From positions 62,001-126,000 of the forward strand of contig NZ_JAJGMW010000007.1 in assembly GCF_020782115.1 (NCBI RefSeq): 64,000 nt of DNA, given 5' to 3'. Source of the stretch: Leeuwenhoekiella parthenopeia. GTDB lineage: Bacteria > Bacteroidota > Bacteroidia > Flavobacteriales > Flavobacteriaceae. Position numbers and translations under genes: made by a program. Of the stretch, positions 1 to 64,000 are shown piece by piece; position 1 is the first letter of the stretch; each line of letters opens with the position of its first letter. The notes beneath the pieces are model-generated. The model ran no database searches, was not told the DNA's origin, and was given only the letters and a program-made list of their open reading frames with translations.

Positions 1-1061
1 TGAACAGACTCAAACCCGAACTGGTAAGGCAACTCTTCTTAATACTGCTCATTTTATTTCTTTCGGTATTAATTATTGAAGAAATGACCCCGTATTTATC
101 GGGAGTTTTGGGAGCCATTACCTTGTATGTTCTTTTGACCAAAAGTGTAGAACGACTTATTAATAGAGGCTGGAAAGCGGGCTATGCTGCCGGTTTGGCT
201 ATGCTGGGCTCATTTTTAGTGATATTAGTACCCATCGGGTTAACCGTGATGATGCTTACTAATAAAATAGGCAAGGCGGTAAACAATTCAGAGCGCGTTA
301 TTGAGGTCATTAAAGATCAAATAGGGATTTGGGAAGCAGACCTAGGCTTCAAAGTGAGTGAATCTATTGACACCAACTCTATAACCAGCTGGGTTTCGAC
401 CAACTTACAAAATCTGGCGGGAGGTACCTTTAATGTGTTCATCGCAGTGGGTATTATGTATTTCATTCTGTATTATATGTTGGTCAATCGCGAAAAACTT
501 CATAACTATCTTTACGCGTTTATTCCACTTGGTAAAGACAACATAAAACGTATAGGCGAAGAAAGCCAGGCCATGGTAAAAAGTAATGCTATAGGCATTC
601 CTCTTGTAGCCTTGGCTCAGGGAATTGTAGCGCTGATTGGCTTTTTTATATTCGGAGTACCTGATCCCTTTTTCTGGTTTGTTATTACGGCGATAGGAAG
701 TATGATTCCCTTTGTAGGAACCTTGCTGGGTATTGTACCGGTTGTAATTTTATTGGTTGCCAGCGGCAATAATCTGCAAGCTTTGGGGATTGGCATCTAT
801 GGGCTGGTCGTTGTAGGCTCTACAGACAATCTGATACGCCTTTATGTTTTAGAGCGACTTGCTAACGTACATCCACTGGTAACATTAATAGGGGTAATCG
901 TAGGGGTTCCTCTTTTTGGATTTATCGGGTTAATCTTTGGACCGTTACTCATTAGCCTGTTTTTGCTGATTGTGAAAATTTACAAGCAGGAATACGGAGA
1001 TCCCGATACCTTACTCGAACAACACCAGGAAGAGCATGTTTCAGAAAATACCACAGACTGA
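1..1061 (+). CDS. AI-2E family transporter (5' end cut by window edge)
   Basis: Multi-pass inner-membrane protein of the AI-2E/PerM family (the family includes autoinducer exporters and ion antiporters, so the substrate is unknown). The frame is open from base 3 and reads back to 'TG' at bases 1-2, so the native start is probably an ATG or GTG whose first base lies just outside the window, which would leave the gene essentially complete. Hydrophobic hairpins at the N-terminus, a soluble stretch around residues 60-130, and the family's conserved C-terminal half (PFVGTLLGIVP, then the glycine-rich GVPLFGFIGLIFGPL) are all present. The acidic tail overlaps the next gene by 26 bases, suggesting co-transcription. 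Confidence 0.85.
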   Translation, partial: NRLKPELVRQLFLILLILFLSVLIIEEMTPYLSGVLGAITLYVLLTKSVERLINRGWKAGYAAGLAMLGSFLVILVPIGLTVMMLTNKIGKAVNNSERVIEVIKDQIGIWEADLGFKVSESIDTNSITSWVSTNLQNLAGGTFNVFIAVGIMYFILYYMLVNREKLHNYLYAFIPLGKDNIKRIGEESQAMVKSNAIGIPLVALAQGIVALIGFFIFGVPDPFFWFVITAIGSMIPFVGTLLGIVPVVILLVASGNNLQALGIGIYGLVVVGSTDNLIRLYVLERLANVHPLVTLIGVIVGVPLFGFIGLIFGPLLISLFLLIVKIYKQEYGDPDTLLEQHQEEHVSENTTD

Positions 1062-1516
1062 ATTTCCACCAAAAGATAAACCGGTACTTATCTGGGACGG
1101 TAAGTGCGGGTTCTGCAAGTATTGGGTAACCCGTTGGCAAAACATGACGGGAGATTCTATCGAATACCGAACCTTTCAGCAGGCTGCAGCAGATTTTCCT
1201 GACATTCCTTTAAAAGAATTTAAAAAAGCAAGTCGTCTTATTGAAACGGAAGGCTCTGTTTATGCCGGCCCTGACTCCGCTTACCGTAGTTATGATTATT
1301 CTTCCAAAAAAAGAGTATCCCTATCATCGCTGGTACACACAAAATGCAACTTTCAGAAAGCTTAGCGATCACGGTTATAATTTTATAGCGAAGCACAGAC
1401 CGGCAATGTTTAAATTGACCAAAATGATGTTTGGCAGCGATCCTTTAAACTTTAGACCCTATTGGCTTATGTATATTCTGGGTATAATTGGGCTCTTTTT
1501 TGTGGTTTTTCAATAA
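1036..1516 (+). pseudogene. DCC-family (DUF393) thiol-disulfide oxidoreductase-like protein, frameshifted
   Basis: The N-terminal piece from 1036 carries the family signature DGKCGFCKYW, whose CxxC resembles a thioredoxin-type redox site. The C-terminal piece, in the next frame, continues the family pattern (YPYHRW, then KLSDHGYNFIAKHR and a final membrane segment). The frames meet at a run of seven A (1306-1312). With six A the two parts join into one protein of about 160 residues with no other change. So this is a one-base expansion in a homopolymer: a true pseudogene, a sequencing error, or a slippage site. As written, the upstream frame stops at 1365. The start overlaps the permease gene. 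The function of this family is poorly defined. Confidence 0.75.
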
Positions 1517-1574
1517 ATTGCCTATTCATTTTAATTCATGCTGAAAATTTCAGCCTAAAATTTAAGAGATCTTT

Positions 1575-2318
1575 ATGGCAATACTGGGCGTTGATGTAGG
1601 AGGTTCAGGCATCAAAGGGGTACCTGTTAATTTAACTAAAGAAGAATATCTAGGGGAGCGTTTCCGGCTTGACACGCCCGTTCCACGCGAACCCAAAGCA
1701 ATGGTTGAGACTATTGCACAAGTGGTAAAACACTGGGACTGGAAAGGTCCTGTAGGTGTGGGTTTCCCCACCGTTATCCACAAAGGAAAAGCATTAGAAC
1801 ACGGAAATCTAGACAAATCCTGGCTGGGTGTTCAGGTTGATGATATGATCTCGCAACGCATAGGTCTCCCGGTAAATGTGATGAATGATGCAGATGCGGC
1901 AGGCCTTGCCGAAATGGAATTTGGCGTGGGAAAAGGCGTAAAAGGTCTTGTTGTTGTCGTCACTATTGGAACCGGTATAGGCAGTGGCGTGTTTTTTAAC
2001 GGCGAACTCATCCCAAACTTTGAATTGGGACAAATGCGCTACAAGAAAAAGACAAGTATTGAAGAATATGCCTCAAGACGTGTGCGTCTCGACAATGATA
2101 TGAGTTTTAAAAAATGGGGTAAACGCTTCAACCAGTTTATACAGATGTTAAGTACCATGTCTCAGCCCGAATTGATTATTATAGGCGGGGGTGCCAGTAA
2201 AAACCTGGATGAGTATATCAAATACCTTAAAACCGATATTCCCATTATGGCTGCGCATACGCGCAATCATGCGGGTATCATAGGAGCTGCGCTGGGAGCA
2301 CGGCATCTTTTAAACTAA
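1575..2318 (+). CDS. ppgK: Polyphosphate glucokinase (ROK family)
   Basis: Cytoplasmic sugar kinase of 247 residues that in characterised relatives phosphorylates glucose to glucose-6-phosphate using inorganic polyphosphate (sometimes also ATP). The N-terminal phosphate-binding loop DVGGSGIKG (from residue 7), the NDADAA segment around residue 105 with the catalytic Asp, and the second phosphate loop TIGTGIGSG (about 130-138) match the ROK/PPGK pattern. The length is typical. It stands alone, with 58 bases to the DCC gene upstream, and is followed directly by hairpins belonging to the neighbouring IS200-like insertion, which may double as its terminator. Polyphosphate specificity is inferred from resemblance to PPGK rather than other ROK kinases. 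Confidence 0.82.
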   Translation: MAILGVDVGGSGIKGVPVNLTKEEYLGERFRLDTPVPREPKAMVETIAQVVKHWDWKGPVGVGFPTVIHKGKALEHGNLDKSWLGVQVDDMISQRIGLPVNVMNDADAAGLAEMEFGVGKGVKGLVVVVTIGTGIGSGVFFNGELIPNFELGQMRYKKKTSIEEYASRRVRLDNDMSFKKWGKRFNQFIQMLSTMSQPELIIIGGGASKNLDEYIKYLKTDIPIMAAHTRNHAGIIGAALGARHLLN

Positions 2319-2322
2319 ACCA

Positions 2323-2372
2323 CTCTGCACTAAAAGTGCAGAGGTTTATTTTACTGGGGACTGAAAGTCCCC
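2323..2372. repeat. Paired hairpins at the tnpA 3' side
   Basis: Two adjacent perfect hairpins: CTCTGCAC/GTGCAGAG with a TAAAA loop, and GGGGACT/AGTCCCC with a GAA loop. They lie within five bases of the ppgK stop codon, so they could serve both as the right end of the IS200-like element and as a ppgK terminator (a T-rich stretch follows each). Confidence 0.6.
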
Positions 2373-2376
2373 TTTC

Positions 2377-2811
2377 TTATTCCAATATAAAATTGGAATT
2401 ATCAGTACCATCGCGACGATGATGGTCTAAATAGTCATTGACCATCTTGTCGGTCACATTGCCTGTGCTCCATACTCCATAACCACTCGCCCAAAAATGT
2501 TGACCCCAGTAACGCTCCTTAAGCTTTGGAAACTCTTGTTGCAACTTGCGAGAAGACCTCCCCTTTAGTTGCTTTACAATATAGCTAACATTGGTCTTAG
2601 GGGCATATTCTATATGCATATGGACGTGATCGGAACTAACTACTCCTTTCATTATCTCTATCCCCTCTGCTTCACAAATTTGTATCAAAAGCTCTCGACA
2701 ACGAATCTGAACATCTCCACGTAAAACTTTATATCGGTACTTGGTAACCCAAACAATATGACAGGTCAACCTGCTCACAGTATGAGAGCCTCTTCTTAAA
2801 GTATTGCTCAT
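2377..2811 (-). CDS. tnpA: IS200/IS605-family Y1 transposase
   Basis: A 144-residue HUH endonuclease that cuts and rejoins single-stranded DNA during IS200 transposition. The metal-binding HUH motif is HVH at residues 62-64, in DHVHMHIEY. The nucleophile tyrosine is Tyr127, in MVNDYLDHH, with the expected spacing for this family. Length and motif order are intact and there is no frameshift, so the enzyme is probably active. No accessory tnpB is present, so it is the IS200 type rather than IS605. Domesticated REP-associated relatives (RAYTs) are an alternative; the hairpins on both sides would fit either. Confidence 0.9.
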   Translation of the reverse strand: MSNTLRRGSHTVSRLTCHIVWVTKYRYKVLRGDVQIRCRELLIQICEAEGIEIMKGVVSSDHVHMHIEYAPKTNVSYIVKQLKGRSSRKLQQEFPKLKERYWGQHFWASGYGVWSTGNVTDKMVNDYLDHHRRDGTDNSNFILE

Positions 2812-2899
2812 AGTGCCAAATTATAGATTTTTTCGCAATACTAAAGTTCTGCAATAAATTGCAGGGTTTTAAACCCTTACCTGAGACCAATAAAACACC

Positions 2900-2927
2900 A
2901 AAAAAGAGGCTCTAAAGCCTCTTTTTT
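2900..2927. terminator. Bidirectional rho-independent terminator
   Basis: Stem AGAGGC/GCCTCT (2905-2910 and 2917-2922) is flanked by six A on the left and six T on the right, so it works on both strands. On the minus strand it ends folD transcription; on the plus strand it would stop read-through from the insertion sequence. Confidence 0.85.
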
Positions 2928-2946
2928 AGTTCAAGTAATCATCAAC

Positions 2947-3828
2947 TTAGTTTTTATTGTGACGTGCTCTTGCAAGTAAGGTATTCTTCAACAGCATCGC
3001 GATTGTCATAGGTCCTACTCCACCGGGTACCGGTGTGATAAAATCTGCCTTTTTACTCACCGCCTCATAATCTACGTCACCGGTAATGCGGTAACCGCGT
3101 TCTTTGGTCGTATCGGGTACACGGGTGATCCCCACATCAATAATGGTGACATCATCCTTAACCATATCAGCCTTTAAAAATTCGGGCACCCCTAAAGCAG
3201 TAATGATGATATCGGCCTGTTTGGTAAGCTCTTCCAGATTTTTTGTGCGGCTGTGCGCCAGGGTTACGGTGCTGTTTCCGGGATTTCCTTTTTGAGACAT
3301 TAAAATACTCATAGGGCGACCTACAATATGGCTGCGGCCAATAACAACGGTGTGTTTACCTTCGGTAGGAACTTTATAACGCTTCAGCAATTCCATAATA
3401 CCGAAAGGTGTTGCAGGAATGAAAACCGGCATATCCTGAGCCATCTTACCAAAGTTTGTAGGATGAAAACCGTCTACATCTTTATCGGCATCAACAGCAA
3501 GAAGCACTTTCTGCTCATCAATATGTTTTGGTAACGGAAGCTGAACGATATAGCCGTCAATTTCAGGATCTGCATTGAGTTTTTTAATCTGATCAAGCAA
3601 TTCTTCTTCAGTAGTTTCTTCCGGAAGACGGATGAGGGTAGATTCAAAACCAATACGCTCACAGGCTTTCACCTTGCTGCCCACGTAGGTTAGACTTGCC
3701 CCGTCATTTCCTACCAAAACAGCTGCGAGATGCGGAACCTTTTCGCCCCGCTCTTTCATCGCTTTTACTTCTTCAGCAATCTCGTTTTTAATATCGTCGC
3801 TGGTTTTTTTTCCGTCTAGTATTGTCAT
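2947..3828 (-). CDS. folD: Bifunctional methylenetetrahydrofolate dehydrogenase / methenyltetrahydrofolate cyclohydrolase
   Basis: Cytoplasmic one-carbon enzyme converting 5,10-methylene-THF through methenyl-THF to 10-formyl-THF with NADP. The catalytic YxxxK is Tyr48-Lys52 (YVGSK); the substrate loop [10 protein letters not shown], the dinucleotide-binding [11 protein letters not shown] and the C-terminal signature [12 protein letters not shown] are all intact. At 293 residues it is the standard length. It is the last gene of a minus-strand run ffh, four-helix-bundle gene, folD, and is closed by the bidirectional terminator. A short imperfect repeat array fills the gap to its upstream neighbour. 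Confidence 0.96.
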
Positions 3829-3836
3829 TTTTTATT

Positions 3837-3860
3837 CAGTTGGCAGTATCAGTTGGCAGT
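3837..3860. repeat. Short repeat array (TGGCAGT units)
   Basis: CAGT, TGGCAGT, ATCAGT and TGGCAGT follow one another in the 34-base gap between folD and the four-helix-bundle gene, ending three bases from the latter's stop codon. The period is seven bases, with one six-base unit. It belongs to the same class as the arrays at 4254-4281 and 40244-40314. Confidence 0.6.
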
Positions 3861-3862
3861 TT

Positions 3863-4234
3863 TCATTTACAGCCAAACTTTCCTGGATTATTAATCATAT
3901 AGTTTATGAGTTTCCCTATTTCCTTACTCTTTTCAAGTCTAGAATTATAATATTCTTCAGATATGTATTCACAAGCAAAAGCAAAGCGTAACCAAGTCTG
4001 TGTTTCACCGTTTTCTGCATCACAATCAGTCAATTTGCTTATAAAATGTCTTTCATACTTTCGCTTTCTATATGCTTCAGACATATTTGCGCACACCGAC
4101 CTAGAGCATCTTCTAATTTGATCAGTTAAGGAATAGCATTCCTCTTTTGGAAAAGATTTAGAAACCTCAAAGATTTCCATCGCCAGATCAAAAGCTTTTT
4201 GATAAGCAATTAAATCTTCAACACCCATAATCAA
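3863..4234 (-). CDS. Four-helix-bundle protein (23S rRNA intervening-sequence type, TIGR02436-like)
   Basis: A 123-residue all-helical protein with the family pattern: LIAYQKAFDLAMEIF, then SLTDQIRRCSRSVCANMSEAY, and a C-terminal TWLRFAFACEYISEEYY. Homologues are encoded inside 23S rRNA intervening sequences of some spirochaetes and as stand-alone genes in many Bacteroidota; no biochemical role is established. Two closely spaced starts are possible (residues 1 and 3). It sits between ffh and folD, two housekeeping genes, and is bounded on both sides by seven-base repeat arrays, so it may have been inserted into a previously shorter ffh-folD spacer. That history is inferred. Confidence 0.8.
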   Translation of the reverse strand: MIMGVEDLIAYQKAFDLAMEIFEVSKSFPKEECYSLTDQIRRCSRSVCANMSEAYRKRKYERHFISKLTDCDAENGETQTWLRFAFACEYISEEYYNSRLEKSKEIGKLINYMINNPGKFGCK

Positions 4235-4253
4235 AAAATTAATTCCTGCTTAC

Positions 4254-4281
4254 TGAAACTGCAAACTATAAACTCTAGACT
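4254..4281. repeat. Heptanucleotide array NNAAACT x4
   Basis: Four consecutive seven-base units TGAAACT, GCAAACT, ATAAACT and CTAGACT. The last runs into the ffh stop codon (4280-4282). The array occupies most of the spacer between ffh and the four-helix-bundle gene. Confidence 0.65.
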
Positions 4282-5608
4282 ATCTCATATTATTCATCAT
4301 CTGCATCATCTTGGCCCCACCGCCGCCTTGCATCATTTTCATCATTTTGCTCATTTGATCAAACTGCTTGAGCAATTGATTTACTTCCTGAACCGATGTA
4401 CCACTACCTTTACTGATGCGTTTTTTACGACTGCTGTTGATAATAGAAGGTTTCGTACGCTCATCCGGCGTCATACTGTGAATGATGGCTTCGATACCTT
4501 TAAAAGCATCGTCATCAATATCAAGACCTTTAAGCACCTTACCGGCACCGGGAATCATCCCGATCAGGTCTTTCATATTACCCATTTTTTTGATCTGCTG
4601 TATTTGCTTCAGGAAATCATCAAAACCAAATTGATTTTTGGCAATTTTCTTCTGCAGCTTTCGGGCTTCTTCTTCATCAAACTGTTCCTGAGCACGCTCA
4701 ACAAGGGACACCACATCTCCCATTCCGAGAATTCGGTCTGCCATACGGGAAGGATAGAACACATCGATCGCTTCCATCTTTTCACCGGTACCGATGAATT
4801 TGATAGGCTTGTCAACTACCGTTTTAATAGAAAGAGCGGCACCACCTCGGGTATCACCATCTAATTTGGTAAGAATTACCCCGTCAAAATTAAGAACGTC
4901 ATTAAAAGCTTTTGCGGTGTTTACAGCATCCTGACCGGTCATCGAGTCAACCACAAAAAGGGTTTCCTGAGGCTGAATTGCCTTATGGATAGCAGCAATC
5001 TCGTTCATCATCACCTGGTCTACCGCAAGACGACCCGCGGTATCAATGATCACTACATTAAAACCATTGGCTTTGGCGTGAGCAATTGCCGCTTCCGAAA
5101 TTTTTACCGGATTCTTTTCTTCCTTATTGGAGAAAACCTCAACCCCTATCTGATCTCCTACTACATGAAGCTGATCTATCGCCGCAGGACGATACACGTC
5201 ACAGGCAACCAAAAGCGGCTTTTTAGTTTTTTTGTTTTTTAAGTAATTGGCCAGTTTACCGGAGAACGTGGTTTTACCACTACCCTGCAAACCGGACATA
5301 AGGATTACTGAAGGATTGCCCGAAAGATTGATGCCCTCTGCATCCCCTCCCATGAGTTCGGTTAACTCATCCTTTACGAGTTTGGTCATTAACTGACCCG
5401 GTTTAAGGGCGGTAAGTACATCCTGTCCCAGCGCTTTTTCTTTTACCGTGCTGGTAAAATCTTTAGCGATTTTATAGTTAACATCTGCATCTACAAGGGC
5501 GCGACGTATTTCTTTAAGGGTTTCGGCAACATTGACTTCCGTTATCTGACCGTGCCCCTTAAGCACGTGCATCGCCTTATCTAACTTATCACTTAAATTA
5601 TCAAACAT
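4280..5608 (-). CDS. ffh: Signal recognition particle protein Ffh
   Basis: GTPase of the signal recognition particle. It binds signal sequences of nascent inner-membrane proteins and the SRP RNA, and docks with FtsY. Of 442 residues, an N-terminal helical domain is followed by the G domain (Walker A GLQGSGKTTF near 107-116, DTAGR near 190, TKLDGD near 250) and a methionine-rich C-terminal M domain ending in a Met/Gly tail (MSKMMKMMQGGGG). Length is normal. A promoter-like pair lies 105 bases upstream, just past the blh stop, so ffh probably has its own transcript with a leader of about 100 bases. Confidence 0.97.
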   Translation of the reverse strand: MFDNLSDKLDKAMHVLKGHGQITEVNVAETLKEIRRALVDADVNYKIAKDFTSTVKEKALGQDVLTALKPGQLMTKLVKDELTELMGGDAEGINLSGNPSVILMSGLQGSGKTTFSGKLANYLKNKKTKKPLLVACDVYRPAAIDQLHVVGDQIGVEVFSNKEEKNPVKISEAAIAHAKANGFNVVIIDTAGRLAVDQVMMNEIAAIHKAIQPQETLFVVDSMTGQDAVNTAKAFNDVLNFDGVILTKLDGDTRGGAALSIKTVVDKPIKFIGTGEKMEAIDVFYPSRMADRILGMGDVVSLVERAQEQFDEEEARKLQKKIAKNQFGFDDFLKQIQQIKKMGNMKDLIGMIPGAGKVLKGLDIDDDAFKGIEAIIHSMTPDERTKPSIINSSRKKRISKGSGTSVQEVNQLLKQFDQMSKMMKMMQGGGGAKMMQMMNNMR

Positions 5609-5691
5609 AGAGTGTATCCTAAATATCCTCCTGACTTGCAGAAGGCATCGTGTTGAACTTCAAAAACACAACTGCGGGCAACTGTGTGGTT

Positions 5692-5706
5692 TTCCACTTT
5701 GTGGAA
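5692..5706 (-). other. Hairpin at the start of the predicted ffh leader
   Basis: TTCCAC and GTGGAA arms with a three-base loop lie immediately downstream of the predicted ffh -7 box, so the mRNA would begin with this stem. No U-run follows on the minus strand, arguing against a terminator. Confidence 0.35.
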
Positions 5707-5712
5707 GGGTTG

Positions 5713-5743
5713 CAAATTTAATGATTTTAGGTCTGAGTTTAAA
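5713..5743 (-). promoter_or_regulatory. Putative ffh promoter (Bacteroidota type)
   Basis: On the minus strand TAAATTTG (5720-5713) matches the -7 consensus TAnnTTTG. Exactly 19 bases upstream is TTTA (5743-5740), one base off the -33 consensus TTTG. It lies in the blh-ffh gap, directly after the blh stop codon. Confidence 0.5.
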
Positions 5744-5746
5744 GAT

Positions 5747-6613
5747 TTACTCCCGTTCTATTTGCTCAATTACAAAAACGTGCGGAAAGGTGATTGCAGC
5801 TAGAAATGAAAATAAAACCGGAAGGAACAGCGAGTCTTCACCACCTATAAAATAATAGATCACAAGCAAACCAAAAAGCGCAGCAAGCCAGTAAAACAGG
5901 GAGTTGATTAAATACTTACGCAATGATCCTGATGAAACATCCCCATATAGAAAAGTGATTTGATCATAAAGCGAAGGCAAACTGTGCCAAATCACAAAGT
6001 AAAAGGCAAATCCCAGAATAAGGGGAGCTATGCTGAAAATGAGTCCGAAAACCAAAAGGTAAAAGGCTTCCAAAACAAAATTACCGCTAAACTTTTGATA
6101 ACCCACGACGCTCAAAATGACGAGCAGGCCCAGATTCACGAACAAAAAGGGGGCGAAAAATGCTGTTGGTAATTGAAACCCGGTTAAGTCGTATACCACC
6201 TCAACAACTTCAGGCTGATTGAAATAAAAGATTAAGGCAAAAATGAAAAGGCCATACACAGTAGCATAAACCGTAAAAAAAATGGACTGCTTTTTTAATT
6301 TTCCAGACCAGTGCTGCTCTCCAAAGTGGTAGGCACTTATACCCACAAAAAACATCAAAGTAACTAAGGGTATCAGGTAAAAACAAATCGCACCCAGAAG
6401 TACCACCGCAATGTAAAGCAACAGATACTGCTGTTTACTCATTTTAAGCCTCAGGCCTTCCTTTAAATTAAGCAATAACCTGATATCATTTGAGCCGTGT
6501 AAAATGCCGATGGTAAGAATTAAAATAAGGGCAAGAATATTCTCTCCCGAAGTTGAAAGAAATGACGTGAGCCACAGGGCAAAGAAGGTCAAAACTATCA
6601 TTATTGCTTTCAT
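5747..6613 (-). CDS. blh: Brp/Blh-family beta-carotene 15,15'-dioxygenase (retinal synthesis)
   Basis: Integral membrane enzyme that cleaves beta-carotene into two retinals, the chromophore of the neighbouring rhodopsin. The 288 residues are almost entirely hydrophobic helices. Family-conserved putative iron ligands are present: His39 in HGSND, His96, Glu99 and His101 in AYHFGEQHW, His210 in IWHSLPS and His278 in FPHVF. It is divergent from the rhodopsin gene across a 108-base shared control region, the usual pairing in proteorhodopsin-bearing flavobacteria. The carotenoid-synthesis genes (crtEBIY) are not in this window and must be elsewhere. Confidence 0.93.
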   Translation of the reverse strand: MKAIMIVLTFFALWLTSFLSTSGENILALILILTIGILHGSNDIRLLLNLKEGLRLKMSKQQYLLLYIAVVLLGAICFYLIPLVTLMFFVGISAYHFGEQHWSGKLKKQSIFFTVYATVYGLFIFALIFYFNQPEVVEVVYDLTGFQLPTAFFAPFLFVNLGLLVILSVVGYQKFSGNFVLEAFYLLVFGLIFSIAPLILGFAFYFVIWHSLPSLYDQITFLYGDVSSGSLRKYLINSLFYWLAALFGLLVIYYFIGGEDSLFLPVLFSFLAAITFPHVFVIEQIERE

Positions 6614-6675
6614 ACGAGTAAATTCTTACTATTTTTTCAGAAAATAACTTTAATTTTTGTTAAATACACAATCAG

Positions 6676-6709
6676 TTTGTTTAACTATTTCTAAATTTAG
6701 TTAAACAAA
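6676..6709. promoter_or_regulatory. Perfect 11-bp inverted repeat in the blh-rhodopsin divergent control region
   Basis: TTTGTTTAACT (6676-6686) and its exact reverse complement AGTTAAACAAA (6699-6709) are separated by 12 bases that include the palindrome CTAAATTTAG (6691-6700). The right arm ends 12 bases before the rhodopsin ATG. Position, symmetry and divergent genes suggest an operator controlling the rhodopsin and perhaps blh. A hairpin in RNA is possible but would lie in a very short leader. No clear -33/-7 pair with 19-base spacing is visible here, so the promoter may need an activator. Confidence 0.6.
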
Positions 6710-6721
6710 AAACATATTGCT

Positions 6722-7462
6722 ATGAAAACATTTACTTTGGCTCTCGCCGAAATTTCAAAAATGGCAGCAGACGATTACGTAGGCTTCACATTTTTCGTAG
6801 GGAGTATGGCTATGATGGCCGCGTCTGCATTTTTCTTTTTATCAATGAATGACTTTGAGCGTAAATGGAAAACTTCCATTTTAGTTTCTGGTCTTATTAC
6901 CTTTATTGCAGCAGTGCACTATTTCTATATGCGCGGGTACTGGGAAAGCTTCGGTGAATCCCCAACGTTTTTCCGTTATGTTGACTGGGTACTTACCGTG
7001 CCGCTGATGTGCGTTGAATTTTACCTCATTTTACGGGTTGCAGGAGCAAAACGCTCTTTGATGTGGAGATTAATTATCCTCTCGGTAATTATGCTGGTTA
7101 CCGGTTACATTGGTGAAACCATCAATCGTGATCAGGCCTGGTTATGGGGCTTAATCTCTGGTATTGCATATTTCATTATCGTTTACGACATCTGGCTAGG
7201 TAAAGCTAAAAAACTGGCTACCAGTGCCGGTGGTAACGTGCTTAAAGCACATAAAGCCCTATGCTGGTTTGTTCTCGTAGGATGGGCAATTTACCCGCTT
7301 GGTTATATGGCAGGTACTCCGGGATGGTACGACGGTATATTTAATGGCTTAAGTATGGATGTTATTTACAACATTGGTGACGCCATAAACAAAATAGGTT
7401 TTGGTCTTGTTGTTTACAATTTGGCTGTAACCTCTACGGGTAGCAAGAAAGTTGCTGCATAA
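6722..7462 (+). CDS. Proteorhodopsin, green-type light-driven proton pump
   Basis: Seven-helix retinal protein of 246 residues that exports protons on illumination. The retinal Schiff-base lysine is Lys224 (GDAINKIG, helix G). Helix C in RYVDWVLTVPLMCVEF carries Asp88 (proton acceptor), Thr92 and Glu99 (donor), the DTE pattern of proton pumps rather than the NDQ pattern of sodium pumps. His66 in AAVHYFY matches the His that pairs with the acceptor. Met96, at the colour-tuning position, is typical of green-absorbing forms; blue forms have Gln. A short N-terminal extension precedes helix A. Function and colour are inferred from these residues. A strong terminator follows directly, so the gene is monocistronic. 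Confidence 0.96.
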   Translation: MKTFTLALAEISKMAADDYVGFTFFVGSMAMMAASAFFFLSMNDFERKWKTSILVSGLITFIAAVHYFYMRGYWESFGESPTFFRYVDWVLTVPLMCVEFYLILRVAGAKRSLMWRLIILSVIMLVTGYIGETINRDQAWLWGLISGIAYFIIVYDIWLGKAKKLATSAGGNVLKAHKALCWFVLVGWAIYPLGYMAGTPGWYDGIFNGLSMDVIYNIGDAINKIGFGLVVYNLAVTSTGSKKVAA

Positions 7463-7487
7463 TACTTTTTAATTAGCGTTAAAGAGA

Positions 7488-7518
7488 AATGGTTTCCAAT
7501 TTGGAAACCATTTTTTTT
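7488..7518 (+). terminator. Rhodopsin gene terminator
   Basis: Ten-base perfect stem AATGGTTTCC/GGAAACCATT (7488-7497 and 7503-7512) followed by a run of eight T, 26 bases after the rhodopsin stop codon. Confidence 0.92.
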
Positions 7519-7552
7519 GCTTCTACTTCATCCATTTTACACCAATCTCAAT

Positions 7553-7580
7553 AAAAAAAACCCCGCTATTAACGGGGTTT
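7553..7580 (-). terminator. Terminator of the acidic lipoprotein gene
   Basis: Stem AAACCCCG/CGGGGTTT (7558-7565 and 7573-7580), with the A-run 7553-7560 giving a U-run on the minus strand, 22 bases past the lipoprotein stop. Confidence 0.88.
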
Positions 7581-7602
7581 CAGTATAAGTACAACCTGGT
7601 AT

Positions 7603-8655
7603 CTACGATTTTAAAAGTGTCAGTTTTAAAGCGGCATTTGTTGTGCTTTGTAACTCGATTCGGGTTGCTGTTTGAGATACCACTTCGTAAGTACCTTCAA
7701 GTACGCTAAAAATAGTACTGCCTTCAAATTCGATCTCCACAAAGACTTCGGTCTCCGATTCAAAATCATATTCACCTTCTACATCCTGAACAATTCCGGT
7801 TGCTGCATTTCTCACGATGATCTCCCCGTCATTGGCAAACTCAAAAGTATAATCTGCAAGGAATGCCATTGTAGTCAATGTAGACTCAATTCTAAAGTTT
7901 GCATCGGCCATTAAATCTTCCAGTTCATCTTCCAGATCATCAGCAAGATCTTCTGCCTCATCCTCTGCGTCATCTTCTGCCTCACAGCTTTCTAATTCCT
8001 GAGCAAGTTGCGCATCAGAAGTTATGGTTATGGTACCTGAACTTGCTGATGTAGCCGTAATAGGATAGTCTATACTAAAGAACTGATTGTCCTCAAGATC
8101 ATCAATAAAATTGTACATCTCACGCTTTCCGGTAATTACCACGCTTCCGGTTTGCTGTGCACTGGCGTCAAAAGTCAATAAAGTAACCGGATATTTAATG
8201 TCGAGACATTTAATGATGTCATCACGTGAATCATCGGCATCTTCGCAGGCATCTTTTAATGCTTCAAACTCATCTTCATTATTGATGGTTACTACCGTGT
8301 AGTTGCTCAATTGCATTTGGATAGGAAATTTAAATTCTACAAAATCATCATCTCCTTTAATGCTTCCAAAAATATCCACAACAAGCGAAAGCATAGCTTC
8401 ATTGGTTAAGGTATATTCCTGCCCATTGATCTCTGCTACCACGGGATAAACAACAGACGCGCAACTTATTCCGTCTAAAATATCGTCATCAGAACCATCT
8501 GAAGCCGAACTACGCACCAGCAAGTCTGCCGTTTTGCTGCTGGCACTATTAGTACTTTCGCCCTCATTGATTAATTCACTTTCTTCAGTCTGACAGGAAG
8601 TAAATGTAAAAGCTGCCAAAACAGCTATGCTCAAAATTGATTTTAGTTTTTTCAT
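7603..8655 (-). CDS. Acidic repeat-containing lipoprotein of unknown function, predicted ECF-sigma target
   Basis: The open frame reaches 8715, but the start is placed at 8655 (MKKLKSILS): this gives a signal peptide with lipobox TFTSC (Cys21), and a predicted promoter -10 element overlaps the longer version. After an S/T/E-rich linker come two copies of a module of about 70 residues (from CASVVYPV and from CLDIKYPV), each with YPV, FPI or YPI, a VTI/ITI strand and a closing Cys. Then follow a strongly acidic helix-like stretch (EAEDDAEDEAEDLADD) and a C-terminal beta-rich domain. I do not recognise the family. Its promoter is the same as that of fecR and the TonB receptor, so it probably acts with them at the cell envelope. 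Confidence 0.7.
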   Translation of the reverse strand: MKKLKSILSIAVLAAFTFTSCQTEESELINEGESTNSASSKTADLLVRSSASDGSDDDILDGISCASVVYPVVAEINGQEYTLTNEAMLSLVVDIFGSIKGDDDFVEFKFPIQMQLSNYTVVTINNEDEFEALKDACEDADDSRDDIIKCLDIKYPVTLLTFDASAQQTGSVVITGKREMYNFIDDLEDNQFFSIDYPITATSASSGTITITSDAQLAQELESCEAEDDAEDEAEDLADDLEDELEDLMADANFRIESTLTTMAFLADYTFEFANDGEIIVRNAATGIVQDVEGEYDFESETEVFVEIEFEGSTIFSVLEGTYEVVSQTATRIELQSTTNAALKLTLLKS

Positions 8656-8702
8656 TTTATTAAATTTAAAATTGCGATTTGGTTTTAATTCGTTTTCGTG
8701 AA

Positions 8703-8733
8703 TAAGACAACCCAACGTAATTTTACCCTACCC
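8703..8733 (-). promoter_or_regulatory. Predicted ECF-sigma promoter of the lipoprotein gene
   Basis: Minus strand: GGGTAGGGTAAAA (8733-8721), ten bases, then TTGTCTTA (8710-8703). The same 13-mer and 8-mer with the same spacing stand in front of fecR at 9321-9351. Expected transcription start is about 8695, giving a leader of about 40 bases before the ATG at 8655. Confidence 0.75.
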
Positions 8734-8793
8734 CAAATAAGTAGAAATTTTATTTTTAACTAAATTTAACAATACCAAACCCCTACAAACCCC

Positions 8794-9312
8794 TTGAAAA
8801 ACAGCGACTCAGAAAATTTATGTAAGGAGCCCACTTATAAAGCTTTTTACACCTCCTATGCACAGGGCGCTAAAAACTTTGCCCTTTATAAGTGCGGAGA
8901 TGAGGCACAGGCGCTTGATCTCACGCAGGAGGCTTTCGTAAAAATATGGCAAAATTGTGCAGATATCGATTTAAGCAAAGCGAAAACCTACCTGTTTACC
9001 ACCATAAACAACCTTTTCCTAAATGCAGTGAAGCATCAGAAAGTGATGCTCAACTTTGAAAAAAACAACACTAAGAAAGACCGGTCTTTTCAGGATCCGG
9101 AATATATACTGGAAGAAAAAGAATTTAAAGCACAATTAAGTCGCGCCATTGCAAATTTAACCGAAGCTCAACGCGAAGTTTTTTTAATGAACCGTATAGA
9201 CGGCAAAAAATACCGCGAGATCGCCGAAACTCTAGATCTCTCTGTCAAAGCTGTAGAAAAGCGTATGAGCCAGGCTCTGGCCAGCCTTCGTGAACAAATT
9301 CCAAATATTTAA
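8794..9312 (+). CDS. RNA polymerase ECF-type sigma factor
   Basis: Small sigma-70 family protein of about 172 residues. Region 2 is visible around AQALDLTQEAFVKIWQN (residues about 38-54) and region 4 around REIAETLDLSVKAVEKRMSQAL, a helix-turn-helix. The frame contains no ATG upstream of region 2. The only plausible start is TTG at 8794, since an in-frame stop lies at 8767; initiation there is inferred. The next gene encodes its FecR partner. The ECF-type promoter lies after this gene, so the sigma factor is probably expressed at a basal level from another promoter, while its targets fecR/receptor and the divergent lipoprotein gene are induced. Confidence 0.9.
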   Translation: MKNSDSENLCKEPTYKAFYTSYAQGAKNFALYKCGDEAQALDLTQEAFVKIWQNCADIDLSKAKTYLFTTINNLFLNAVKHQKVMLNFEKNNTKKDRSFQDPEYILEEKEFKAQLSRAIANLTEAQREVFLMNRIDGKKYREIAETLDLSVKAVEKRMSQALASLREQIPNI

Positions 9313-9320
9313 CAATCTAA

Positions 9321-9351
9321 GGGTAGGGTAAAACGGTATTCAGTTGTCTTA
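9321..9351 (+). promoter_or_regulatory. Predicted ECF-sigma promoter of fecR and the TonB receptor
   Basis: GGGTAGGGTAAAA (9321-9333), ten bases, TTGTCTTA (9344-9351). Identical to the motif in front of the lipoprotein gene. Placed 23 bases before the fecR ATG, in the sigma-fecR gap. Confidence 0.75.
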
Positions 9352-9373
9352 CAGATGCCCACAAGCAAGAATA

Positions 9374-10291
9374 ATGAAAAACGAAAAGCTCATATTAAAA
9401 TGGTTAAACGGTAACTTAACGCCCGAAGAGCTGGAAGCATTCAAGAAAACCGAAGATTACAAGGCTTATGCTAAAATTGCCGACTTTTCAAAGGAGCTCA
9501 AACCCGAACTTCTGGATACCGAGCAAACCTATCAGGATCTTGAGAAGCGCCTGCAATCGGTGAAAAAAGAGCCTAAAGTTATTAAACCAAACTTTGGCTG
9601 GGTGCGCTATGCCGCCGCGGCAGTGGTAGCCGTGCTAATTTCTACCTGGTTCTTTTTGGGCTCTAACGGAATTGACACGAAAACCGGCTTTGGCGAGATT
9701 GCTCAAACCCAACTGCCCGATGACTCTGAAGTCATTCTAAACGCAGGCAGTTCCTTAACTATAGACGAAAAAAACTGGGACAGCGGAAACCGAAAAGTAA
9801 ACCTGAATGGCGAAGCTTTTTTTAAGGTCACCAAAGGCAAAAAATTCACCGTTCACACCTCAGCGGGTGATGTGCAGGTGTTGGGGACGCAATTCAATGT
9901 AAAAGAACGCGATTCCTACTTTGAAGTACACTGTTATGAAGGAAGGGTTAGCGTTACCCGGGCGACAGACAGCCTTATTTTAGAACCGGGAGAACGCTAT
10001 CGCTTTTTAGATGGTACAGGTGAAAAAATCACCGGTCTTCCTGATGCTAAACCGGCCTGGTTAGATAAAGAAAGCCTTTTTGATGCTGTACCGCTTGAGC
10101 TGGTTTTTGACGAAATGCAACGCCAATTTGATATTAAAATCGAAGCTTCTGCGGTAGACACCAGACAACTGTATTCAGGAGGCTTTAGTAATACAGACCT
10201 GCAACTGGCGCTTCAATCGGTTTGCATCCCGCTTAACCTCAGCTACGAGATTGAAGATGCTGTGGTAAAAATTTCGCCCGATGCTCATTAA
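9374..10291 (+). CDS. FecR-family anti-sigma factor
   Basis: Inner-membrane signal transducer that holds the ECF sigma factor inactive until the outer-membrane receptor reports ligand. The start is set at ATG 9374 because the upstream part of the open frame begins with a TTG that is itself the -10 element of the predicted promoter. Order: short cytoplasmic sigma-binding region (KWLNGNLTPEELEAF), one membrane span near residues 80-97 (RYAAAAVVAVLISTWFF), periplasmic FecR domain (LPDDSEVILNAGSSL to GTQFNVKE) and a C-terminal DUF4974-like domain that would contact the receptor STN domain. Its stop overlaps the receptor start by 11 bases, so the two are translationally coupled. Confidence 0.92.
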   Translation: MKNEKLILKWLNGNLTPEELEAFKKTEDYKAYAKIADFSKELKPELLDTEQTYQDLEKRLQSVKKEPKVIKPNFGWVRYAAAAVVAVLISTWFFLGSNGIDTKTGFGEIAQTQLPDDSEVILNAGSSLTIDEKNWDSGNRKVNLNGEAFFKVTKGKKFTVHTSAGDVQVLGTQFNVKERDSYFEVHCYEGRVSVTRATDSLILEPGERYRFLDGTGEKITGLPDAKPAWLDKESLFDAVPLELVFDEMQRQFDIKIEASAVDTRQLYSGGFSNTDLQLALQSVCIPLNLSYEIEDAVVKISPDAH

Positions 10292-12806
10292 AACCTACAT
10301 CACTGCGATCGTACTTTTCGGTTTTCTGAGTCTGAAAGCTCAGGAACAAATAGCAGTCATTCCATTTCTAAATACACTGGAATCGCAGTTTGACGTAAAA
10401 TTTGCTTACAAAACAGAAGATTTGGAGCACCTGAAAATACGATCTGCTACTTTTGAAAATCTGACACTTGCTTTAAAATATATACAGGAAGAAAGTCCGC
10501 TTGAGGTTGAAAAACTAAGTGATCGCTATATTGCACTTACACTAAAAACCGGTACGCTTAGCTTTTGCGCTATCCTGAAAGATGCTACAAACTTTTCGGT
10601 TTTAGCCGGGGCTGAAATACGCGTAACAGGCACCAATCAAGGTGGTATTTCGGGCTCTAAGGGCCAATTTCAACTTCGTGATATAGCTCCGGGTGCAGAG
10701 CTCGAAATCAGCTATCTGGGCTATGAACGCTTAATTGTAAAAGCCGCTGATTTGATTTCGCAGGGCGGAAACTGTAAAGAACTCTATCTCAAACCGCAGG
10801 ATTTTAAGCTTCCTGAAATTGTTGTCTCCCGTTTTTTAACCCGTGGTTTGCAAAAAAGCGTAGACGACCGGTTTATTATAAACAGTGAGCAATTTGGCAT
10901 ACTTCCGGGGCTGGTAGATCCCGATATTTTACAAACCATTCAGGTGCTTCCTGGAGTGGAAAGTATTGACGAAAGCATCAACAACATCAACGTACGTGGT
11001 GGTACTCAGGACGAAAACCTGATGTTGTGGGATGATATCGTAATGTATCATTCCGGTCACTTTTTTGGACTTATCTCGGCTTATAATCCCAATCTCACCA
11101 AAAAAGTTTCGGTGATAAAAAACGGAACCCCTTCTGAGTACGGCGGCGGAGTGAGCAGCACCATACGCATGAATACCGAAAATGAGATCGGCAACAAAAT
11201 AAGCGGCGGTGTAGGTCTTAACGGATTAAGCGCAGATGCCTTCATACAAATCCCCTTTGGTAAAGCTGTTGCCCTGCAACTTTCCGGCAGACATTCTATC
11301 GCAGACCAATTGCAAACGCCCACCTATCAGGCGTATTTTAAACGCAGTTTTCAGGATTCGGAGATTGAAGACGAAAACAACACCTCCTTAGATGATGGTG
11401 CCCAATCTGATTTTAAATTCTACGACTATACCGCAAAACTTTTAGTCGACTTTAATGAAAATCACAAAGCACGCGTTAGTTTTATACAAATCAGCAACGA
11501 ACTTTTTTACGCAGAACAGAATGCGGCAGCAGCAAATGTTACCAAAACCAGCAATCTCGATCAGCAAAATATCGCCATCGGCGGAAACTTAACCTCAACC
11601 TGGTCTGCAAACTATTCCACGTTTGTAAATGCCTATTTAACCAAATACAATATTGATTCCCGCGAATTTTTTACCGACTCAGAGCAGGAATTACTGCAGG
11701 AAAATGAAGTGCTGGAAACCGGGATTAAACTGAAAGGTATTCAGCAGATTGGCAAAAATCTGGAATGGCTGCATGGCTATCAATTTACCGAAACCGGCAT
11801 TCGCAACGGTACTCGCGTGAGCAATCCGTTATTTTCCCAACGCCAAAAAGACGTGGTTCGCAGCCACAGCGCCTTTACCGATCTTACCTATAAATCCTCA
11901 AAAACCTTTTTAAGAGCGGGCCTGAGAGCTTCGTACTTTGAAAAGTTTGAAAAACTGAGACTTGAGCCCCGGCTTAACGCCAGGCAAAAACTGGGAGCCT
12001 ATGTTGCCCTCAAGGCTCAGGGCGAGTTTAAATACCAGACCGCAACTCAAATAATCGATTTTGAAGAAGATTTTCTGGGTGTTGAAAACCGCAGGTGGAT
12101 TTTGGCTAACGACAACGACATTCCGCTGATACGCAGCAAGCAATTTTCGGGTGGAATGGAATTTAAAAAGAATGGCTGGCTGCTTGACTTAAGTGGTTTT
12201 TACAAAAATGTAGCGGGTATAACGGCTTCCAATCAGGGTTTTCAAAACCAGTTTCAGTTTATAAAAACCTCAGGCTCCTATGAAGTTAAAGGACTTGAAT
12301 TTATTTTGAATAAAACCAAAAAAAATTACAGCGTTTACCTCACCTATACCTTTTCAACCAATGATTATCAGTTCGAGAGTCTGGTTCCCGATCAATTCCC
12401 AAATAATACCGATTTGAGACACTCGCTCAATCTCGCCGGTAACTATTCGATCTTAAAGAATCTGGATATTGCGCTGGGCACAACCTACCATACCGGCAGA
12501 CCCTACACGGTTCCTATTGCAGGTGAAGAAACCATCTCATCGGGTAACGGGCGTATTGTAAACTACGGCTCGCCCAATGCTGAAAATCTGGATGATTTTT
12601 TACGCGTAGATGCCTCTGTAAATTACAGTTTTGAGGCCGGCCCCATTCAGGGTAAAGTTACCCTGGGTGCCTTGAACGTGCTCAATGCCAAAAATCCCAT
12701 TCAGCAATACTATATCGTGAATCCGGAAGACACTACAAGAGCGCACGCCATTCGGAACAATTCACTGGGTTTTACGCCAAATGCTTCGCTGCGAATCAAT
12801 TTCTAA
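10281..12806 (+). CDS. TonB-dependent outer-membrane receptor/transducer with STN domain
   Basis: An 841-residue outer-membrane receptor with signal peptide (cleavage after SLKA). An N-terminal STN signalling domain (about 22-95) marks it as a FecA-like transducer that talks to FecR. Then come a carboxypeptidase-regulatory-like domain (about 97-175, SGSKGQFQLRDIAPG), a plug (NNINVRGGTQDENLMLWDDI) and a beta-barrel ending in the aromatic-terminated LRINF. Unlike SusC proteins it is short and has no SusD partner. The ligand is unknown; no siderophore, cobalamin or sugar genes are adjacent. It meets argS tail to tail with no gap. Confidence 0.92.
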   Translation: MLIKTYITAIVLFGFLSLKAQEQIAVIPFLNTLESQFDVKFAYKTEDLEHLKIRSATFENLTLALKYIQEESPLEVEKLSDRYIALTLKTGTLSFCAILKDATNFSVLAGAEIRVTGTNQGGISGSKGQFQLRDIAPGAELEISYLGYERLIVKAADLISQGGNCKELYLKPQDFKLPEIVVSRFLTRGLQKSVDDRFIINSEQFGILPGLVDPDILQTIQVLPGVESIDESINNINVRGGTQDENLMLWDDIVMYHSGHFFGLISAYNPNLTKKVSVIKNGTPSEYGGGVSSTIRMNTENEIGNKISGGVGLNGLSADAFIQIPFGKAVALQLSGRHSIADQLQTPTYQAYFKRSFQDSEIEDENNTSLDDGAQSDFKFYDYTAKLLVDFNENHKARVSFIQISNELFYAEQNAAAANVTKTSNLDQQNIAIGGNLTSTWSANYSTFVNAYLTKYNIDSREFFTDSEQELLQENEVLETGIKLKGIQQIGKNLEWLHGYQFTETGIRNGTRVSNPLFSQRQKDVVRSHSAFTDLTYKSSKTFLRAGLRASYFEKFEKLRLEPRLNARQKLGAYVALKAQGEFKYQTATQIIDFEEDFLGVENRRWILANDNDIPLIRSKQFSGGMEFKKNGWLLDLSGFYKNVAGITASNQGFQNQFQFIKTSGSYEVKGLEFILNKTKKNYSVYLTYTFSTNDYQFESLVPDQFPNNTDLRHSLNLAGNYSILKNLDIALGTTYHTGRPYTVPIAGEETISSGNGRIVNYGSPNAENLDDFLRVDASVNYSFEAGPIQGKVTLGALNVLNAKNPIQQYYIVNPEDTTRAHAIRNNSLGFTPNASLRINF

Positions 12807-14582
12807 TTACATCCGCTCGGGCACATCAATCCCCAGTAAACCAAAAGCAGATTCAATGACCTCTGCTACTTTTTTAGATAAGGCTACGCGGAAACTTTTC
12901 TCTGCATCGGTATCTGCTCCCAAAATAGAAATCTGCTGGTAGAATGAGTTAAATTCCTTCACCAGATCGTAGGTATAGTTGGCAATCAGCGCCGGACTGT
13001 GATTTTCTGCTGCAAGCTGAACCGTTTCCGGATACAAGACCATTTGCTTGATGAGTTCTTTTTCTTTGGGCTGAAGATTTTCATAACTAAGCGTCTCCGG
13101 CACCTTAAGTTCTTCAGCCTTTCTCAAGATAGACTGAATTCGCGCGTAGGTATATTGAATAAACGGCCCCGTATTCCCTTGAAAGTCTACAGACTCTTCC
13201 GGGTTGAACAAAATGCGTTTTTTAGGATCTACTTTTAAGATGTAATATTTTAACGCCCCCAGACCGATGGTTTTGTAGAGCTCCTGCTTTTCTGCATCGC
13301 TGTAGCCATCTAGTTTACCCAGTTCCTCTGCGATTTTTCCGGCGGTTTCTGCCATTTCTGAAACCAGATCATCGGCATCAACCACAGTACCTTCGCGGCT
13401 TTTCATTTTTCCGCTAGGTAAATCTACCATCCCATAGCTTAGGTGATACAGATTCTCGGCCCAGTCATAGCCCAGTTTTTTCAGTATTAAAAACAGGACT
13501 TTAAAGTGATAATCCTGCTCATTCCCCACGGTATAAAGCATTCCGCCTACATCAGGATGATCTTTTACCCGCTGAATGGCGGTACCAATATCCTGAGTCA
13601 TATACACTGCAGTACCATCACTGCGTAAGACCAGCTTTTCATCAAGACCATCTTCGGTTAAATCACACCAAACCGAACCGTCTTCCTTTTTATAAAACAC
13701 GCCTTTTTTAAGGCCCTCTTCAATATTGTCTTTTCCGAGTAAATAGGTATTGCTTTCGTAGTAATAGCTGTCAAAATCAACACCCAGATTTTTATAGGTT
13801 TCTTCAAAACCTTCATAGACCCAGCCGTTCATTTTTTTCCAAAGCGCGACCACTTCAGCGTCGCCTGCCTCCCACTTACGCAGCATATCCTGAGCCTCGA
13901 GAATGAGTGGCGCTTCTTTTTCGGCTTCCTCTTTGGTTTTACCCTGAGCAACTAAATAGGATTGTTCCTCTTTATAAGCTTTATCAAACTTCACGTAGTA
14001 ATTACCCACGAGCTTATCGCCCTTAAGTCCGGTTGACTCCGGTGTCTCGCCATCACCAAATTTCTGCCAGGCCAGCATACTTTTACAGATATGAATACCC
14101 CGGTCGTTAATGATTTGGGTTTTATAAACTTTTTTACCGGAAGCCTTTAAAATTTCGGCAACCGAAAAACCTAACAAGTTATTACGAATATGGCCCAGGT
14201 GAAGCGGTTTATTGGTATTAGGCGAAGAATACTCGACCATCACAGCCTTACCTTCAGGGGCTTTGTGACCAAAGTTTTTTTCAGAGCGAATGCTTCCGAA
14301 GAAATCCAGATAATACCCATCTGCAACCAGCAGATTGAGAAAGCCTTTAACCACATTAAAATCAGAAATTTCGGCAAGATGTTCTTTTACATAAGACCCT
14401 ATCTGCTCTCCAATTACCGCAGGATTACCTTTGGCCACCCGCAAAATGGGAAACACCACTACGGTAAGATCGCCTTCAAAATCCTTACGGGTAGGCTGAA
14501 TTTCAACGGTTTCCAATTCGGTTTTAAAGAGATGCTGTACCGCGTCTTTAACGGCTTGAGTAAGCTTTTCTGATAAATTCAT
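12807..14582 (-). CDS. argS: Arginyl-tRNA synthetase
   Basis: Class I aminoacyl-tRNA synthetase of 591 residues that charges tRNA-Arg. The N-terminal Add-1 domain precedes the HIGH-type motif HLGH in NTNKPLHLGHIRNN (about 127-140). The second class I motif is the degenerate arginine-enzyme form SGKMKSREG. The C-terminal anticodon-binding DALR domain includes IQYTYARIQSILRKAEEL and ends GIDVPERM. Full length and intact. A TATCTTTG -7-like box lies at 14603-14610 on the minus strand, about 20 bases before the ATG, without a clear -33 partner. Confidence 0.97.
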   Translation of the reverse strand: MNLSEKLTQAVKDAVQHLFKTELETVEIQPTRKDFEGDLTVVVFPILRVAKGNPAVIGEQIGSYVKEHLAEISDFNVVKGFLNLLVADGYYLDFFGSIRSEKNFGHKAPEGKAVMVEYSSPNTNKPLHLGHIRNNLLGFSVAEILKASGKKVYKTQIINDRGIHICKSMLAWQKFGDGETPESTGLKGDKLVGNYYVKFDKAYKEEQSYLVAQGKTKEEAEKEAPLILEAQDMLRKWEAGDAEVVALWKKMNGWVYEGFEETYKNLGVDFDSYYYESNTYLLGKDNIEEGLKKGVFYKKEDGSVWCDLTEDGLDEKLVLRSDGTAVYMTQDIGTAIQRVKDHPDVGGMLYTVGNEQDYHFKVLFLILKKLGYDWAENLYHLSYGMVDLPSGKMKSREGTVVDADDLVSEMAETAGKIAEELGKLDGYSDAEKQELYKTIGLGALKYYILKVDPKKRILFNPEESVDFQGNTGPFIQYTYARIQSILRKAEELKVPETLSYENLQPKEKELIKQMVLYPETVQLAAENHSPALIANYTYDLVKEFNSFYQQISILGADTDAEKSFRVALSKKVAEVIESAFGLLGIDVPERM

Positions 14583-14799
14583 GAGTCGTATTTCTGAAGG
14601 CGCAAAGATACGTAAACTAGCTTGGGAGAAGACCTCGAGCCTAAAAATTGATGCTAATTTTATCCCGTGGGAATCTTAAAATCCTTTAAGGCCTGACTTA
14701 GAATTGAAAATGCCATTCTCAAACCTAAACCTCAAAGACCTCTGAGACCGGTCTGATAGCTGTCTGTTTTAGTTTAATGCCGTATCTTTAAAAGAAAAA

Positions 14800-15231
14800 A
14801 TGCTTTTAAACGTTTCGTACAACAATCCCGAGGTCAAGCGAAAAATAAATGAGGCCGTAGGGCCGGCATTTACCTTGCGCGAACGCATTAAAATGCGGGG
14901 CATCGGCTCTTCAAAACTGTTTATTACCACCACCAGTATTGAGATTCACAACTTACTGGTTCTGGACAGTTATGTAAACACCTGCAATATCGAGATGCGA
15001 CCCAACGGTATCATCGTGGGCTTCCGTTCTTTGCTGGAGTCGTTTGCGCTGATTATACCCTATTACAAACTCAATTTATACAAGGGAAAGGCCGAAGAAT
15101 ACAGCATTTACAAGGACCAGTATTTTATAAAAATCCGGGCGAAAGCAAAAGACAAAGCCACACATAATTTTATGAAGAAGATTCTTGATTACAAGGCTGC
15201 GCATTTGCCTCTGGGACCGGAAGATTTGTAG
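14800..15231 (+). CDS. Conserved hypothetical protein
   Basis: A 143-residue soluble protein with no recognised family. It has no signal peptide or membrane span, and is mixed alpha/beta with many Lys/Ile/Tyr. The second half (GIIVGFRSLLESFALIIPYYKLNLY) looks like a compact hydrophobic strand-helix core, followed by a basic KIRAKAKDKATHNFMKKIL helix. The start ATG is preceded by an A-rich stretch and a TATCTTTA box about 12 bases upstream. It converges with the small membrane protein gene: the two stop codons are directly adjacent. Confidence 0.6.
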   Translation: MLLNVSYNNPEVKRKINEAVGPAFTLRERIKMRGIGSSKLFITTTSIEIHNLLVLDSYVNTCNIEMRPNGIIVGFRSLLESFALIIPYYKLNLYKGKAEEYSIYKDQYFIKIRAKAKDKATHNFMKKILDYKAAHLPLGPEDL

Positions 15232-15441
15232 TTACTTTCTCTTCAGGAAACTGGCAACCAGGGCAAGCACTCCAAGACCGATTAACAGCAGAGATTCTGT
15301 GGTAAGGCCTTCTTTGGCAGATACTTCTAGCGGACCAAAATCGACCACTTTTTGAGGAATTAAAGCCTCATACAGGCCCAAAGCGATCAAAACAAGACCT
15401 ACCACCACTGTAATTGTGCGCATGGTTAAATTCATAATCAA
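15232..15441 (-). CDS. Small two-span membrane protein, hypothetical
   Basis: A 69-residue protein with two hydrophobic helices (about 7-25 and 49-65) linked by a charged loop, and a basic SFLKRK tail, predicted to sit in the inner membrane. Alternative starts exist at residues 3 and 7. No family is recognised. Its small size makes it less certain than its neighbours, but the coherent membrane topology and the exact fit against the adjacent stop codon support it. Confidence 0.55.
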   Translation of the reverse strand: MIMNLTMRTITVVVGLVLIALGLYEALIPQKVVDFGPLEVSAKEGLTTESLLLIGLGVLALVASFLKRK

Positions 15442-15532
15442 TAAGATTTAAAGTTATCATAAGATACTACTTTGGGCGGTTTACAACTCTAAAAAAGCCT
15501 GTTTAAATGTGTATCTTTATTAAAAAGCCATT

Positions 15533-16972
15533 ATGAAAATACTGCTTACCGGAGCTAACGGTTACATCGGGATGCGCCTGTTACCACTTTTACTGGAAGC
15601 AGGACATCAGATTGTATGTGCGGTTCGTGATAAAAACCGCCTGTCTGTAAATGCAAAAACCCGCGAACAAATAGAGATCGTGGAGATCGATTTTTTAGAC
15701 GATCCGCAGCCGGGCAAACTCCCGAAAGATTTAGACGCGGCCTATTATCTCATACATTCGATGACCTCCTCTACTTCTGATTTTGATGAGAAAGAGGAAC
15801 GTTCTGCCCGTAATTTCAATATCTATCTTGAAGCGACAGATTGCAAACAGGTGGTGTACTTAAGCGGAATTGTCAATGAAGAAAACCTGAGTAAACACCT
15901 ACAGTCCCGCAAACGCGTGGAGGATGTACTCTATCAGGGAAATTTTAATCTAACCGTTTTGAGGGCGGCAATTATTGTAGGTTCGGGCAGTTCGTCTTTT
16001 GAGATTATAAGGGATTTGTGTGAAAAACTACCTATAATGATCACGCCCAAATGGGTGAAGACCCGTTGCCAACCCATCGCCATACGCAATGTCTTGCAAT
16101 ACCTCACCGGGATGCTGGGTCATGAAAAATGCTACAACGAGTCTTTTGACATTGGTGGTCCAGATATCCTGTCTTACAAACAAATGATGCTGCTTTACGC
16201 GCGGGTGCGAAAACTTTCCCTTACCATCATAGATGTGCCGGTCATGAGCCCAAAGATTTCATCCTACTGGCTGTACTTTGTGACCTCAACCAGTTATAAA
16301 CTCGCGCTCAATTTGGTAGACAGTATGCGGGTTGAAGTGATATCTAAAGACACCCGTCTTCAGGAGTTGCTCAAAATCAAACCCATCAATTACGTTGATG
16401 CGATTAAGTTAGCTTTTGAAAAAATAGAACAAAATCAGGTGGTCTCCAGCTGGAAAGATTCGATGGTAAGTGGGCGTTTTAGGAAAGACCTCAGCCATTA
16501 TGTGAAGGTGCCCGAATTTGGTTGCTTAAAAGACCGGCAAAGCATCAGGCTTGAAAATCCGGAGCAGGCTCTTGAGAATATTTGGTCTATTGGCGGAAAC
16601 CGCGGCTGGTACTATGCTGATTTCCTTTGGAAAATACGCGGCTTTATAGACAAAGTCGCTGGTGGCGTGGGTTTAAGACGTGGCCGTACACACAGCAATG
16701 AGATTTATGAAGGCGACTCTCTTGATTTCTGGAGGGTTTTACTAGCAGATAAAGAAGAGCGCCGACTTTTGCTTTTTGCCGAAATGCGCGTACCCGGTGA
16801 AGCCTGGCTAGATTGGGAAATTGACGAGGATAATGTACTGCACCAAACCGCCACCTTTAGACCGAAGGGTTTATGGGGAAGGTTATACTGGTTTAGTATG
16901 TTACCGTTTCACTACTTTATTTTCAGCGGCATGATACGCAATATTGCGAACTACCAGCAAAAAAATAAATAG
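15533..16972 (+). CDS. NAD(P)-binding SDR-family protein with DUF2867 domain
   Basis: A 479-residue protein. The N-terminal Rossmann fold of the extended, atypical SDR type begins at residue 1 with the nucleotide loop TGANGYIGMRL and continues through AYYLIHSM and VVYLSGIV. The C-terminal third (from about residue 330: NPEQALENIWSIGGNRGWYYADFLWKIRG, ending FSMLPFHYFIFSGM) is the DUF2867 domain typical of this architecture, possibly membrane-associated. Substrate unknown. The gene stands alone and converges with the ctlX-like gene. Confidence 0.85.
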   Translation: MKILLTGANGYIGMRLLPLLLEAGHQIVCAVRDKNRLSVNAKTREQIEIVEIDFLDDPQPGKLPKDLDAAYYLIHSMTSSTSDFDEKEERSARNFNIYLEATDCKQVVYLSGIVNEENLSKHLQSRKRVEDVLYQGNFNLTVLRAAIIVGSGSSSFEIIRDLCEKLPIMITPKWVKTRCQPIAIRNVLQYLTGMLGHEKCYNESFDIGGPDILSYKQMMLLYARVRKLSLTIIDVPVMSPKISSYWLYFVTSTSYKLALNLVDSMRVEVISKDTRLQELLKIKPINYVDAIKLAFEKIEQNQVVSSWKDSMVSGRFRKDLSHYVKVPEFGCLKDRQSIRLENPEQALENIWSIGGNRGWYYADFLWKIRGFIDKVAGGVGLRRGRTHSNEIYEGDSLDFWRVLLADKEERRLLLFAEMRVPGEAWLDWEIDEDNVLHQTATFRPKGLWGRLYWFSMLPFHYFIFSGMIRNIANYQQKNK

Positions 16973-16990
16973 GCCAGGCCTCTAGAATGC

Positions 16991-17926
16991 TTATGCTTTA
17001 GGCAGGAATACTTCAGCCATCATGCAACGGGCGCTTCCGCCGCCACAGGTTTCTATGGTGTTTAAATCACTGCTTACTATTTGACAATATTTAGTAATCT
17101 GTGCGATTTGTTGTGCATTGAGTGAGTTGTGAGCACTTGCACTCATTACCAGAAACTTTTCGCCCTGATCATTTCTAACCTGAAGCATATTACCTGCAAA
17201 CTGGTGCATTTGCTCCTCTGAGATAGCGATGATCTCTTTACCCGATTTTTTAAGCTGATCAATAACAAGCTTACGCTCTTTTTTATCGTCAATCGTGTCC
17301 AGGCAAATAACGCAGAATTCTTCTGCAACACACATCATCACATTGGTGTGGTAAATAGGAAGGCGTTTGCCGTCTACACTTTGATAGGCATTAAAAACTA
17401 CGGGGAAGTACTCAAAATCCTCACAGAATTCTATGAAGAGTTCCTCGTCTGCGCGTGCCGAAAGTGCACAATAAGCCAGTTCGTTTTGCCGGTCCAGAAC
17501 AATACTTCCGGTGCCTTCCAGAAAAATCCCTTCTTCTTCAGCTTCGGTATAATCTACAACGCTCTTAATCTTAAAACCAGATTCTTCAAGCAGTTCAAAA
17601 AACTCTTCGCGACGTTCTTTTCTGCGATTTTCGGCATACATCGGGTAGATAGCCACATTGCCGTTTTCGTGCGTGCTCACCCAGTTATTGGGAAAGATGG
17701 AGTCTGGTGTGTCGAGCTCTTTTTGATCCTGTAAAACCAAAACTTCAATGCCGTGGCTTCTTAGTTTATTTACAAAGGCATCAAATTCCTGCTGGGCTTT
17801 GGCATTGATTTCCTCATTATTTATCGAAAGTTTTTCCTGAAAATAATTATTTACCGCTGTTTGTTCGTTCATTCTAAACGCTGCGGGACGCACCATCAAC
17901 AAGGTGCCGGTTATTTGTTTATTCAT
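16991..17926 (-). CDS. ctlX: Arginine-deiminase-fold hydrolase, CtlX-like
   Basis: A 311-residue cytoplasmic enzyme of the amidinotransferase/guanidino-modifying superfamily, closest in pattern to citrulline utilisation hydrolase CtlX. The substrate carboxylate and guanidine sites are seen in PDSIFPNNW and EGTGSIVLD, the catalytic His in LPIYHTNVMM, and the nucleophile Cys is probably Cys301 in GGGSARCMMAE. It is 18 bases downstream of a second, divergent member of the same superfamily, so the two form an operon for arginine- or citrulline-like compounds. The exact substrate is inferred from resemblance only. Confidence 0.8.
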   Translation of the reverse strand: MNKQITGTLLMVRPAAFRMNEQTAVNNYFQEKLSINNEEINAKAQQEFDAFVNKLRSHGIEVLVLQDQKELDTPDSIFPNNWVSTHENGNVAIYPMYAENRRKERREEFFELLEESGFKIKSVVDYTEAEEEGIFLEGTGSIVLDRQNELAYCALSARADEELFIEFCEDFEYFPVVFNAYQSVDGKRLPIYHTNVMMCVAEEFCVICLDTIDDKKERKLVIDQLKKSGKEIIAISEEQMHQFAGNMLQVRNDQGEKFLVMSASAHNSLNAQQIAQITKYCQIVSSDLNTIETCGGGSARCMMAEVFLPKA

Positions 17927-17944
17927 AGGGATTATAATTGAATA

Positions 17945-18859
17945 TTATTCGCGTACCAAAGGGAGTGTACTGCAACGCAATAGTCCTTCCTGCTTGGAGA
18001 TTTCAGCATAGGGTACTTCTTCTACGGTTATGCCTTTAGACCGAAGCCATGTATTTAAACGTGTAAAATTGCGCTCGGAAATCACAACATCGGGAGCGAT
18101 TGAAAATATGTTTGAATTCATATGAAACATTTCTTCGGAAGTAATTTCGAAAACATTTTCAGACCCGAAAAAGTTTACCAACCACTGGTATTCCTCTTCA
18201 ACAAGAAATCCATTTTTATGAATAATCGCATATTTTTCGCCCACGGGCTGAAAACAACAATCTAAATGCAGGGCATTTTCATAAGGATTGGTATTAGACT
18301 TTCTCAGGTTAAAGGAAACAACTTTTTTATTGGGAAACGTATTTTCCAAGCAGGCAACCGCATTCATATTGGTACGGGCTATTATATAATCTGAATAGTC
18401 ATCACCCCGATACGTCCCGACAAAAATGTAATCGCCGTGCGGCATGACATCGCCTCCTTCTATATGAGCTTCCTCGGGAAACCGAATGACTTTTTCAGGA
18501 TCAATCTGGCTTAACACATGTTGAATGGCATCGAGTTCCTGCTCCCGATCGGGTAAAATATTTGCTTTTATAAAAACGTCATCAATCACAAACCCAATAT
18601 CACGTGCAAAAATCTGATTGTAATTTTCTATGATTTTTGGGCGAAATACCTGTACTCCATACTTATTAAAAACTGCTTCCACTGCTTCAATCTCGCGCAT
18701 CATATCCTCTTCTTTGGGATAGGTTTTTTGCTTGATATGAAGCATAGACTTGGGATCGTAAGCATCTTCCAGAGAAGGCACTCCGCCATTGCTACGTGCA
18801 GTTCCCAGCAATACCGACCGTAGTCGTGATGTCTCGTCGTTGATGTTGAGTTTTATCAT
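17945..18859 (-). CDS. Amidinotransferase/dimethylargininase-like hydrolase
   Basis: A 304-residue member of the guanidino-group-modifying superfamily (dimethylarginine dimethylaminohydrolase, arginine deiminase and amidinotransferase are relatives). The start is set at the second Met, 18859, because homologous proteins begin near MIKLNINDETSRL; the open frame extends 11 codons further. Active-site landmarks are FARDIGFVIDD, IEGGDVM, the HLDCCFQPVG histidine and the C-terminal nucleophile Cys296 in LLRCSTLPLVRE. It is first gene of a two-gene unit with the CtlX-like enzyme. Which guanidino compound it acts on cannot be decided from sequence. Confidence 0.78.
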   Translation of the reverse strand: MIKLNINDETSRLRSVLLGTARSNGGVPSLEDAYDPKSMLHIKQKTYPKEEDMMREIEAVEAVFNKYGVQVFRPKIIENYNQIFARDIGFVIDDVFIKANILPDREQELDAIQHVLSQIDPEKVIRFPEEAHIEGGDVMPHGDYIFVGTYRGDDYSDYIIARTNMNAVACLENTFPNKKVVSFNLRKSNTNPYENALHLDCCFQPVGEKYAIIHKNGFLVEEEYQWLVNFFGSENVFEITSEEMFHMNSNIFSIAPDVVISERNFTRLNTWLRSKGITVEEVPYAEISKQEGLLRCSTLPLVRE

Positions 18860-18893
18860 AGCGTCTTTAATTAGGGGTAAATATAAAAACATA

Positions 18894-18928
18894 AAGCGGG
18901 TATTTGATCTGAAATCAAAAACCCGCTT
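18894..18928 (-). terminator. Likely gltA terminator
   Basis: Stem AAGCGGGT/ACCCGCTT (18894-18901 and 18921-18928) with a 19-base loop. On the minus strand it is followed by TATGTTTTTATAT, 24 bases after the gltA stop. The long loop makes it weaker than the others. Confidence 0.6.
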
Positions 18929-18951
18929 CCTGTGTTATTCAAGTTGGCGTC

Positions 18952-20238
18952 TTAGCGCTCTTCCATTGGTTTAAAAGATCGAAGCGTTTCACCTATATAA
19001 ACCTGTCTTGGTCTTCCTATAGGTTCTTTGCGCAAACGCATTTCGCGCCATTGAGCAATCCAGCCCGGTACGCGTCCCATTGCAAACATTACGGTAAACA
19101 TTTCTACCGGGATTCCCAAAGCTCTGTATATGATTCCGGAATAGAAATCAACGTTAGGATACAACTTGCGTTTTACGAAGTAGTCATCTTCTAAAGCTTC
19201 TTTTTCGAGACCCTTGGCTATTGCCAATACTTCATCTTCTACACCTAGCTGGTTTAGAACATCATCTGCGGCTTTCTTGATGATTTTAGCACGGGGATCA
19301 AAATTCTTATAGACCCGGTGACCAAAGCCCATTAAACGGAATGGATCGTCCTTGTCTTTTGCTTTAGCCATATATTTTTTAGTATCACCACCATCTGCTT
19401 TAATACCCTCCAGCATTTCGATAACAGCCTGGTTTGCACCACCGTGAAGCGGCCCCCATAGGGCAGAAATACCTGCAGATATGGATGCAAAAAGACCTGC
19501 GTGAGACGAGCCTACAATACGCACGGTTGACGTAGAGCAGTTTTGCTCGTGATCTGCGTGTAGGATAAGAAGTTTATCTAAAGCTTCTATAATTACAGGA
19601 TCAAGCTTGTATTCACTATTGGGTTTTGAGAACATCATTTTATGCAGATTTTCTACATAAGTAAGATTGTCGTCCCCATAATCCAGAGGCTTGCTCATTT
19701 TGGTACGCATGGTCCAGGCTACTAAAACCGGGAATTTACCCAGAAGTTTTACAATAGCCTTATACATATCTTCTTCAGAATCTACATTAACAGCCCCGGG
19801 ATTAAAAGCGGTAAGCGCAGAAGTTAAGGAAGCCAAAACCCCCATTGGATGGGCAGATTTAGGAAAACCGTTTAGGATCTTTTTAATATCCTCATCCACG
19901 TGATTTTCCTCCTTAATGTCTTTGTGAAATTTCTCCAACTGTTCCTGAGTAGGCAGCTCTCCAAAAATTAAAAGATAAGTAACTTCAAGAAAAGATGCTT
20001 TTTCTGCAAGTTCTTCAATGGCATACCCACGGTATCTCAGAATGCCTTCTTCGCCATTCAAAAATGTAATTGCACTCTCGCAACTACCGGTATTCTTAAA
20101 ACCGGGATCCAGGGTGGTATAACCTCCCGTTACTCCTCTTAATGTAGCGATATCGATTGCAAGCTCCTTTTCAGAGCCTTCAACGATAGGAAATTCATAG
20201 GACTTGTCTCCTATTATAAGTTTAGCATGATCTGCCAT
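18952..20238 (-). CDS. gltA: Citrate synthase
   Basis: Condenses oxaloacetate and acetyl-CoA to citrate, the entry step of the TCA cycle. At 428 residues it has the type II (Gram-negative, hexameric) length with the N-terminal beta extension (KLIIGDKSYEFPIVEG). Catalytic landmarks are the His in LHGGANQAV, the His in GFGHRVYKNFDPR and the Asp in VDFYSGIIYRALG. It lies at the far end of the ribosomal-carA-eno minus-strand block, but a 565-base gap with terminators separates it from eno, so it is probably transcribed separately. Confidence 0.97.
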   Translation of the reverse strand: MADHAKLIIGDKSYEFPIVEGSEKELAIDIATLRGVTGGYTTLDPGFKNTGSCESAITFLNGEEGILRYRGYAIEELAEKASFLEVTYLLIFGELPTQEQLEKFHKDIKEENHVDEDIKKILNGFPKSAHPMGVLASLTSALTAFNPGAVNVDSEEDMYKAIVKLLGKFPVLVAWTMRTKMSKPLDYGDDNLTYVENLHKMMFSKPNSEYKLDPVIIEALDKLLILHADHEQNCSTSTVRIVGSSHAGLFASISAGISALWGPLHGGANQAVIEMLEGIKADGGDTKKYMAKAKDKDDPFRLMGFGHRVYKNFDPRAKIIKKAADDVLNQLGVEDEVLAIAKGLEKEALEDDYFVKRKLYPNVDFYSGIIYRALGIPVEMFTVMFAMGRVPGWIAQWREMRLRKEPIGRPRQVYIGETLRSFKPMEER

Positions 20239-20433
20239 TATCGAATATATTTTTAGCTGATTATCAAAAAATTCAAGAGTTGCTAAAGTACGAAAATGAC
20301 GACGATATTTAAAGTATAATGCGGCTTTACAAGGTTAAAAAAAGTTTAAATCAAGGCAATTAATGCGCATTTCAGACTATTTAGGTAAGCATTTGATAAA
20401 AAGAAAAAATAAACCTGAGCTAAATATGCCCAT

Positions 20434-20607
20434 AAAAAAAGGGGCAACGCTGCAAAGCAGTGTAAACCCCTCACCCAACTTCAAAATTTAGATTCCTTAA
20501 TTGGTGAAAAAAGAGCGATACGTACTTGATTTCAGAATCGCTCTTTCACCCAACTTCAAATTTTTCAGCTCTTAAACAGATACTGTTGGGTTTTGAAATC
20601 TAAATTT
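20434..20607 (-). ncRNA. Two tandem terminator-ended repeat units, candidate small RNAs
   Basis: Read on the minus strand, each unit has the 15-mer TTTGAAGTTGGGTGA (20560-20546 and 20485-20471) directly followed by a long hairpin and a U-run. Unit 1 has stem AAAGAGCGAT/ATCGCTCTTT (arms 20510-20519 and 20537-20546) and six U. Unit 2 has a GGGG...CCCC stem (20441-20470) and seven U. Upstream of unit 1 (20585-20607) are sequences complementary to the shared region: GTTGGGT pairs with ACCCAAC, and AATCTAAATTT (20597-20607) is the exact complement of 20484-20494. This would allow alternative pairing. The expression and role are unknown. Confidence 0.5.
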
Positions 20608-20678
20608 ATTTTTGTTGTCTTGTGTGTACGAATGTACTGTTTTTATTTAGAAAAAAACACACTATATCGTAAATAAAT

Positions 20679-20704
20679 AACACTTAATCGTCGAATTAAG
20701 TGTT
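20679..20704. other. Ten-base perfect hairpin upstream of the tandem units
   Basis: AACACTTAAT (20679-20688) and ATTAAGTGTT (20695-20704) with a six-base loop. On the plus strand it is followed after six bases by a six-T run, so it could end a plus-strand transcript; it could also be an operator for the units below. Confidence 0.4.
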
Positions 20705-20770
20705 ATAGTTATTTTTTACTAGAATAAAATCTCAAAACTATTTGAACCCATTTACAGTTTGTAAAAGGGC

Positions 20771-20796
20771 AAAAAAAACACCCCGATTGGGGTGTT
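20771..20796 (-). terminator. eno terminator
   Basis: Stem AACACCCC/GGGGTGTT (20777-20784 and 20789-20796) with a GATT loop; the A-run 20771-20778 gives a U-run on the minus strand. It starts eight bases past the eno stop. Confidence 0.92.
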
Positions 20797-20803
20797 CTTC
20801 ATT

Positions 20804-22096
<1,293 letters not shown>

Positions 22097-22166
22097 TTAT
22101 TAAAATTGATAGGTTAATTAAGTATGCGCAATATAAGCAATACTGTACTATTTAACAGATATAGCC

Positions 22167-22181
22167 GGCGCTAAAAGCGCC
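22167..22181. other. Hairpin in the eno upstream region
   Basis: GGCGCT (22167-22172) and AGCGCC (22176-22181), three-base loop, followed on the plus strand by TTTT. It sits about 75 bases before the eno start and could be a leader structure; no further evidence. Confidence 0.35.
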
Positions 22182-22268
22182 TTTTAATAATTATTTAAAA
22201 CACGCGTAACTTTAACCTGTTTAGGCAAAAGAACTGCAATAAAGCCTGCATTCAGGGATATATTCATC

Positions 22269-22297
22269 AAAAAAAAGCCCCGTTAAAACGGGGCTTT
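22269..22297 (-). terminator. carA terminator
   Basis: Stem AGCCCCG/CGGGGCT (22276-22282 and 22289-22295) with an eight-base A-run giving a U-run on the minus strand, immediately after the carA stop. Confidence 0.93.
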
Positions 22298-22303
22298 ATG
22301 CAC

Positions 22304-23416
22304 TTATACGGTTTGTTTTGACATCCGCTCAATAAATTCATCAAAAAGGTAGGTCGCATCGTTAGGACCCGGGCCTGCTTCCGGATGGTACTGCACAGAA
22401 AAACAGTTCTTGTTCTTCATTTTTAGTCCCATTACGGTATTGTCATTAAGATGCTTATGGGTTACCTCTATATTCGGGTTATTAGCAGCTTCATCATAGT
22501 TTACTGAAAACCCGTGGTTCTGTGAGGTAATTTCGCCTCGTCCGGTTTGATTGTTAAGTACAGGATGGTTAATACCTCTATGACCGTGATGCATTTTAAA
22601 GGTACTGATTCCATTTGCCAATGCAATTATTTGATGTCCCAGGCAAATACCAAATAGCGGATAATCTTCTTCTATAATCTGCTTAGCTACTTCAATCACA
22701 CCCTTGAGAGGTTCAGGGTCACCGGGGCCGTTAGACAGGAAGAAACCATCCGGATTGAAAGCTTTCATTTCTTCAAAACTGCTGTTGTATGGAAAAACCT
22801 TGATATACATATCGCGCTTGGCCATATTTCGCAGAATATTTTTCTTAATCCCTAAATCTATAGCGGCAACCTTAAAAGTTGCGTTTTCATCTCCATAGAA
22901 ATAAGGCTCTTTTGTAGAAACTTTAGAGGCCAGCTCCAGGCCATTCATATCGGGCACCTGAGCCAGTTGCTCCTTAAGACCTTCAATGTTGTCAACATCT
23001 GAAGAAATAACCGCGTTCATAGCCCCGTTATCCCGTATGTAAGCCACAAGAGCGCGGGTATCTACATCTGAGATTACAAAAAGATTGTTTTTATCTAAAA
23101 AAGACAGCAAGGACTCGTCAACCTGCTTTCTGGAATAATTGTAACTAAAATTGCGGCAAATAAGACCCGCGATTTTTACGGTTTCAGATTCAGTCTCTTC
23201 ATTATTCCCTCCATAATTACCTATATGCGCATTGGTAGTCACCATAAGCTGACCAAAATAAGAAGGGTCTGTGAAAATTTCCTGATAACCGGTCATACCG
23301 GTGTTAAAGCATACCTCTCCGAAGGCCGTACCCTCTTTATTTGCAACTGCCTTTCCGTAAAAAATGGTTCCGTCAGCTAAAAGAATTAAGGCTTTTCTGT
23401 TTGTCTGGTACTTCAT
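22304..23416 (-). CDS. carA: Carbamoyl-phosphate synthase small (glutaminase) subunit
   Basis: Hydrolyses glutamine and channels ammonia to the large subunit CarB for carbamoyl phosphate (arginine and pyrimidine synthesis). The 370 residues comprise the N-terminal CPSase_sm domain (ALILLADGTIFYGKAV, GEVCFNTGMTGYQEIFTDPSY) and a C-terminal class I amidotransferase with nucleophile Cys in FGICLGHQI and the His/Glu pair in YHPEAGPGPND. carB is not in the window. It is separated from rplQ by a terminator, although it follows the ribosomal operon in the same direction. Confidence 0.97.
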   Translation of the reverse strand: MKYQTNRKALILLADGTIFYGKAVANKEGTAFGEVCFNTGMTGYQEIFTDPSYFGQLMVTTNAHIGNYGGNNEETESETVKIAGLICRNFSYNYSRKQVDESLLSFLDKNNLFVISDVDTRALVAYIRDNGAMNAVISSDVDNIEGLKEQLAQVPDMNGLELASKVSTKEPYFYGDENATFKVAAIDLGIKKNILRNMAKRDMYIKVFPYNSSFEEMKAFNPDGFFLSNGPGDPEPLKGVIEVAKQIIEEDYPLFGICLGHQIIALANGISTFKMHHGHRGINHPVLNNQTGRGEITSQNHGFSVNYDEAANNPNIEVTHKHLNDNTVMGLKMKNKNCFSVQYHPEAGPGPNDATYLFDEFIERMSKQTV

Positions 23417-23460
23417 CTCGTGTTCCTGTAAAGTGTTAGATTTTTTTCAAAAATAATTAT

Positions 23461-23496
23461 AAAAAAAAGGATAAACCGAAACGGCTTATCCCTTTT
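23461..23496 (-). terminator. Terminator ending the ribosomal protein operon
   Basis: Stem GGATAAACCG/CGGCTTATCC (23469-23478 and 23482-23491, one mismatch), with an eight-A run giving a U-run on the minus strand, 25 bases past the rplQ stop. Confidence 0.9.
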
Positions 23497-23521
23497 ACTT
23501 TATGCAATGCTAAAGATTTTC

Positions 23522-24013
23522 TTATTCTTCCTCATCAGAAGCTTTTTTCTCTTGAACCGGTGCATCTTCCTTCTTAGGAGCCGCAGCTGCCGGAGAAGTC
23601 TTTTTACCTGCTCTACGAGTAGATTTCTTCTTGGTTTTACCAGAGTTGTATAACTCATTGTAGTCTACCAATTCAATCATCGCCATATCGGCATTATCTC
23701 CAAGACGGTTACCCAACTTGATGATACGGGTATAACCTCCCGGACGATCGCCAACTTTAACAGCAACATCTCTAAAAAGCTCTGCAACTGCATCTTTTTG
23801 ACGCAATTTGCTCATTACGATACGACGATTGTGCGTGGTATCTTCTTTAGATTTTGTCACTAAAGGCTCTACAAACTGCTTAAGTGCTTTTGCTTTTGCA
23901 ACAGTAGTGTTGATACGCTTATGCTCGATAAGTGAGCAAGCCATATTAGCAAGCATTGATTTTCTGTGCGCAGTTTTACGCCCTAGATGATTGATTTTTT
24001 TTCCGTGTCTCAT
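23522..24013 (-). CDS. rplQ: 50S ribosomal protein L17
   Basis: Large-subunit protein near the peptide exit tunnel. The core (residues 1-115: [20 protein letters not shown], ending [14 protein letters not shown]) is the universal L17. A C-terminal tail of roughly 45 residues rich in Lys, Ala and Glu ([21 protein letters not shown]) makes it 163 residues against about 125 in E. coli; such tails are usual in Bacteroidota. Last gene of the alpha cluster, after rpoA. Confidence 0.97.
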
Positions 24014-24078
24014 GACATTTTTAAATTTAAGCTACCATCTTGCTCTACCCTTTTTGAGGAGCAAAATATGGAGCATTA

Positions 24079-25071
24079 CTAGTCTTTATCTAATTTATAT
24101 TTTGAAAGATCCATCCCGAAGTTAAGACCTTTTACATTTACAAGCTCTTCCAGCTCTGTAAGTGACTTTTTACCGAAGTTTCTGAATTTCATCAGATCAT
24201 TCTTGTTGTAAGAAACAAGATCACCAAGAGTTTCTACTTCAGCAGCTTTTAAACAGTTAAGTGCACGCACTGAAAGATCCATATCAACCAGTTTGGTCTT
24301 AAGAAGTTGTCTCATGTGAAGGGACTCTTCATCATAAGTTTCAGTTTGAGCAATCTCATCTGCCTCAAGAGTGATGCGCTCGTCAGAGAACAACATAAAG
24401 TGGTGGATGAGTGTTTTAGCAGCTTCGGTCAAAGCATCTTTCGGATGAATTGAACCGTCTGTGATGATTTCAAAAACCAGTTTCTCGTAGTCGGTTTTTT
24501 GCTCTACACGATAGTTTTCAATACTATACTTCACATTCTTAATGGGAGTATAGATTGAATCGGTAAAAATGGTACCAACAGGAGCATTTTGCTTTTTGTT
24601 TTCTTCTGCAGGAACATAACCACGGCCTTTCTCAACAGTGATTTCCATGTTTATGCTAACATTCTTTTCCATATTGGCGATAACCAGGTCAGGATTAAGA
24701 ATTTGGAAACCGGAGATAAACTTCTGGAAGTCACCGGCTGTTAATTGTTCCTTATCTGAAACAGAAATGGTTACAGTCTCATTGTCAATCTCATCGATTT
24801 GTCTTTTGAAACGCACCTGTTTCAGGTTGAGTATGATTTCAGTAAAATCTTCTACAACTCCTGCAATGGTTGAAAACTCATGATCTACACCTTCAACACG
24901 TACCGAGGTGATTGCGAAACCTTCTAATGAAGATAGCAATACTCTTCGAAGCGCGTTACCAACAGTCAAACCATAACCTGGCTCTAAGGGTCTGAATTCA
25001 AACTTACCCTCAAAGTCGGTAGAGTCGATCATTATGACCTTATCAGGCTTTTGGAAATTTAGTAATGCCAT
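24079..25071 (-). CDS. rpoA: RNA polymerase alpha subunit
   Basis: Assembly platform of RNA polymerase. The N-terminal dimerisation domain ([25 protein letters not shown] begins near residue 25) joins through a linker near residue 230 to the C-terminal domain (LDMSVRAL-type segment [23 protein letters not shown], then [14 protein letters not shown]) that contacts upstream DNA and regulators. Standard length of 330 residues. It lies between rpsD (26-base gap) and rplQ. Confidence 0.98.
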
Positions 25072-25097
25072 ATTCTGTTTTCTAAGAGTTGTTATTA

Positions 25098-25703
25098 TTA
25101 TTTAGAGTACAATTCAACGATAAACTGCTCGTTGATATTTTCAGGAATCTGAATACGTTCAGGAACTGAAACGAATGTACCTTCTTTTTTATCGTTGTTC
25201 CAGGAGATCCACTCATAAACGTGGCTTGCGTTAGAAAGCGATTCCTGAATTGCTGTCAAGGATTTTGACTTTTCACGTACCGCAACAACATCTCCTGCTT
25301 TAATTTGGTAAGATGGAATGTTTACCAACTCCCCGTTTACAGTAATGTGTCTGTGAGATACTAATTGACGTGCAGATCTTCTGGAAGGGGCAATTCCCAT
25401 TCTGAAAACTACGTTGTCAAGACGTGATTCGCAAAGCTGAAGTAAAACAACCCCGGTAATTCCGGTAGCGCGGGTAGCCTTTTCAAACATATTACGGAAC
25501 TGATTTTCTAAAATCCCGTAAGTATATTTTGCTTTTTGCTTCTCCTGAAGCTGTATTGCATATTCAGACTTCTTACCGCGACGTCTGTTGTTTCCGTGTT
25601 GACCTGGAGGATAGTTTCTTTTTTCAAAAGATTTGTCATCTCCAAAAATCGCCTCACCAAATTTACGTGCGATTTTAGTCTTAGGACCGGTATATCTTGC
25701 CAT
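25098..25703 (-). CDS. rpsD: 30S ribosomal protein S4
   Basis: Primary 16S rRNA binder that nucleates 30S assembly. The 201-residue protein begins [17 protein letters not shown] and contains the S4 RNA-binding domain ([29 protein letters not shown]). The zinc-binding cysteines found in some bacterial S4 proteins near the N-terminus are absent, so it is the zinc-free form. In many bacteria S4 autoregulates the alpha operon; no matching leader structure could be recognised in the 86-base gap to rpsK. Confidence 0.98.
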
Positions 25704-25789
25704 TGTATAGTGTATTAGTTGGGGTGATTAAGGAATTAAGGTCTGGTCCTTCGCAAAATCAGTACTCCCCGATTGATATGAAAAATTAA

Positions 25790-26212
25790 TTAAACTCTTC
25801 TTCGTTTAGGTGGACGACATCCATTGTGTGGTAGTGGAGTCACATCGATGATCTCGGTTACCTCGATACCGCTGTTGTGAATAGAGCGAATTGCAGATTC
25901 ACGACCGTTACCCGGTCCTTTCACATACACTTTCACTTTACGCAAACCAGCCTCGTGAGCAACTTTACTTGCATCCTCAGCAGCTAGCTGAGCAGCATAA
26001 GGAGTGTTTTTCTTAGATCCTCTAAAGCCCATTTTCCCTGCTGAAGACCAAGAGATCACGTCACCTTTCTTATTAGTCAAAGAAATTAAAATGTTGTTGA
26101 ATGATGCCGAAACGTGAGCTTCACCTACCGATTCAATAACAACCTTACGCTTTTTAGTGCTTTTTGCAGCTTTAGCGTTTTTTCCTCCGCCTTTAGTGTT
26201 TTGCTTTGCCAT
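25790..26212 (-). CDS. rpsK: 30S ribosomal protein S11
   Basis: Platform protein of the 30S subunit that contacts mRNA near the Shine-Dalgarno region. The core [20 protein letters not shown] to [15 protein letters not shown] is intact. An N-terminal extension of about 20 residues made almost only of Lys, Gly, Ala and Asn ([20 protein letters not shown]) brings it to 140 residues versus about 129 in E. coli. It lies 9 bases after rpsM. Confidence 0.97.
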
Positions 26213-26221
26213 TCTTACTTA

Positions 26222-26596
26222 TTATTTAGTTGCTTTCTTCTTGTTAGCAACCGTTTTACGCTTACCTTTTCGGGTTCTAGAGTTATTCTTGGTACGTTGA
26301 CCGCGAAGTGGTAAACCAGAACGGTGTCTGATACCACGGTAGCAACCAATGTCCATAAGACGCTTAATGCTCATAGAAACCTCACTTCTAAGTTCACCTT
26401 CAATCTTGTAGGCACTTACCGCGTCACGAATACGACCAATTTGATCATCGTCCCATTCGGTAACTTTAAGGTTTTCATCAACACCAGCTTCTGCTAATAT
26501 TTTCTGAGCTCTGCTTTTTCCGATTCCAAAGATGTACGTCAAAGCGATTACACCTCTTTTTTGTTTTGGGATATCTACCCCTGCAATTCTAGCCAT
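26222..26596 (-). CDS. rpsM: 30S ribosomal protein S13
   Basis: Head protein of the 30S subunit forming a bridge to the 50S and touching the P-site tRNA with its basic tail. The sequence begins [20 protein letters not shown], contains the helix-two-turn-helix ([15 protein letters not shown]) and the conserved [19 protein letters not shown], and ends in a Lys-rich tail. 124 residues, standard. Follows rpmJ by five bases. Confidence 0.98.
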
Positions 26597-26601
26597 AATC
26601 C

Positions 26602-26718
26602 TTAACCTTGTCTTTGTTTGAACTTAGGGTTCTTTTTGTTAATAACGTATAATCTTCCTTTGCGACGTACAATTTTGCAGTCTGCGCTTCTTTTCTTTAC
26701 TGATGCTCTTACTTTCAT
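26602..26718 (-). CDS. rpmJ: 50S ribosomal protein L36 (zinc-free form)
   Basis: A 38-residue gene between infA and rpsM. It reads [19 protein letters not shown] and ends NPKFKQRQG before a TAA at 26604-26602, which is the L36 signature. Canonical L36 binds zinc with Cys-Cys-Cys-His; here only one Cys (residue 14) remains and the other ligands are Ser, Asn and Phe, so it cannot hold zinc. This is the C-minus type. Four bases separate it from infA. Confidence 0.95.
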
Positions 26719-26722
26719 CTTA

Positions 26723-26938
26723 CTAGTATCTATAAGTTATACGAGCCTTAGATAAATCGTATGGGCTCATTTCAAGTTTTACTTTGTCTCCCGGTAGCAA
26801 TTTAATGTAATGCATACGCATTTTACCCGAGATGTGTGCGGTCACGATATGACCATTTTCCAGCTCAACGCGAAACATTGCGTTAGACAATGCTTCAATG
26901 ATTGAACCGTCTTGTTCTATTGCTTGTTGTTTTGCCAT
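26723..26938 (-). CDS. infA: Translation initiation factor IF-1
   Basis: A 71-residue OB-fold protein that binds the 30S A site during initiation. The hallmark segments are [25 protein letters not shown] (abbreviated here by its ends), [24 protein letters not shown] and the final RITYRY. Its ATG overlaps the secY stop as TAATG, a one-base overlap suggesting translational coupling. Confidence 0.98.
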
Positions 26939-28275
26939 TATGCTACTGCTTTTCTGTTCTTACCTGTTTTCATCAATCCATCATAATGTCTATTCAACAA
27001 GTATGAATTTACCTGTTGCATAGTATCGATAGAAACCCCTACAAGAATAAGTAACGAAGTACCACCGTAAAACAACGCCCAACCTTGCTGCATACCCAGT
27101 ACGCTCACTGCTATTGCAGGGAATACTGCGATTAAAGCAAGGAAAATAGATCCCGGAAGGGTTATTTGAGACATAATTCGGTCTAAATACTCAGCAGTTT
27201 CTGAACCCGGTCTGATGCCTGCGATAAAACCACCGCTGCGTTTTAAATCATCTGCCATTTTATTGGTAGGCACTGTAATTGCCGTATAAAAATAGGTGAA
27301 GATGATAATAAGTAGACCAAATACAAGATTGTACCAAAAACCGAAGATGTTTGTGAATTCACCGGCGATAGTTTGAGCAGTATCTGACTCAGATAGTCCA
27401 ATAACCGCGCCAGGAATAAACATAATCGCCTGAGCAAAAATGATAGGCATTACACCTGATGCATTTAACTTAAGCGGAATATACTGTCTGCTTCCAAAAA
27501 CATTGCGCTCATAGCTGCCACTGGCAGTTCTACGAGCATATTGAACCGGAATCTGACGCACAGCCATTACGAGCAGTATCGACAGCAGGATAATCACAAA
27601 CCAAATTACAAGCTCAATCAAAATCATGATTAAACCTCCATTAGACTCAGTTACACGAGACACCCACTCCTGAAGGAATGACTGCGGCAAACGTGCGATG
27701 ATACCCACCATAATAAGAAGTGAAATACCATTACCGATTCCTTTATCTGTGATCTTCTCTCCCAACCACATTGCAAAAATACATCCGGTTGTAAGGATAA
27801 TTACAGACGAGATGATAAACATTACCTGGCTTTCCATTACGAAAGCTTCCGGAGGAAGTATACTAAACAAGTTAGTAATATACCCCGGTCCCTGAATTAA
27901 GGTAATTGCTATGGTTAACCATCTGGTAATCTGATTTATTTTGCGACGCCCGCTTTCCCCTTCTTTTTGTAGTTTTTGCAAATACGGTACCGCGATACCC
28001 ATAAGCTGCACTACAATCGAAGCAGAAATGTACGGCATAATACCTAATGCAAAAACGGAAGCATTAGAAAACGCTCCTCCTGTAAATGCATTAAGCAACC
28101 CAAGCAAACCACCATCTGTCTGCGCAGAAAGGTTGGCCAGCTGAGAAGCGTCAATACCCGGAAGTACGATCTGAGCCCCAAAACGGTAAACCAAAAGTAA
28201 ACCGAGGGTAAGAAGAATTCGATTCTTCAACTCTTCAATCTTCCAGATATTTTTAATCGTTTCTATAGCCTTCAT
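26938..28275 (-). CDS. secY: Protein translocase subunit SecY
   Basis: Central channel of the Sec translocon, with ten predicted membrane helices over 445 residues. Landmarks: [22 protein letters not shown] at the N-terminus, the plug region after [19 protein letters not shown], the QIPVQYARR loop that binds SecA/ribosome (residues about 240-250) and the [15 protein letters not shown] loop. It lies in the usual place after rplO. Neither adk nor map follows it; infA comes directly next, a common arrangement in flavobacteria. Confidence 0.98.
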
Positions 28276-28285
28276 GCTGCTTGTG

Positions 28286-28738
28286 TTATAAAGTTACTGC
28301 TTCTCCGCCTGCTGCTTCAATAGCTTTATGTGCCGAGGCCGTAAATTTATGAGCACTAACTTTTAGTTTAGCTTTTAGCTCACCACGACCTAAAATCTTA
28401 ACTAAATCATTTTTACCAGCTAGTCTGTTTTCTACTAAAACATCAAGAGTTACTTCATCTTTGATTCTTCCAGCATCAACATATTCCTGCAAAGTATCAA
28501 GGTTAATCCCTGTGTATTCCTTACGGTTGATGTTATTAAAACCGAATTTAGGAACACGTCTTTGAAGTGGCATTTGCCCACCTTCAAAACCTACTTTTTT
28601 AGAATATCCTGATCGTGACTTCGCACCTTTGTGCCCACGGCCAGCGGTTCCACCATTTCCTGTGGCTTCACCACGACCTCGCCTGCTGTCGTTCTTTTTT
28701 ACCGAGCCTGCTGCCGGTTTTAGATTGTTTAAACCCAT
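28286..28738 (-). CDS. rplO: 50S ribosomal protein L15
   Basis: Late-assembling 23S rRNA-binding protein. The glycine/arginine-rich N-terminal arm ([34 protein letters not shown] in outline) threads into rRNA, and the C-terminal globular domain ends with [19 protein letters not shown]. 150 residues, standard for the phylum. Ten bases upstream of secY. Confidence 0.97.
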
Positions 28739-28749
28739 TTTATAACTGT

Positions 28750-28929
28750 TTAAGCTTCTTCTACAGAAACCAGATGACTTACTTTATTAATCATGCCCAG
28801 GATGTTAGGAGTATTTTCATGCTCCACAACCTGATTCATTTTTCTAAGACCCAGGGCCTCAAGTGTTCTCTTTTGGTTTTGAGTGCGATTGATAGCACTT
28901 TTTACCTTAGTTACTTTAATCTTTGCCAT
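28750..28929 (-). CDS. rpmD: 50S ribosomal protein L30
   Basis: A small 59-residue gene in the gap between rplO and rpsE. It begins [20 protein letters not shown] and continues [20 protein letters not shown], the L30 pattern, ending in an acidic VSVEEA before TAA at 28752-28750. Ten bases separate it from rpsE and eleven from rplO. Confidence 0.96.
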
Positions 28930-28939
28930 TGTCTTACAA

Positions 28940-29464
28940 TTATCCTTTAAAAACTTTATCTAAAGAAATTCCTCTTTGCTTAGCTACAGTCTCTGCACTT
29001 CTCATTTGTAAAAGGGCATCAAAGGTAGCTTTTACCACGTTATGTGGGTTAGAAGATCCCTGATTTTTTGATAATACATCGTGAATACCTACAGATTCGA
29101 GTACTGAACGTATTGCACCACCGGCAATTACCCCTGTACCAGGAGCAGCAGGCATCAACAATACGCGAGCACCGCCGTATTTTCCTTTTTGTTCGTGTGG
29201 AATTGTGCTTTTGTTAAGTGGAATACGCACTAAATTTTTCTTTGCGTCTTCTACAGCTTTAGCAATTGCACTGGCAACATCTTTAGACTTACCAAGACCC
29301 TGACCTACAACACCGTGCTCATCACCTACAACTACAATAGCAGAAAAACCAAAAGCTCTACCACCCTTCGTTACCTTGGTAACACGTTGAACACCAACTA
29401 AACGATCCTTAAGATCCAGTCCGCTTGGTTTTACTAACTCTACGTTTTTATATTTTTGATACAT
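28940..29464 (-). CDS. rpsE: 30S ribosomal protein S5
   Basis: 30S protein involved in decoding accuracy and mRNA unwinding at the entry tunnel. The N-terminal S5 double-stranded-RNA-binding-like domain ([23 protein letters not shown]) is followed by the C-terminal domain ([22 protein letters not shown]). The 174 residues include about ten extra N-terminal residues relative to E. coli. It lies between rplR and rpmD. Confidence 0.98.
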
Positions 29465-29470
29465 AACTTC

Positions 29471-29824
29471 TTAGAATTTTAATCCGCCTTCTCGGGCTCC
29501 TTCTGCTAATTGTTTTACTCTTCCGTGATACAAGTAACCACCTCTGTCAAATGCTACTGCTTCGATACCTGCTTCCTTTGCTTTTTCGGCAATTGCTTTA
29601 CCTACTTCTTTAGCAACCTCTGCTTTATTACCGTTTGCTTTAAAACCTTTGTCTCTTGAAGACGCAGCGCTTAAAGTTTTACCGGTAGTATCGTCAATGA
29701 TCTGCGCGTATATTTCTTTATTACTTCTATATACAGAAAGTCTCGGACGCTCTGCAGTACCGGCAAGTGATTTACGGATTCTGCGACGTATTTTATTTCT
29801 TCTTGTGTATTTTGAAAATGCCAT
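29471..29824 (-). CDS. rplR: 50S ribosomal protein L18
   Basis: 5S rRNA-binding protein of the central protuberance. Basic N-terminus ([20 protein letters not shown]), [16 protein letters not shown] core and the C-terminal [23 protein letters not shown] signature. 117 residues, standard. Six bases from rpsE. Confidence 0.98.
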
Positions 29825-29835
29825 AACGCTATATA

Positions 29836-30378
29836 TTATGCAGATTTACCTGCTTTTCTTCTGATTTGTTCTCCTACAAACTTGATACCTTTTCCTTTGT
29901 ATGGCTCTGGCTTACGGAAGCTTCTGATTTTAGCCGCAACCTGTCCTACTAACTGCTTATCGTAAGAAGTAAGTTTTACCACAGGGTTCTTACCTTTCTC
30001 AGTAACAGTCTCAACAGTTACCTCTGGTGCAACTTCTAAAACTATATTGTGGGAAAAACCAAGTGCAAGATCTAATTTTTGACCCTGATTGCTTGCTCTG
30101 TAACCCACACCAACTAATTCTAAAGATTTGGTGTATCCATTAGAAACACCCTCAATCATATTAGCAATCAATGCACGATATAAACCATGTTTTGCCTTAT
30201 CTTCTTTCTTATCAGAAGAGCGCTCTAACGTAATAACGCCATCTTCAACTTTAATATCTATGCTAGAGTACTCTTGCTTAAGCTCTCCTAACTTCCCTTT
30301 TACCGTAATCATATTATCAGCTACATCGACAGTAACTCCAGACGGTATTGTAATTGGGTTTTTTCCTATTCTTGACAT
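29836..30378 (-). CDS. rplF: 50S ribosomal protein L6
   Basis: Protein near the factor-binding site of the 50S subunit. Two repeated alpha/beta domains: the first from [16 protein letters not shown], the second from [10 protein letters not shown]. The C-terminal signature [13 protein letters not shown] is intact. 180 residues, standard. Between rpsH and rplR. Confidence 0.98.
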
Positions 30379-30398
30379 TGCTCTGTTTTTTTAACTGA

Positions 30399-30797
30399 TT
30401 AATATACGTAGCAAAGTACTTCCCCTCCTACATTCTCTTGTTGAGCCTGCTTCCCGGTCATTACACCTTTAGAAGTAGAAACAATTGAAATTCCTAAACC
30501 ATTAAGAATACGAGGTACATCTTTAGAAGATGCATATTTACGTAAACCAGGCTTACTGATTCTTTGAATATCTTTGATGACAGACTCTTTGGTCTCTTTG
30601 TCATACTTAAGAGCTATTTTGATAGTTCCCTGAGCGGTCTTATCTTCAAATTTGTAGCTCAAAATGTAACCCTGATCAAACAAGATCTTGGTTATCTCTT
30701 TCTTAAGGTTTGAAGCAGGAATTTCCACAACTCTGTGGTTTGCTGCTGCTGCGTTTCTAATCCTTGTTAGAAAATCTGCAATAGTATCTGTATACAT
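30399..30797 (-). CDS. rpsH: 30S ribosomal protein S8
   Basis: Primary 16S rRNA binder, needed for assembly of the 30S platform. Begins MYTDTIADFLTRIRNAAAAN and carries the C-terminal RNA-binding signature LNGLGISIVSTSKGVMTGKQA. 132 residues. In E. coli S8 represses the spc operon by binding its mRNA near rplE; whether this applies here is unknown. A 73-base gap separates it from rpsN. Confidence 0.98.
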   Translation of the reverse strand: MYTDTIADFLTRIRNAAAANHRVVEIPASNLKKEITKILFDQGYILSYKFEDKTAQGTIKIALKYDKETKESVIKDIQRISKPGLRKYASSKDVPRILNGLGISIVSTSKGVMTGKQAQQENVGGEVLCYVY

Positions 30798-30870
30798 TTA
30801 TATTTAATTGCGGTTTTGGTTTTCACCTGTACCTGAGCACAAATGAACCTGAAACCAGTTTATCCTTAGT

Positions 30871-31140
30871 TTACCAGCTTGCCTTTTTAACACCTGGTAT
30901 AAGACCTTGATTGGCCATTTCGCGAAACATAACACGAGAGATTCCAAAAGTTCTCATATATCCTTTAGGACGACCAGTCAACTTACAACGGTTGTGCTGA
31001 CGTACAGGAGATGAGTTTTTAGGCAACTTTTGTAATGCTTCATAATCACCAGCCTCTTTTAAGGCTTTTCTTTTTTCAGCATATTTGGCCGCCATTCTCT
31101 CACGTTTTCTCTCGCGAGCTTTCATTGATTCTTTTGCCAT
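30871..31140 (-). CDS. rpsN: 30S ribosomal protein S14 (zinc-free long form)
   Basis: An 89-residue head protein of the 30S subunit. The signature [20 protein letters not shown] is present, and the long form (not the 61-residue zinc-ribbon type) is encoded, with no CxxC pairs. The start at 31140 leaves three bases after rplE. Confidence 0.98.
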
Positions 31141-31143
31141 AAT

Positions 31144-31695
31144 TTACTTCTTTTTAAAGGGTAGCCCCAATTGAGTTAATAATGCTTTAGCTTCCTTATC
31201 GGTTTCGGCAGAAGTTTCAAAGGTAATATTCATACCTTCAATCTTACGTACTTTGTCGATATCAATTTCAGGGAAAATAATCTGCTCGGTAATACCTAAG
31301 CTGTAGTTTCCACGACCATCAAAGCCGGTAGCATTGATTCCGTTAAAGTCGCGTACACGTGGCAATGCAGAAGTGATCAAACGATCTAAAAATTCATACA
31401 TACGCTCTCCGCGCAAAGTCACTTTAGCCCCGATAGGCATGCCTTTTCTCAATTTAAATGCCGCAACGTCTTTCTTAGAAACAGTTGCAACAGCACGCTG
31501 GCCAGCAATGTTGGTAAGCTCCTCAACCGAATAATCGATTAATTTCTTATCTGCAACTGCCGCACCTACGCCTCTTGAGATTACAATTTTCTTCAATTTA
31601 GGAACCTGCATAATATTTGCATACCCAAATTCTTCTTTAAGAGCCGCTATTACACGCTCTTTATATTCTGATTTAAGTCTTGAAGTGTAAGCCAT
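31144..31695 (-). CDS. rplE: 50S ribosomal protein L5
   Basis: 5S rRNA-binding protein of the central protuberance that contacts P-site tRNA. The 183 residues include [42 protein letters not shown] and the C-terminal [19 protein letters not shown]. Two bases from rplX and three from rpsN, so tightly packed. Confidence 0.98.
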
Positions 31696-31697
31696 AA

Positions 31698-32009
31698 CTA
31701 AATTACTTCATTTGATTTTTTAGAATAGCGTACTTTCTTATCACCTTCCATACGGTAACCTACACGTGTAGCATCACCATTACCGTCTACTAAAGACAGA
31801 TTTGAAATGTGCAAAGCAGCTTCTTTCTTAGCAATACCACCCTGAGGATTAGATGCGCTAGGCTTCTCATGTTTAGAAACCAGATTCACACCCTCAACGA
31901 TTGCTTTGTTCTTATCTTTAATAACACGTTGTACTTTACCTTCCTGACCTTTATGGTCACCGGCAGTAACACGAACGGTATCTCCAACTTTTATTTTAAG
32001 CTTTGTCAT
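31698..32009 (-). CDS. rplX: 50S ribosomal protein L24
   Basis: Early-assembly 50S protein with a KOW motif ([20 protein letters not shown], residues about 6-25). The conserved [19 protein letters not shown] follows. 103 residues, standard. Between rplN and rplE. Confidence 0.98.
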
Positions 32010-32020
32010 CTTAATTCGTA

Positions 32021-32389
32021 TTAAAGCACCTCTGGCGCTAATGATACAATCTTCATGAATTGCTTATCACGAAGTTCTCTCGCAACAGGACCGAATACAC
32101 GGGTACCGCGCATTTCACCCTGAGCGTTTAGCAACACACAGGCGTTGTCATCAAAACGGATGTATGAACCATCCGGACGACGCACCTCTTTACGTGTACG
32201 CACTACAACTGCTGTAGAAACGGCTCCTTTTTTAACCTGGCCGTTAGGTGTTGCATCTTTTACAGAAACAACAATCTTATCACCTACAGAAGCATATCTT
32301 CTTTTGGTACCACCTAACACACGGATAGTCAAAACTTCTTTTGCTCCGGTGTTGTCAGCTACTCTTAATCTTGATTCTTGTTGTAACAT
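32021..32389 (-). CDS. rplN: 50S ribosomal protein L14
   Basis: 50S protein at the intersubunit face next to L19, forming bridges to 16S rRNA. Begins [20 protein letters not shown] and keeps the [20 protein letters not shown] signature. 122 residues, exactly the usual length. Two bases after rpsQ. Confidence 0.98.
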
Positions 32390-32391
32390 AA

Positions 32392-32649
32392 TTACTTAGC
32401 TCTTTCAATGATTTCTACAAGTCTCCAACTCTTTGATTTACTCAAAGGACGTGTCTCCATTATCCTTACAGTATCTCCGATATTGCAGTCATTTTGCTCG
32501 TCGTGTGCTACGTATTTTTTCGTCTTTAAAACGAATTTACCATACATAGGGTGTTTTACTTTTTTTACCTCAGAAACCACAATTGATTTCTGCATTTTAT
32601 TGCTGGTAACAACACCTATACGTTCTTTTCTTAAATTTCTTTTTTCCAT
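32392..32649 (-). CDS. rpsQ: 30S ribosomal protein S17
   Basis: OB-fold 16S rRNA-binding protein. The start at 32649 ([12 protein letters not shown], 85 residues) fits the family length. A start four codons earlier at 32661 overlaps the rpmC stop as TAATG and is possible, as the same coupling is used by secY-infA and rplC-rplD. The signature [21 protein letters not shown] and [18 protein letters not shown] are intact. Confidence 0.95.
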
Positions 32650-32660
32650 CTTAAGCAGCA

Positions 32661-32852
32661 TTATTGTAATTCGCGTTTTGTAAGTTCGGTAGCTATACGA
32701 GCTACAGATCTTCTTAGACCTCTAAGCTGAATGGGATTTTCGAGAGGAGAAATAGCGTGAGCCATTTTAAGGTCGGTATAAGCTTGTTTAGCTTTTACCA
32801 ATTCCTCTTGTAATTCTGCTACAGATAGTTCTTTTACTTCTGATTGTTTCAT
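32661..32852 (-). CDS. rpmC: 50S ribosomal protein L29
   Basis: A 63-residue two-helix protein at the tunnel exit, a docking site for SRP and trigger factor. It contains [21 protein letters not shown] and the conserved [12 protein letters not shown] near the C-terminus. Between rplP and rpsQ. Confidence 0.97.
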
Positions 32853-32863
32853 TTTTCTAGAAT

Positions 32864-33286
32864 TTAGTCAGCTTGATAATCCCGAGCGATTACATATTTT
32901 GTTCTTACAGGAAGCTTCTGAGCAGCAAGTCGCAAGGCTTCGCGTGCAACAGGCTCTGATACCCCTCCTATTTCAAAAAGCATTCTGCCGGGTTTAACGA
33001 CAGCTGCCCAATACTCAACAGCACCTTTACCTTTACCCATACGAACCTCAAGAGGTTTTTTCGTAATAGGCTTGTCAGGGAAAATACGTATCCATAATGA
33101 ACCTTCACGTTTCATATAACGTGTAGCTGCAATACGAGCTGCTTCTATTTGTCTTGACGTAAGAAAATTAGAATCTAATGATTTAATCCCAAAAGTCCCA
33201 TTTGAAAGTTGATGCCCTCTTCCGGCATTTCCTTTCATCCGGCCCTTCTGTTGCTTACGGAATTTTGTCTTTTTAGGCTGTAACAT
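32864..33286 (-). CDS. rplP: 50S ribosomal protein L16
   Basis: 50S protein near the A site that helps organise the peptidyl-transferase centre. Begins [20 protein letters not shown]. The signature [20 protein letters not shown] (residues about 76-95) and [16 protein letters not shown] are present. 140 residues. Twenty bases after rpsC. Confidence 0.98.
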
Positions 33287-33305
33287 CTTGTTTTACTTTA
33301 AAAAA

Positions 33306-34025
33306 TTACTTTCTGCGGCGTGCTTTAGGTGCTCCTGCTGCACGACCAGCCTTTCCTCCTTGCTTCTTAGCAAGACCTACTAAAGGAGATAACTCTCTCT
33401 TTCCGTAAACCTCACCTTTCATGATCCACACTTTGATACCCAATCTACCATAAGTAGTATGCGCTTCTACCAAAGCATAATCAATATCAGCTCTGAATGT
33501 TGATAAAGGAATACGACCTTCTTTATAAGATTCCTGACGAGCCATTTCCGCCCCGTTTAAACGACCTGAAATCTGTACTTTAATACCTTCGGCATTCATA
33601 CGCATTGCAGCCGCAATTGCCATTTTGGTTGCACGACGGTAAGAAATACGGCTTTCGATCTGGCGGGCTATAGAGGATGCCACCAGGAAAGCATCAAGTT
33701 CCGGACGTTTGATCTCAAAAATATTGATCTGAACTTCCTTATTAGTAATTTGTTTAAGTTCTTCTTTTAACTTGTCTACCTCTTGACCACCTTTACCGAT
33801 AATGATACCGGGACGGGCAGTAGTGATAGTAACGGTTACAAGCTTAAGCGTACGCTCAATAATTACTCTAGACACACTGGCTTTTGATAAACGAGCGTGA
33901 ATGTACTTTCTAATCTTATCGTCTTCGGCAAGTTTATCACCGTAGTCGTTACCACCATACCAGTTAGACTCCCATCCTCTGATAATACCTAGGCGATTCC
34001 CGATTGGATTTGTCTTCTGTCCCAT
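33306..34025 (-). CDS. rpsC: 30S ribosomal protein S3
   Basis: mRNA-entry protein with helicase activity of the ribosome. N-terminal KH domain with the GxxG loop in [15 protein letters not shown] (residues about 75-89), and the C-terminal S3 domain with [22 protein letters not shown] basic, Ala/Gly-rich tail ends KARRRK. 239 residues, standard. Three bases after rplV. Confidence 0.98.
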
Positions 34026-34028
34026 TTA

Positions 34029-34439
34029 TTAATTGCTTTGTGTGTTATCTTTAGCACCAAGCACAACTGTAACGTGATTGCTGCGTTTTCTTATTCTGTG
34101 TGCGCGACCTTGTGGTGCAGGACGAAGTCTTTTTAACATACTTCCTCCATCTACACGGATCTCTTTAATAATCAAGTCTGCATCTTCTATACTTGCATCC
34201 TCGTTTTTCTCCTGCCAGTTTGAAATAGCAGAAAGAACCAATTTCTCAACACGACGAGATGCTTCCTTGTTACTAAACTTCAATATTTGAAGCGCCTTCT
34301 CTACTTGCTGACCACGTACTAAATCTGCAACTAAACGCATTTTACGTGGTGAAGTAGGGCAGTTGTTCAGTTTAGCAAAGGCTATATTACGTTTAGCCTC
34401 TTTTCTCTGCTCTGCTTTTTCCTTTTTACGAACTCCCAT
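34029..34439 (-). CDS. rplV: 50S ribosomal protein L22
   Basis: Lines the polypeptide exit tunnel with a beta-hairpin. Core [20 protein letters not shown] and hairpin signature [20 protein letters not shown] are present. 136 residues; the N-terminus carries an extra charged stretch ([17 protein letters not shown]) compared with the 110-residue E. coli protein. Eight bases after rpsS. Confidence 0.97.
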
Positions 34440-34447
34440 AGCTTCAA

Positions 34448-34726
34448 TTATTTTTTACCTTTATTTTTTGACCCCGTGTGACCTCTAAAAGATCTCGTAG
34501 GTGAAAACTCTCCTAACTTATGACCTACCATGTTTTCTGTCACATATACAGGAACAAACTGGCGACCATTATGTACAGCTATAGTTTGACCAACAAAATC
34601 AGGAGTAATCATAGAGGCTCTTGACCAGGTTTTGATTACTGTCTTTTTGTTAGACTCTATATTAGCTGCAACTTTTTGCTCTAACTTATAGTGAACGTAA
34701 GGTCCTTTTTTTAATGAACGTGCCAT
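34448..34726 (-). CDS. rpsS: 30S ribosomal protein S19
   Basis: Head protein of the 30S subunit, partner of S13. Begins [19 protein letters not shown]; keeps [23 protein letters not shown] and [12 protein letters not shown]. 92 residues, standard. Six bases after rplB. Confidence 0.98.
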
Positions 34727-34732
34727 ATCTTA

Positions 34733-35557
34733 TTATTTCTTTCTACGTTCTACAATATATTTATTACTCGCTTTTGTCTTCGTACGCGTTCTGTAACCTT
34801 TAGCAGGTATACCTTTTCTAGAACGTGGGTGACCACCGGAAGCACGACCTTCACCACCACCCATTGGGTGATCGACAGGGTTCATTACTACTGGTCTTGT
34901 ACGTGGACGACGACCTAACCAACGTTTTCTACCTGCTTTACCAGATACAATAAGCTGGTGATCACTGTTAGAAACAGCACCAATGGTTGCCATACAATTT
35001 GCAAGAATCAAACGCGTTTCACCAGATGGTAATTTTACTGTCGCAAATTTACCATCACGAGCCATAAGCTGCGCGAAAGCACCAGCACTACGAGCCATAA
35101 TAGCTCCCTGACCAGGACGTAATTCTATACAAGAAATAATAGTTCCCAATGGAATATCAGAAAGTGGAAGTGCATTTCCAATTTCAGGAGCAACACCAGA
35201 ACCAGAAACGATGTTCTGATCAACCTGAAGTCCGTTAGGAGCAATAATATATCGCTTCTCACCATCCTGATAATTCAACAAAGCGATAAATGCAGTACGA
35301 TTAGGATCATACTCAATTGAAGCTACTGTTGCAGGAACACCTTCCTTATTTCTTTTGAAATCAATAACGCGATAGCGCTTTTTGTGACCACCACCTTTAT
35401 AGCGCATGGTCATTTTTCCTTGACTGTTTCTCCCTCCAGACTTTTTAATCGGAGCCAATAGGCTTTTCTCCGGCTTATCAGTAGTGATGGCGTCAAACCC
35501 ATTTACTACTCTAAATCGCTGTCCTGGAGTGATTGGTTTTAATTTTCTTACTGACAT
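34733..35557 (-). CDS. rplB: 50S ribosomal protein L2
   Basis: Universal 23S rRNA-binding protein required for subunit association and peptidyl transfer. N-terminal OB domain ([20 protein letters not shown]) and C-terminal SH3-like domain. The catalysis-related His lies in [20 protein letters not shown], where E. coli has HPHGGG, so the second His of that motif is Met here as in many Bacteroidota. 274 residues. Confidence 0.98.
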
Positions 35558-35566
35558 TTTTTTGTC

Positions 35567-35857
35567 TTAAATGTTACTATAAAAATCAATCACATCACCT
35601 TCCGCCACCTGTACAATAGCTTTCTTAAAGCCACTTGTTTTACCAGTGATCATACCAGATTTTGTGTATTTGGTACTACGATCAGGGCGAACGTTCATTG
35701 TTCTTACTTTAATTACCGAAACACCATAAGCCGCCTCTACAGCGTTTTTAATTTCGATCTTATTCGAACCGGGATTTACTTCAAACGTATAACGACTGTG
35801 AAGCTCGCTATCGGTTGTAGCTTTTTCGGTAATCACGGGTTTTATTAAAATACTCAT
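35567..35857 (-). CDS. rplW: 50S ribosomal protein L23
   Basis: Tunnel-exit protein that docks trigger factor and SRP. Begins MSILIKPVITEKATTDSEL; YTFEVNPGSNKIEIKNAVEAAYGV is the conserved core. 96 residues, standard. Four bases after rplD and nine before rplB. Confidence 0.97.
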   Translation of the reverse strand: MSILIKPVITEKATTDSELHSRYTFEVNPGSNKIEIKNAVEAAYGVSVIKVRTMNVRPDRSTKYTKSGMITGKTSGFKKAIVQVAEGDVIDFYSNI

Positions 35858-35861
35858 GTTG

Positions 35862-36491
35862 TTACTTACTTAAAGTTTGCTCAATTTCTTCTAGAGAACC
35901 TTCCAAAAACACTACATTATGAGCATTCATAATTTTGTAAGTGCTTAATTCTGAACTCGTTATAACCTCAGAGGTCTTTAAATTGCGTGACGACAAATAT
36001 ACATTATTATTTGAAGCACCCAATACAAATAGAGACTTTTTATTTTCAAGCCCTAAACCAGCCAAAACATTGATGAATTCTTTGGTTTTTGGGGTATCAA
36101 AATTGAAGTCTTCAATTACGGTAATCGCGTTCTCTTTTGCCTTAAGTGTTAAAGCTGAACGACGTGCAAGACGCTTAAGTCCTTTATTCAATTTGAAGGA
36201 ATAATTACGTGGTCTTGGACCAAACATTCTACCCCCTCCTTTAAATACACCAGACTTAATACTACCAGCCCTTGCAGTACCGGTACCTTTTTGTTTTTTG
36301 ATCTTACGGGTACTACCTGCAATCTCAGCACGCTCCTTAGACTTGTGCGTACCTTGTCTTTTGTTGGCAAGGTGTTGCTTTACATCTAGGTAGATAGCGT
36401 GATCATTAGGCTCTATACCAAAAACAGCATCAGAAAGGTTTGCCTCTCTCCCTGTTTCTTTTCCTTTAATATCAACTACTGCTACTTTCAT
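35862..36491 (-). CDS. rplD: 50S ribosomal protein L4
   Basis: Tunnel-wall protein and early assembly factor. The extended internal loop includes KQKGTGTARAGSIKSGVFKG and GGRMFGPRPRNYSFKLNK. 209 residues. In E. coli L4 autoregulates the S10 operon through a leader upstream of rpsJ; no such leader is recognised here. Its ATG overlaps the rplC stop by one base (TAATG). Confidence 0.97.
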   Translation of the reverse strand: MKVAVVDIKGKETGREANLSDAVFGIEPNDHAIYLDVKQHLANKRQGTHKSKERAEIAGSTRKIKKQKGTGTARAGSIKSGVFKGGGRMFGPRPRNYSFKLNKGLKRLARRSALTLKAKENAITVIEDFNFDTPKTKEFINVLAGLGLENKKSLFVLGASNNNVYLSSRNLKTSEVITSSELSTYKIMNAHNVVFLEGSLEEIEQTLSK

Positions 36492-37102
36492 TACCTTTCA
36501 ATAATTACATAAGAATTTTTATGACCAGGCACACAACCTTTAACCACAAGTAGATTCTTTTCAGCAACTACTTTTAAAATTCTTAAATTTTGAACTTTTA
36601 CTCGCTCATTTCCCATTTGACCCGCCATACGCATTCCTTTGAATACTCGTGCAGGATACGAAGCCGCACCGATAGAACCGGGAGCTCTCAAACGGTTATG
36701 CTGACCGTGAGTTGATTGACCAACACCACCAAAACCGTGACGTTTTACAACCCCCTGAAAACCTTTACCTTTTGAGGTTCCCACAACGTCAACAAACTGA
36801 CCTTCTCTAAAGACATCTACAGTTACTGCATCGCCTAATTTAAATTCTCCTTCAAAGTCCTGAAATTCGACAACTTTACGCTTTGCAACTGTACCTGCTT
36901 TCTTGGCGTGGCCTTGAGCAGCTTTATTTGCAGTCTTTGCGTCATCGAAACCTAACTGAAGGGCACTATACCCGTCAACCTCTTCGGTTCTGACTTGGGT
37001 AACAACGCAGGGACCTGCTTCGATAACGGTACACGGAATGTTTTTTCCGTTCTCATCAAAGATGCTGGTCATACCCACTTTTTTTCCAATTAACCCAGAC
37101 AT
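36491..37102 (-). CDS. rplC: 50S ribosomal protein L3
   Basis: Early 50S assembly protein whose loop reaches the peptidyl-transferase centre. The loop signature is [20 protein letters not shown], and [19 protein letters not shown] follows. 203 residues, standard. It is preceded by a 198-base gap with a palindromic element and a terminator-like hairpin, unlike the few-base gaps elsewhere in the cluster, so it may start a separate transcription unit. Confidence 0.97.
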
Positions 37103-37163
37103 ATTAATTATTATTGATTATTACTAATTTACTTTTTGTTGTTTGGCTTTCGCCGAAATAAAA

Positions 37164-37188
37164 CAGGGTCAAAATACGTTCGACCCTG
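37164..37188 (-). terminator. Terminator-like hairpin between rpsJ and rplC
   Basis: CAGGGTC (37164-37170) and GACCCTG (37182-37188) with an 11-base loop. On the minus strand it is followed by TTTTATTT. It would reduce or end transcription coming from rpsJ, or act as an attenuator ahead of rplC. Confidence 0.5.
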
Positions 37189-37235
37189 AATGTATTTTTA
37201 CCGTTTTTCCCTCGCTCGCAGCTCAGGACATGTTC

Positions 37236-37286
37236 ATTCCTGCGAAGGCAGGAATCTCATATTTCTTACTATTCACATGAGATTCC
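37236..37286. repeat. REP/MITE-like palindromic element in the ribosomal operon
   Basis: A nested set of inverted repeats: ATTCCTGC/GCAGGAAT (37236-37243 and 37248-37255) and GGAATCTCAT/ATGAGATTCC (37251-37260 and 37277-37286), both perfect. The right part then runs into a decayed half (CCCACCTCCGTG) that stops at the rpsJ stop codon. This shape fits a small non-coding repeat element rather than a regulatory leader. Confidence 0.65.
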
Positions 37287-37300
37287 CACCTCCGTGAAAA

Positions 37301-37606
37301 TTATACCTTGATCTCTACTTCAACACCACTCGGTAGCTCAAGCTTCATTAACGCATCGATGGTTTTTGAAGATGAACTGTAGATGTCAAGCAAACGCTTG
37401 TAAGAGCTAAGCTCAAACTGCTCACGTGATTTCTTGTTAACGTGAGGAGAGCGCAATACTGTAAAGATCTTTTTGTGCGTAGGAAGTGGGATTGGCCCAG
37501 TTACTACAGCACCGGTACTTTTTACCGTTTTTACGATTTTTTCAGCAGACTTATCTACTAAGTTGTGATCGTAAGATTTAAGTTTTATTCTGATTTTCTG
37601 ACTCAT
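37301..37606 (-). CDS. rpsJ: 30S ribosomal protein S10
   Basis: 30S head protein, also the NusE antitermination factor. Begins [20 protein letters not shown]; the signature [20 protein letters not shown] is intact. 101 residues. Here it follows fusA by 11 bases and is separated from rplC by 198 bases, so transcriptionally it looks like the end of the str cluster rather than the head of S10. Confidence 0.98.
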
Positions 37607-37617
37607 TTCTTAGTAAA

Positions 37618-39750
37618 TTAAGCGTTAGCGGTTCCTTTTGCTGCTGCGATTACATCCTGTGATACGTTAGAAGGCGTTTCTGCGTAGTGCGCAAACTCCA
37701 TAGTTGAAGTTGCACGACCAGAAGAAAGCGTTCGTAAGGTGGTTACATAACCAAACATCTCAGACAGAGGCACCAAAGCTTTTACCACTTTTGCACCGGC
37801 ACGGTCTCCCATGCTGCTCATCTGACCACGACGACGGTTAAGGTCACCTACGATATCACCCATATTCTCTTCAGGAGTAATTACCTCTACTTTCATAATA
37901 GGCTCCATAACTACAGCTCCGGCAGATTTTGCAGCTGCTTTAAAACCAAGTTTAGCAGCAAGCTCAAAAGACAATGCGTCAGAATCCACAGGGTGGAACG
38001 AACCATCCTTAAGAGTCACTTTCATTGCATCTACTTCAAAACCAGCTAACGGACCATTTTTCATAGCTCCTTTAAAACCTTTCTCAACAGATGGAATATA
38101 TTCTTTCGGAATGTTACCACCTTTAACAGCGTTAACAAACTCAAGACCTACTTTACCTTCTTCTGCAGGCTCTAAAGTAAATACGATATCAGCAAATTTA
38201 CCACGACCACCAGATTGTTTCTTATAAACCTCTCTGTGATCTGCAGTTTTAGTAATTGCTTCTTTGTACTCTACCTGAGGCTGACCCTGACTTACTTCGA
38301 CCTTAAACTCACGTCTAAGACGGTCAACGATAATATCTAAGTGAAGCTCACCCATACCAGAAATGATAGTCTGGCCTGAAGCTTCATCTGTACGCACCTG
38401 GAATGTTGGATCTTCTTCAGCAAGTTTTGCTAAAGCCATACCCAATTTATCAACATCTGCCTTTGTTTTAGGCTCAACAGCGATACCAATTACCGGATCA
38501 GGGAAATCCATACTTTCCAATACAATAGGATGCTTCTCATCAGAAAGGGTATCACCCGTTTTGATATCCTTAAATCCTACAGCAGCACCAATATCTCCAG
38601 CTTCGATAAAATCGATAGCATTTTGCTTATTCGCGTGCATTTGGTAAATACGAGAAATACGCTCTTTATTTCCTGAACGATTGTTCAATACATAAGAACC
38701 TGCTTCCAAACGACCTGAATAGGTGCGGAAGAATGCAAGACGACCCACGAAAGGATCTGTAGCAATTTTAAATGCAAGTGCTGCAAACGGAGCAGTTACG
38801 TCAGGCTTACGGATTTCTTCTTTTTCTGTATCTGGGTTGATACCTTTAATACCTTCCTTATCTACAGGAGAAGGTAAATAACGACATACAGCATCTAGCA
38901 AGAACTGCACACCTTTGTTTTTAAAGGCAGAACCACAAATCATTGGAATGATAGACATATCCATCACCGCAGCACGAAGTGCAGCGTGCACTTCATCTTC
39001 AGTAATAGAATCTTCATCCTCCATATATTTTTCAAGCAAATTTTCATCGTAAGCAGCAACCTCTTCGATTAGCATACCACGGTATTTCTTCACTTCCTCC
39101 TTCATGTCTTCAGGAATTGCAACAACGTCAAAAGTTGCTCCCTGAGTTTCGTCGTGCCATACAACAGCACGATTTTTAACAAGGTCTATAATACCCTTAA
39201 AGTCAGCTTCATCACCAATAGGAAGTACGATAGGCACTGCGTTAGAACCTAGCATTTCTTTAACCTGCTTACAAACCTCAAGAAAGTTTGATCCCTGACG
39301 GTCCATTTTATTTACAAAGCCCATACGTGGTACTTTGTAGTTATCAGCAAGTCTCCAGTTAGTTTCAGATTGTGGCTCCACACCATCAACCGCGCTAAAC
39401 AAAAACACCAAACCATCAAGAACACGCAACGAACGGTTTACCTCTACGGTAAAATCAACGTGTCCCGGAGTGTCGATAATGTTGAAGTTATAATCTTTAG
39501 TTTCAGGTAAAGGCTGTGCGTTCTCCATCGGGAACTTCCATGTACAGGTAGTGGCTGCCGAAGTAATGGTAATACCACGCTCCTGCTCTTGCTCCATCCA
39601 GTCCATGGTAGCTGCACCATCATGCACCTCACCAATTTTATGGCTCACACCCGTATAATAGAGTATACGCTCTGTTGTCGTGGTTTTACCCGCGTCAATA
39701 TGAGCCGCAATACCTATATTTCTAGTATATTTTAAATCTCTTTGTGCCAT
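37618..39750 (-). CDS. fusA: Translation elongation factor G
   Basis: GTPase that drives ribosome translocation. The 710 residues hold the G domain (G1 [19 protein letters not shown] near 17-35, G3 DTPGHVDF near 94, G4 NKMD near 148), followed by domains II-V including the domain IV loop region around [21 protein letters not shown]. Length and motifs are normal. It sits between rpsG and rpsJ in the conserved str order. Confidence 0.98.
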
Positions 39751-39756
39751 TTTTTT

Positions 39757-40233
39757 TTAGAATCTAAAGTGAGAGAATGCTTTATTAGCTTCCGCCATCT
39801 TATGAGTATCTGTACGCTTCTTAACAGCCGCACCTTCTTCTTTTGCAGCAGCCAATACTTCGGCAGCAAGCTTAGAAGCCATTGATTTTTCATTACGCTT
39901 ACGCGAGTAGCTAATCAACCATTTCATCGCAGTAGAAATCTTACGATCTGGTCTGATTTGCATTGGAATCTGAAAAGTTGCACCACCTACTCTACGGCTA
40001 CGTACTTCTACGTGAGGCATAACGTTAGAAAGGGCATCTTTCCAAACTTCAAGAGCTGTTTTCTCGTCGTTGTTTTTCTTTTCTTCCACGATATCCATTG
40101 CATCGTAGAAAATTTTAAAGGCTATCGATTTTTTACCATCCCACATCATCATGTTTACAAAACGTGTAACCAATTGATCGTTAAAACGTGGATCTGGTAA
40201 AAGTGGTCTTTTTTTGGCCTGTCTTTTTCTCAT
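39757..40233 (-). CDS. rpsG: 30S ribosomal protein S7
   Basis: Primary 16S 3'-domain binder near the E site. Contains [26 protein letters not shown] at the N-terminus in outline, then [19 protein letters not shown] and the C-terminal [13 protein letters not shown]. 158 residues, standard. Separated from rpsL by 76 bases filled with a heptanucleotide array. Confidence 0.98.
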
Positions 40234-40243
40234 TTCTGTGTTT

Positions 40244-40314
40244 GTTAAATGTTAATCGTTAATCGTTATTCGTCAAAAGTATTACCTTAAGCGGTTAACA
40301 GTTAACAGTTTACT
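40244..40314. repeat. Heptanucleotide array (GTTAAYN units) between rpsG and rpsL
   Basis: From 40244 the sequence falls into seven-base units: GTTAAAT, GTTAATC, GTTAATC, GTTATTC, three decayed units, one extra base, then GTTAACA, GTTAACA, GTTTACT. The last unit overlaps the rpsL stop codon. Phase is kept across most of the array. Confidence 0.7.
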
Positions 40315-40684
40315 TTTTAGGGCGTTTTGCACCATATTTAGAACGACGCTGTAGTCTTCCCTGAACACCTGCGGTATCCAAAGCTCCACGTACAATGTGA
40401 TATCTAACACCTGGCAAATCCTTTACCCTTCCGCCTCTTACCAATACTATCGAGTGCTCCTGTAGATTATGACCCTCACCACCAATGTATGCGTTCACCT
40501 CTTTACCGTTAGTCAATCTAACACGGGCAACTTTACGCATAGCCGAGTTAGGTTTCTTAGGCGTAGTGGTGTACACACGGGTACAAACCCCGCGGCGTTG
40601 TGGGCACGAATCTAGAGCAGCCGATTTACTCTTCTTGGTCATCTTGGCTCTTCCTTTTCGTACTAATTGTGAAATTGTTGGCAT
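40310..40684 (-). CDS. rpsL: 30S ribosomal protein S12
   Basis: Decoding-centre protein. The 124 residues include [23 protein letters not shown] and [13 protein letters not shown]. The two lysines altered in streptomycin-resistant mutants, Lys43 and Lys88, are both present, so the protein is of the wild-type, sensitive form. First gene of the str-S10-spc-alpha block, with a strong promoter match 54 bases upstream of its ATG. Confidence 0.98.
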
Positions 40685-40738
40685 AATTTCTTTTACCTAA
40701 ATTATAATTTTTCTAATAACCCCTTTTCTAAGGGCTTG

Positions 40739-40768
40739 CAAAGGTATAAAATAATTTGAGTAATTCAA
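40739..40768 (-). promoter_or_regulatory. Promoter of the rpsL ribosomal block
   Basis: On the minus strand TTG (40768-40766), exactly 19 bases, then TACCTTTG (40746-40739). This matches the Bacteroidota housekeeping consensus TTTG-N19-TAnnTTTG apart from one -33 base (CTTG). Expected start is near 40734, giving a leader of about 50 bases. Confidence 0.8.
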
Positions 40769-40860
40769 GCTATAAATCATTAATTTTCAAAGGTATTTTA
40801 AGCTGAAGTTATTTATCTATTTTTAAAAAAACCAGAAACGACAGTTTTCAGCCCATTTAA

Positions 40861-42549
40861 ATGACTTACAGACTTATAGTATTATTAGCGCTTCTTCTTT
40901 TTGGTTTAACAAAAGTAAGCCGAGCACAGCAACTTCAACTTTTGGTTCAGAGTGAAACTAAAGAATCAGATAGTATCGCATCTGTATATTTTCAAACCCG
41001 ATTCTTCCCGAATCGAAAAGCGCTTGAAGAATCTCTTACAAACAGCAAAGACAGCCTACTTAAAGACGGATATTTTCAACACCAAATCACCAGACTTAAA
41101 ACTGCAAACGACACAAACTACTGCATCAAATTTTTAAGCGGAGAACAAACGACTGTTTTTAAATTAAAATACGATCAGGCGTTTGTTTCAGATTATGCTG
41201 AAAAATTTGGCCTTGATAGAACAGCCTCTCATATATATATAAGACATAACGATCTAAATGCTGTTTTAGAAGAATTTGCACGCATCGACACAAAGAAAGG
41301 AAGACCACTTACAAGTTACGCAGTGCAAAACATAAGATTGTCAAATGACACGGCCCATGCCGTATTATCTATAAAAAACAATCAGGAACGCAAATTAACA
41401 GAGGTTGTCGTAAAAGGCTACGACAAATTCCCAAAGAGTTTTTTAACACATTTCACCAAACTCAAGACCAACACTCTTTATGATGAAGAAAAAATAAGTC
41501 AGAGTAGCAATTTTCTAAAGGAACTGGATTTTGTGAAACAATCCAGAGAACCCGAAATTCTTTTCAGTAAAGACTCCACGACTCTATACCTCTATTTGGA
41601 AAAAGCAAACGCTAATTTATTTGAAGGATTTTTAGGATTTGCAAACCAGGAAAACACAAACGGCCTGCGCATCAATGGTTATCTTGATTTGAATCTAAAC
41701 AACACTTTAAACTATGGCGAAAGCCTGGAGATTAAATTTCGAGGAAATGGTGACAACCAGCAGCAACTAGAAGCTTCATTAAGAATCCCGTATTTGTTTA
41801 GATCGGCTTTTAGCCTAACACCGAGCCTGAGATTATTCAGGCAGGACAGCAGTTTTTCAAACAGCCAGACTAACCTGAAGATCGATTATACCTGGTCACC
41901 AACATTCACAATTAATGCTCAGGCAGGACAAATACGCTCAACCAAACTTGAAGCCTTATCGACAGCTGGTATTGAGAATTTTACCAAAACCATTTTCACT
42001 ACAGGTTTTGAAACACGTAACCCTAAAAATTCATCAGATCCTTTTGATACAAATTACCTCAATCTAGATGTGGGTTTTTCCACGCGCCGGACAGAAGATC
42101 AACTAAGAAATCTCAACCAGTTACTTCTTAATATCGATGCGGCCTACACATTTGATTTCAGCGAGAAACACAAATTTTTCATTAAGAATACAACAACTTA
42201 TATAAGCCCACGAAATGTTTTTAAAAACGAAATGCATCAATTGGGCGGTATGCAAACCCTCAGAGGGTATAAAGAAAACGCGCTCTACACACCCTTCTTT
42301 ACTGCATTACAAACCGAGTACAGATACCGACCTTTAAACAGTATTTTTCTAAATTCTGTTTTTGACAGCGCATATTACGAGAATCCTTTGAGTGAAAAAT
42401 CAGATTTACTTTTCGGAATAGGCTTAGGAGGTAGCATTCTCACCAATGCAGGATGGTTAAGTCTCAATATTGTGACACCGTTTAACGAGAAAAACAAAGC
42501 CTCTTTATCTTCATCAATTATACATATACAATTGCGTGTTATTTTCTAA
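40861..42549 (+). CDS. Omp85/TamA-like outer-membrane beta-barrel protein
   Basis: A 562-residue protein with a signal peptide (cleavage after SRAQ). POTRA-like folds fill residues about 40-240 (SYAVQNIRLSNDTAHAVLSI, then LTEVVVKGYDKFPKSFLTHF), followed by a 16-strand-type barrel ending in an aromatic residue (QLRVIF). GGMQTLRGYKEN near residue 460 is the Omp85 lid-lock (V/L)RG(F/Y) motif. It is too short for BamA (usually over 800 residues with five POTRAs), so it more likely belongs to the TamA/FhaC-like branch; substrate unknown. Divergent from rpsL, with a separate promoter presumed in the 176-base gap. Confidence 0.8.
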   Translation: MTYRLIVLLALLLFGLTKVSRAQQLQLLVQSETKESDSIASVYFQTRFFPNRKALEESLTNSKDSLLKDGYFQHQITRLKTANDTNYCIKFLSGEQTTVFKLKYDQAFVSDYAEKFGLDRTASHIYIRHNDLNAVLEEFARIDTKKGRPLTSYAVQNIRLSNDTAHAVLSIKNNQERKLTEVVVKGYDKFPKSFLTHFTKLKTNTLYDEEKISQSSNFLKELDFVKQSREPEILFSKDSTTLYLYLEKANANLFEGFLGFANQENTNGLRINGYLDLNLNNTLNYGESLEIKFRGNGDNQQQLEASLRIPYLFRSAFSLTPSLRLFRQDSSFSNSQTNLKIDYTWSPTFTINAQAGQIRSTKLEALSTAGIENFTKTIFTTGFETRNPKNSSDPFDTNYLNLDVGFSTRRTEDQLRNLNQLLLNIDAAYTFDFSEKHKFFIKNTTTYISPRNVFKNEMHQLGGMQTLRGYKENALYTPFFTALQTEYRYRPLNSIFLNSVFDSAYYENPLSEKSDLLFGIGLGGSILTNAGWLSLNIVTPFNEKNKASLSSSIIHIQLRVIF

Positions 42550-42757
42550 TAAACAACTCATACTGTGTAAACTATATAATCTTACCAAGTTTATATTTTA
42601 ATAGGATTAGACGGGAGTTCTGTTAAACAAAACTCAATAAAATGTTAATAACATTGAATTATTTTTAAAACAGAAATGAAATTTTACCATAATATAATTG
42701 GCAATTCATTATAATTTTTACAAATTCGCGATTGGCTAATTCAAATAAACAATTAAC

Positions 42758-45700
42758 ATGAAAACTAAATTTAGTGGATTGCTAACGCTACTATTGGCGT
42801 TAGTTGTGCAAATTTCTTTTGCACAAACAAAAACAGTTACCGGAACTGTTACAGACGGAAGCGGTGTACCGCTCCCGGGTGTAAACATTTTGGTAAAAAA
42901 CAGCACTACAGGAACTCAAACCGATTTTGACGGTAATTATAGTCTTGAAGTTGCTACAGGAGAAACACTTGTTTTCTCTTATGTAGGATTTCAGGAGGAA
43001 GAGCGCGTTGTAGGAGCTTCAAGTACAATTGACATCTCACTACAGGCCGGGGAGGCTTTAGAAGAAGTCGTAGTTACCGCACTTGGAATCTCAAGAGAGA
43101 AAAAATCTCTGGGTTATGCTACGCAGGAAGTAAGCAGTGAAGAATTAACAGAAACACGTAACACCAACGCACTTAATGCCTTATCAGGTAAAGTTGCCGG
43201 TGTTCAAATTTCAAATGCATCTGGTAATCTTGGTGGGTCTTCGCGAATCGTGATTCGTGGTATTGGATCTATTACTCAGGAAAACAGACCGCTTATTGTA
43301 GTTGATGGTATTCCTTTAGATAACAGTAACTACAACTCATCAACTACCCAAGCAGGTGGTGGTGGTCGTGATTTTGGTGATACCGGTTTTGACATCAACC
43401 CGGATGACATTGCGAGTATGAACGTACTTAAAGGTGGAGCTGCCGCGGCGCTTTACGGTTCTCGTGCATCTAACGGTGTTATCCAGATTACTACCAAATC
43501 TGGTAAAAAAGGTAAAGGTGAAGTTGTAGTTAATACAGGCATCACATTTGAAGAAGTCAACATCCTTCCTAAAGTTCAGAAGCTTTACGGTGGAGGCGGT
43601 GGTAATTTTACCATTGGCAATCAGGGTGGCTTTAACCAGGCTACTATCAATGGAACTACTTATGACGTGGTCGACTTTGGTACCGATGAGTCCTGGGGAC
43701 CTCGTTATGAAGGACAACAAGTTTTGCATTGGGATGCCTTTGACCCCGAATTTGAGAATGACTATCTTCAAACACGTCCTTGGTTATATCCAAAAAACGA
43801 CGGAAGCACTCTTTTTCAAACCGGATATTCGTATAACAATGGTGTAGCATTTTCACAAGGTGGTGAAGACAGCAACATGCGTATGTCTATAAATAATACA
43901 CAAACCGAAGGTATTTTACCAAATACCAAACTGAACAAGACGTCGGTTAATTTTAATGGATCAACCAAAATAGGAGATAAATTAAAAGTTGATGCTTCGG
44001 TTAACTTTACAGTAACTGATGGTTTTAACAGACCTGCAGTAGGTTACACAGGAGAAAGTGTTATTCTTCAGCTATATCAATTTGGTCAAACCTCTTTAGA
44101 CTACAACCGTCTTCAGGCTTTCCAAACACCTGACGGACGTCAAAGAACCTGGAACCGTATTTCAGCTACAAACCCGCTTCCAAGATATACAGACAATCCA
44201 TACTGGGTACTCAACAAGAATACGGCAGAGGATAAAAGAACACGCTGGTATGGTACTGTAGGCGCTACCTACAACTTTACCGATGAGTTTTATGCGGTTG
44301 CTAAGGTGTATGGTGATACTTACGATTTTAGAGTTAATCAAAGAACTGCAGTAGGTTCTCAAGCACTTGCCTCTTATTCCGAATCCGATCGTGATTTTCA
44401 GGAAATAAACTATGAAACTCGCTTTCATTATGACAAAAATGTTTTTGATAACAAGCTTAGTATAAATGCCTTTGTGGGTGGAAACAGAAGGGTAAATGAA
44501 TTTCATGCCCTATCATCATCTACAAATGGTGGCCTCGTTGTTCCTAACTTTTATAACCTGAGTAATTCAGCCGAAAACCCAAGTGTTTCAGAAGCAGACA
44601 CTCAAAGACAAATCAACAGTTTATTTGGTTCTGTTTCTTTGGGCTATGATAACTTTGCTTACTTAACTGTAACTGGTCGTAACGACTGGTCTTCTACGTT
44701 GCCAGCTGATAATAACTCGTATTTTTACCCATCTTTTAGTGGTAGTTTTATCGCATCTCAATTTATTAATGCCGAATGGTTATCTTTCCTAAAGCTAAGA
44801 GCAGGTTATGCTGAGGTTGGTAGTGATACTGATCCTTACCAATTGCGTAACGTGTTTATAGGTTCAGACCCATTTCTTGGAAGTGTTCCTTTCTCCCTGA
44901 ATAACAGTAACAAAAATTCAGAATTGAGACCAGAGGATAAGCGCACTTATGAATTTGGTGTAGAAGCTTCTTTCTTTAACAGACGTTTAGGTTTTGACAT
45001 TACCTATTACAACGAGTTGACCAAAGATTTGATCACTCCGGTACAGGTTGATCCTTCAACAGGTTTTACTACTACAGTTCTTAACGCCGGTGAATTAGAA
45101 AACAAGGGTATTGAACTTCTTGTTAATGCTACACCGCTTATGACAGATGATTTCAGCTGGGACGTAACATTTAACTTTGCTAAAAACGAAAACACCTTGT
45201 TAAGTCTTGCTGCCGGCTTGGAAACTTTGCAGATTGCGCGATTCCCATTTAACGGTGTTTCTCTAAACGCAGTTGTTGGTGAGCGTTATGGTCAGATTAG
45301 AGGTACTAACTTCGTTTATGACGATCAGGGTAATAAAGTGGTAAATGATAACGGTAGTTATGCAGAAACGCAGGATGTTCAAAACTTAGGTTCCATTCTA
45401 CCTGATTATAACCTGGGAATTCGCAACAGCTTTACCTTTAAAGGAATCAGCTTAGGTTTCTTAATTGACCACCAAAAAGGAGGTAAATTCCGTTCTTTAA
45501 CAAATATCTGGGGTAACTATTCCGGTATCTTAGAGCAAACTGCTGCTAATAATATCCGTGAAGAAGGTTTAATCCTTCCGGGAGTTACTGGTGATGTTAC
45601 CTATAATGACGATGGTTCTTACACTGTAACTAATACTGCAGAAAACACTCAGGTAATTTCTGCGCAGCAATTTGGTACCGATTATTTCTTCGGAAATGAC

Positions 45701-45961
45701 AATCAAAACGTTTTTGACGCCACCTATTGGAAACTTAGAGAGGTAACTCTTGGTTACAGCTTACCTAAAAAATGGTTGGGCAGTGCTCTGAGCGATGTTC
45801 GTGTAACCGCATTTGGTAGAAATCTATTAGTTTGGGGATTAGACAACGCGAACTTTGATCCTGAAGTTGCAACTTCCGGTAGTGGAAATATCCAGGGTTC
45901 TGAAGGTGGTTCTTTACCATCTACACGCTCATATGGACTGAATGTTCAATTAAAATTCTAA
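42758..45961 (+). CDS. SusC/RagA-family TonB-linked outer-membrane transporter
   Basis: A 1067-residue importer barrel with signal peptide (cleavage after SFAQ), N-terminal carboxypeptidase-regulatory-like domain (TVTGTVTDGSGVPLPGVNIL, about 27-105), TonB box-like EEVVVTALG, plug (NALSGKVAGVQISNASG to LYGSRASNGVIQITTK, about 130-250) and a 22-strand barrel with the aromatic C-terminal NVQLKF. It pairs with the SusD-like lipoprotein six bases downstream. There are no glycoside hydrolases, sulfatases or peptidases nearby, so the substrate cannot be guessed from context. The 208-base upstream region has a small palindrome (AATGTT/AACATT) near 42641 and no clear consensus promoter. Confidence 0.96.
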   Translation: MKTKFSGLLTLLLALVVQISFAQTKTVTGTVTDGSGVPLPGVNILVKNSTTGTQTDFDGNYSLEVATGETLVFSYVGFQEEERVVGASSTIDISLQAGEALEEVVVTALGISREKKSLGYATQEVSSEELTETRNTNALNALSGKVAGVQISNASGNLGGSSRIVIRGIGSITQENRPLIVVDGIPLDNSNYNSSTTQAGGGGRDFGDTGFDINPDDIASMNVLKGGAAAALYGSRASNGVIQITTKSGKKGKGEVVVNTGITFEEVNILPKVQKLYGGGGGNFTIGNQGGFNQATINGTTYDVVDFGTDESWGPRYEGQQVLHWDAFDPEFENDYLQTRPWLYPKNDGSTLFQTGYSYNNGVAFSQGGEDSNMRMSINNTQTEGILPNTKLNKTSVNFNGSTKIGDKLKVDASVNFTVTDGFNRPAVGYTGESVILQLYQFGQTSLDYNRLQAFQTPDGRQRTWNRISATNPLPRYTDNPYWVLNKNTAEDKRTRWYGTVGATYNFTDEFYAVAKVYGDTYDFRVNQRTAVGSQALASYSESDRDFQEINYETRFHYDKNVFDNKLSINAFVGGNRRVNEFHALSSSTNGGLVVPNFYNLSNSAENPSVSEADTQRQINSLFGSVSLGYDNFAYLTVTGRNDWSSTLPADNNSYFYPSFSGSFIASQFINAEWLSFLKLRAGYAEVGSDTDPYQLRNVFIGSDPFLGSVPFSLNNSNKNSELRPEDKRTYEFGVEASFFNRRLGFDITYYNELTKDLITPVQVDPSTGFTTTVLNAGELENKGIELLVNATPLMTDDFSWDVTFNFAKNENTLLSLAAGLETLQIARFPFNGVSLNAVVGERYGQIRGTNFVYDDQGNKVVNDNGSYAETQDVQNLGSILPDYNLGIRNSFTFKGISLGFLIDHQKGGKFRSLTNIWGNYSGILEQTAANNIREEGLILPGVTGDVTYNDDGSYTVTNTAENTQVISAQQFGTDYFFGNDNQNVFDATYWKLREVTLGYSLPKKWLGSALSDVRVTAFGRNLLVWGLDNANFDPEVATSGSGNIQGSEGGSLPSTRSYGLNVQLKF

Positions 45962-45967
45962 AAGAAA

Positions 45968-47563
45968 ATGAAAAATAAATTTATAATCTTATTGATGCTC
46001 CTTGTCGCTGCAGGATTTAGTTCTTGTGATGAGGGTCTTGAAGACGTGAACACCAATCCGAATGATCCGGAGGTAGTTCCTACGGGTAATATTTTCGCTG
46101 ATGCGACAAAAAGCTTTACCGATTTTAGCCGTGATGCTTTTAATGCCGGGCGATTAACCCAGGCCTGGGTACAGTACTGGGGACAGACTGCTTATGCTGA
46201 CGAAGATCGTTATCTATATCGTGAGACAACAGCAGAAAGCATCTATCAAAATACCTATTTAGCAGCATCTGATCTTAAAGCAATTATTGATTTCAACACC
46301 AATGAAGCTACACGTGATGACGCGGCTGCTTCAGGCGATAATGACAATCAGATTGCCGCTTCAAGAATTATGCTTTCGTATATGTTTTACGAACTAACCA
46401 ATTTCTTCGGTGACGTACCTTATTATTCTTATGGCTCTGATGATCCTGATTTTCAAGCCTTAGCGGTTGACCAGTCTTTCGCACCGGTATTTGCTCCACA
46501 AGAAAAAATATATACTGATATTCTTAAGGAATTGAGAGAATCTTCTAACATGATCAACACCAATGCTCCTGTATTTATCAGTGGTGATAATATTTTTGGT
46601 GGAGATCCTGTTAAATGGAAGAAGTTTGCTAATTCTCTTATCCTGAGAGTTGCAAACAATCTTAGAGAGGTTGATCCTGCAACAGCTAATAGCGCAATCA
46701 CCGCTGCTGTTCAGGCAGGTGTTATGACTTCCAACGATGATAACGCAATACAAAAGTATGGAACCACCAATATCAACGCCTCTCCTTACTGGATTGCCTT
46801 TGAAGTAGATGGTCGTACCGATTTTGCGGTAACTGCTCCATTTATTGACTTATTAAAAGGTGAAAGCGGAAATTTTGGATTAGACCCAAGACTTTTTGAA
46901 ATGGCAGCTCCAATTTCAGCTACTATTGAAGAAGTGAAAGACAGTTCTTATGAACCAAGTCAGGACCCCGACGATTATGTAGGTGCTCCTTACGCTTTTA
47001 GAAACATGAATAACCTTCCGTTCAGTTCTTACTCTTTTATGAGTGGTAAAATACTTAAACCAGACTATGGTGAGGTATTGATGGAGTATGCTGAAGTTCA
47101 GTTTATCCTTTCTGAACAAAATAACTGGAGTCAAGCTAATTATGCTAATGGTGTACGTGCTTCTATGGAAAGATGGGGAGTTGCCGATGCTGATATTGAT
47201 GCTTATGTTGCTACTCTTCCTGCTGCAAACGAAGAAAATGTATTGACTCAAAAATACATCGCTCTTTACATGCAGCCACATACCGCTTATGCTGATTACC
47301 GAAGAACCGGTTTCCCTAACACCTTGTTATTACCGGGAGATCAGGTAACACTTCCTCAAAATCAGATTGAAGCTCAGTCTCCATCAAACCGAATTGAGTC
47401 GTATACATTCATTTCTGGTGTTAATAATGTTACTGACTTACCATTCCGTTTACGATATCCACAGATTCTACAGACGCTAAACCGAGAAAATCGATCAGCG
47501 GCTGCAGCAGATCTTGACAATGGTGATACCATTTTGAGTAAACTTTTCTGGGACGTTAACTAA
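45968..47563 (+). CDS. SusD/RagB-family nutrient-binding lipoprotein (SusD-like 2 group)
   Basis: A 531-residue surface lipoprotein: lipobox GFSSC (Cys at about 20) after a signal peptide beginning MKNKFIILLMLLVAAG. Helical TPR-like core with the family landmarks NTNPNDP, RLTQAWVQYWGQ and ANSLILRVANN, and the C-terminal YADYRRTGFPN and LPFRLRYPQ segments typical of the SusD-like 2 group. It forms the lid of the SusC transporter. The gap to SusC is six bases, and a strong terminator follows, so this is a two-gene operon. Confidence 0.95.
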   Translation: MKNKFIILLMLLVAAGFSSCDEGLEDVNTNPNDPEVVPTGNIFADATKSFTDFSRDAFNAGRLTQAWVQYWGQTAYADEDRYLYRETTAESIYQNTYLAASDLKAIIDFNTNEATRDDAAASGDNDNQIAASRIMLSYMFYELTNFFGDVPYYSYGSDDPDFQALAVDQSFAPVFAPQEKIYTDILKELRESSNMINTNAPVFISGDNIFGGDPVKWKKFANSLILRVANNLREVDPATANSAITAAVQAGVMTSNDDNAIQKYGTTNINASPYWIAFEVDGRTDFAVTAPFIDLLKGESGNFGLDPRLFEMAAPISATIEEVKDSSYEPSQDPDDYVGAPYAFRNMNNLPFSSYSFMSGKILKPDYGEVLMEYAEVQFILSEQNNWSQANYANGVRASMERWGVADADIDAYVATLPAANEENVLTQKYIALYMQPHTAYADYRRTGFPNTLLLPGDQVTLPQNQIEAQSPSNRIESYTFISGVNNVTDLPFRLRYPQILQTLNRENRSAAAADLDNGDTILSKLFWDVN

Positions 47564-47586
47564 TTCCGGAATTCTCATAAAATCAA

Positions 47587-47615
47587 AAACCACCCCTAAA
47601 CGGGTGGTTTTTTTT
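47587..47615 (+). terminator. Terminator of the SusC/SusD operon
   Basis: Stem ACCACCC/GGGTGGT (47589-47595 and 47602-47608) followed by eight T, 24 bases after the SusD stop. Confidence 0.93.
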
Positions 47616-47652
47616 ATTTCTACATCCACCAAAACAATACTACCTTTGTGCT

Positions 47653-48387
47653 ATGTCAAAAAACACCCACATCTACGGTACCCGAGCCATTATTGAAGCG
47701 ATTAATGCGGGCAAAGAAATCGGAAAAATTTACCTTCAAAAGGGATTGAATAATCCGCTCTTTAAAGAACTGGAACTGCTTATTAGAGATCACGGCATTT
47801 CGACCTCTTATGTTCCACAGGAGAAACTATACAAGCTTTCTGATCAAAACCATCAGGGTGCCATCGCAACCATCTCCCCTATTCAGTTTGCAGATTTCGA
47901 AGCAACTGCAGAAGCCATTTTAATGAGCGAAAAGCCGGGTTTATTTCTGTTGCTTGATCAACTCACCGATGTGCGTAACTTCGGGGCGATAATTCGTACT
48001 GCAGCCTGCACAGGCGTTGATGCAATCATAATACCCAAATCAGGCGGTGCCCCGGTGACTGACGACACAGTTAAAACTTCTGCCGGAGCCATATTCAACA
48101 TTCCTATTTGCAAGGTTGATCACATCAAAGACGCATTATTTTACCTGCAAGGTTCAGGAGTGCAGGTGGTGGCAGCAACCGAAAAGACGGAAGATTCTAT
48201 TTATGATTTAGACTATACCACACCTACTGCTTTGGTAATGGGAAGCGAAGGAAAAGGAGTCACTGCTGGAGTTTTAAAATTGGTAGACCATAAAGCCAAA
48301 CTACCTATGACGGGAAGCATTAGCTCCTTAAATGTTTCGGTAGCCTGCGGGGCATTTTTGTATGAGATTGTAAGGCAGCGCCGCTAA
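47653..48387 (+). CDS. rlmB: 23S rRNA (guanosine-2'-O-)-methyltransferase RlmB (SpoU/TrmH family)
   Basis: SAM-dependent SPOUT enzyme methylating G2251 of 23S rRNA in characterised relatives. An N-terminal substrate-binding domain (HIYGTRAIIEAINAG) is joined to the knotted SPOUT domain with the three family motifs: LDQLTDVRNFGAIIRTAAC, ALVMGSEGKGV and the final ISSLNVSVACGAFLYEI. 244 residues, normal. TACCTTTG, a perfect -7 box, lies just five bases before the ATG, so the mRNA may be nearly leaderless. Its stop codon overlaps that of the convergent rhomboid gene. Confidence 0.93.
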   Translation: MSKNTHIYGTRAIIEAINAGKEIGKIYLQKGLNNPLFKELELLIRDHGISTSYVPQEKLYKLSDQNHQGAIATISPIQFADFEATAEAILMSEKPGLFLLLDQLTDVRNFGAIIRTAACTGVDAIIIPKSGGAPVTDDTVKTSAGAIFNIPICKVDHIKDALFYLQGSGVQVVAATEKTEDSIYDLDYTTPTALVMGSEGKGVTAGVLKLVDHKAKLPMTGSISSLNVSVACGAFLYEIVRQRR

Positions 48388-49094
48388 CGGGGCAGCTCAT
48401 CTTCCTCTTCATCTGTTTCAGGAACGGGATCTATAAAATTACCCTCTGCATCAAATTGACGAAGAAAAGGATCATCCTCGGCCTTGTAGTCTTCTGCCTC
48501 CCACGCATATTTAGTGGGTTTTGCAATTTTAGCCCGAACTACAAAAGCCAAAACAGTACCGGTTATAAATCCGCTTAGATGGCCTTCCCAACTCATTCCT
48601 TCCTGTAAGGGCAAAGTTCCCCAGATGAGACTTCCGTAGAGGAAAACCACAATTAAGGAGAAAGCGGTCAATCGAAAGTTTCTGGACCAGATTCCTTTAA
48701 AAAAAAGAAAAGAAGCCAACCCGTAAATGACTCCACTTGCACCAATATGGTAAGCCTCTCTCCCTATGATCCATGTTCCTATTTCGGCTCCAAGAATAAG
48801 AATACACAAAACCTTCCAGGCCACACCCCTATAGAAATAAAACAGGCCTCCGGTCAACACCACCGCAGGGACCGTGTTGTGCCATAAATGACTTAAGGTA
48901 GAATGAATAAAGGGAGAGAATAGAACACCTCGCAAGCCTTTTAAGGATCTTGGCAGAACTCCAAAAGGAGTAAAATTATACCCAAACCGCAATTCAAACC
49001 AAAAAACAAGCCATATCACTAATGCAAAAGCAAACGGCACCCACACGACTTCAGGTGTAAATACCAATGCGGCTTTTGAGTTTTTCTGATTCAT
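48384..49094 (-). CDS. Rhomboid-family intramembrane serine protease
   Basis: A 236-residue inner-membrane protein with six predicted helices. The catalytic dyad is Ser120 in IGASGVIYGL (motif GxSG) and His172 in WEGHLSGFITG. The His-Asn pair of helix 2 (HSTLSHLWHNT, about 64-74) is also present, so it is predicted active. A long acidic C-terminal tail (DETEEEEDELPR-like) is cytoplasmic or disordered. Substrate unknown. Overlaps the rlmB stop by four bases on the opposite strand. Confidence 0.92.
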   Translation of the reverse strand: MNQKNSKAALVFTPEVVWVPFAFALVIWLVFWFELRFGYNFTPFGVLPRSLKGLRGVLFSPFIHSTLSHLWHNTVPAVVLTGGLFYFYRGVAWKVLCILILGAEIGTWIIGREAYHIGASGVIYGLASFLFFKGIWSRNFRLTAFSLIVVFLYGSLIWGTLPLQEGMSWEGHLSGFITGTVLAFVVRAKIAKPTKYAWEAEDYKAEDDPFLRQFDAEGNFIDPVPETDEEEDELPR

Positions 49095-49249
49095 TAAAAT
49101 CTAACTGGTGTTTAGCTCCTTCCTAAATCCTTAAGAGATTATAGACCCAAAGCTGATATTCTTATTAACCGAATAAGCAATTCTTTAGCCAAAATCATAA
49201 AGTAAGCAATACTGTCAGTTTATCCCGCATATTTAAATAATTTTGAATT

Positions 49250-50527
49250 ATGAATGCACCACTCGCAGAACGTTTACGCCCAAAGAATTTAGACGACTAC
49301 CTAAGCCAGGAACATTTGGTTGGGGACAAAGGCTCGCTCACTTCTTCCATAAAGTCGGGGATCATCCCGTCACTCATTCTGTGGGGCCCTCCCGGTGTGG
49401 GCAAGACCACGCTGGCTTCTATAATTGCTGAAGAATCTAAACGCCCTTTTTACACCTTAAGCGCGATTAACAGCGGGGTGAAAGATGTGCGTGAAGTGAT
49501 CGAAAAGGCCAAGCAAGCCGGCGGACTTTTTACTCAAAAGAACCCTATTCTTTTTATTGACGAAATTCACCGCTTTAGCAAGTCTCAGCAAGATTCGCTA
49601 TTGGCAGCCGTTGAAAAAGGCTGGGTAACTTTAATTGGTGCCACTACCGAAAATCCTTCTTTTGAAGTGATCCCTGCATTGCTGTCCCGATGTCAGGTTT
49701 ATGTGCTCAACCCATTTTCGGCTGATGATCTGAGGGCGCTTTTAAAACGCGCAATGACCCAGGATGCGGTATTAGCCAAAAAGAAAATTAAACTTAAGGA
49801 GACCGAAGCCCTGCTGCGTATAAGCGGTGGTGACGCACGCAAGCTGCTCAACATCTTTGAGCTTTTGGTCACAACCGAATCTTCAGAGGAAGTGGTTATC
49901 ACTAACGAAATGGTTCAGCAAAAGGTTCAGCAAAACACGGTGCTTTATGATAAAACCGGTGAGCAGCATTACGATATCATTTCGGCATTTATCAAATCTA
50001 TTCGCGGTAGCGATCCCAATGCAGCCGTGTATTATCTGGCCCGAATGATTGAGGGTGGTGAAGACCTTAAATTTATTGCGCGCAGGCTTATTATTCTGGC
50101 TTCAGAAGATATTGGCAATGCAAACCCCACGGCACTGGTAATTGCAACCAACTCCTTTACGGCAGTAAATACAATTGGTTACCCTGAGGCCCGTATTATT
50201 TTAAGTCAGTGTGTGACCTATCTGGCAACCTCACCTAAGAGCAATGCCTCTTATATGGCAATAAACAAAGCGCAACAACTGGTTAAACAAACCGGCGATC
50301 TCCCTGTACCTTTAGCCCTGCGTAATGCTCCCACAAAACTTATGAAAGAACTGGGTTATGGTGAAGAATATAAATATTCGCACGATGGCGCCGGCAATTT
50401 TATATCTCAGGAATTTCTCCCCAAAGAACTAAGCGGTCACAAATTATACGATCCCGGCGAAAATGCCCGTGAAGACGGCATTCGCAAGTTTCTTAAAAAT
50501 CGCTGGGGAGATAAATACGATTATTAA
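49250..50527 (+). CDS. rarA: Replication-associated recombination protein A (AAA+ ATPase, MgsA/RarA)
   Basis: Clamp-loader-like ATPase acting at stalled replication forks. 425 residues: Walker A GPPGVGKTT (46-54), Walker B ILFIDEIHRF (near 99-108), sensor 1 GATTENPSF, arginine finger region LLSRCQVYVLNPFS, and the C-terminal tetramerisation domain (YDIISAFIKSIRGSDPNAAVY). Length is standard. TAATTTTG, a -7-like box, ends four bases before the ATG. A strong hairpin follows the stop. Confidence 0.95.
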   Translation: MNAPLAERLRPKNLDDYLSQEHLVGDKGSLTSSIKSGIIPSLILWGPPGVGKTTLASIIAEESKRPFYTLSAINSGVKDVREVIEKAKQAGGLFTQKNPILFIDEIHRFSKSQQDSLLAAVEKGWVTLIGATTENPSFEVIPALLSRCQVYVLNPFSADDLRALLKRAMTQDAVLAKKKIKLKETEALLRISGGDARKLLNIFELLVTTESSEEVVITNEMVQQKVQQNTVLYDKTGEQHYDIISAFIKSIRGSDPNAAVYYLARMIEGGEDLKFIARRLIILASEDIGNANPTALVIATNSFTAVNTIGYPEARIILSQCVTYLATSPKSNASYMAINKAQQLVKQTGDLPVPLALRNAPTKLMKELGYGEEYKYSHDGAGNFISQEFLPKELSGHKLYDPGENAREDGIRKFLKNRWGDKYDY

Positions 50528-50560
50528 AAACGTACTGTGGCAGAAGGTATGATACATTAA

Positions 50561-50597
50561 ACCCCGGATTCTGTTCTGAAAAAGATGAATCCGGGGT
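50561..50597. terminator. Long hairpin between convergent rarA and secreted-protein gene
   Basis: Perfect 11-base stem ACCCCGGATTC/GAATCCGGGGT (50561-50571 and 50587-50597) with a 15-base loop, in the gap between two convergent genes. No long T-run on either side, so termination efficiency is uncertain. Confidence 0.6.
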
Positions 50598-50623
50598 CTG
50601 AATATTAAAAGTATGAATCTCGA

Positions 50624-51502
50624 TTATCGGGTAAACACCATTTTTACCAGACCCGAAACACCTTTAATCTCACGCTCAACAGTAAATTCTGAGCCATTAT
50701 AATAACCAATACCGGTAAATTCTGAAGTACTCACCAGATACGATCCGTTTGAGGTTTTAGTGGCTGTGCCTATTTTTGATTCCCCTTCATATACATCAAA
50801 ACCGCTACTTACGGGTCTAAGGCTATAGCTTCCGTCTTCACTCACCAGATTGCTTTCGACTTTTTTCTCAACAAGAGCTTCATTTTTATTTGGCTTTTGT
50901 TCAGCGGTATTTTGCTCAGCTACTTCCAGCACCTCTTTAACCTCGATATTCCCATTTTTTGGCACAGCCGAAACTTTTACAGTCTTCGTTTCAGCAGGTT
51001 GCGGCATGGTTTTACGGGCTTCGGGAATTAGTGTTTCGGTTTCTTCGGAAACCTCTGCGCTTTCAACGATCTCGTCAGAATAGGTATAACCCAATTCTTC
51101 CAAACCTTCAAAAGCACGTCTAAAAGCTTCCTGATGGCCGGCCTTAAACTCCTTTATCTTGCTCTTACCCTCAGGGATTTCAAAAACCGTCTGACCTTTA
51201 CAGTTCACAAGCTTAATATTTGCTTTGGTAGTCAAAAAGCCACCCACGTCTGCACGGGTGTAAAGGGTATTGCATCCAGAGGCATTGAGATCTGCAGGAA
51301 GCTCTTCGTTTTCCAGATAAGCATCAAACCCCCATTTAATAAAAAGAAAGCGGGCAAGGGCATTGAGATCGTATTGCCCAGCCTCATCCTGAAAATCAAA
51401 TTTCTGGGGTACTACTACATATTTATAGTCTTTAACATCCTGGGCTTTTAAACCGGTAAAAGCAACCGTCATCAGTATAAGCAGACTTATCATTTTTTTC
51501 AT
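50624..51502 (-). CDS. Secreted hypothetical protein
   Basis: A 292-residue protein with a signal peptide (MKKMISLLILMTVAFTGLKAQ, cleavage near 20). The N-terminal half (KYVVVPQKFDFQDEAGQYDLNALARFLFIKWGF in outline) resembles conserved flavobacterial envelope proteins of unknown role. The middle (about 150-220) is low-complexity, rich in Glu, Lys, Val and Ala. The C-terminus (SYSLRPVSSGFDVYEGESKIGTA) is a beta-rich domain. No catalytic motif seen. Periplasmic or surface location inferred. Confidence 0.65.
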   Translation of the reverse strand: MKKMISLLILMTVAFTGLKAQDVKDYKYVVVPQKFDFQDEAGQYDLNALARFLFIKWGFDAYLENEELPADLNASGCNTLYTRADVGGFLTTKANIKLVNCKGQTVFEIPEGKSKIKEFKAGHQEAFRRAFEGLEELGYTYSDEIVESAEVSEETETLIPEARKTMPQPAETKTVKVSAVPKNGNIEVKEVLEVAEQNTAEQKPNKNEALVEKKVESNLVSEDGSYSLRPVSSGFDVYEGESKIGTATKTSNGSYLVSTSEFTGIGYYNGSEFTVEREIKGVSGLVKMVFTR

Positions 51503-51574
51503 AAGATTTCTATTTTAGGCAAATGCATTTCAAAATTAGCATAGAAGATAAAAAACCAAAGGTTTTTATCAGTT

Positions 51575-52267
51575 TTATAAATATACTTTAACAGCTTCGA
51601 TCTGTTCAATAATTCGCTCTCCGGAATCTACCTGTTCCTTATGGTAATTTAAAAAAATGGTTTTCATCCCTACGTTTTGTGCCCCTACAATATCTGCATC
51701 ATAGGTATCCCCCACCATAACACTTTCCTCAACCGCAGCTCCGGCAACTTTTAAAGCATGGAAAAAGATCTTGGGATCGGGCTTTTTTACCCCAACCGCT
51801 TCACTGCTGGTCACCGTTTTAAAGTAGTGATCTATCTTAGAGTTCTTTAGTTTTAGATGCTGAACCTCTTCAAAACCATTTGTTATGATATGCAATTCAT
51901 AATGAGGTCTAAGCTCTTCAAGCACTTGTAAAGTCCCGTCAAAAAGATGATTGTATTTGGGCAGGTAACTGATGTAGTCTGTAGACAGCCTGTCTATTAA
52001 AAAATCATCAATGGCCACTCCCAGTTTATCAAAGCTTTTTTTAAGCCTGCCATAGCGCAACTGTTCTTTGGTCACGCGTGCTTCTCTAAAGTATTTCCAG
52101 TATTCGAAATTTATGGGTTTATAAACCTCCAAAAAATCACCTACCGGAATGCTTATCTTGTTTTTACTAAAGATCTCTTCAAAAGTAAGTGCAGAATTTC
52201 GGTCAAAATCCCACAGGGTGTGATCCAGATCAAAAAAAACGTGTTTTATACCTTCTAGTTTATGCAT
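51575..52267 (-). CDS. yjjG: HAD-family nucleotidase, YjjG type
   Basis: A 230-residue haloacid-dehalogenase hydrolase resembling the house-cleaning nucleotidase YjjG, which removes phosphate from non-canonical pyrimidine nucleotides. Motif I is FFDLDHTLWDF (nucleophile Asp near residue 13), motif II TNGFEEVQ, and motifs III/IV SSEAVGVKKPDPKIF and VMVGDTYDADIVGA. Its start overlaps the end of the upstream deacetylase-like gene by eight bases, indicating translational coupling. Substrate is inferred from family likeness. Confidence 0.85.
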   Translation of the reverse strand: MHKLEGIKHVFFDLDHTLWDFDRNSALTFEEIFSKNKISIPVGDFLEVYKPINFEYWKYFREARVTKEQLRYGRLKKSFDKLGVAIDDFLIDRLSTDYISYLPKYNHLFDGTLQVLEELRPHYELHIITNGFEEVQHLKLKNSKIDHYFKTVTSSEAVGVKKPDPKIFFHALKVAGAAVEESVMVGDTYDADIVGAQNVGMKTIFLNYHKEQVDSGERIIEQIEAVKVYL

Positions 52268-53564
52268 TGACCAGTTCTCTAAAAAATTGTTTCCATTGCC
52301 CTTGATCCTGCCCCTTTCCGGTTACCGATTTATTGCTGAAACTAAACACAAACGTACCATTTACCTGCTCTATTTCTCTTTTAATTCTAAAAAAAATATC
52401 GAGCTTGTGATTGAGTTCTTGAACATCCAGACCCTGCGCCTCAAAGGCTCCCGGCTGCGCACAGATGGGATGCAATTTTAAGGGCGTAATACTCTCATAA
52501 TCGAGATCGTAAAAGAAAAACGGCGTGCAGGTACCGGCTCTGAAACCCAGTACATTGGGGTAACCCATAGAATAATCGTTTTTCGCTTCAAGCTGAATCA
52601 TCTCGCGGTATTGAACCGGAAGACTTCCCATATTTGTAGAGCAGCGCACCGCATTTAAGGGCTTATTTATAATATTCTCAAGTCGTTTTTTTTCAATCTT
52701 CATCTGTTTTTTAGCCTCTAAGGCCTCCTTGGAAAACAGCAAACCAATCTCACTGTAATCGCCAACCATTTTAATGAGTTCGCGGAACGTGCGTTTATTA
52801 AACCGAATGTTTTTGGTATAAGTGGAATAATCTCCCAGTTGAAAAAAGAACAAAAACTTAAATTTTGCATTTTTCTGAACGTTTATAAGCCAGCTGAAGG
52901 TATCAAAAGGATCCTTACGCAATCCCAAACTCACCTGAAACCGCAACCAAATACGTTGAAACTTTAACCGAAAGAGATCACTAAACAGACCGCTTACCCA
53001 GCGCATCACTCCCGCGCTGTTCATTTCGTATGCCTGCTCGACATCTACCAGCGCCTGAAATGAAAATTTACGCTCGGGAAAATCATAATTGGGATAGCTT
53101 TCTTTAAGAGCCTCTTTAAAATAGCTTGCCCAAATATCAATTACCGGCTGATTTAAGAAATCTTCCTGATAACCCAGGCTTTCAGTTGCCGGAAAACGCC
53201 CCATCTCATCTTTAACGTGTGGCAAAAACTCCTCATACCTGCTCAGCAAAACAAAGGAAGCTGCAAAAATATCGAAAGGAAGCAGGCTCTTGGGGCCGGT
53301 CACAAAAAAGCATTTGGTGTCGCGCCAGGCCTGCACTTTGATCTCTATATCGGCAATACCCTGTTCAAATAAAACTTCCTGACTCTTTATAAAAAGCTCT
53401 TTGCCTAAGGGCTTGTTGGTATACGACAGCTTGAGACTGTCGTGTACAATAAACTCATCAACGGCACTGGTAAATTTTACAGGTATACCCAGAATATAGG
53501 TACAGATATGCTTAAACGTATAGCGTAATCTGGGTGTAATCTTATGGGTATAAACTAGGAGCAT
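52260..53564 (-). CDS. Polysaccharide-deacetylase-like protein, probably catalytically degenerate
   Basis: A 434-residue protein with the overall plan of a Bacteroidota polysaccharide deacetylase family: an N-terminal DUF7033-like domain (HKITPRLRYTFKHICTYILG) and a C-terminal NodB-like barrel with KDPFDTFSWL, FFFQLGDYSTYTKN and GFRAGTCTPFFFYDL. As I recall the family, the metal site is built from a DVD motif and a His in a GIHPSY-like strand; here the segments read LVDVEQAY and GLLFSKEA, lacking the second Asp and the His. So it may bind but not deacetylate a glycan. No signal peptide. Coupled to yjjG. Confidence 0.65.
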   Translation of the reverse strand: MLLVYTHKITPRLRYTFKHICTYILGIPVKFTSAVDEFIVHDSLKLSYTNKPLGKELFIKSQEVLFEQGIADIEIKVQAWRDTKCFFVTGPKSLLPFDIFAASFVLLSRYEEFLPHVKDEMGRFPATESLGYQEDFLNQPVIDIWASYFKEALKESYPNYDFPERKFSFQALVDVEQAYEMNSAGVMRWVSGLFSDLFRLKFQRIWLRFQVSLGLRKDPFDTFSWLINVQKNAKFKFLFFFQLGDYSTYTKNIRFNKRTFRELIKMVGDYSEIGLLFSKEALEAKKQMKIEKKRLENIINKPLNAVRCSTNMGSLPVQYREMIQLEAKNDYSMGYPNVLGFRAGTCTPFFFYDLDYESITPLKLHPICAQPGAFEAQGLDVQELNHKLDIFFRIKREIEQVNGTFVFSFSNKSVTGKGQDQGQWKQFFRELVNA

Positions 53565-53615
53565 CTATAAATTCTTAATGGCAAGTTCTGCATTTTTCTA
53601 TTAAGGGCGAAAGAA

Positions 53616-54314
53616 TTACAGCAAACCTTCATCGGCAAAGCTAAAGTAGGCTTTTTCAGTAATGATTAAATGATCGAGAACTTTAATATCGAGGGCAGAC
53701 GCCGCAGATTTTAGTTTTGAAGTGATGTCCTTGTCTGCCTGACTGGGCTTTAAGGTTCCGCTGGGGTGATTGTGTGCCAAAATGATGGATACTGCGCCGG
53801 TCTCCAGCGCTTTCTTTAAAACCAGCCGCACATCTACCAGCGTACCGGTCATTCCTCCTTTGCTGAGTTGATGCTTATTTAAAATGACATTAGAATTATT
53901 AAGGTATAAGATCCAGAACTCTTCGTGACCCAGTTCTCCTAAAATAGGTTGAAGTACTTCATAAACCGTATGGCTGCCGGTGATTTTTGAAGGTTCTTCA
54001 GCACCTGCGGCTCTTCTTCTGCGTCCCAGCTCCATTGCCGCGGCAATAGTTACCGCCTTGGCCTCGCCTACTCCCTTAAATTCCATCAACTGAGCGATGC
54101 TTAGCTTTCCCAGTTTATTAAGATCATGGTCGGCTGCTGCCAAAATACGCTGACTCAAGCTTACGGCAGTTTCATTGCGGCTTCCCGAGCCTATCAGGAT
54201 CGCAATGAGTTCTGCATCGGTAAGCACATCTTTACCCTTTTGTAATAATTTTTCACGCGGACGGTCGTCAAGAGACCAGTTCTTAATTGTAAAATTTGAT
54301 TTAGCCTCGCTCAT
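53616..54314 (-). CDS. radC: RadC-family JAB/MPN-domain protein
   Basis: A 232-residue protein with a helix-hairpin-helix N-terminal part (KLSIAQLMEFKGVGEAKAVTI, about 75-95) and a C-terminal JAMM metalloprotease-like domain with the zinc motif HNHPSGTLKPSQADKD (about 182-197) and a preceding Glu. RadC was once linked to DNA repair, but its true function is uncertain. Full length; it is a chromosomal copy without phage or plasmid context. Read away from the DUF1569 gene. Confidence 0.9.
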   Translation of the reverse strand: MSEAKSNFTIKNWSLDDRPREKLLQKGKDVLTDAELIAILIGSGSRNETAVSLSQRILAAADHDLNKLGKLSIAQLMEFKGVGEAKAVTIAAAMELGRRRRAAGAEEPSKITGSHTVYEVLQPILGELGHEEFWILYLNNSNVILNKHQLSKGGMTGTLVDVRLVLKKALETGAVSIILAHNHPSGTLKPSQADKDITSKLKSAASALDIKVLDHLIITEKAYFSFADEGLL

Positions 54315-54420
54315 ACCACAACGCCCTAAGAGTTATAAACTGAATCGCTTCCGCTTTGCGGAATAACTAAGCTAAATTTAATTCATGTAACTTTAGTTCA
54401 ATGATTTAAAACCGAATTTT

Positions 54421-54864
54421 ATGCAATCGCTACTTGATCAAAAAGCTTATGACGAAATTCAGCAACGTATCGCTGATCTCAAACCGGAAACCACACCGCT
54501 GTGGGGCAAAATGAATGCGGGACAAATGCTGAAACATTGCCAGAGGCCTCTGGATATTGCTGTTTACGAAAAAGATTTTGGTTTAAAATCAAATGTTCTC
54601 ATACGCCTGCTCTTCAAAAAAAGCATGTATAATGACCGGCCCTTTATGAAGAATATGCCTACCCCAAAGGCTTTCAAAATAACCGAAACGGCAGACTTTA
54701 ATCTCGAACGTGAAAACCTGCTCAAACGGGTTGACGCATTCTATAATTTACGTGACAAAAAAGACTGGAAACCACATCCTGTTTTTGGGAAATTAACTCC
54801 GGAACAATGGGGTAAAATGCAATACAAACACCTCAATCACCATCTCAACCAATTCAAGGTTTAG
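54421..54864 (+). CDS. DUF1569 (DinB-superfamily-like) protein
   Basis: A 147-residue protein matching the DUF1569 pattern: TPLWGKMNAGQMLKHCQRPLDIA (about 26-48, with the conserved His) and the C-terminal PVFGKLTPEQWGKMQYKHLNHHLNQF. It is a predicted four-helix bundle related to DinB metal-dependent enzymes; the histidines of HCQ and LNHHLNQF could bind metal. Function unknown. Two bases separate its stop from that of the convergent mpl gene. Confidence 0.8.
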   Translation: MQSLLDQKAYDEIQQRIADLKPETTPLWGKMNAGQMLKHCQRPLDIAVYEKDFGLKSNVLIRLLFKKSMYNDRPFMKNMPTPKAFKITETADFNLERENLLKRVDAFYNLRDKKDWKPHPVFGKLTPEQWGKMQYKHLNHHLNQFKV

Positions 54865-54866
54865 GC

Positions 54867-56219
54867 TCAAAGCATATTTTGAACCTCATCAAAATTAAGT
54901 CCGCCATAATTACCGCTACTCATCAGTAGCAACACGCTATTTTCAAATTTTTGATCCACCAGATACGATTTGAAGGCTTCAGCGTTGGTGTAAATAGTCA
55001 AATCATCGCGCTCAAAAGCTTCGGCAATTTGCTCCTTACTTATCGCTTCGAGCTTTTTGATGGCCACCGCATCAGGTGAAAAGAAAACCACCGCCTCATC
55101 GGCAGCATCTAAAGCTCCCTTATAGCCTTTTATAAATTCGGCATTGAGACTGCTGTAGGTATGCAGTTCTAAACAGGCAATGAGTTTACGCCCGGGAAAC
55201 TGCTTTTTAACGGCTTCAGTGGTTGCTTTTACTTTAGAAGGCGAATGTGCAAAGTCTTTAAAGCCGATATTTGATGCGGTCTCTCCTATTTTCTCAAGCC
55301 GTTTTGCCGCACCCTTAAAACTTGCGATGGCTTCGTAAAAATCATCTTCATCTACACCCATATGCTGGCAAATCCATTTGGCTCCTGCCAAATTACTTAA
55401 ATTATGTTTTCCAAAAACAGCAATAGGCATAGGTCCTTCCGGAGTTTCAAGTAATGTCTCCCCATCCTCAATGGAATATTCGGGAGTGGTATAGGCGTGC
55501 TTGCGTGTAGGTGCAGTAGCTGCCTCTGCAATACGTTTTACCTCAGCATCTTCTTCATTATAGACTAAAATGCCACCGTGGGCAATGCTATCTGCAAAAA
55601 TGGAAAACTGCTCCACGTAATTTTCGTAGGTAGGAAAGACATTCACGTGATCCCATGCGATCCCACTTATCAAAGCGATATTAGGCTGGTAAAGGTGAAA
55701 TTTTGGTCTGCGGTCTATGGGCGAAGACAGGTATTCATCTCCTTCCAGCAAGATAAAATCGTTCTCCTGGGTAAGGTGAACCATCGTTTTAAAACCGGGC
55801 AATTGCGCACCTACCATAAAATCAACCTCGCGATCGTGATATTGCAGCACGTGCAAAATCATGGAGGTTATAGTGGTTTTACCATGTGAACCTCCAATGA
55901 CCACGCGGGTCTTTTCTTTAGACTGCTCGTATAAAAACTCAGGGTAACTGTAAATTTTCAGGCCGAGTTCCTGAGCTTTGAGCAACTCGGGATTGTCGGG
56001 TTTGGCGTGCATTCCCAAAATAACGGCATCCAGATTCTCATCTAGTTTTTCAGGAAACCAGCCCAATTCTTCAGGTAATAAGCCAAACTCCTGCAAACGG
56101 GAACGTGAAGGTTCAAAAATAGCATCATCGCTACCGCTGATTTGATATCCTTTATGATGAAGAGCCAGAGCTAAGTTGTGCATGGCACTACCGCCAATCG
56201 CTATAAAATGTACGCGCAT
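54867..56219 (-). CDS. mpl: Mpl-type murein peptide ligase
   Basis: Mur-ligase family protein that, as Mpl, would attach recycled tripeptide (Ala-Glu-Dap) to UDP-MurNAc. The start is set at 56219 (MRVHFIAIGGSAMHNLALAL, 450 residues) because the nucleotide-binding strand begins there; the frame extends six codons further. Landmarks: GGSHGKTTITSMI (ATP loop near 110), LLEGDEYLSS, ISGIAWDHVNVFPTYENY and GKHNLSNLAGA. MurC is the alternative, but the order and the FKDFAHSPSKVKATTEAV segment favour Mpl. Upstream lies a 167-base gap to the TPR gene. Confidence 0.85.
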   Translation of the reverse strand: MRVHFIAIGGSAMHNLALALHHKGYQISGSDDAIFEPSRSRLQEFGLLPEELGWFPEKLDENLDAVILGMHAKPDNPELLKAQELGLKIYSYPEFLYEQSKEKTRVVIGGSHGKTTITSMILHVLQYHDREVDFMVGAQLPGFKTMVHLTQENDFILLEGDEYLSSPIDRRPKFHLYQPNIALISGIAWDHVNVFPTYENYVEQFSIFADSIAHGGILVYNEEDAEVKRIAEAATAPTRKHAYTTPEYSIEDGETLLETPEGPMPIAVFGKHNLSNLAGAKWICQHMGVDEDDFYEAIASFKGAAKRLEKIGETASNIGFKDFAHSPSKVKATTEAVKKQFPGRKLIACLELHTYSSLNAEFIKGYKGALDAADEAVVFFSPDAVAIKKLEAISKEQIAEAFERDDLTIYTNAEAFKSYLVDQKFENSVLLLMSSGNYGGLNFDEVQNML

Positions 56220-56386
56220 TCTTTGAGGAATTTCCAAATGATTAAGTGTAGCGCAAGTTACTAAAAGCGACTCCTAAGTAAAACCGAAGAAACAGAAATA
56301 ATTAAACCTAAAAAGACCCCGCAGGACAAGTATCTCCTATCGCCAATAGATCTAAACCCCTTGCTCAATAAAACAAAAACTGAAAG

Positions 56387-57340
56387 CTACATCGCGTCTA
56401 TGCGCTCTTTTTCTTCCAGAGCCTGATCAAAATCGGGCAAATCTGCCAAAGACAAATTGATGTGGTAATTCGCGCTGCTTTTATTTCCCAGATTGCGGTA
56501 AATCTGCGCTATACGGAAATGCGCCCAACTTACCGGCACCCCATCTTTGATAGAATGATTTGCGATATATTGTTTAAGGCTGGCTAATCCCAACTCGGGC
56601 TTGATGTTGAACTCAGCACAAATTTTACCAATCTGATAATTGATTTGATTGCGGTTATGGATTTTAAAGCTTTTTTGAGCTGCACTTAGCGCCTTTCCGG
56701 GGGCATTGTCTTTCTCGTAAAGATCTATCAGCTTCTGGTATGTGGTAGGTGAACCGCCCACCTCAATAGCTTTGAGGTATAATTTTTCAGCCGCTTTCAT
56801 ATCATTCTGCTTTTCGGCGACGTAGCCTCGCGAAAGATAACCGTCTACAGGAGAAATTTTTTGCAATTCCATCGCATAACTTTCCGCTTTGCTATAGCTG
56901 CCTCCCAAAATTCCGGGAAGTTGAATGTACAATTCTACCAGAGCCCAACGGGTTTCTATGTGCTTCGGATCTAATTCTGCAGCTTTTGTAAAATGCTCCT
57001 TGATATCGTCAATATAGGTTACCGCTCTTAATTTACTTATGCTTAAAGCTTTCATCCCCAAAGCACCGCCGTATTTAAAGTGATAGTTTGCGTTTTTGGG
57101 CTTTTCTTCAACGAGCGGAGTATAATAACTTAAAGCTTCATCCCACTTTTTATTGTGGGATGCAATATCTCCCAGATACTCCCGGGTACGGGCATCGCTG
57201 GGATTGGTTTTTAAATAAGACTCAAAAAAAGGCTTTGATTTTGCATATTGCCTGGCTTCAAAAAGTTTTAGGGCTTTATCAAAATCTGAGTTTTGAGCGA
57301 ATGCCGAAAAGCTTAAGAGAAAAAGGAGTATAAAGCGCAT
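56387..57340 (-). CDS. Secreted tetratricopeptide-repeat protein
   Basis: A 317-residue protein with signal peptide (MRFILLFLLSFSAFAQ) and several TPR units (for example FDKALKLFEARQYAKSKPFF, AREYLGDIASHNKKWDEALSYY-like, AAEKLYLKAIEVGGSP and WAHFRIAQIYRNLGNKSSAN). Likely periplasmic and scaffold-like; no enzymatic motif. A TAGTTTTG box lies at 57364-57357 on the minus strand, 17 bases before the ATG. Confidence 0.8.
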   Translation of the reverse strand: MRFILLFLLSFSAFAQNSDFDKALKLFEARQYAKSKPFFESYLKTNPSDARTREYLGDIASHNKKWDEALSYYTPLVEEKPKNANYHFKYGGALGMKALSISKLRAVTYIDDIKEHFTKAAELDPKHIETRWALVELYIQLPGILGGSYSKAESYAMELQKISPVDGYLSRGYVAEKQNDMKAAEKLYLKAIEVGGSPTTYQKLIDLYEKDNAPGKALSAAQKSFKIHNRNQINYQIGKICAEFNIKPELGLASLKQYIANHSIKDGVPVSWAHFRIAQIYRNLGNKSSANYHINLSLADLPDFDQALEEKERIDAM

Positions 57341-57429
57341 AATTAAGTATTTGAGCCAAAACTAAACAAAAAACAGACCACGTTTTTTTATTTTCTGTAT
57401 ATTATCAATACTAATCAAAAAACGTTTCG

Positions 57430-60400
57430 ATGTATAAAATAATTACACTCCTTGTCCTTTTCTATTCGTTAAATTTTTGCTGGGGGCAGGATTCGGGTTA
57501 TGACAACTCCTGGAAAACCATACATCTTAATGAAATTGATGGTAAAATTGCGTCAGCCCTTGAGGAAACGCAAACTGTTCTCAAAAAGTCAAAGCGCAAC
57601 AAAGATTATGACACCTACCTCAAGGCGAAAATTTACCGCTGGAAATTTTTACAAATCAATACAGAAAACTCAAACAACCTTATTCTTGCAGAGGTCAATA
57701 AGACCATAAGCGAAATTCCTTTCCCGTACAGTGCCATTTTGGAAACCTATAAAGCTAAATGGCTTAACGATTATTACAAAGAAAACAGGTGGACGATTAG
57801 CCGACGTGGACAAATTAACAATCCCGACCTCAACGATATAGAAACCTGGGATCTCATGACGCTTTTAAAACAGATTCGTAAAACCTATAAATTTGCACTT
57901 AATAATAGCCAAAAACTCATTGAACAACCTTCCGGAAACTATGAGATTTTACTTACTACTGCAAAACTTAACCGCAAATACCGCCCCAGCCTTTATGATA
58001 TTCTGGCTCATGAAAGCCTTGATTTTTATAGAACCGATTTTTACAACCTTACCAGACCCGAACAAACCTATGAGCTTAAAAGCGACAAACTTTTCGATTT
58101 AGGCAATGCGTTTACCGAAATACAATTTAAAACTCCGGATAGCCTATTCTCCAGAGTAGATATACTTAAACAGTATCAAAAACTCGAACGCCTGCACGAA
58201 GAGAATAAAAATGAGGAGGCCTTAGTCTTTACAATTTTAGAAAGACTGGAATATGTCTTTCAGTATCATTTGTCTGAAGAAAAATGGCTCTTATACGAAA
58301 ACACCTTACTCCAATTAGAAAAAGCGCATGAAGGAAGAGAAATTCAAGGTCTGGTTCGCCTAAAACTTGCTGAAAAATACAAAGACCTCGCTAGTACCAA
58401 ACTGGAAGAATACTCAGAAAATTCAGGCTATAGCCAGGAAGAATTTGAGCATCTTAAGAAACTAAACAACGGTAATTGGCTGCTAAAATATCCCGATTAC
58501 AATTCTAAGGCGATTGATCTTTCACAAAAAATAATTGAGAATTTTCCCGAGTCTGCTTACTCTATAAAAGCGGCTCAGCTATTAGAAGATTTACAAAGAC
58601 CCGAGCTCAATTTGAGAACTCAGGAAACCTGGACTCCAGAACAAAAAGGCCGGCTCCTCATTAATTACAAAAACATTGATACGCTAAAGATTCGCATCTA
58701 TAAGGCTACAGCTGCCTTATTGGATGCCCGTGGAAAAACTTTTTTTGAAGATTCAATTCTAAAAAAATTTCTGGAAACCAGCCCATTAGTTGAAGATCGA
58801 ATTTTATTACCAGGGTCTGAAGACGCTAACCAGCACAGTACCGAAACGATCTTGCCTGCTTTTAAAAAAGGACCCTATTTAATATACGCTTCCGCATCAA
58901 ATATTAAAGATAAATTGGGTACCTATAGCTTCTTTAATGTGAGTAGTCTTACAGCAACTCAAACCGAATTTGACAGGTATGAAAGGCTCCAGGTATTCAA
59001 TAAAACAACTGGCTTGCCTGTCAAAAATGCAGAGGTAACTACCTACACAATTCTAAATAACGGCAATTACTCCACTCGAGTAATAGACCAGCTTAACTAC
59101 ACAGATGTACAGGGCGTAACAGATCTTAGAAAACACCCCGGTGAAAGAAGAATAAACAACATAAGCATTAAGACCCCAACCGACTCTACAACGGTTTCTT
59201 ATTATCCCGGCTATTATCAAAGTCTAGAGGATGTTGAAGAAAACACAGACTCCATTGCCCGCACCGTTGTTTATACAGACCGTGCCATTTACAGACCTGG
59301 ACAAAAAGTGTATTTTAAAGGAGTTTTACTTTTAAGGCTTAATGGTAAAACCCAGACAATACCTAATGAATATGTAAGCGTTTATGTGGATAATGCAAAT
59401 GATGAAGAAATTGAAGATATTATTCTAAAAACCAACGAATTTGGGTCGTTCTCAGGAGAATTTATACTTCCTAAAAGTGGACTTACCGGAAATTTTTCGA
59501 TCTATGCGGAGGAAAATTTTGATGAAGACACCTTCTTCTACGATAGTATTGACGAGTTTGACTGGCAAACCACAACTTTTAAAGTTGAAGAATACAAGCG
59601 CCCCACATTTGAGGTAACATTTAATCCTCTGGAAGAAGCATTTAAACCAGGGGATAGCATTCAGGTAACAGGAATAGCCGAGTCTTTTATGGGGGCTAAA
59701 CTTTCTGAAATTCCGGTTAAATATACCATTACAATAACCAAACAGTTCAGTTACTGGCGTTATGGAGGAAATGCGGAATCCACACAAATTGCTAATGACA
59801 CCATTTTCACAGATCAGGACGGTAACTTTAAAATCAATTTTCTCTCAGAGAATTTTGATGATGACGAAGCTATCTACAACTACAAATTTTTCGCAGAAGT
59901 AACCGATCTCAGTGGAGAAACCCGAACCGCTACAACCACAGTTAGAATTGGTAATAAAAATTTAATCGCAAACCTACGCTTACCCCGACAGGTATTAATA
60001 AATGACAGTCTTGCGCTTCATATCGAATCAAAAAACCTAAATGATCAGGAAGTTGCTGCTTCGGGTACAGTACAAATCTTTAAGCTACAGGCACCTGACC
60101 GTATTTTAGGAGATCGGCTTTGGGAAGCCCCTGAAATTCAGACAATCGCTGCCGAAGATTTTAAGAAGGCCTTCCCTACCGAACCTTATTTTGAGGAGCA
60201 AAAAATAGAAAACTGGCCAAAAGGCAAGCTCCTGTTTGAGACTTCGTTTAAAACCAACGGCGTCCTTGAACAAAAATTGCTAACCGATGAAAAATGGCCT
60301 GCCGGAAAATATGTAACTATTTTAAACCTCAAAAGTGAAAACGGAGCCACAGCAGAAACCCGGGAAACCTTTGACCTTACAGACCCCGCTGCCACAAAGC

Positions 60401-63400
60401 TCGCAGACTACAAGGCTTTTGAAGTAAACATTCTGGATAAGGATTTGAACGATTCTAAAAGTATTAAACTTCGTTTAGCAACCGGTTTTGATAGTCTTCC
60501 GGTTTTTGTAAAAGCATTTGACGGGCAGGAAAATTTTTACAGTAAAAAAGTTGAAATTTCCGAGCCTGTACAGCTTACAGTCCCTTGTAAAAATACGCAG
60601 CAAAAGGGAACCTATATTCAAATTTTTGGTATTAAGAACGGCTTACCGGTTTCCTGGCAAACCACAATCACCAGCCCTGTTCAGGAAAAATCACAGTTGC
60701 TTTTTAGTACCAAAACCTTCAGAACTAAAATACAACCGGGTATTGAAGAAACCTGGAGTTTTACGTTAAAAGAAAGCACCGGCAAAACTCCTAATGCCGA
60801 GATTCTGGCTTCCATGTACGATGCTTCCCTTGATGAATTCACGACTTCATCCTGGTCCACCGATGTTGATTTTGATGATTACTATTATGGTGGTTATACG
60901 CGCTTCCCTTCTTTCAATCAGCCTAACATTAATGATCTGAGCTATTTTAGAAATCCATACCGGGGCTACACCAATTACCAGAATTCGGTATTATCAACTT
61001 TTGATGAGTTAAAAACATTTGGTTTCACCTTTGGAAGCCCTAATTCGTATCAATACAGGCGCTATGTAGAGTCAATAGTTGCATCAACGGTCTCAGAACA
61101 GTCCACGCTGCAGGGAAATACTCAAGGTATCGTAACCGATAGCGACGGGCAACCGCTTCCGGGCGTAACTGTTCTTGTAAAAGGAACCCAAAACGGCACA
61201 ACGACCAATTTTGACGGGCAATTTGCATTGGATGCAAAACCCGGCGCAACCCTGGAGTTTAGCTACGTTGGCTTCATAAGTAAGCAGGCAGTCGTAGCCA
61301 AAGACAAAAACCTTTTTATTATGCTTGATGAGGACTCGGCTAGCCTGGAGGAAGTGGTGGTAGTAGGTTATGGTACTCAAACAAAAGCTAGTGCGGTAGG
61401 TTCTGTGATGAATGCAGAAGAAGATATAAGTTTTGTGCTCGCAGGAAAAGTCGCTGGAGTCGAAGTGACTAATGCTTCCGGTACATCTCAGGAAATACGC
61501 ATACGTGGTGTGGCTACTGTTTCAGGTGGGAAAAAACCCTTATACATTGTAGACGGTGTGCCGGTAGAAGACTTTGATATGTCTGCCAGTGAGATTACGA
61601 GTATAGACGTACTTAAAGATGCTGCAGCCACGGCAGTTTACGGTTCTAGAGGAGCAAACGGAGTGATTTTAATCACTACCAAACAAGCTCTAAAAGACCT
61701 TACACAGGTTGAAGCCCGAAAAAATCTGGATGAAACCGCATTTTTCTTTCCACATATTCAAACCGATAAAAATGGAGATTTCTCCTTTTCATTCACAACA
61801 CCCGAAGCACTCACCCGTTGGAAATTACGATTACTGGCACACGATAAAAGCTGGACAACCGGTCAAATGGAACGAACCACTGTTACTCAGAAAGAACTAA
61901 GCATCGTACCTAATGCTCCACGTTTTCTAAGACAGGGAGACACCATTAACCTTACAGCAAAGATTACCAATCTCAGCTCAGGCATTCAGAATGGTATGGC
62001 GACCTTATTCCTCTTTGATGCACTAACCGGGGAGCCTGTCGATGTAAAACTGGCAAATATTAATGCTACGCGCAGCTTTAACCTTATGTCTAAAAAAAGT
62101 GCTGCAGTGGGTTGGACTTTGACCATTCCTCAAGACATTGAGGCTGTGACCTACCGGGTAGTTGCAAAATCAGAATCCTTCTCAGATGGCGAGGAAAACA
62201 TACTTCCGGTGTTAAGCAATCGCACTTTAGTAACCGAGAGCATTCCGCTATTTGTGAGGTCTGGGGAGACTAGGACTTTTGAGTTTGATAATTTAAAGCA
62301 GACCAACTCATCAACATTAACCAATCATAAATTCACTATAGAATACACCTCAAACCCGGCCTGGTATGCCATACATGCCCTCCCCTATCTGATGGAATTT
62401 GAACACGAATGCTCAGAACAAATTTTCTCTAGAATCTATGCCAATAGCCTGGGCTCCCATATTGTTACAAGCGAGCCTAAAATCGCCGATGTGTTCAATT
62501 CCTGGAAGAAAGACAGCGTACTCATAAGTAACCTCGAGAAAAATGAAGAACTTAAAAATTTGATTTTGTCTGAAACACCCTGGGTGCGTGATGCTGCTTC
62601 CGAAACCGAGCGCAAAAACAGAATTGCAAAGCTTTTTGAGGTTGAAAAGTTAAAAACAGCACAAGCTACAGGTTTGGCAAGGCTGAAAAACAACCAGCTG
62701 GGTTCGGGCGCCTTCCCCTGGTTCTCAGGCGGCTCTGCAAGTGAGTTTATAACGCGTCACGTGGTTGCAGGTTTCGGTCACTTGAAAAAACTAGGCGTTA
62801 GTATAGATGACTCAGGCATTGTAAACAGTGGCCTGGAATACCTGGACACTAAGCTCATAAGAGATAAAAATAACTTTAGCTTCAATTCGTTAAAACCCGA
62901 AGACTTTTACAAACAACGCAGTCATCTGCACTATTTATACACGCGCAGTTATTTTCTGGAAGATGCACCTCTTAAAAATGACGTTAGCCTAATTGCTGCA
63001 AAAATTCTTGAATATCGCGAAAAAAACTGGCTGGAGCTATCTGTCTACGAAAAAGGCTTGCTGGCACTTGTGGCCAATCGCATGAACAAAAAAGATTTAG
63101 CCGAAAAAATTCTTACCAGCCTTAAGGAAAGCGCAGTATATTCTGAAACTAATGGTATGTACTGGAAATCCAATAAGCCGGGATGGTACTGGTATCAGGC
63201 GTCAATAGAAACACACGCGCTCATTATTGAAGCTTTTACCGAAATTACTCAGGACACTAAAAGCATTGAAGAACTCAAAGTTTGGTTATTACAAAATAAA
63301 CGTACTAACAGCTGGCCCACAACCAAGTCTACTACTGAAGCTGCCTATGCACTTCTTTTAAGTGGAAACGACTGGCTAGCTGTATCAGATAACACTAAAA

Positions 63401-64000
63401 TTGAATTGGGCGGAAACAGTATTAAAACTAAAAAGCTGCACGAAACGGCTAAAGAAGCCGGTACAGGATATTTGAAACTAAATTGGAATGCTGAAGAAAT
63501 TAGTCCGGATTTCGCCACGATTGAAATTAAAAACAAAAACACATCACCCGGATTTGGAGGGGCCTATTGGCAATACTTTGAAGATTTGGATAACATTAAA
63601 TCTAACTCTGAAAGTCCGTTAAATGTAGAACAGCAATTATACCTTAAGGAAAATGGACCTACCGGATCAACTCTTAAAAAAATCGACAAGAATACTCCCA
63701 TTAAAGTAGGGGATCTTGTAACCGTACGCCTGGTGGTACGTACTACTTCAGATATGGAGTTTATACACTTAAAAGATACGCGCGCCAGTGGTTTTGAACC
63801 TGTAAATGTATTATCCCGGTATAAATATCAGGATAATGCTTCCTATTATGAAAGTACCCGTGACGCTGCTACGCATTTCTTTTTTGACAACTTGCGCAAG
63901 GGAACTTATGTATTGGAATACAACGTTCGTGCAAATAATGCTGGAAATTTCAGTAATGGGATTACCACTATCGAAAGTATGTATGCTCCGGAATTTTCAG
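57430..64000 (+). CDS. Alpha-2-macroglobulin-family protein with inserted SusC-type regulatory/TonB-plug module (3' end beyond window)
   Basis: Open for 2190 codons from ATG 57430 to the right edge; the last residues (MYAPEFS) match the family C-terminus, so only a short tail is missing. Signal peptide at 1-20 (cleavage after WG). A helical N-terminal region of about 400 residues is followed by macroglobulin domains, with MG2 signature DRAIYRPGQKVYFKG at about 618. Residues about 1230-1418 (61117-61683) form a carboxypeptidase-regulatory domain (GIVTDSDGQPLPGVTVL), then EEVVVVGYGTQ and a TonB plug (SGKVAGVEVTNASG to VYGSRGANGVILITTK). Next comes the A2M domain (ARKNLDETAFFFP) and the thioester motif CSEQ (Cys1661-Gln1664). 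There is no outer-membrane barrel. A2Ms trap proteases in the envelope; the role of the plug is unknown. Confidence 0.88.
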   Translation, partial: MYKIITLLVLFYSLNFCWGQDSGYDNSWKTIHLNEIDGKIASALEETQTVLKKSKRNKDYDTYLKAKIYRWKFLQINTENSNNLILAEVNKTISEIPFPYSAILETYKAKWLNDYYKENRWTISRRGQINNPDLNDIETWDLMTLLKQIRKTYKFALNNSQKLIEQPSGNYEILLTTAKLNRKYRPSLYDILAHESLDFYRTDFYNLTRPEQTYELKSDKLFDLGNAFTEIQFKTPDSLFSRVDILKQYQKLERLHEENKNEEALVFTILERLEYVFQYHLSEEKWLLYENTLLQLEKAHEGREIQGLVRLKLAEKYKDLASTKLEEYSENSGYSQEEFEHLKKLNNGNWLLKYPDYNSKAIDLSQKIIENFPESAYSIKAAQLLEDLQRPELNLRTQETWTPEQKGRLLINYKNIDTLKIRIYKATAALLDARGKTFFEDSILKKFLETSPLVEDRILLPGSEDANQHSTETILPAFKKGPYLIYASASNIKDKLGTYSFFNVSSLTATQTEFDRYERLQVFNKTTGLPVKNAEVTTYTILNNGNYSTRVIDQLNYTDVQGVTDLRKHPGERRINNISIKTPTDSTTVSYYPGYYQSLEDVEENTDSIARTVVYTDRAIYRPGQKVYFKGVLLLRLNGKTQTIPNEYVSVYVDNANDEEIEDIILKTNEFGSFSGEFILPKSGLTGNFSIYAEENFDEDTFFYDSIDEFDWQTTTFKVEEYKRPTFEVTFNPLEEAFKPGDSIQVTGIAESFMGAKLSEIPVKYTITITKQFSYWRYGGNAESTQIANDTIFTDQDGNFKINFLSENFDDDEAIYNYKFFAEVTDLSGETRTATTTVRIGNKNLIANLRLPRQVLINDSLALHIESKNLNDQEVAASGTVQIFKLQAPDRILGDRLWEAPEIQTIAAEDFKKAFPTEPYFEEQKIENWPKGKLLFETSFKTNGVLEQKLLTDEKWPAGKYVTILNLKSENGATAETRETFDLTDPAATKLADYKAFEVNILDKDLNDSKSIKLRLATGFDSLPVFVKAFDGQENFYSKKVEISEPVQLTVPCKNTQQKGTYIQIFGIKNGLPVSWQTTITSPVQEKSQLLFSTKTFRTKIQPGIEETWSFTLKESTGKTPNAEILASMYDASLDEFTTSSWSTDVDFDDYYYGGYTRFPSFNQPNINDLSYFRNPYRGYTNYQNSVLSTFDELKTFGFTFGSPNSYQYRRYVESIVASTVSEQSTLQGNTQGIVTDSDGQPLPGVTVLVKGTQNGTTTNFDGQFALDAKPGATLEFSYVGFISKQAVVAKDKNLFIMLDEDSASLEEVVVVGYGTQTKASAVGSVMNAEEDISFVLAGKVAGVEVTNASGTSQEIRIRGVATVSGGKKPLYIVDGVPVEDFDMSASEITSIDVLKDAAATAVYGSRGANGVILITTKQALKDLTQVEARKNLDETAFFFPHIQTDKNGDFSFSFTTPEALTRWKLRLLAHDKSWTTGQMERTTVTQKELSIVPNAPRFLRQGDTINLTAKITNLSSGIQNGMATLFLFDALTGEPVDVKLANINATRSFNLMSKKSAAVGWTLTIPQDIEAVTYRVVAKSESFSDGEENILPVLSNRTLVTESIPLFVRSGETRTFEFDNLKQTNSSTLTNHKFTIEYTSNPAWYAIHALPYLMEFEHECSEQIFSRIYANSLGSHIVTSEPKIADVFNSWKKDSVLISNLEKNEELKNLILSETPWVRDAASETERKNRIAKLFEVEKLKTAQATGLARLKNNQLGSGAFPWFSGGSASEFITRHVVAGFGHLKKLGVSIDDSGIVNSGLEYLDTKLIRDKNNFSFNSLKPEDFYKQRSHLHYLYTRSYFLEDAPLKNDVSLIAAKILEYREKNWLELSVYEKGLLALVANRMNKKDLAEKILTSLKESAVYSETNGMYWKSNKPGWYWYQASIETHALIIEAFTEITQDTKSIEELKVWLLQNKRTNSWPTTKSTTEAAYALLLSGNDWLAVSDNTKIELGGNSIKTKKLHETAKEAGTGYLKLNWNAEEISPDFATIEIKNKNTSPGFGGAYWQYFEDLDNIKSNSESPLNVEQQLYLKENGPTGSTLKKIDKNTPIKVGDLVTVRLVVRTTSDMEFIHLKDTRASGFEPVNVLSRYKYQDNASYYESTRDAATHFFFDNLRKGTYVLEYNVRANNAGNFSNGITTIESMYAPEFS

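What the first reader, a model, noticed from the sequence alone, without database searches (positions are those of the whole stretch)
57430..64000. Alpha-2-macroglobulin carrying a SusC-type regulatory plus TonB-plug module at the bait-region position
Seen: one open frame joins MG2-type domains (DRAIYRPGQ), a complete CarboxypepD_reg-like domain plus TonB plug (61117-61683), the A2M domain and a CSEQ thioester. The inserted module is strikingly similar to the SusC protein encoded 15 kb away in this window (SGKVAGVxxxNASG, IVDG, YGSRxxNGVIxITTK). Known: in A2Ms the protease bait region precedes the MG7/A2M domain, and plugs normally fill a 22-strand barrel; no barrel is present here. Inference: the plug may replace or shield the bait, dock the inhibitor to a TonB/SusCD complex, or deliver trapped proteases to one. 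This combination is not explained by the textbook role of either family.
Basis: partly seen in the sequence, partly recalled or inferred. Interest (0 to 1): 0.8.

Follow-up and report, generated by a model that had tools for sequence, protein, structure and literature searches.

The report
SusC modules in macroglobulin bait regions
A bacterial protease-trapping protein carries, just where proteases are meant to cut it, a copy of the front end of a nutrient transporter including the signal that the TonB energy machine grips, and its relatives seem to have picked up such copies several separate times, hinting at an unrecognised link between protease defence and TonB-driven import.

Summary
Confirmed, and larger than reported. 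One intact 2202-aa frame (window 57430-64038) is a bacterial alpha-2-macroglobulin with a SusC N-terminal segment (NTE domain, TonB box, plug) inside the bait region and a CSEQ thioester motif. It is no assembly chimera: other genomes, two of them single-contig, have the same architecture at the same site. Of 78 orthologues from the window's family (Flavobacteriaceae by shared contigs), 12 hold the whole segment, 14 NTE plus TonB box, 3 plug only, 49 neither; of these 49 short baits 25 still match a TonB-box pattern (0.46 expected from shuffles). Module states are scattered on the A2M tree almost like shuffled labels; one origin of 8 testable inserts is rejected (AU p 0.003), and two or three inserts are closest, or nearly so, to a SusC of their own genome. 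NTE and TonB box stay near SusC conservation; the bait changes faster than the rest but under purifying selection. YfbK-type proteins carry the same segment. Outside the family the signal is weak. Shown: repeated capture, or rewriting, of SusC N-termini in the bait. Inferred: TonB reads the inhibitor, perhaps after cleavage. Decoy bait and passenger capture remain open. New variant of a known kind.

The parts
57430..64000 (+). bacterial alpha-2-macroglobulin gene (2202 aa; stop codon ends at 64038, beyond the window)
   Evidence: ORF in the window and in the fetched contig stretch L001:1431-8039
57430..57486 (+). signal-peptide-like N-terminus (19 aa before a Gln, no lipobox seen), read by eye
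   Evidence: sequence; many orthologues end this stretch with AQ; no signal-peptide program was run
59263..59526 (+). MG2 domain (residues 612-699)
   Evidence: PF01835, E 6e-19
60841..61713 (+). bait segment as cut here (residues 1138-1428), between the conserved LASMYDxSLDxF strand and the RKNLxETAFF strand; its first 90 or so residues are still MG-like and conserved
   Evidence: alignment of 78 orthologues
61123..61362 (+). SusC-type NTE domain (CarbopepD_reg_2, residues 1232-1311)
   Evidence: PF13715, E 1e-18; AF2 pLDDT above 90 for most of it; Foldseek to the SusCdex NTE crystal structure 9hfj, rmsd 0.8 over 72 columns, 32% identity
61345..61374 (+). TonB box LEEVVVVGYG (residues 1306-1315; overlaps the end of the Pfam NTE match)
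   Evidence: same motif as the experimentally required TonB box VDEVVV / DEVVVTG of SusC Bt1763 (PMC7782687, passages); lies in a stretch with pLDDT below 50
61420..61665 (+). TonB plug domain (residues 1331-1412), N-terminal part reduced
   Evidence: PF07715, E 5e-10, profile 23-107; shortened by about ten residues before it against solved SusCs
61591..61683 (+). SusC/RagA signature (residues 1388-1418)
   Evidence: TIGR04057, E 5e-17, above cut-off
61735..61983 (+). A2M domain (residues 1436-1518)
   Evidence: PF00207, E 2.5e-16
62410..62421 (+). thioester motif CSEQ (residues 1661-1664)
   Evidence: sequence; CxEQ in 73 of 78 orthologues in this alignment column
63622..63993 (+). bMG10 domain (residues 2065-2188)
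   Evidence: PF17973, E 2e-33

Best explanation
It is a probably periplasmic, thioester-type alpha-2-macroglobulin whose bait region holds the periplasm-facing N-terminal part of a SusC transporter (NTE, TonB box, plug). Shown by sequence: the module lies in the bait, inserts of different relatives come from different SusC lineages, and the bait is under purifying selection. Inferred function: the TonB box, with the NTE as a possible address for a particular TonB, lets the TonB machine read the inhibitor's bait loop as it reads a transporter. A protease that enters the periplasm cuts the loop, the thioester traps it as in E. coli ECAM, and the loosened bait offers its TonB box to TonB. This would place the inhibitor at, and report to, the import machinery.
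For: Capture: module states need 24 changes on the A2M tree, 25.4 for shuffled labels (quick tree). The AU test rejects one clade of inserts (8 of 12 testable, p 0.003); the L012 insert pairs with an own-genome SusC, support 100; the L011 insert matches an own-genome SusC at 64% and 264 bits, next best 197. TonB box: 91% of the score of 45 SusCs of other genomes in 12 full inserts, 84% in 14 NTE-type, 35% and the best-kept block in 49 short baits (mending). Pattern in 25 of 49 short baits, 0.46 expected; PSSM in 24 of 51 against 0, 0 and 1 of 51 in three stretches elsewhere in the same proteins and 3 of 78 in reversed family baits. In SusC Bt1763 the TonB box is required and flexible, and its authors suggest TonB specificity for the NTE (PMC7782687, passages). 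The box lies in chain of pLDDT below 50 in both models. YfbK-type proteins carry a TonB box after an NTE (PSSM 7 of 10). dN/dS of the bait segment 0.14-0.41 and of the module part 0.16-0.47 in 11 computable of 12 pairs. NTE and Plug are the only Pfam families I find credible in 156 baits.
Against: 30 of 78 family baits and 67 of 79 class-wide baits match no TonB-box pattern, so it is not essential. M56 peptidases carry the plug C-half but a TonB box in only 1 of 30 tails, so related pieces are reused without it. A TonB box alone would not explain why NTE and plug come along. The window's own insert has no own-genome donor as best match. Outside the family the signal is close to its reversed control. 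A constantly exposed TonB box would compete with transporters, a cost that the model must avoid by hiding it. Location, binding, cleavage and expression were not tested.
Confidence: 0.37

Rival explanations
1. Decoy bait: the bait imitates the periplasm-facing N-terminus and plug of SusC transporters, so that a protease which would clip these transporters cuts the inhibitor instead and is trapped. TonB binding is irrelevant.
For: The module lies where A2Ms are cut; the short bait modelled is disordered (L042 residues 199-310 nearly all below pLDDT 50). Own-genome SusCs as nearest kin of some inserts and a bait dN/dS above that of the rest of the gene in all 11 computable pairs are what a decoy tracking its model would show. 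Short baits keep TonB box, GRVAG and IRG pieces rather than the folded plug core.
Against: YfbK-type proteins and M56 peptidases, which are no protease traps, carry the same or related pieces. No protease with this specificity is known to me, and none was searched for. Several short baits show no SusC piece at all.
Confidence: 0.3
2. Passenger capture: SusC genes are many and conserved, the bait loop tolerates much, and recombination or gene conversion copies SusC pieces in without a function of their own.
For: Fast turnover on the tree; own-genome kin; in the class-wide sample, baits with a TonB-box, GRVAG or KD block lie in genomes with more first-look candidates (medians 49.5 and 17.5, Mann-Whitney p 0.002; Spearman with the number of blocks only p 0.08); dS of the bait is a third of that of the rest in one Tenacibaculum pair.
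Against: No other family I find credible was captured in 156 baits. Purifying selection on bait and module. The TonB box outlasts the KD and SR blocks, which are longer and score higher in SusC. In 8 of 10 short baits with both, GRVAG precedes the TonB box, the reverse of SusC, which one decaying insert does not give.
Confidence: 0.23
3. Assembly chimera or misjoined frame.
For: None found.
Against: Same architecture at the same site in 12 family orthologues, two in single-contig genomes, and in named genomes such as Zhouia amylolytica, Tenacibaculum caenipelagi and Roseivirga pacifica.
Confidence: 0.01

Closest known systems
Bacterial alpha-2-macroglobulin with thioester, E. coli ECAM (PDB 5a42, 4rtd, 4ziq)
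   Same: MG, A2M and bMG10 domains and a CxEQ thioester; Foldseek lists ECAM 5a42 second for the modelled bait region (E 4e-7, but rmsd 24 over several domains); largely disordered bait inside an MG domain (ECAM: PMC4498604, passages)
   Different: ECAM has no SusC-derived module in its bait (recalled); pbpC, its usual partner (PMC4498604), is not an immediate neighbour of this gene or of ten named relatives as far as I can tell by eye
SusC/RagA TonB-dependent transporter N-terminus (Bt1763 and others; PDB 6ytc, 9hfj, 5t3r)
   Same: NTE, TonB box, plug and SusC/RagA signature in the same order; NTE fold, rmsd 0.8 to 9hfj
   Different: no barrel; the segment is enclosed by A2M domains; the stretch between TonB box and plug is shortened
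Complement C3/C4/C5, whose anaphylatoxin domain is inserted in MG6 (recalled)
   Same: a foreign domain inserted at the activating cleavage site of an A2M-superfamily protein
   Different: the inserted domain is a transporter N-terminus; no release by cleavage is known
YfbK-type VWA proteins and M56 (BlaR1-like) peptidases of the same family
   Same: SusC N-terminal pieces without a barrel: NTE-like domain in 9 of 10 YfbK proteins seen (the tenth is cut before it), TonB box in 7 of 10; plug C-half in 26 of 30 M56 tails
   Different: no A2M fold, thioester or bait; module at the N-terminus (YfbK) or C-terminus (M56)

Membership tests
bacterial alpha-2-macroglobulin | MG2, A2M and bMG10 domains in one chain | tested here: met
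   each above its curated cut-off
bacterial alpha-2-macroglobulin | thioester motif CxEQ | tested here: met
   CSEQ at residue 1661; that the thioester forms was not tested
bacterial alpha-2-macroglobulin | disordered, protease-cleavable bait in an MG domain | tested here: inconclusive
   position fits and parts are of low pLDDT, but the NTE and half of the plug are predicted folded; cleavage not testable here
bacterial alpha-2-macroglobulin | covalent trapping of proteases | not testable with these tools
   needs purified protein
SusC/RagA TonB-dependent transporter | NTE, TonB box, plug and signature | tested here: met
SusC/RagA TonB-dependent transporter | outer-membrane barrel after the plug | tested here: not met
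   TIGR04056 matches positions 4-219 of 981 only, 248 bits against a cut-off of 368; A2M domains follow
TonB client | TonB box sequence in flexible chain | tested here: met
   LEEVVVVGYG at 1306-1315, in a stretch of pLDDT below 50
TonB client | physical binding to TonB | not testable with these tools
   needs a binding assay

The most novel reading that the evidence does not exclude
Bacteroidota couple protease defence to TonB. The bait of the macroglobulin hides a TonB box; a protease that cuts the bait triggers the thioester trap and at the same time frees a TonB box that competes with transporters for TonB, throttling or redirecting the import gates through which the attacker came. The A2M would be a bacterial counterpart of complement C3, with a transporter N-terminus in the place of the anaphylatoxin, renewed from resident SusC genes.
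Probability: 0.12. Interest if true: 0.92.

Novelty: new variant of a known kind. Interest (0 to 1): 0.74.

Why it matters
It shows a protease inhibitor whose bait is drawn, several times over, from one source: the TonB-facing end of the cell's own nutrient transporters. If TonB reads it, this would be a TonB client that is not a transporter and a direct wire between periplasmic protease defence and import. If it is a decoy, it names the N-terminus of SusC as the thing being defended and makes the enemy protease findable. Either way it offers a handle on what macroglobulins of Bacteroidota are for, and it questions the habit of reading a TonB plug domain as the mark of a transporter.

Tried and rejected
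Window SusC as donor: rejected, it ranks among the lowest of the listed SusCs of the genome. One ancient insertion that only decays: rejected by the AU test and by the order of pieces in short baits; gene conversion of an old insert by SusC genes would look like repeated insertion and is not excluded. Bait content against SusC number: weak (first-look candidates are a crude stand-in). Class-wide PSSM scan of 79 baits, two of which (L128, L130) are from the window's own family: TonB box in 9 (7 of 77 outside the family), against 3 of 79 in reversed baits and 0 of 79 in each flanking stretch; so outside the family the signal is weak and rests on single clear cases. The block TDFDGNF is unspecific (17 of 51 in one control stretch) and was not used alone. 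PDB search with the bait-region profile: no match. Plasmid records: 166 match the insert, every one below 60% identity; of the ten listed, eight are annotated as TonB-dependent receptors. Literature: searches (open-licence PMC papers only) listed no paper that joins A2M with SusC or a plug; one search was useless because 'SusC' also matched 'susceptibility', one search found 0 papers, and (whole words SusC and macroglobulin) found 1 paper, on biomaterials. Most lists were cut, so this is no proof of absence. Read: passages of PMC7782687 and PMC4498604; all other papers only as search listings.

Limits: the 78 family orthologues come from 76 of 149 genomes searched; four contig-end fragments (G015, G048, G062, G147) were left out, and the output list was cut. 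The classes 12/14/3/49 are my regrouping by eye of the automatic 10/12/5/51. The A2M tree is a quick one with 31 of 75 inner branches under 80 and warnings about long branches, L002 among them; the label 'full' alone is slightly clustered (8 changes, 9.6 shuffled; 30 of 500 as low). The insert tree used 8 of 12 full inserts: L005, L007 and L009 fell below my cut of 150 matched residues, L013 was left out as a long branch; with L013 in, 6 changes (5 forced by supported branches), without it 4 (3 forced). The L011 pair had support 95 but was not starred. The 79 baits with named organisms were ranked by likeness to a full-insert protein, so their frequencies mean nothing. PSSMs come from 28 SusCs of the window's genome. 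In one search I called the 50 reference SusCs independent, but some were from that genome; one search repeats it with 45 from other genomes and changes no figure by more than two points. In one search the 'insert' is the whole bait segment, conserved MG part included; one search repeats it for the module part. The pairs share rows and several dS values exceed 1. The M56 loci were the 30 best matches to a query that itself has the plug tail.
Full report
Observation. The frame at 57430 runs without a stop for 2202 aa and ends 38 bases past the window. It holds MG2, A2M and bMG10 domains and, before the A2M domain, a CarboxypepD_reg domain and a TonB plug. NCBI's SusC/RagA model matches 1232-1433 with its first 219 of 981 positions, and the SusC/RagA signature 1388-1418. 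The thioester motif is CSEQ at 1661. Solved SusC homologues align with 1226-1428.

Anatomy. In an AlphaFold2 model of residues 985-1545 (mean pLDDT 74, pTM 0.39) the NTE is firm, mostly above 90; the TonB box LEEVVVVGYG lies in a stretch below 50; the second half of the plug is at about 80-90 and the strands after the bait mostly above 85. The NTE superposes on the crystal structure of a SusC NTE, 9hfj, with rmsd 0.8. The place of the module relative to the MG ring is not determined. In a relative with a short bait (L042) residues 199-310 of the modelled stretch are nearly all below 50, TonB box included, as expected for bait (E. coli A2M: PMC4498604, passages).

Relatives. In the window's family 148 of 149 genomes have some match, and at least 80 have this long orthologue (my count from the cut list). 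I took 78 orthologues from 76 genomes. At the same site 12 hold NTE, TonB box and plug, 14 NTE and mostly a TonB box, 3 the plug alone, 49 a short bait (by eye over the automatic 10/12/5/51). By Smith-Waterman against 28 SusC N-termini, 34 of 78 baits score above the highest of all control scores (89), 31 of them at 124 or more; the 47 below 120 average 59 against control means of 41-48.

Short baits. In the 51 automatic 'plain' baits the TonB-box block passes (at most 1 of 200 shuffles as good) in 24, the GRVAG block in 19, the IRG block in 12; in three stretches elsewhere in the same proteins these numbers are 0/0/1, 2/0/1 and 1/0/0, and in the 78 reversed family baits 3, 1 and 0. The plug-core blocks DG, KD and SR occur in 0, 1 and 1. 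Where GRVAG and TonB box both pass, GRVAG comes first in 8 of 10, the reverse of SusC (the SusC order in L038 and L079); IRG precedes the TonB box in 7 of 7. A pattern for the TonB box hits 25 of 49 short baits against 0.46 in shuffles. In a class-wide sample of 79 baits (two from the family itself) the TonB box passes in 9 (reversed 3, flanks 0 and 0) and the pattern hits 12 (0.96 expected). Clear cases outside the family are L129, L187, L193, L199 and L204. In named records (a list ranked by likeness to a full-insert protein) all or nearly all blocks occur, for example, in Zhouia (L347), Fulvivirga (L360), Roseivirga (L371) and a Prevotella MAG (L381), and plug blocks without NTE in Sphingobacterium (L408) and a Chitinophagales MAG (L401).

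Origin. On a quick tree of 78 A2Ms made without the bait, the four states need 24 changes; shuffled labels need 25.4 on average, 42 of 200 as low. On a tree of 8 inserts (of 12) with 75 SusC N-termini, holding the inserts together costs 114 log units, AU p 0.003; the label needs 4 changes, 3 forced by supported branches; L012 pairs with a SusC of its own genome (support 100), and L010 falls inside a set of 14 SusCs (98). By search, L011 has its best match in its own genome, 64% and 264 bits against 197 next, although that genome gives only five matches, the insert itself included; L010 likewise but nearly tied, 191.7 against 190.9. The window's own insert is nearest to a SusC of another genome and to other inserts. 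So the module entered baits, or was rewritten from SusC genes, more than once, probably three times or more.

Selection. In the 12 closest pairs among 43 insert-bearing genes, dN/dS of the bait segment is 0.14-0.41 (11 computable) and 0.10-0.16 in the rest; for the module part alone 0.16-0.47 (11 computable). In the Tenacibaculum pair L354/L356 the bait's dS is 0.22 against 0.64 in the rest. Against 45 SusCs of other genomes, full inserts keep 92-95% of the score in the NTE, 91% in the TonB box, 81-91% in the plug core and 51-68% in between; NTE-type baits keep 84% in the TonB box and lose what follows; short baits keep 35% in the TonB box and less elsewhere. Pfam finds NTE (26 of 78 and 3 of 78) and Plug (14 and 1) families in the baits; the other hits (CooC_C 12, TTR_TEN1-4 7, and a few single or double ones) are weak; in L002 the first two overlap the NTE, the others I did not check.

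Not only A2M. YfbK-type VWA proteins were found in 10 of 60 family genomes; 9 show an N-terminal NTE-like domain (by eye; Pfam run on one), the tenth locus is cut before it; the TonB box passes in 7, plug-core blocks in 3-4, in graded states like the A2Ms. Of the 30 best M56 peptidase loci, 26 have plug C-half blocks in the tail and 1 a TonB box. So SusC N-terminal pieces are used in several envelope proteins, and a bait function cannot be the reason in all of them.

Mechanism. In SusC Bt1763 the TonB box is needed for growth on levan, is flexible, and the NTE was suggested to choose among TonBs (PMC7782687, passages). In ECAM, cleavage untethers a disordered bait segment and activates the thioester (PMC4498604, passages). 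Joining these, my best reading is a bait that TonB can read, perhaps only after cleavage. Shown: location in the bait, more than one origin, conservation of NTE and TonB box, purifying selection. Inferred: periplasmic location (signal-peptide-like N-termini without lipobox, by eye), TonB binding, exposure by cleavage, any effect on import. The decoy reading explains own-genome kinship and the fast bait at least as well; YfbK and M56 weaken it. Passenger capture is weakened by selection and by the lack of any other clearly captured family. I cannot separate the first two with the tools here.

Verdict. A real and recurrent architecture that my searches of open papers did not turn up: a known kind of inhibitor with a bait of a new kind.

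Noticed in passing
G000:C56:22713-24611 (outside the window); L228-L257: M56 (BlaR1-like) peptidases: 26 of the 30 best loci have plug C-half blocks in the tail, 1 a TonB box; a 'half-plug' seems to live as a domain of its own.
   Followed up: partly
L213/L224 (G000:C15) and L218-L227: YfbK-type VWA proteins carry an N-terminal NTE-like domain (9 of 10 seen), a TonB box in 7 of 10 and plug in graded states, like the A2M baits.
   Followed up: partly
window 54867-56237 (minus strand) and L347, L349, L356, L383: An Mpl/MurC-like ligase gene (named by eye) stands next to the A2M in 4 of 10 relatives checked; in the window one 317-aa gene lies between. No neighbour of at least 120 aa looked like pbpC.
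   Followed up: partly
G144 (same genus): The one other genome of the genus searched gives only a weak match (1.8e-49) and so seems to lack the long orthologue; the gene may be patchy within the genus.
   Followed up: no
baits of L036, L057, L083 and, less clearly, L085: A shared bait motif of unknown origin, KKALVFNSRxExSGGxI-like, near the SusC pieces.
   Followed up: no
baits of L131, L141, L181: RGARxDxTxYxxDGxxV-like pieces that recall plugs of another TonB-dependent receptor type (recalled, not tested).
   Followed up: no
L354 and L356 (two Tenacibaculum genomes): Synonymous divergence of the bait segment is a third of that of the rest of the gene (0.22 against 0.64), as if the segment had been exchanged recently.
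   Followed up: no
L212 (G000:C18): A 240-aa protein with a Cys-containing N-terminal part and a C-terminal NTE that ends in a TonB-box-like stretch.
   Followed up: no
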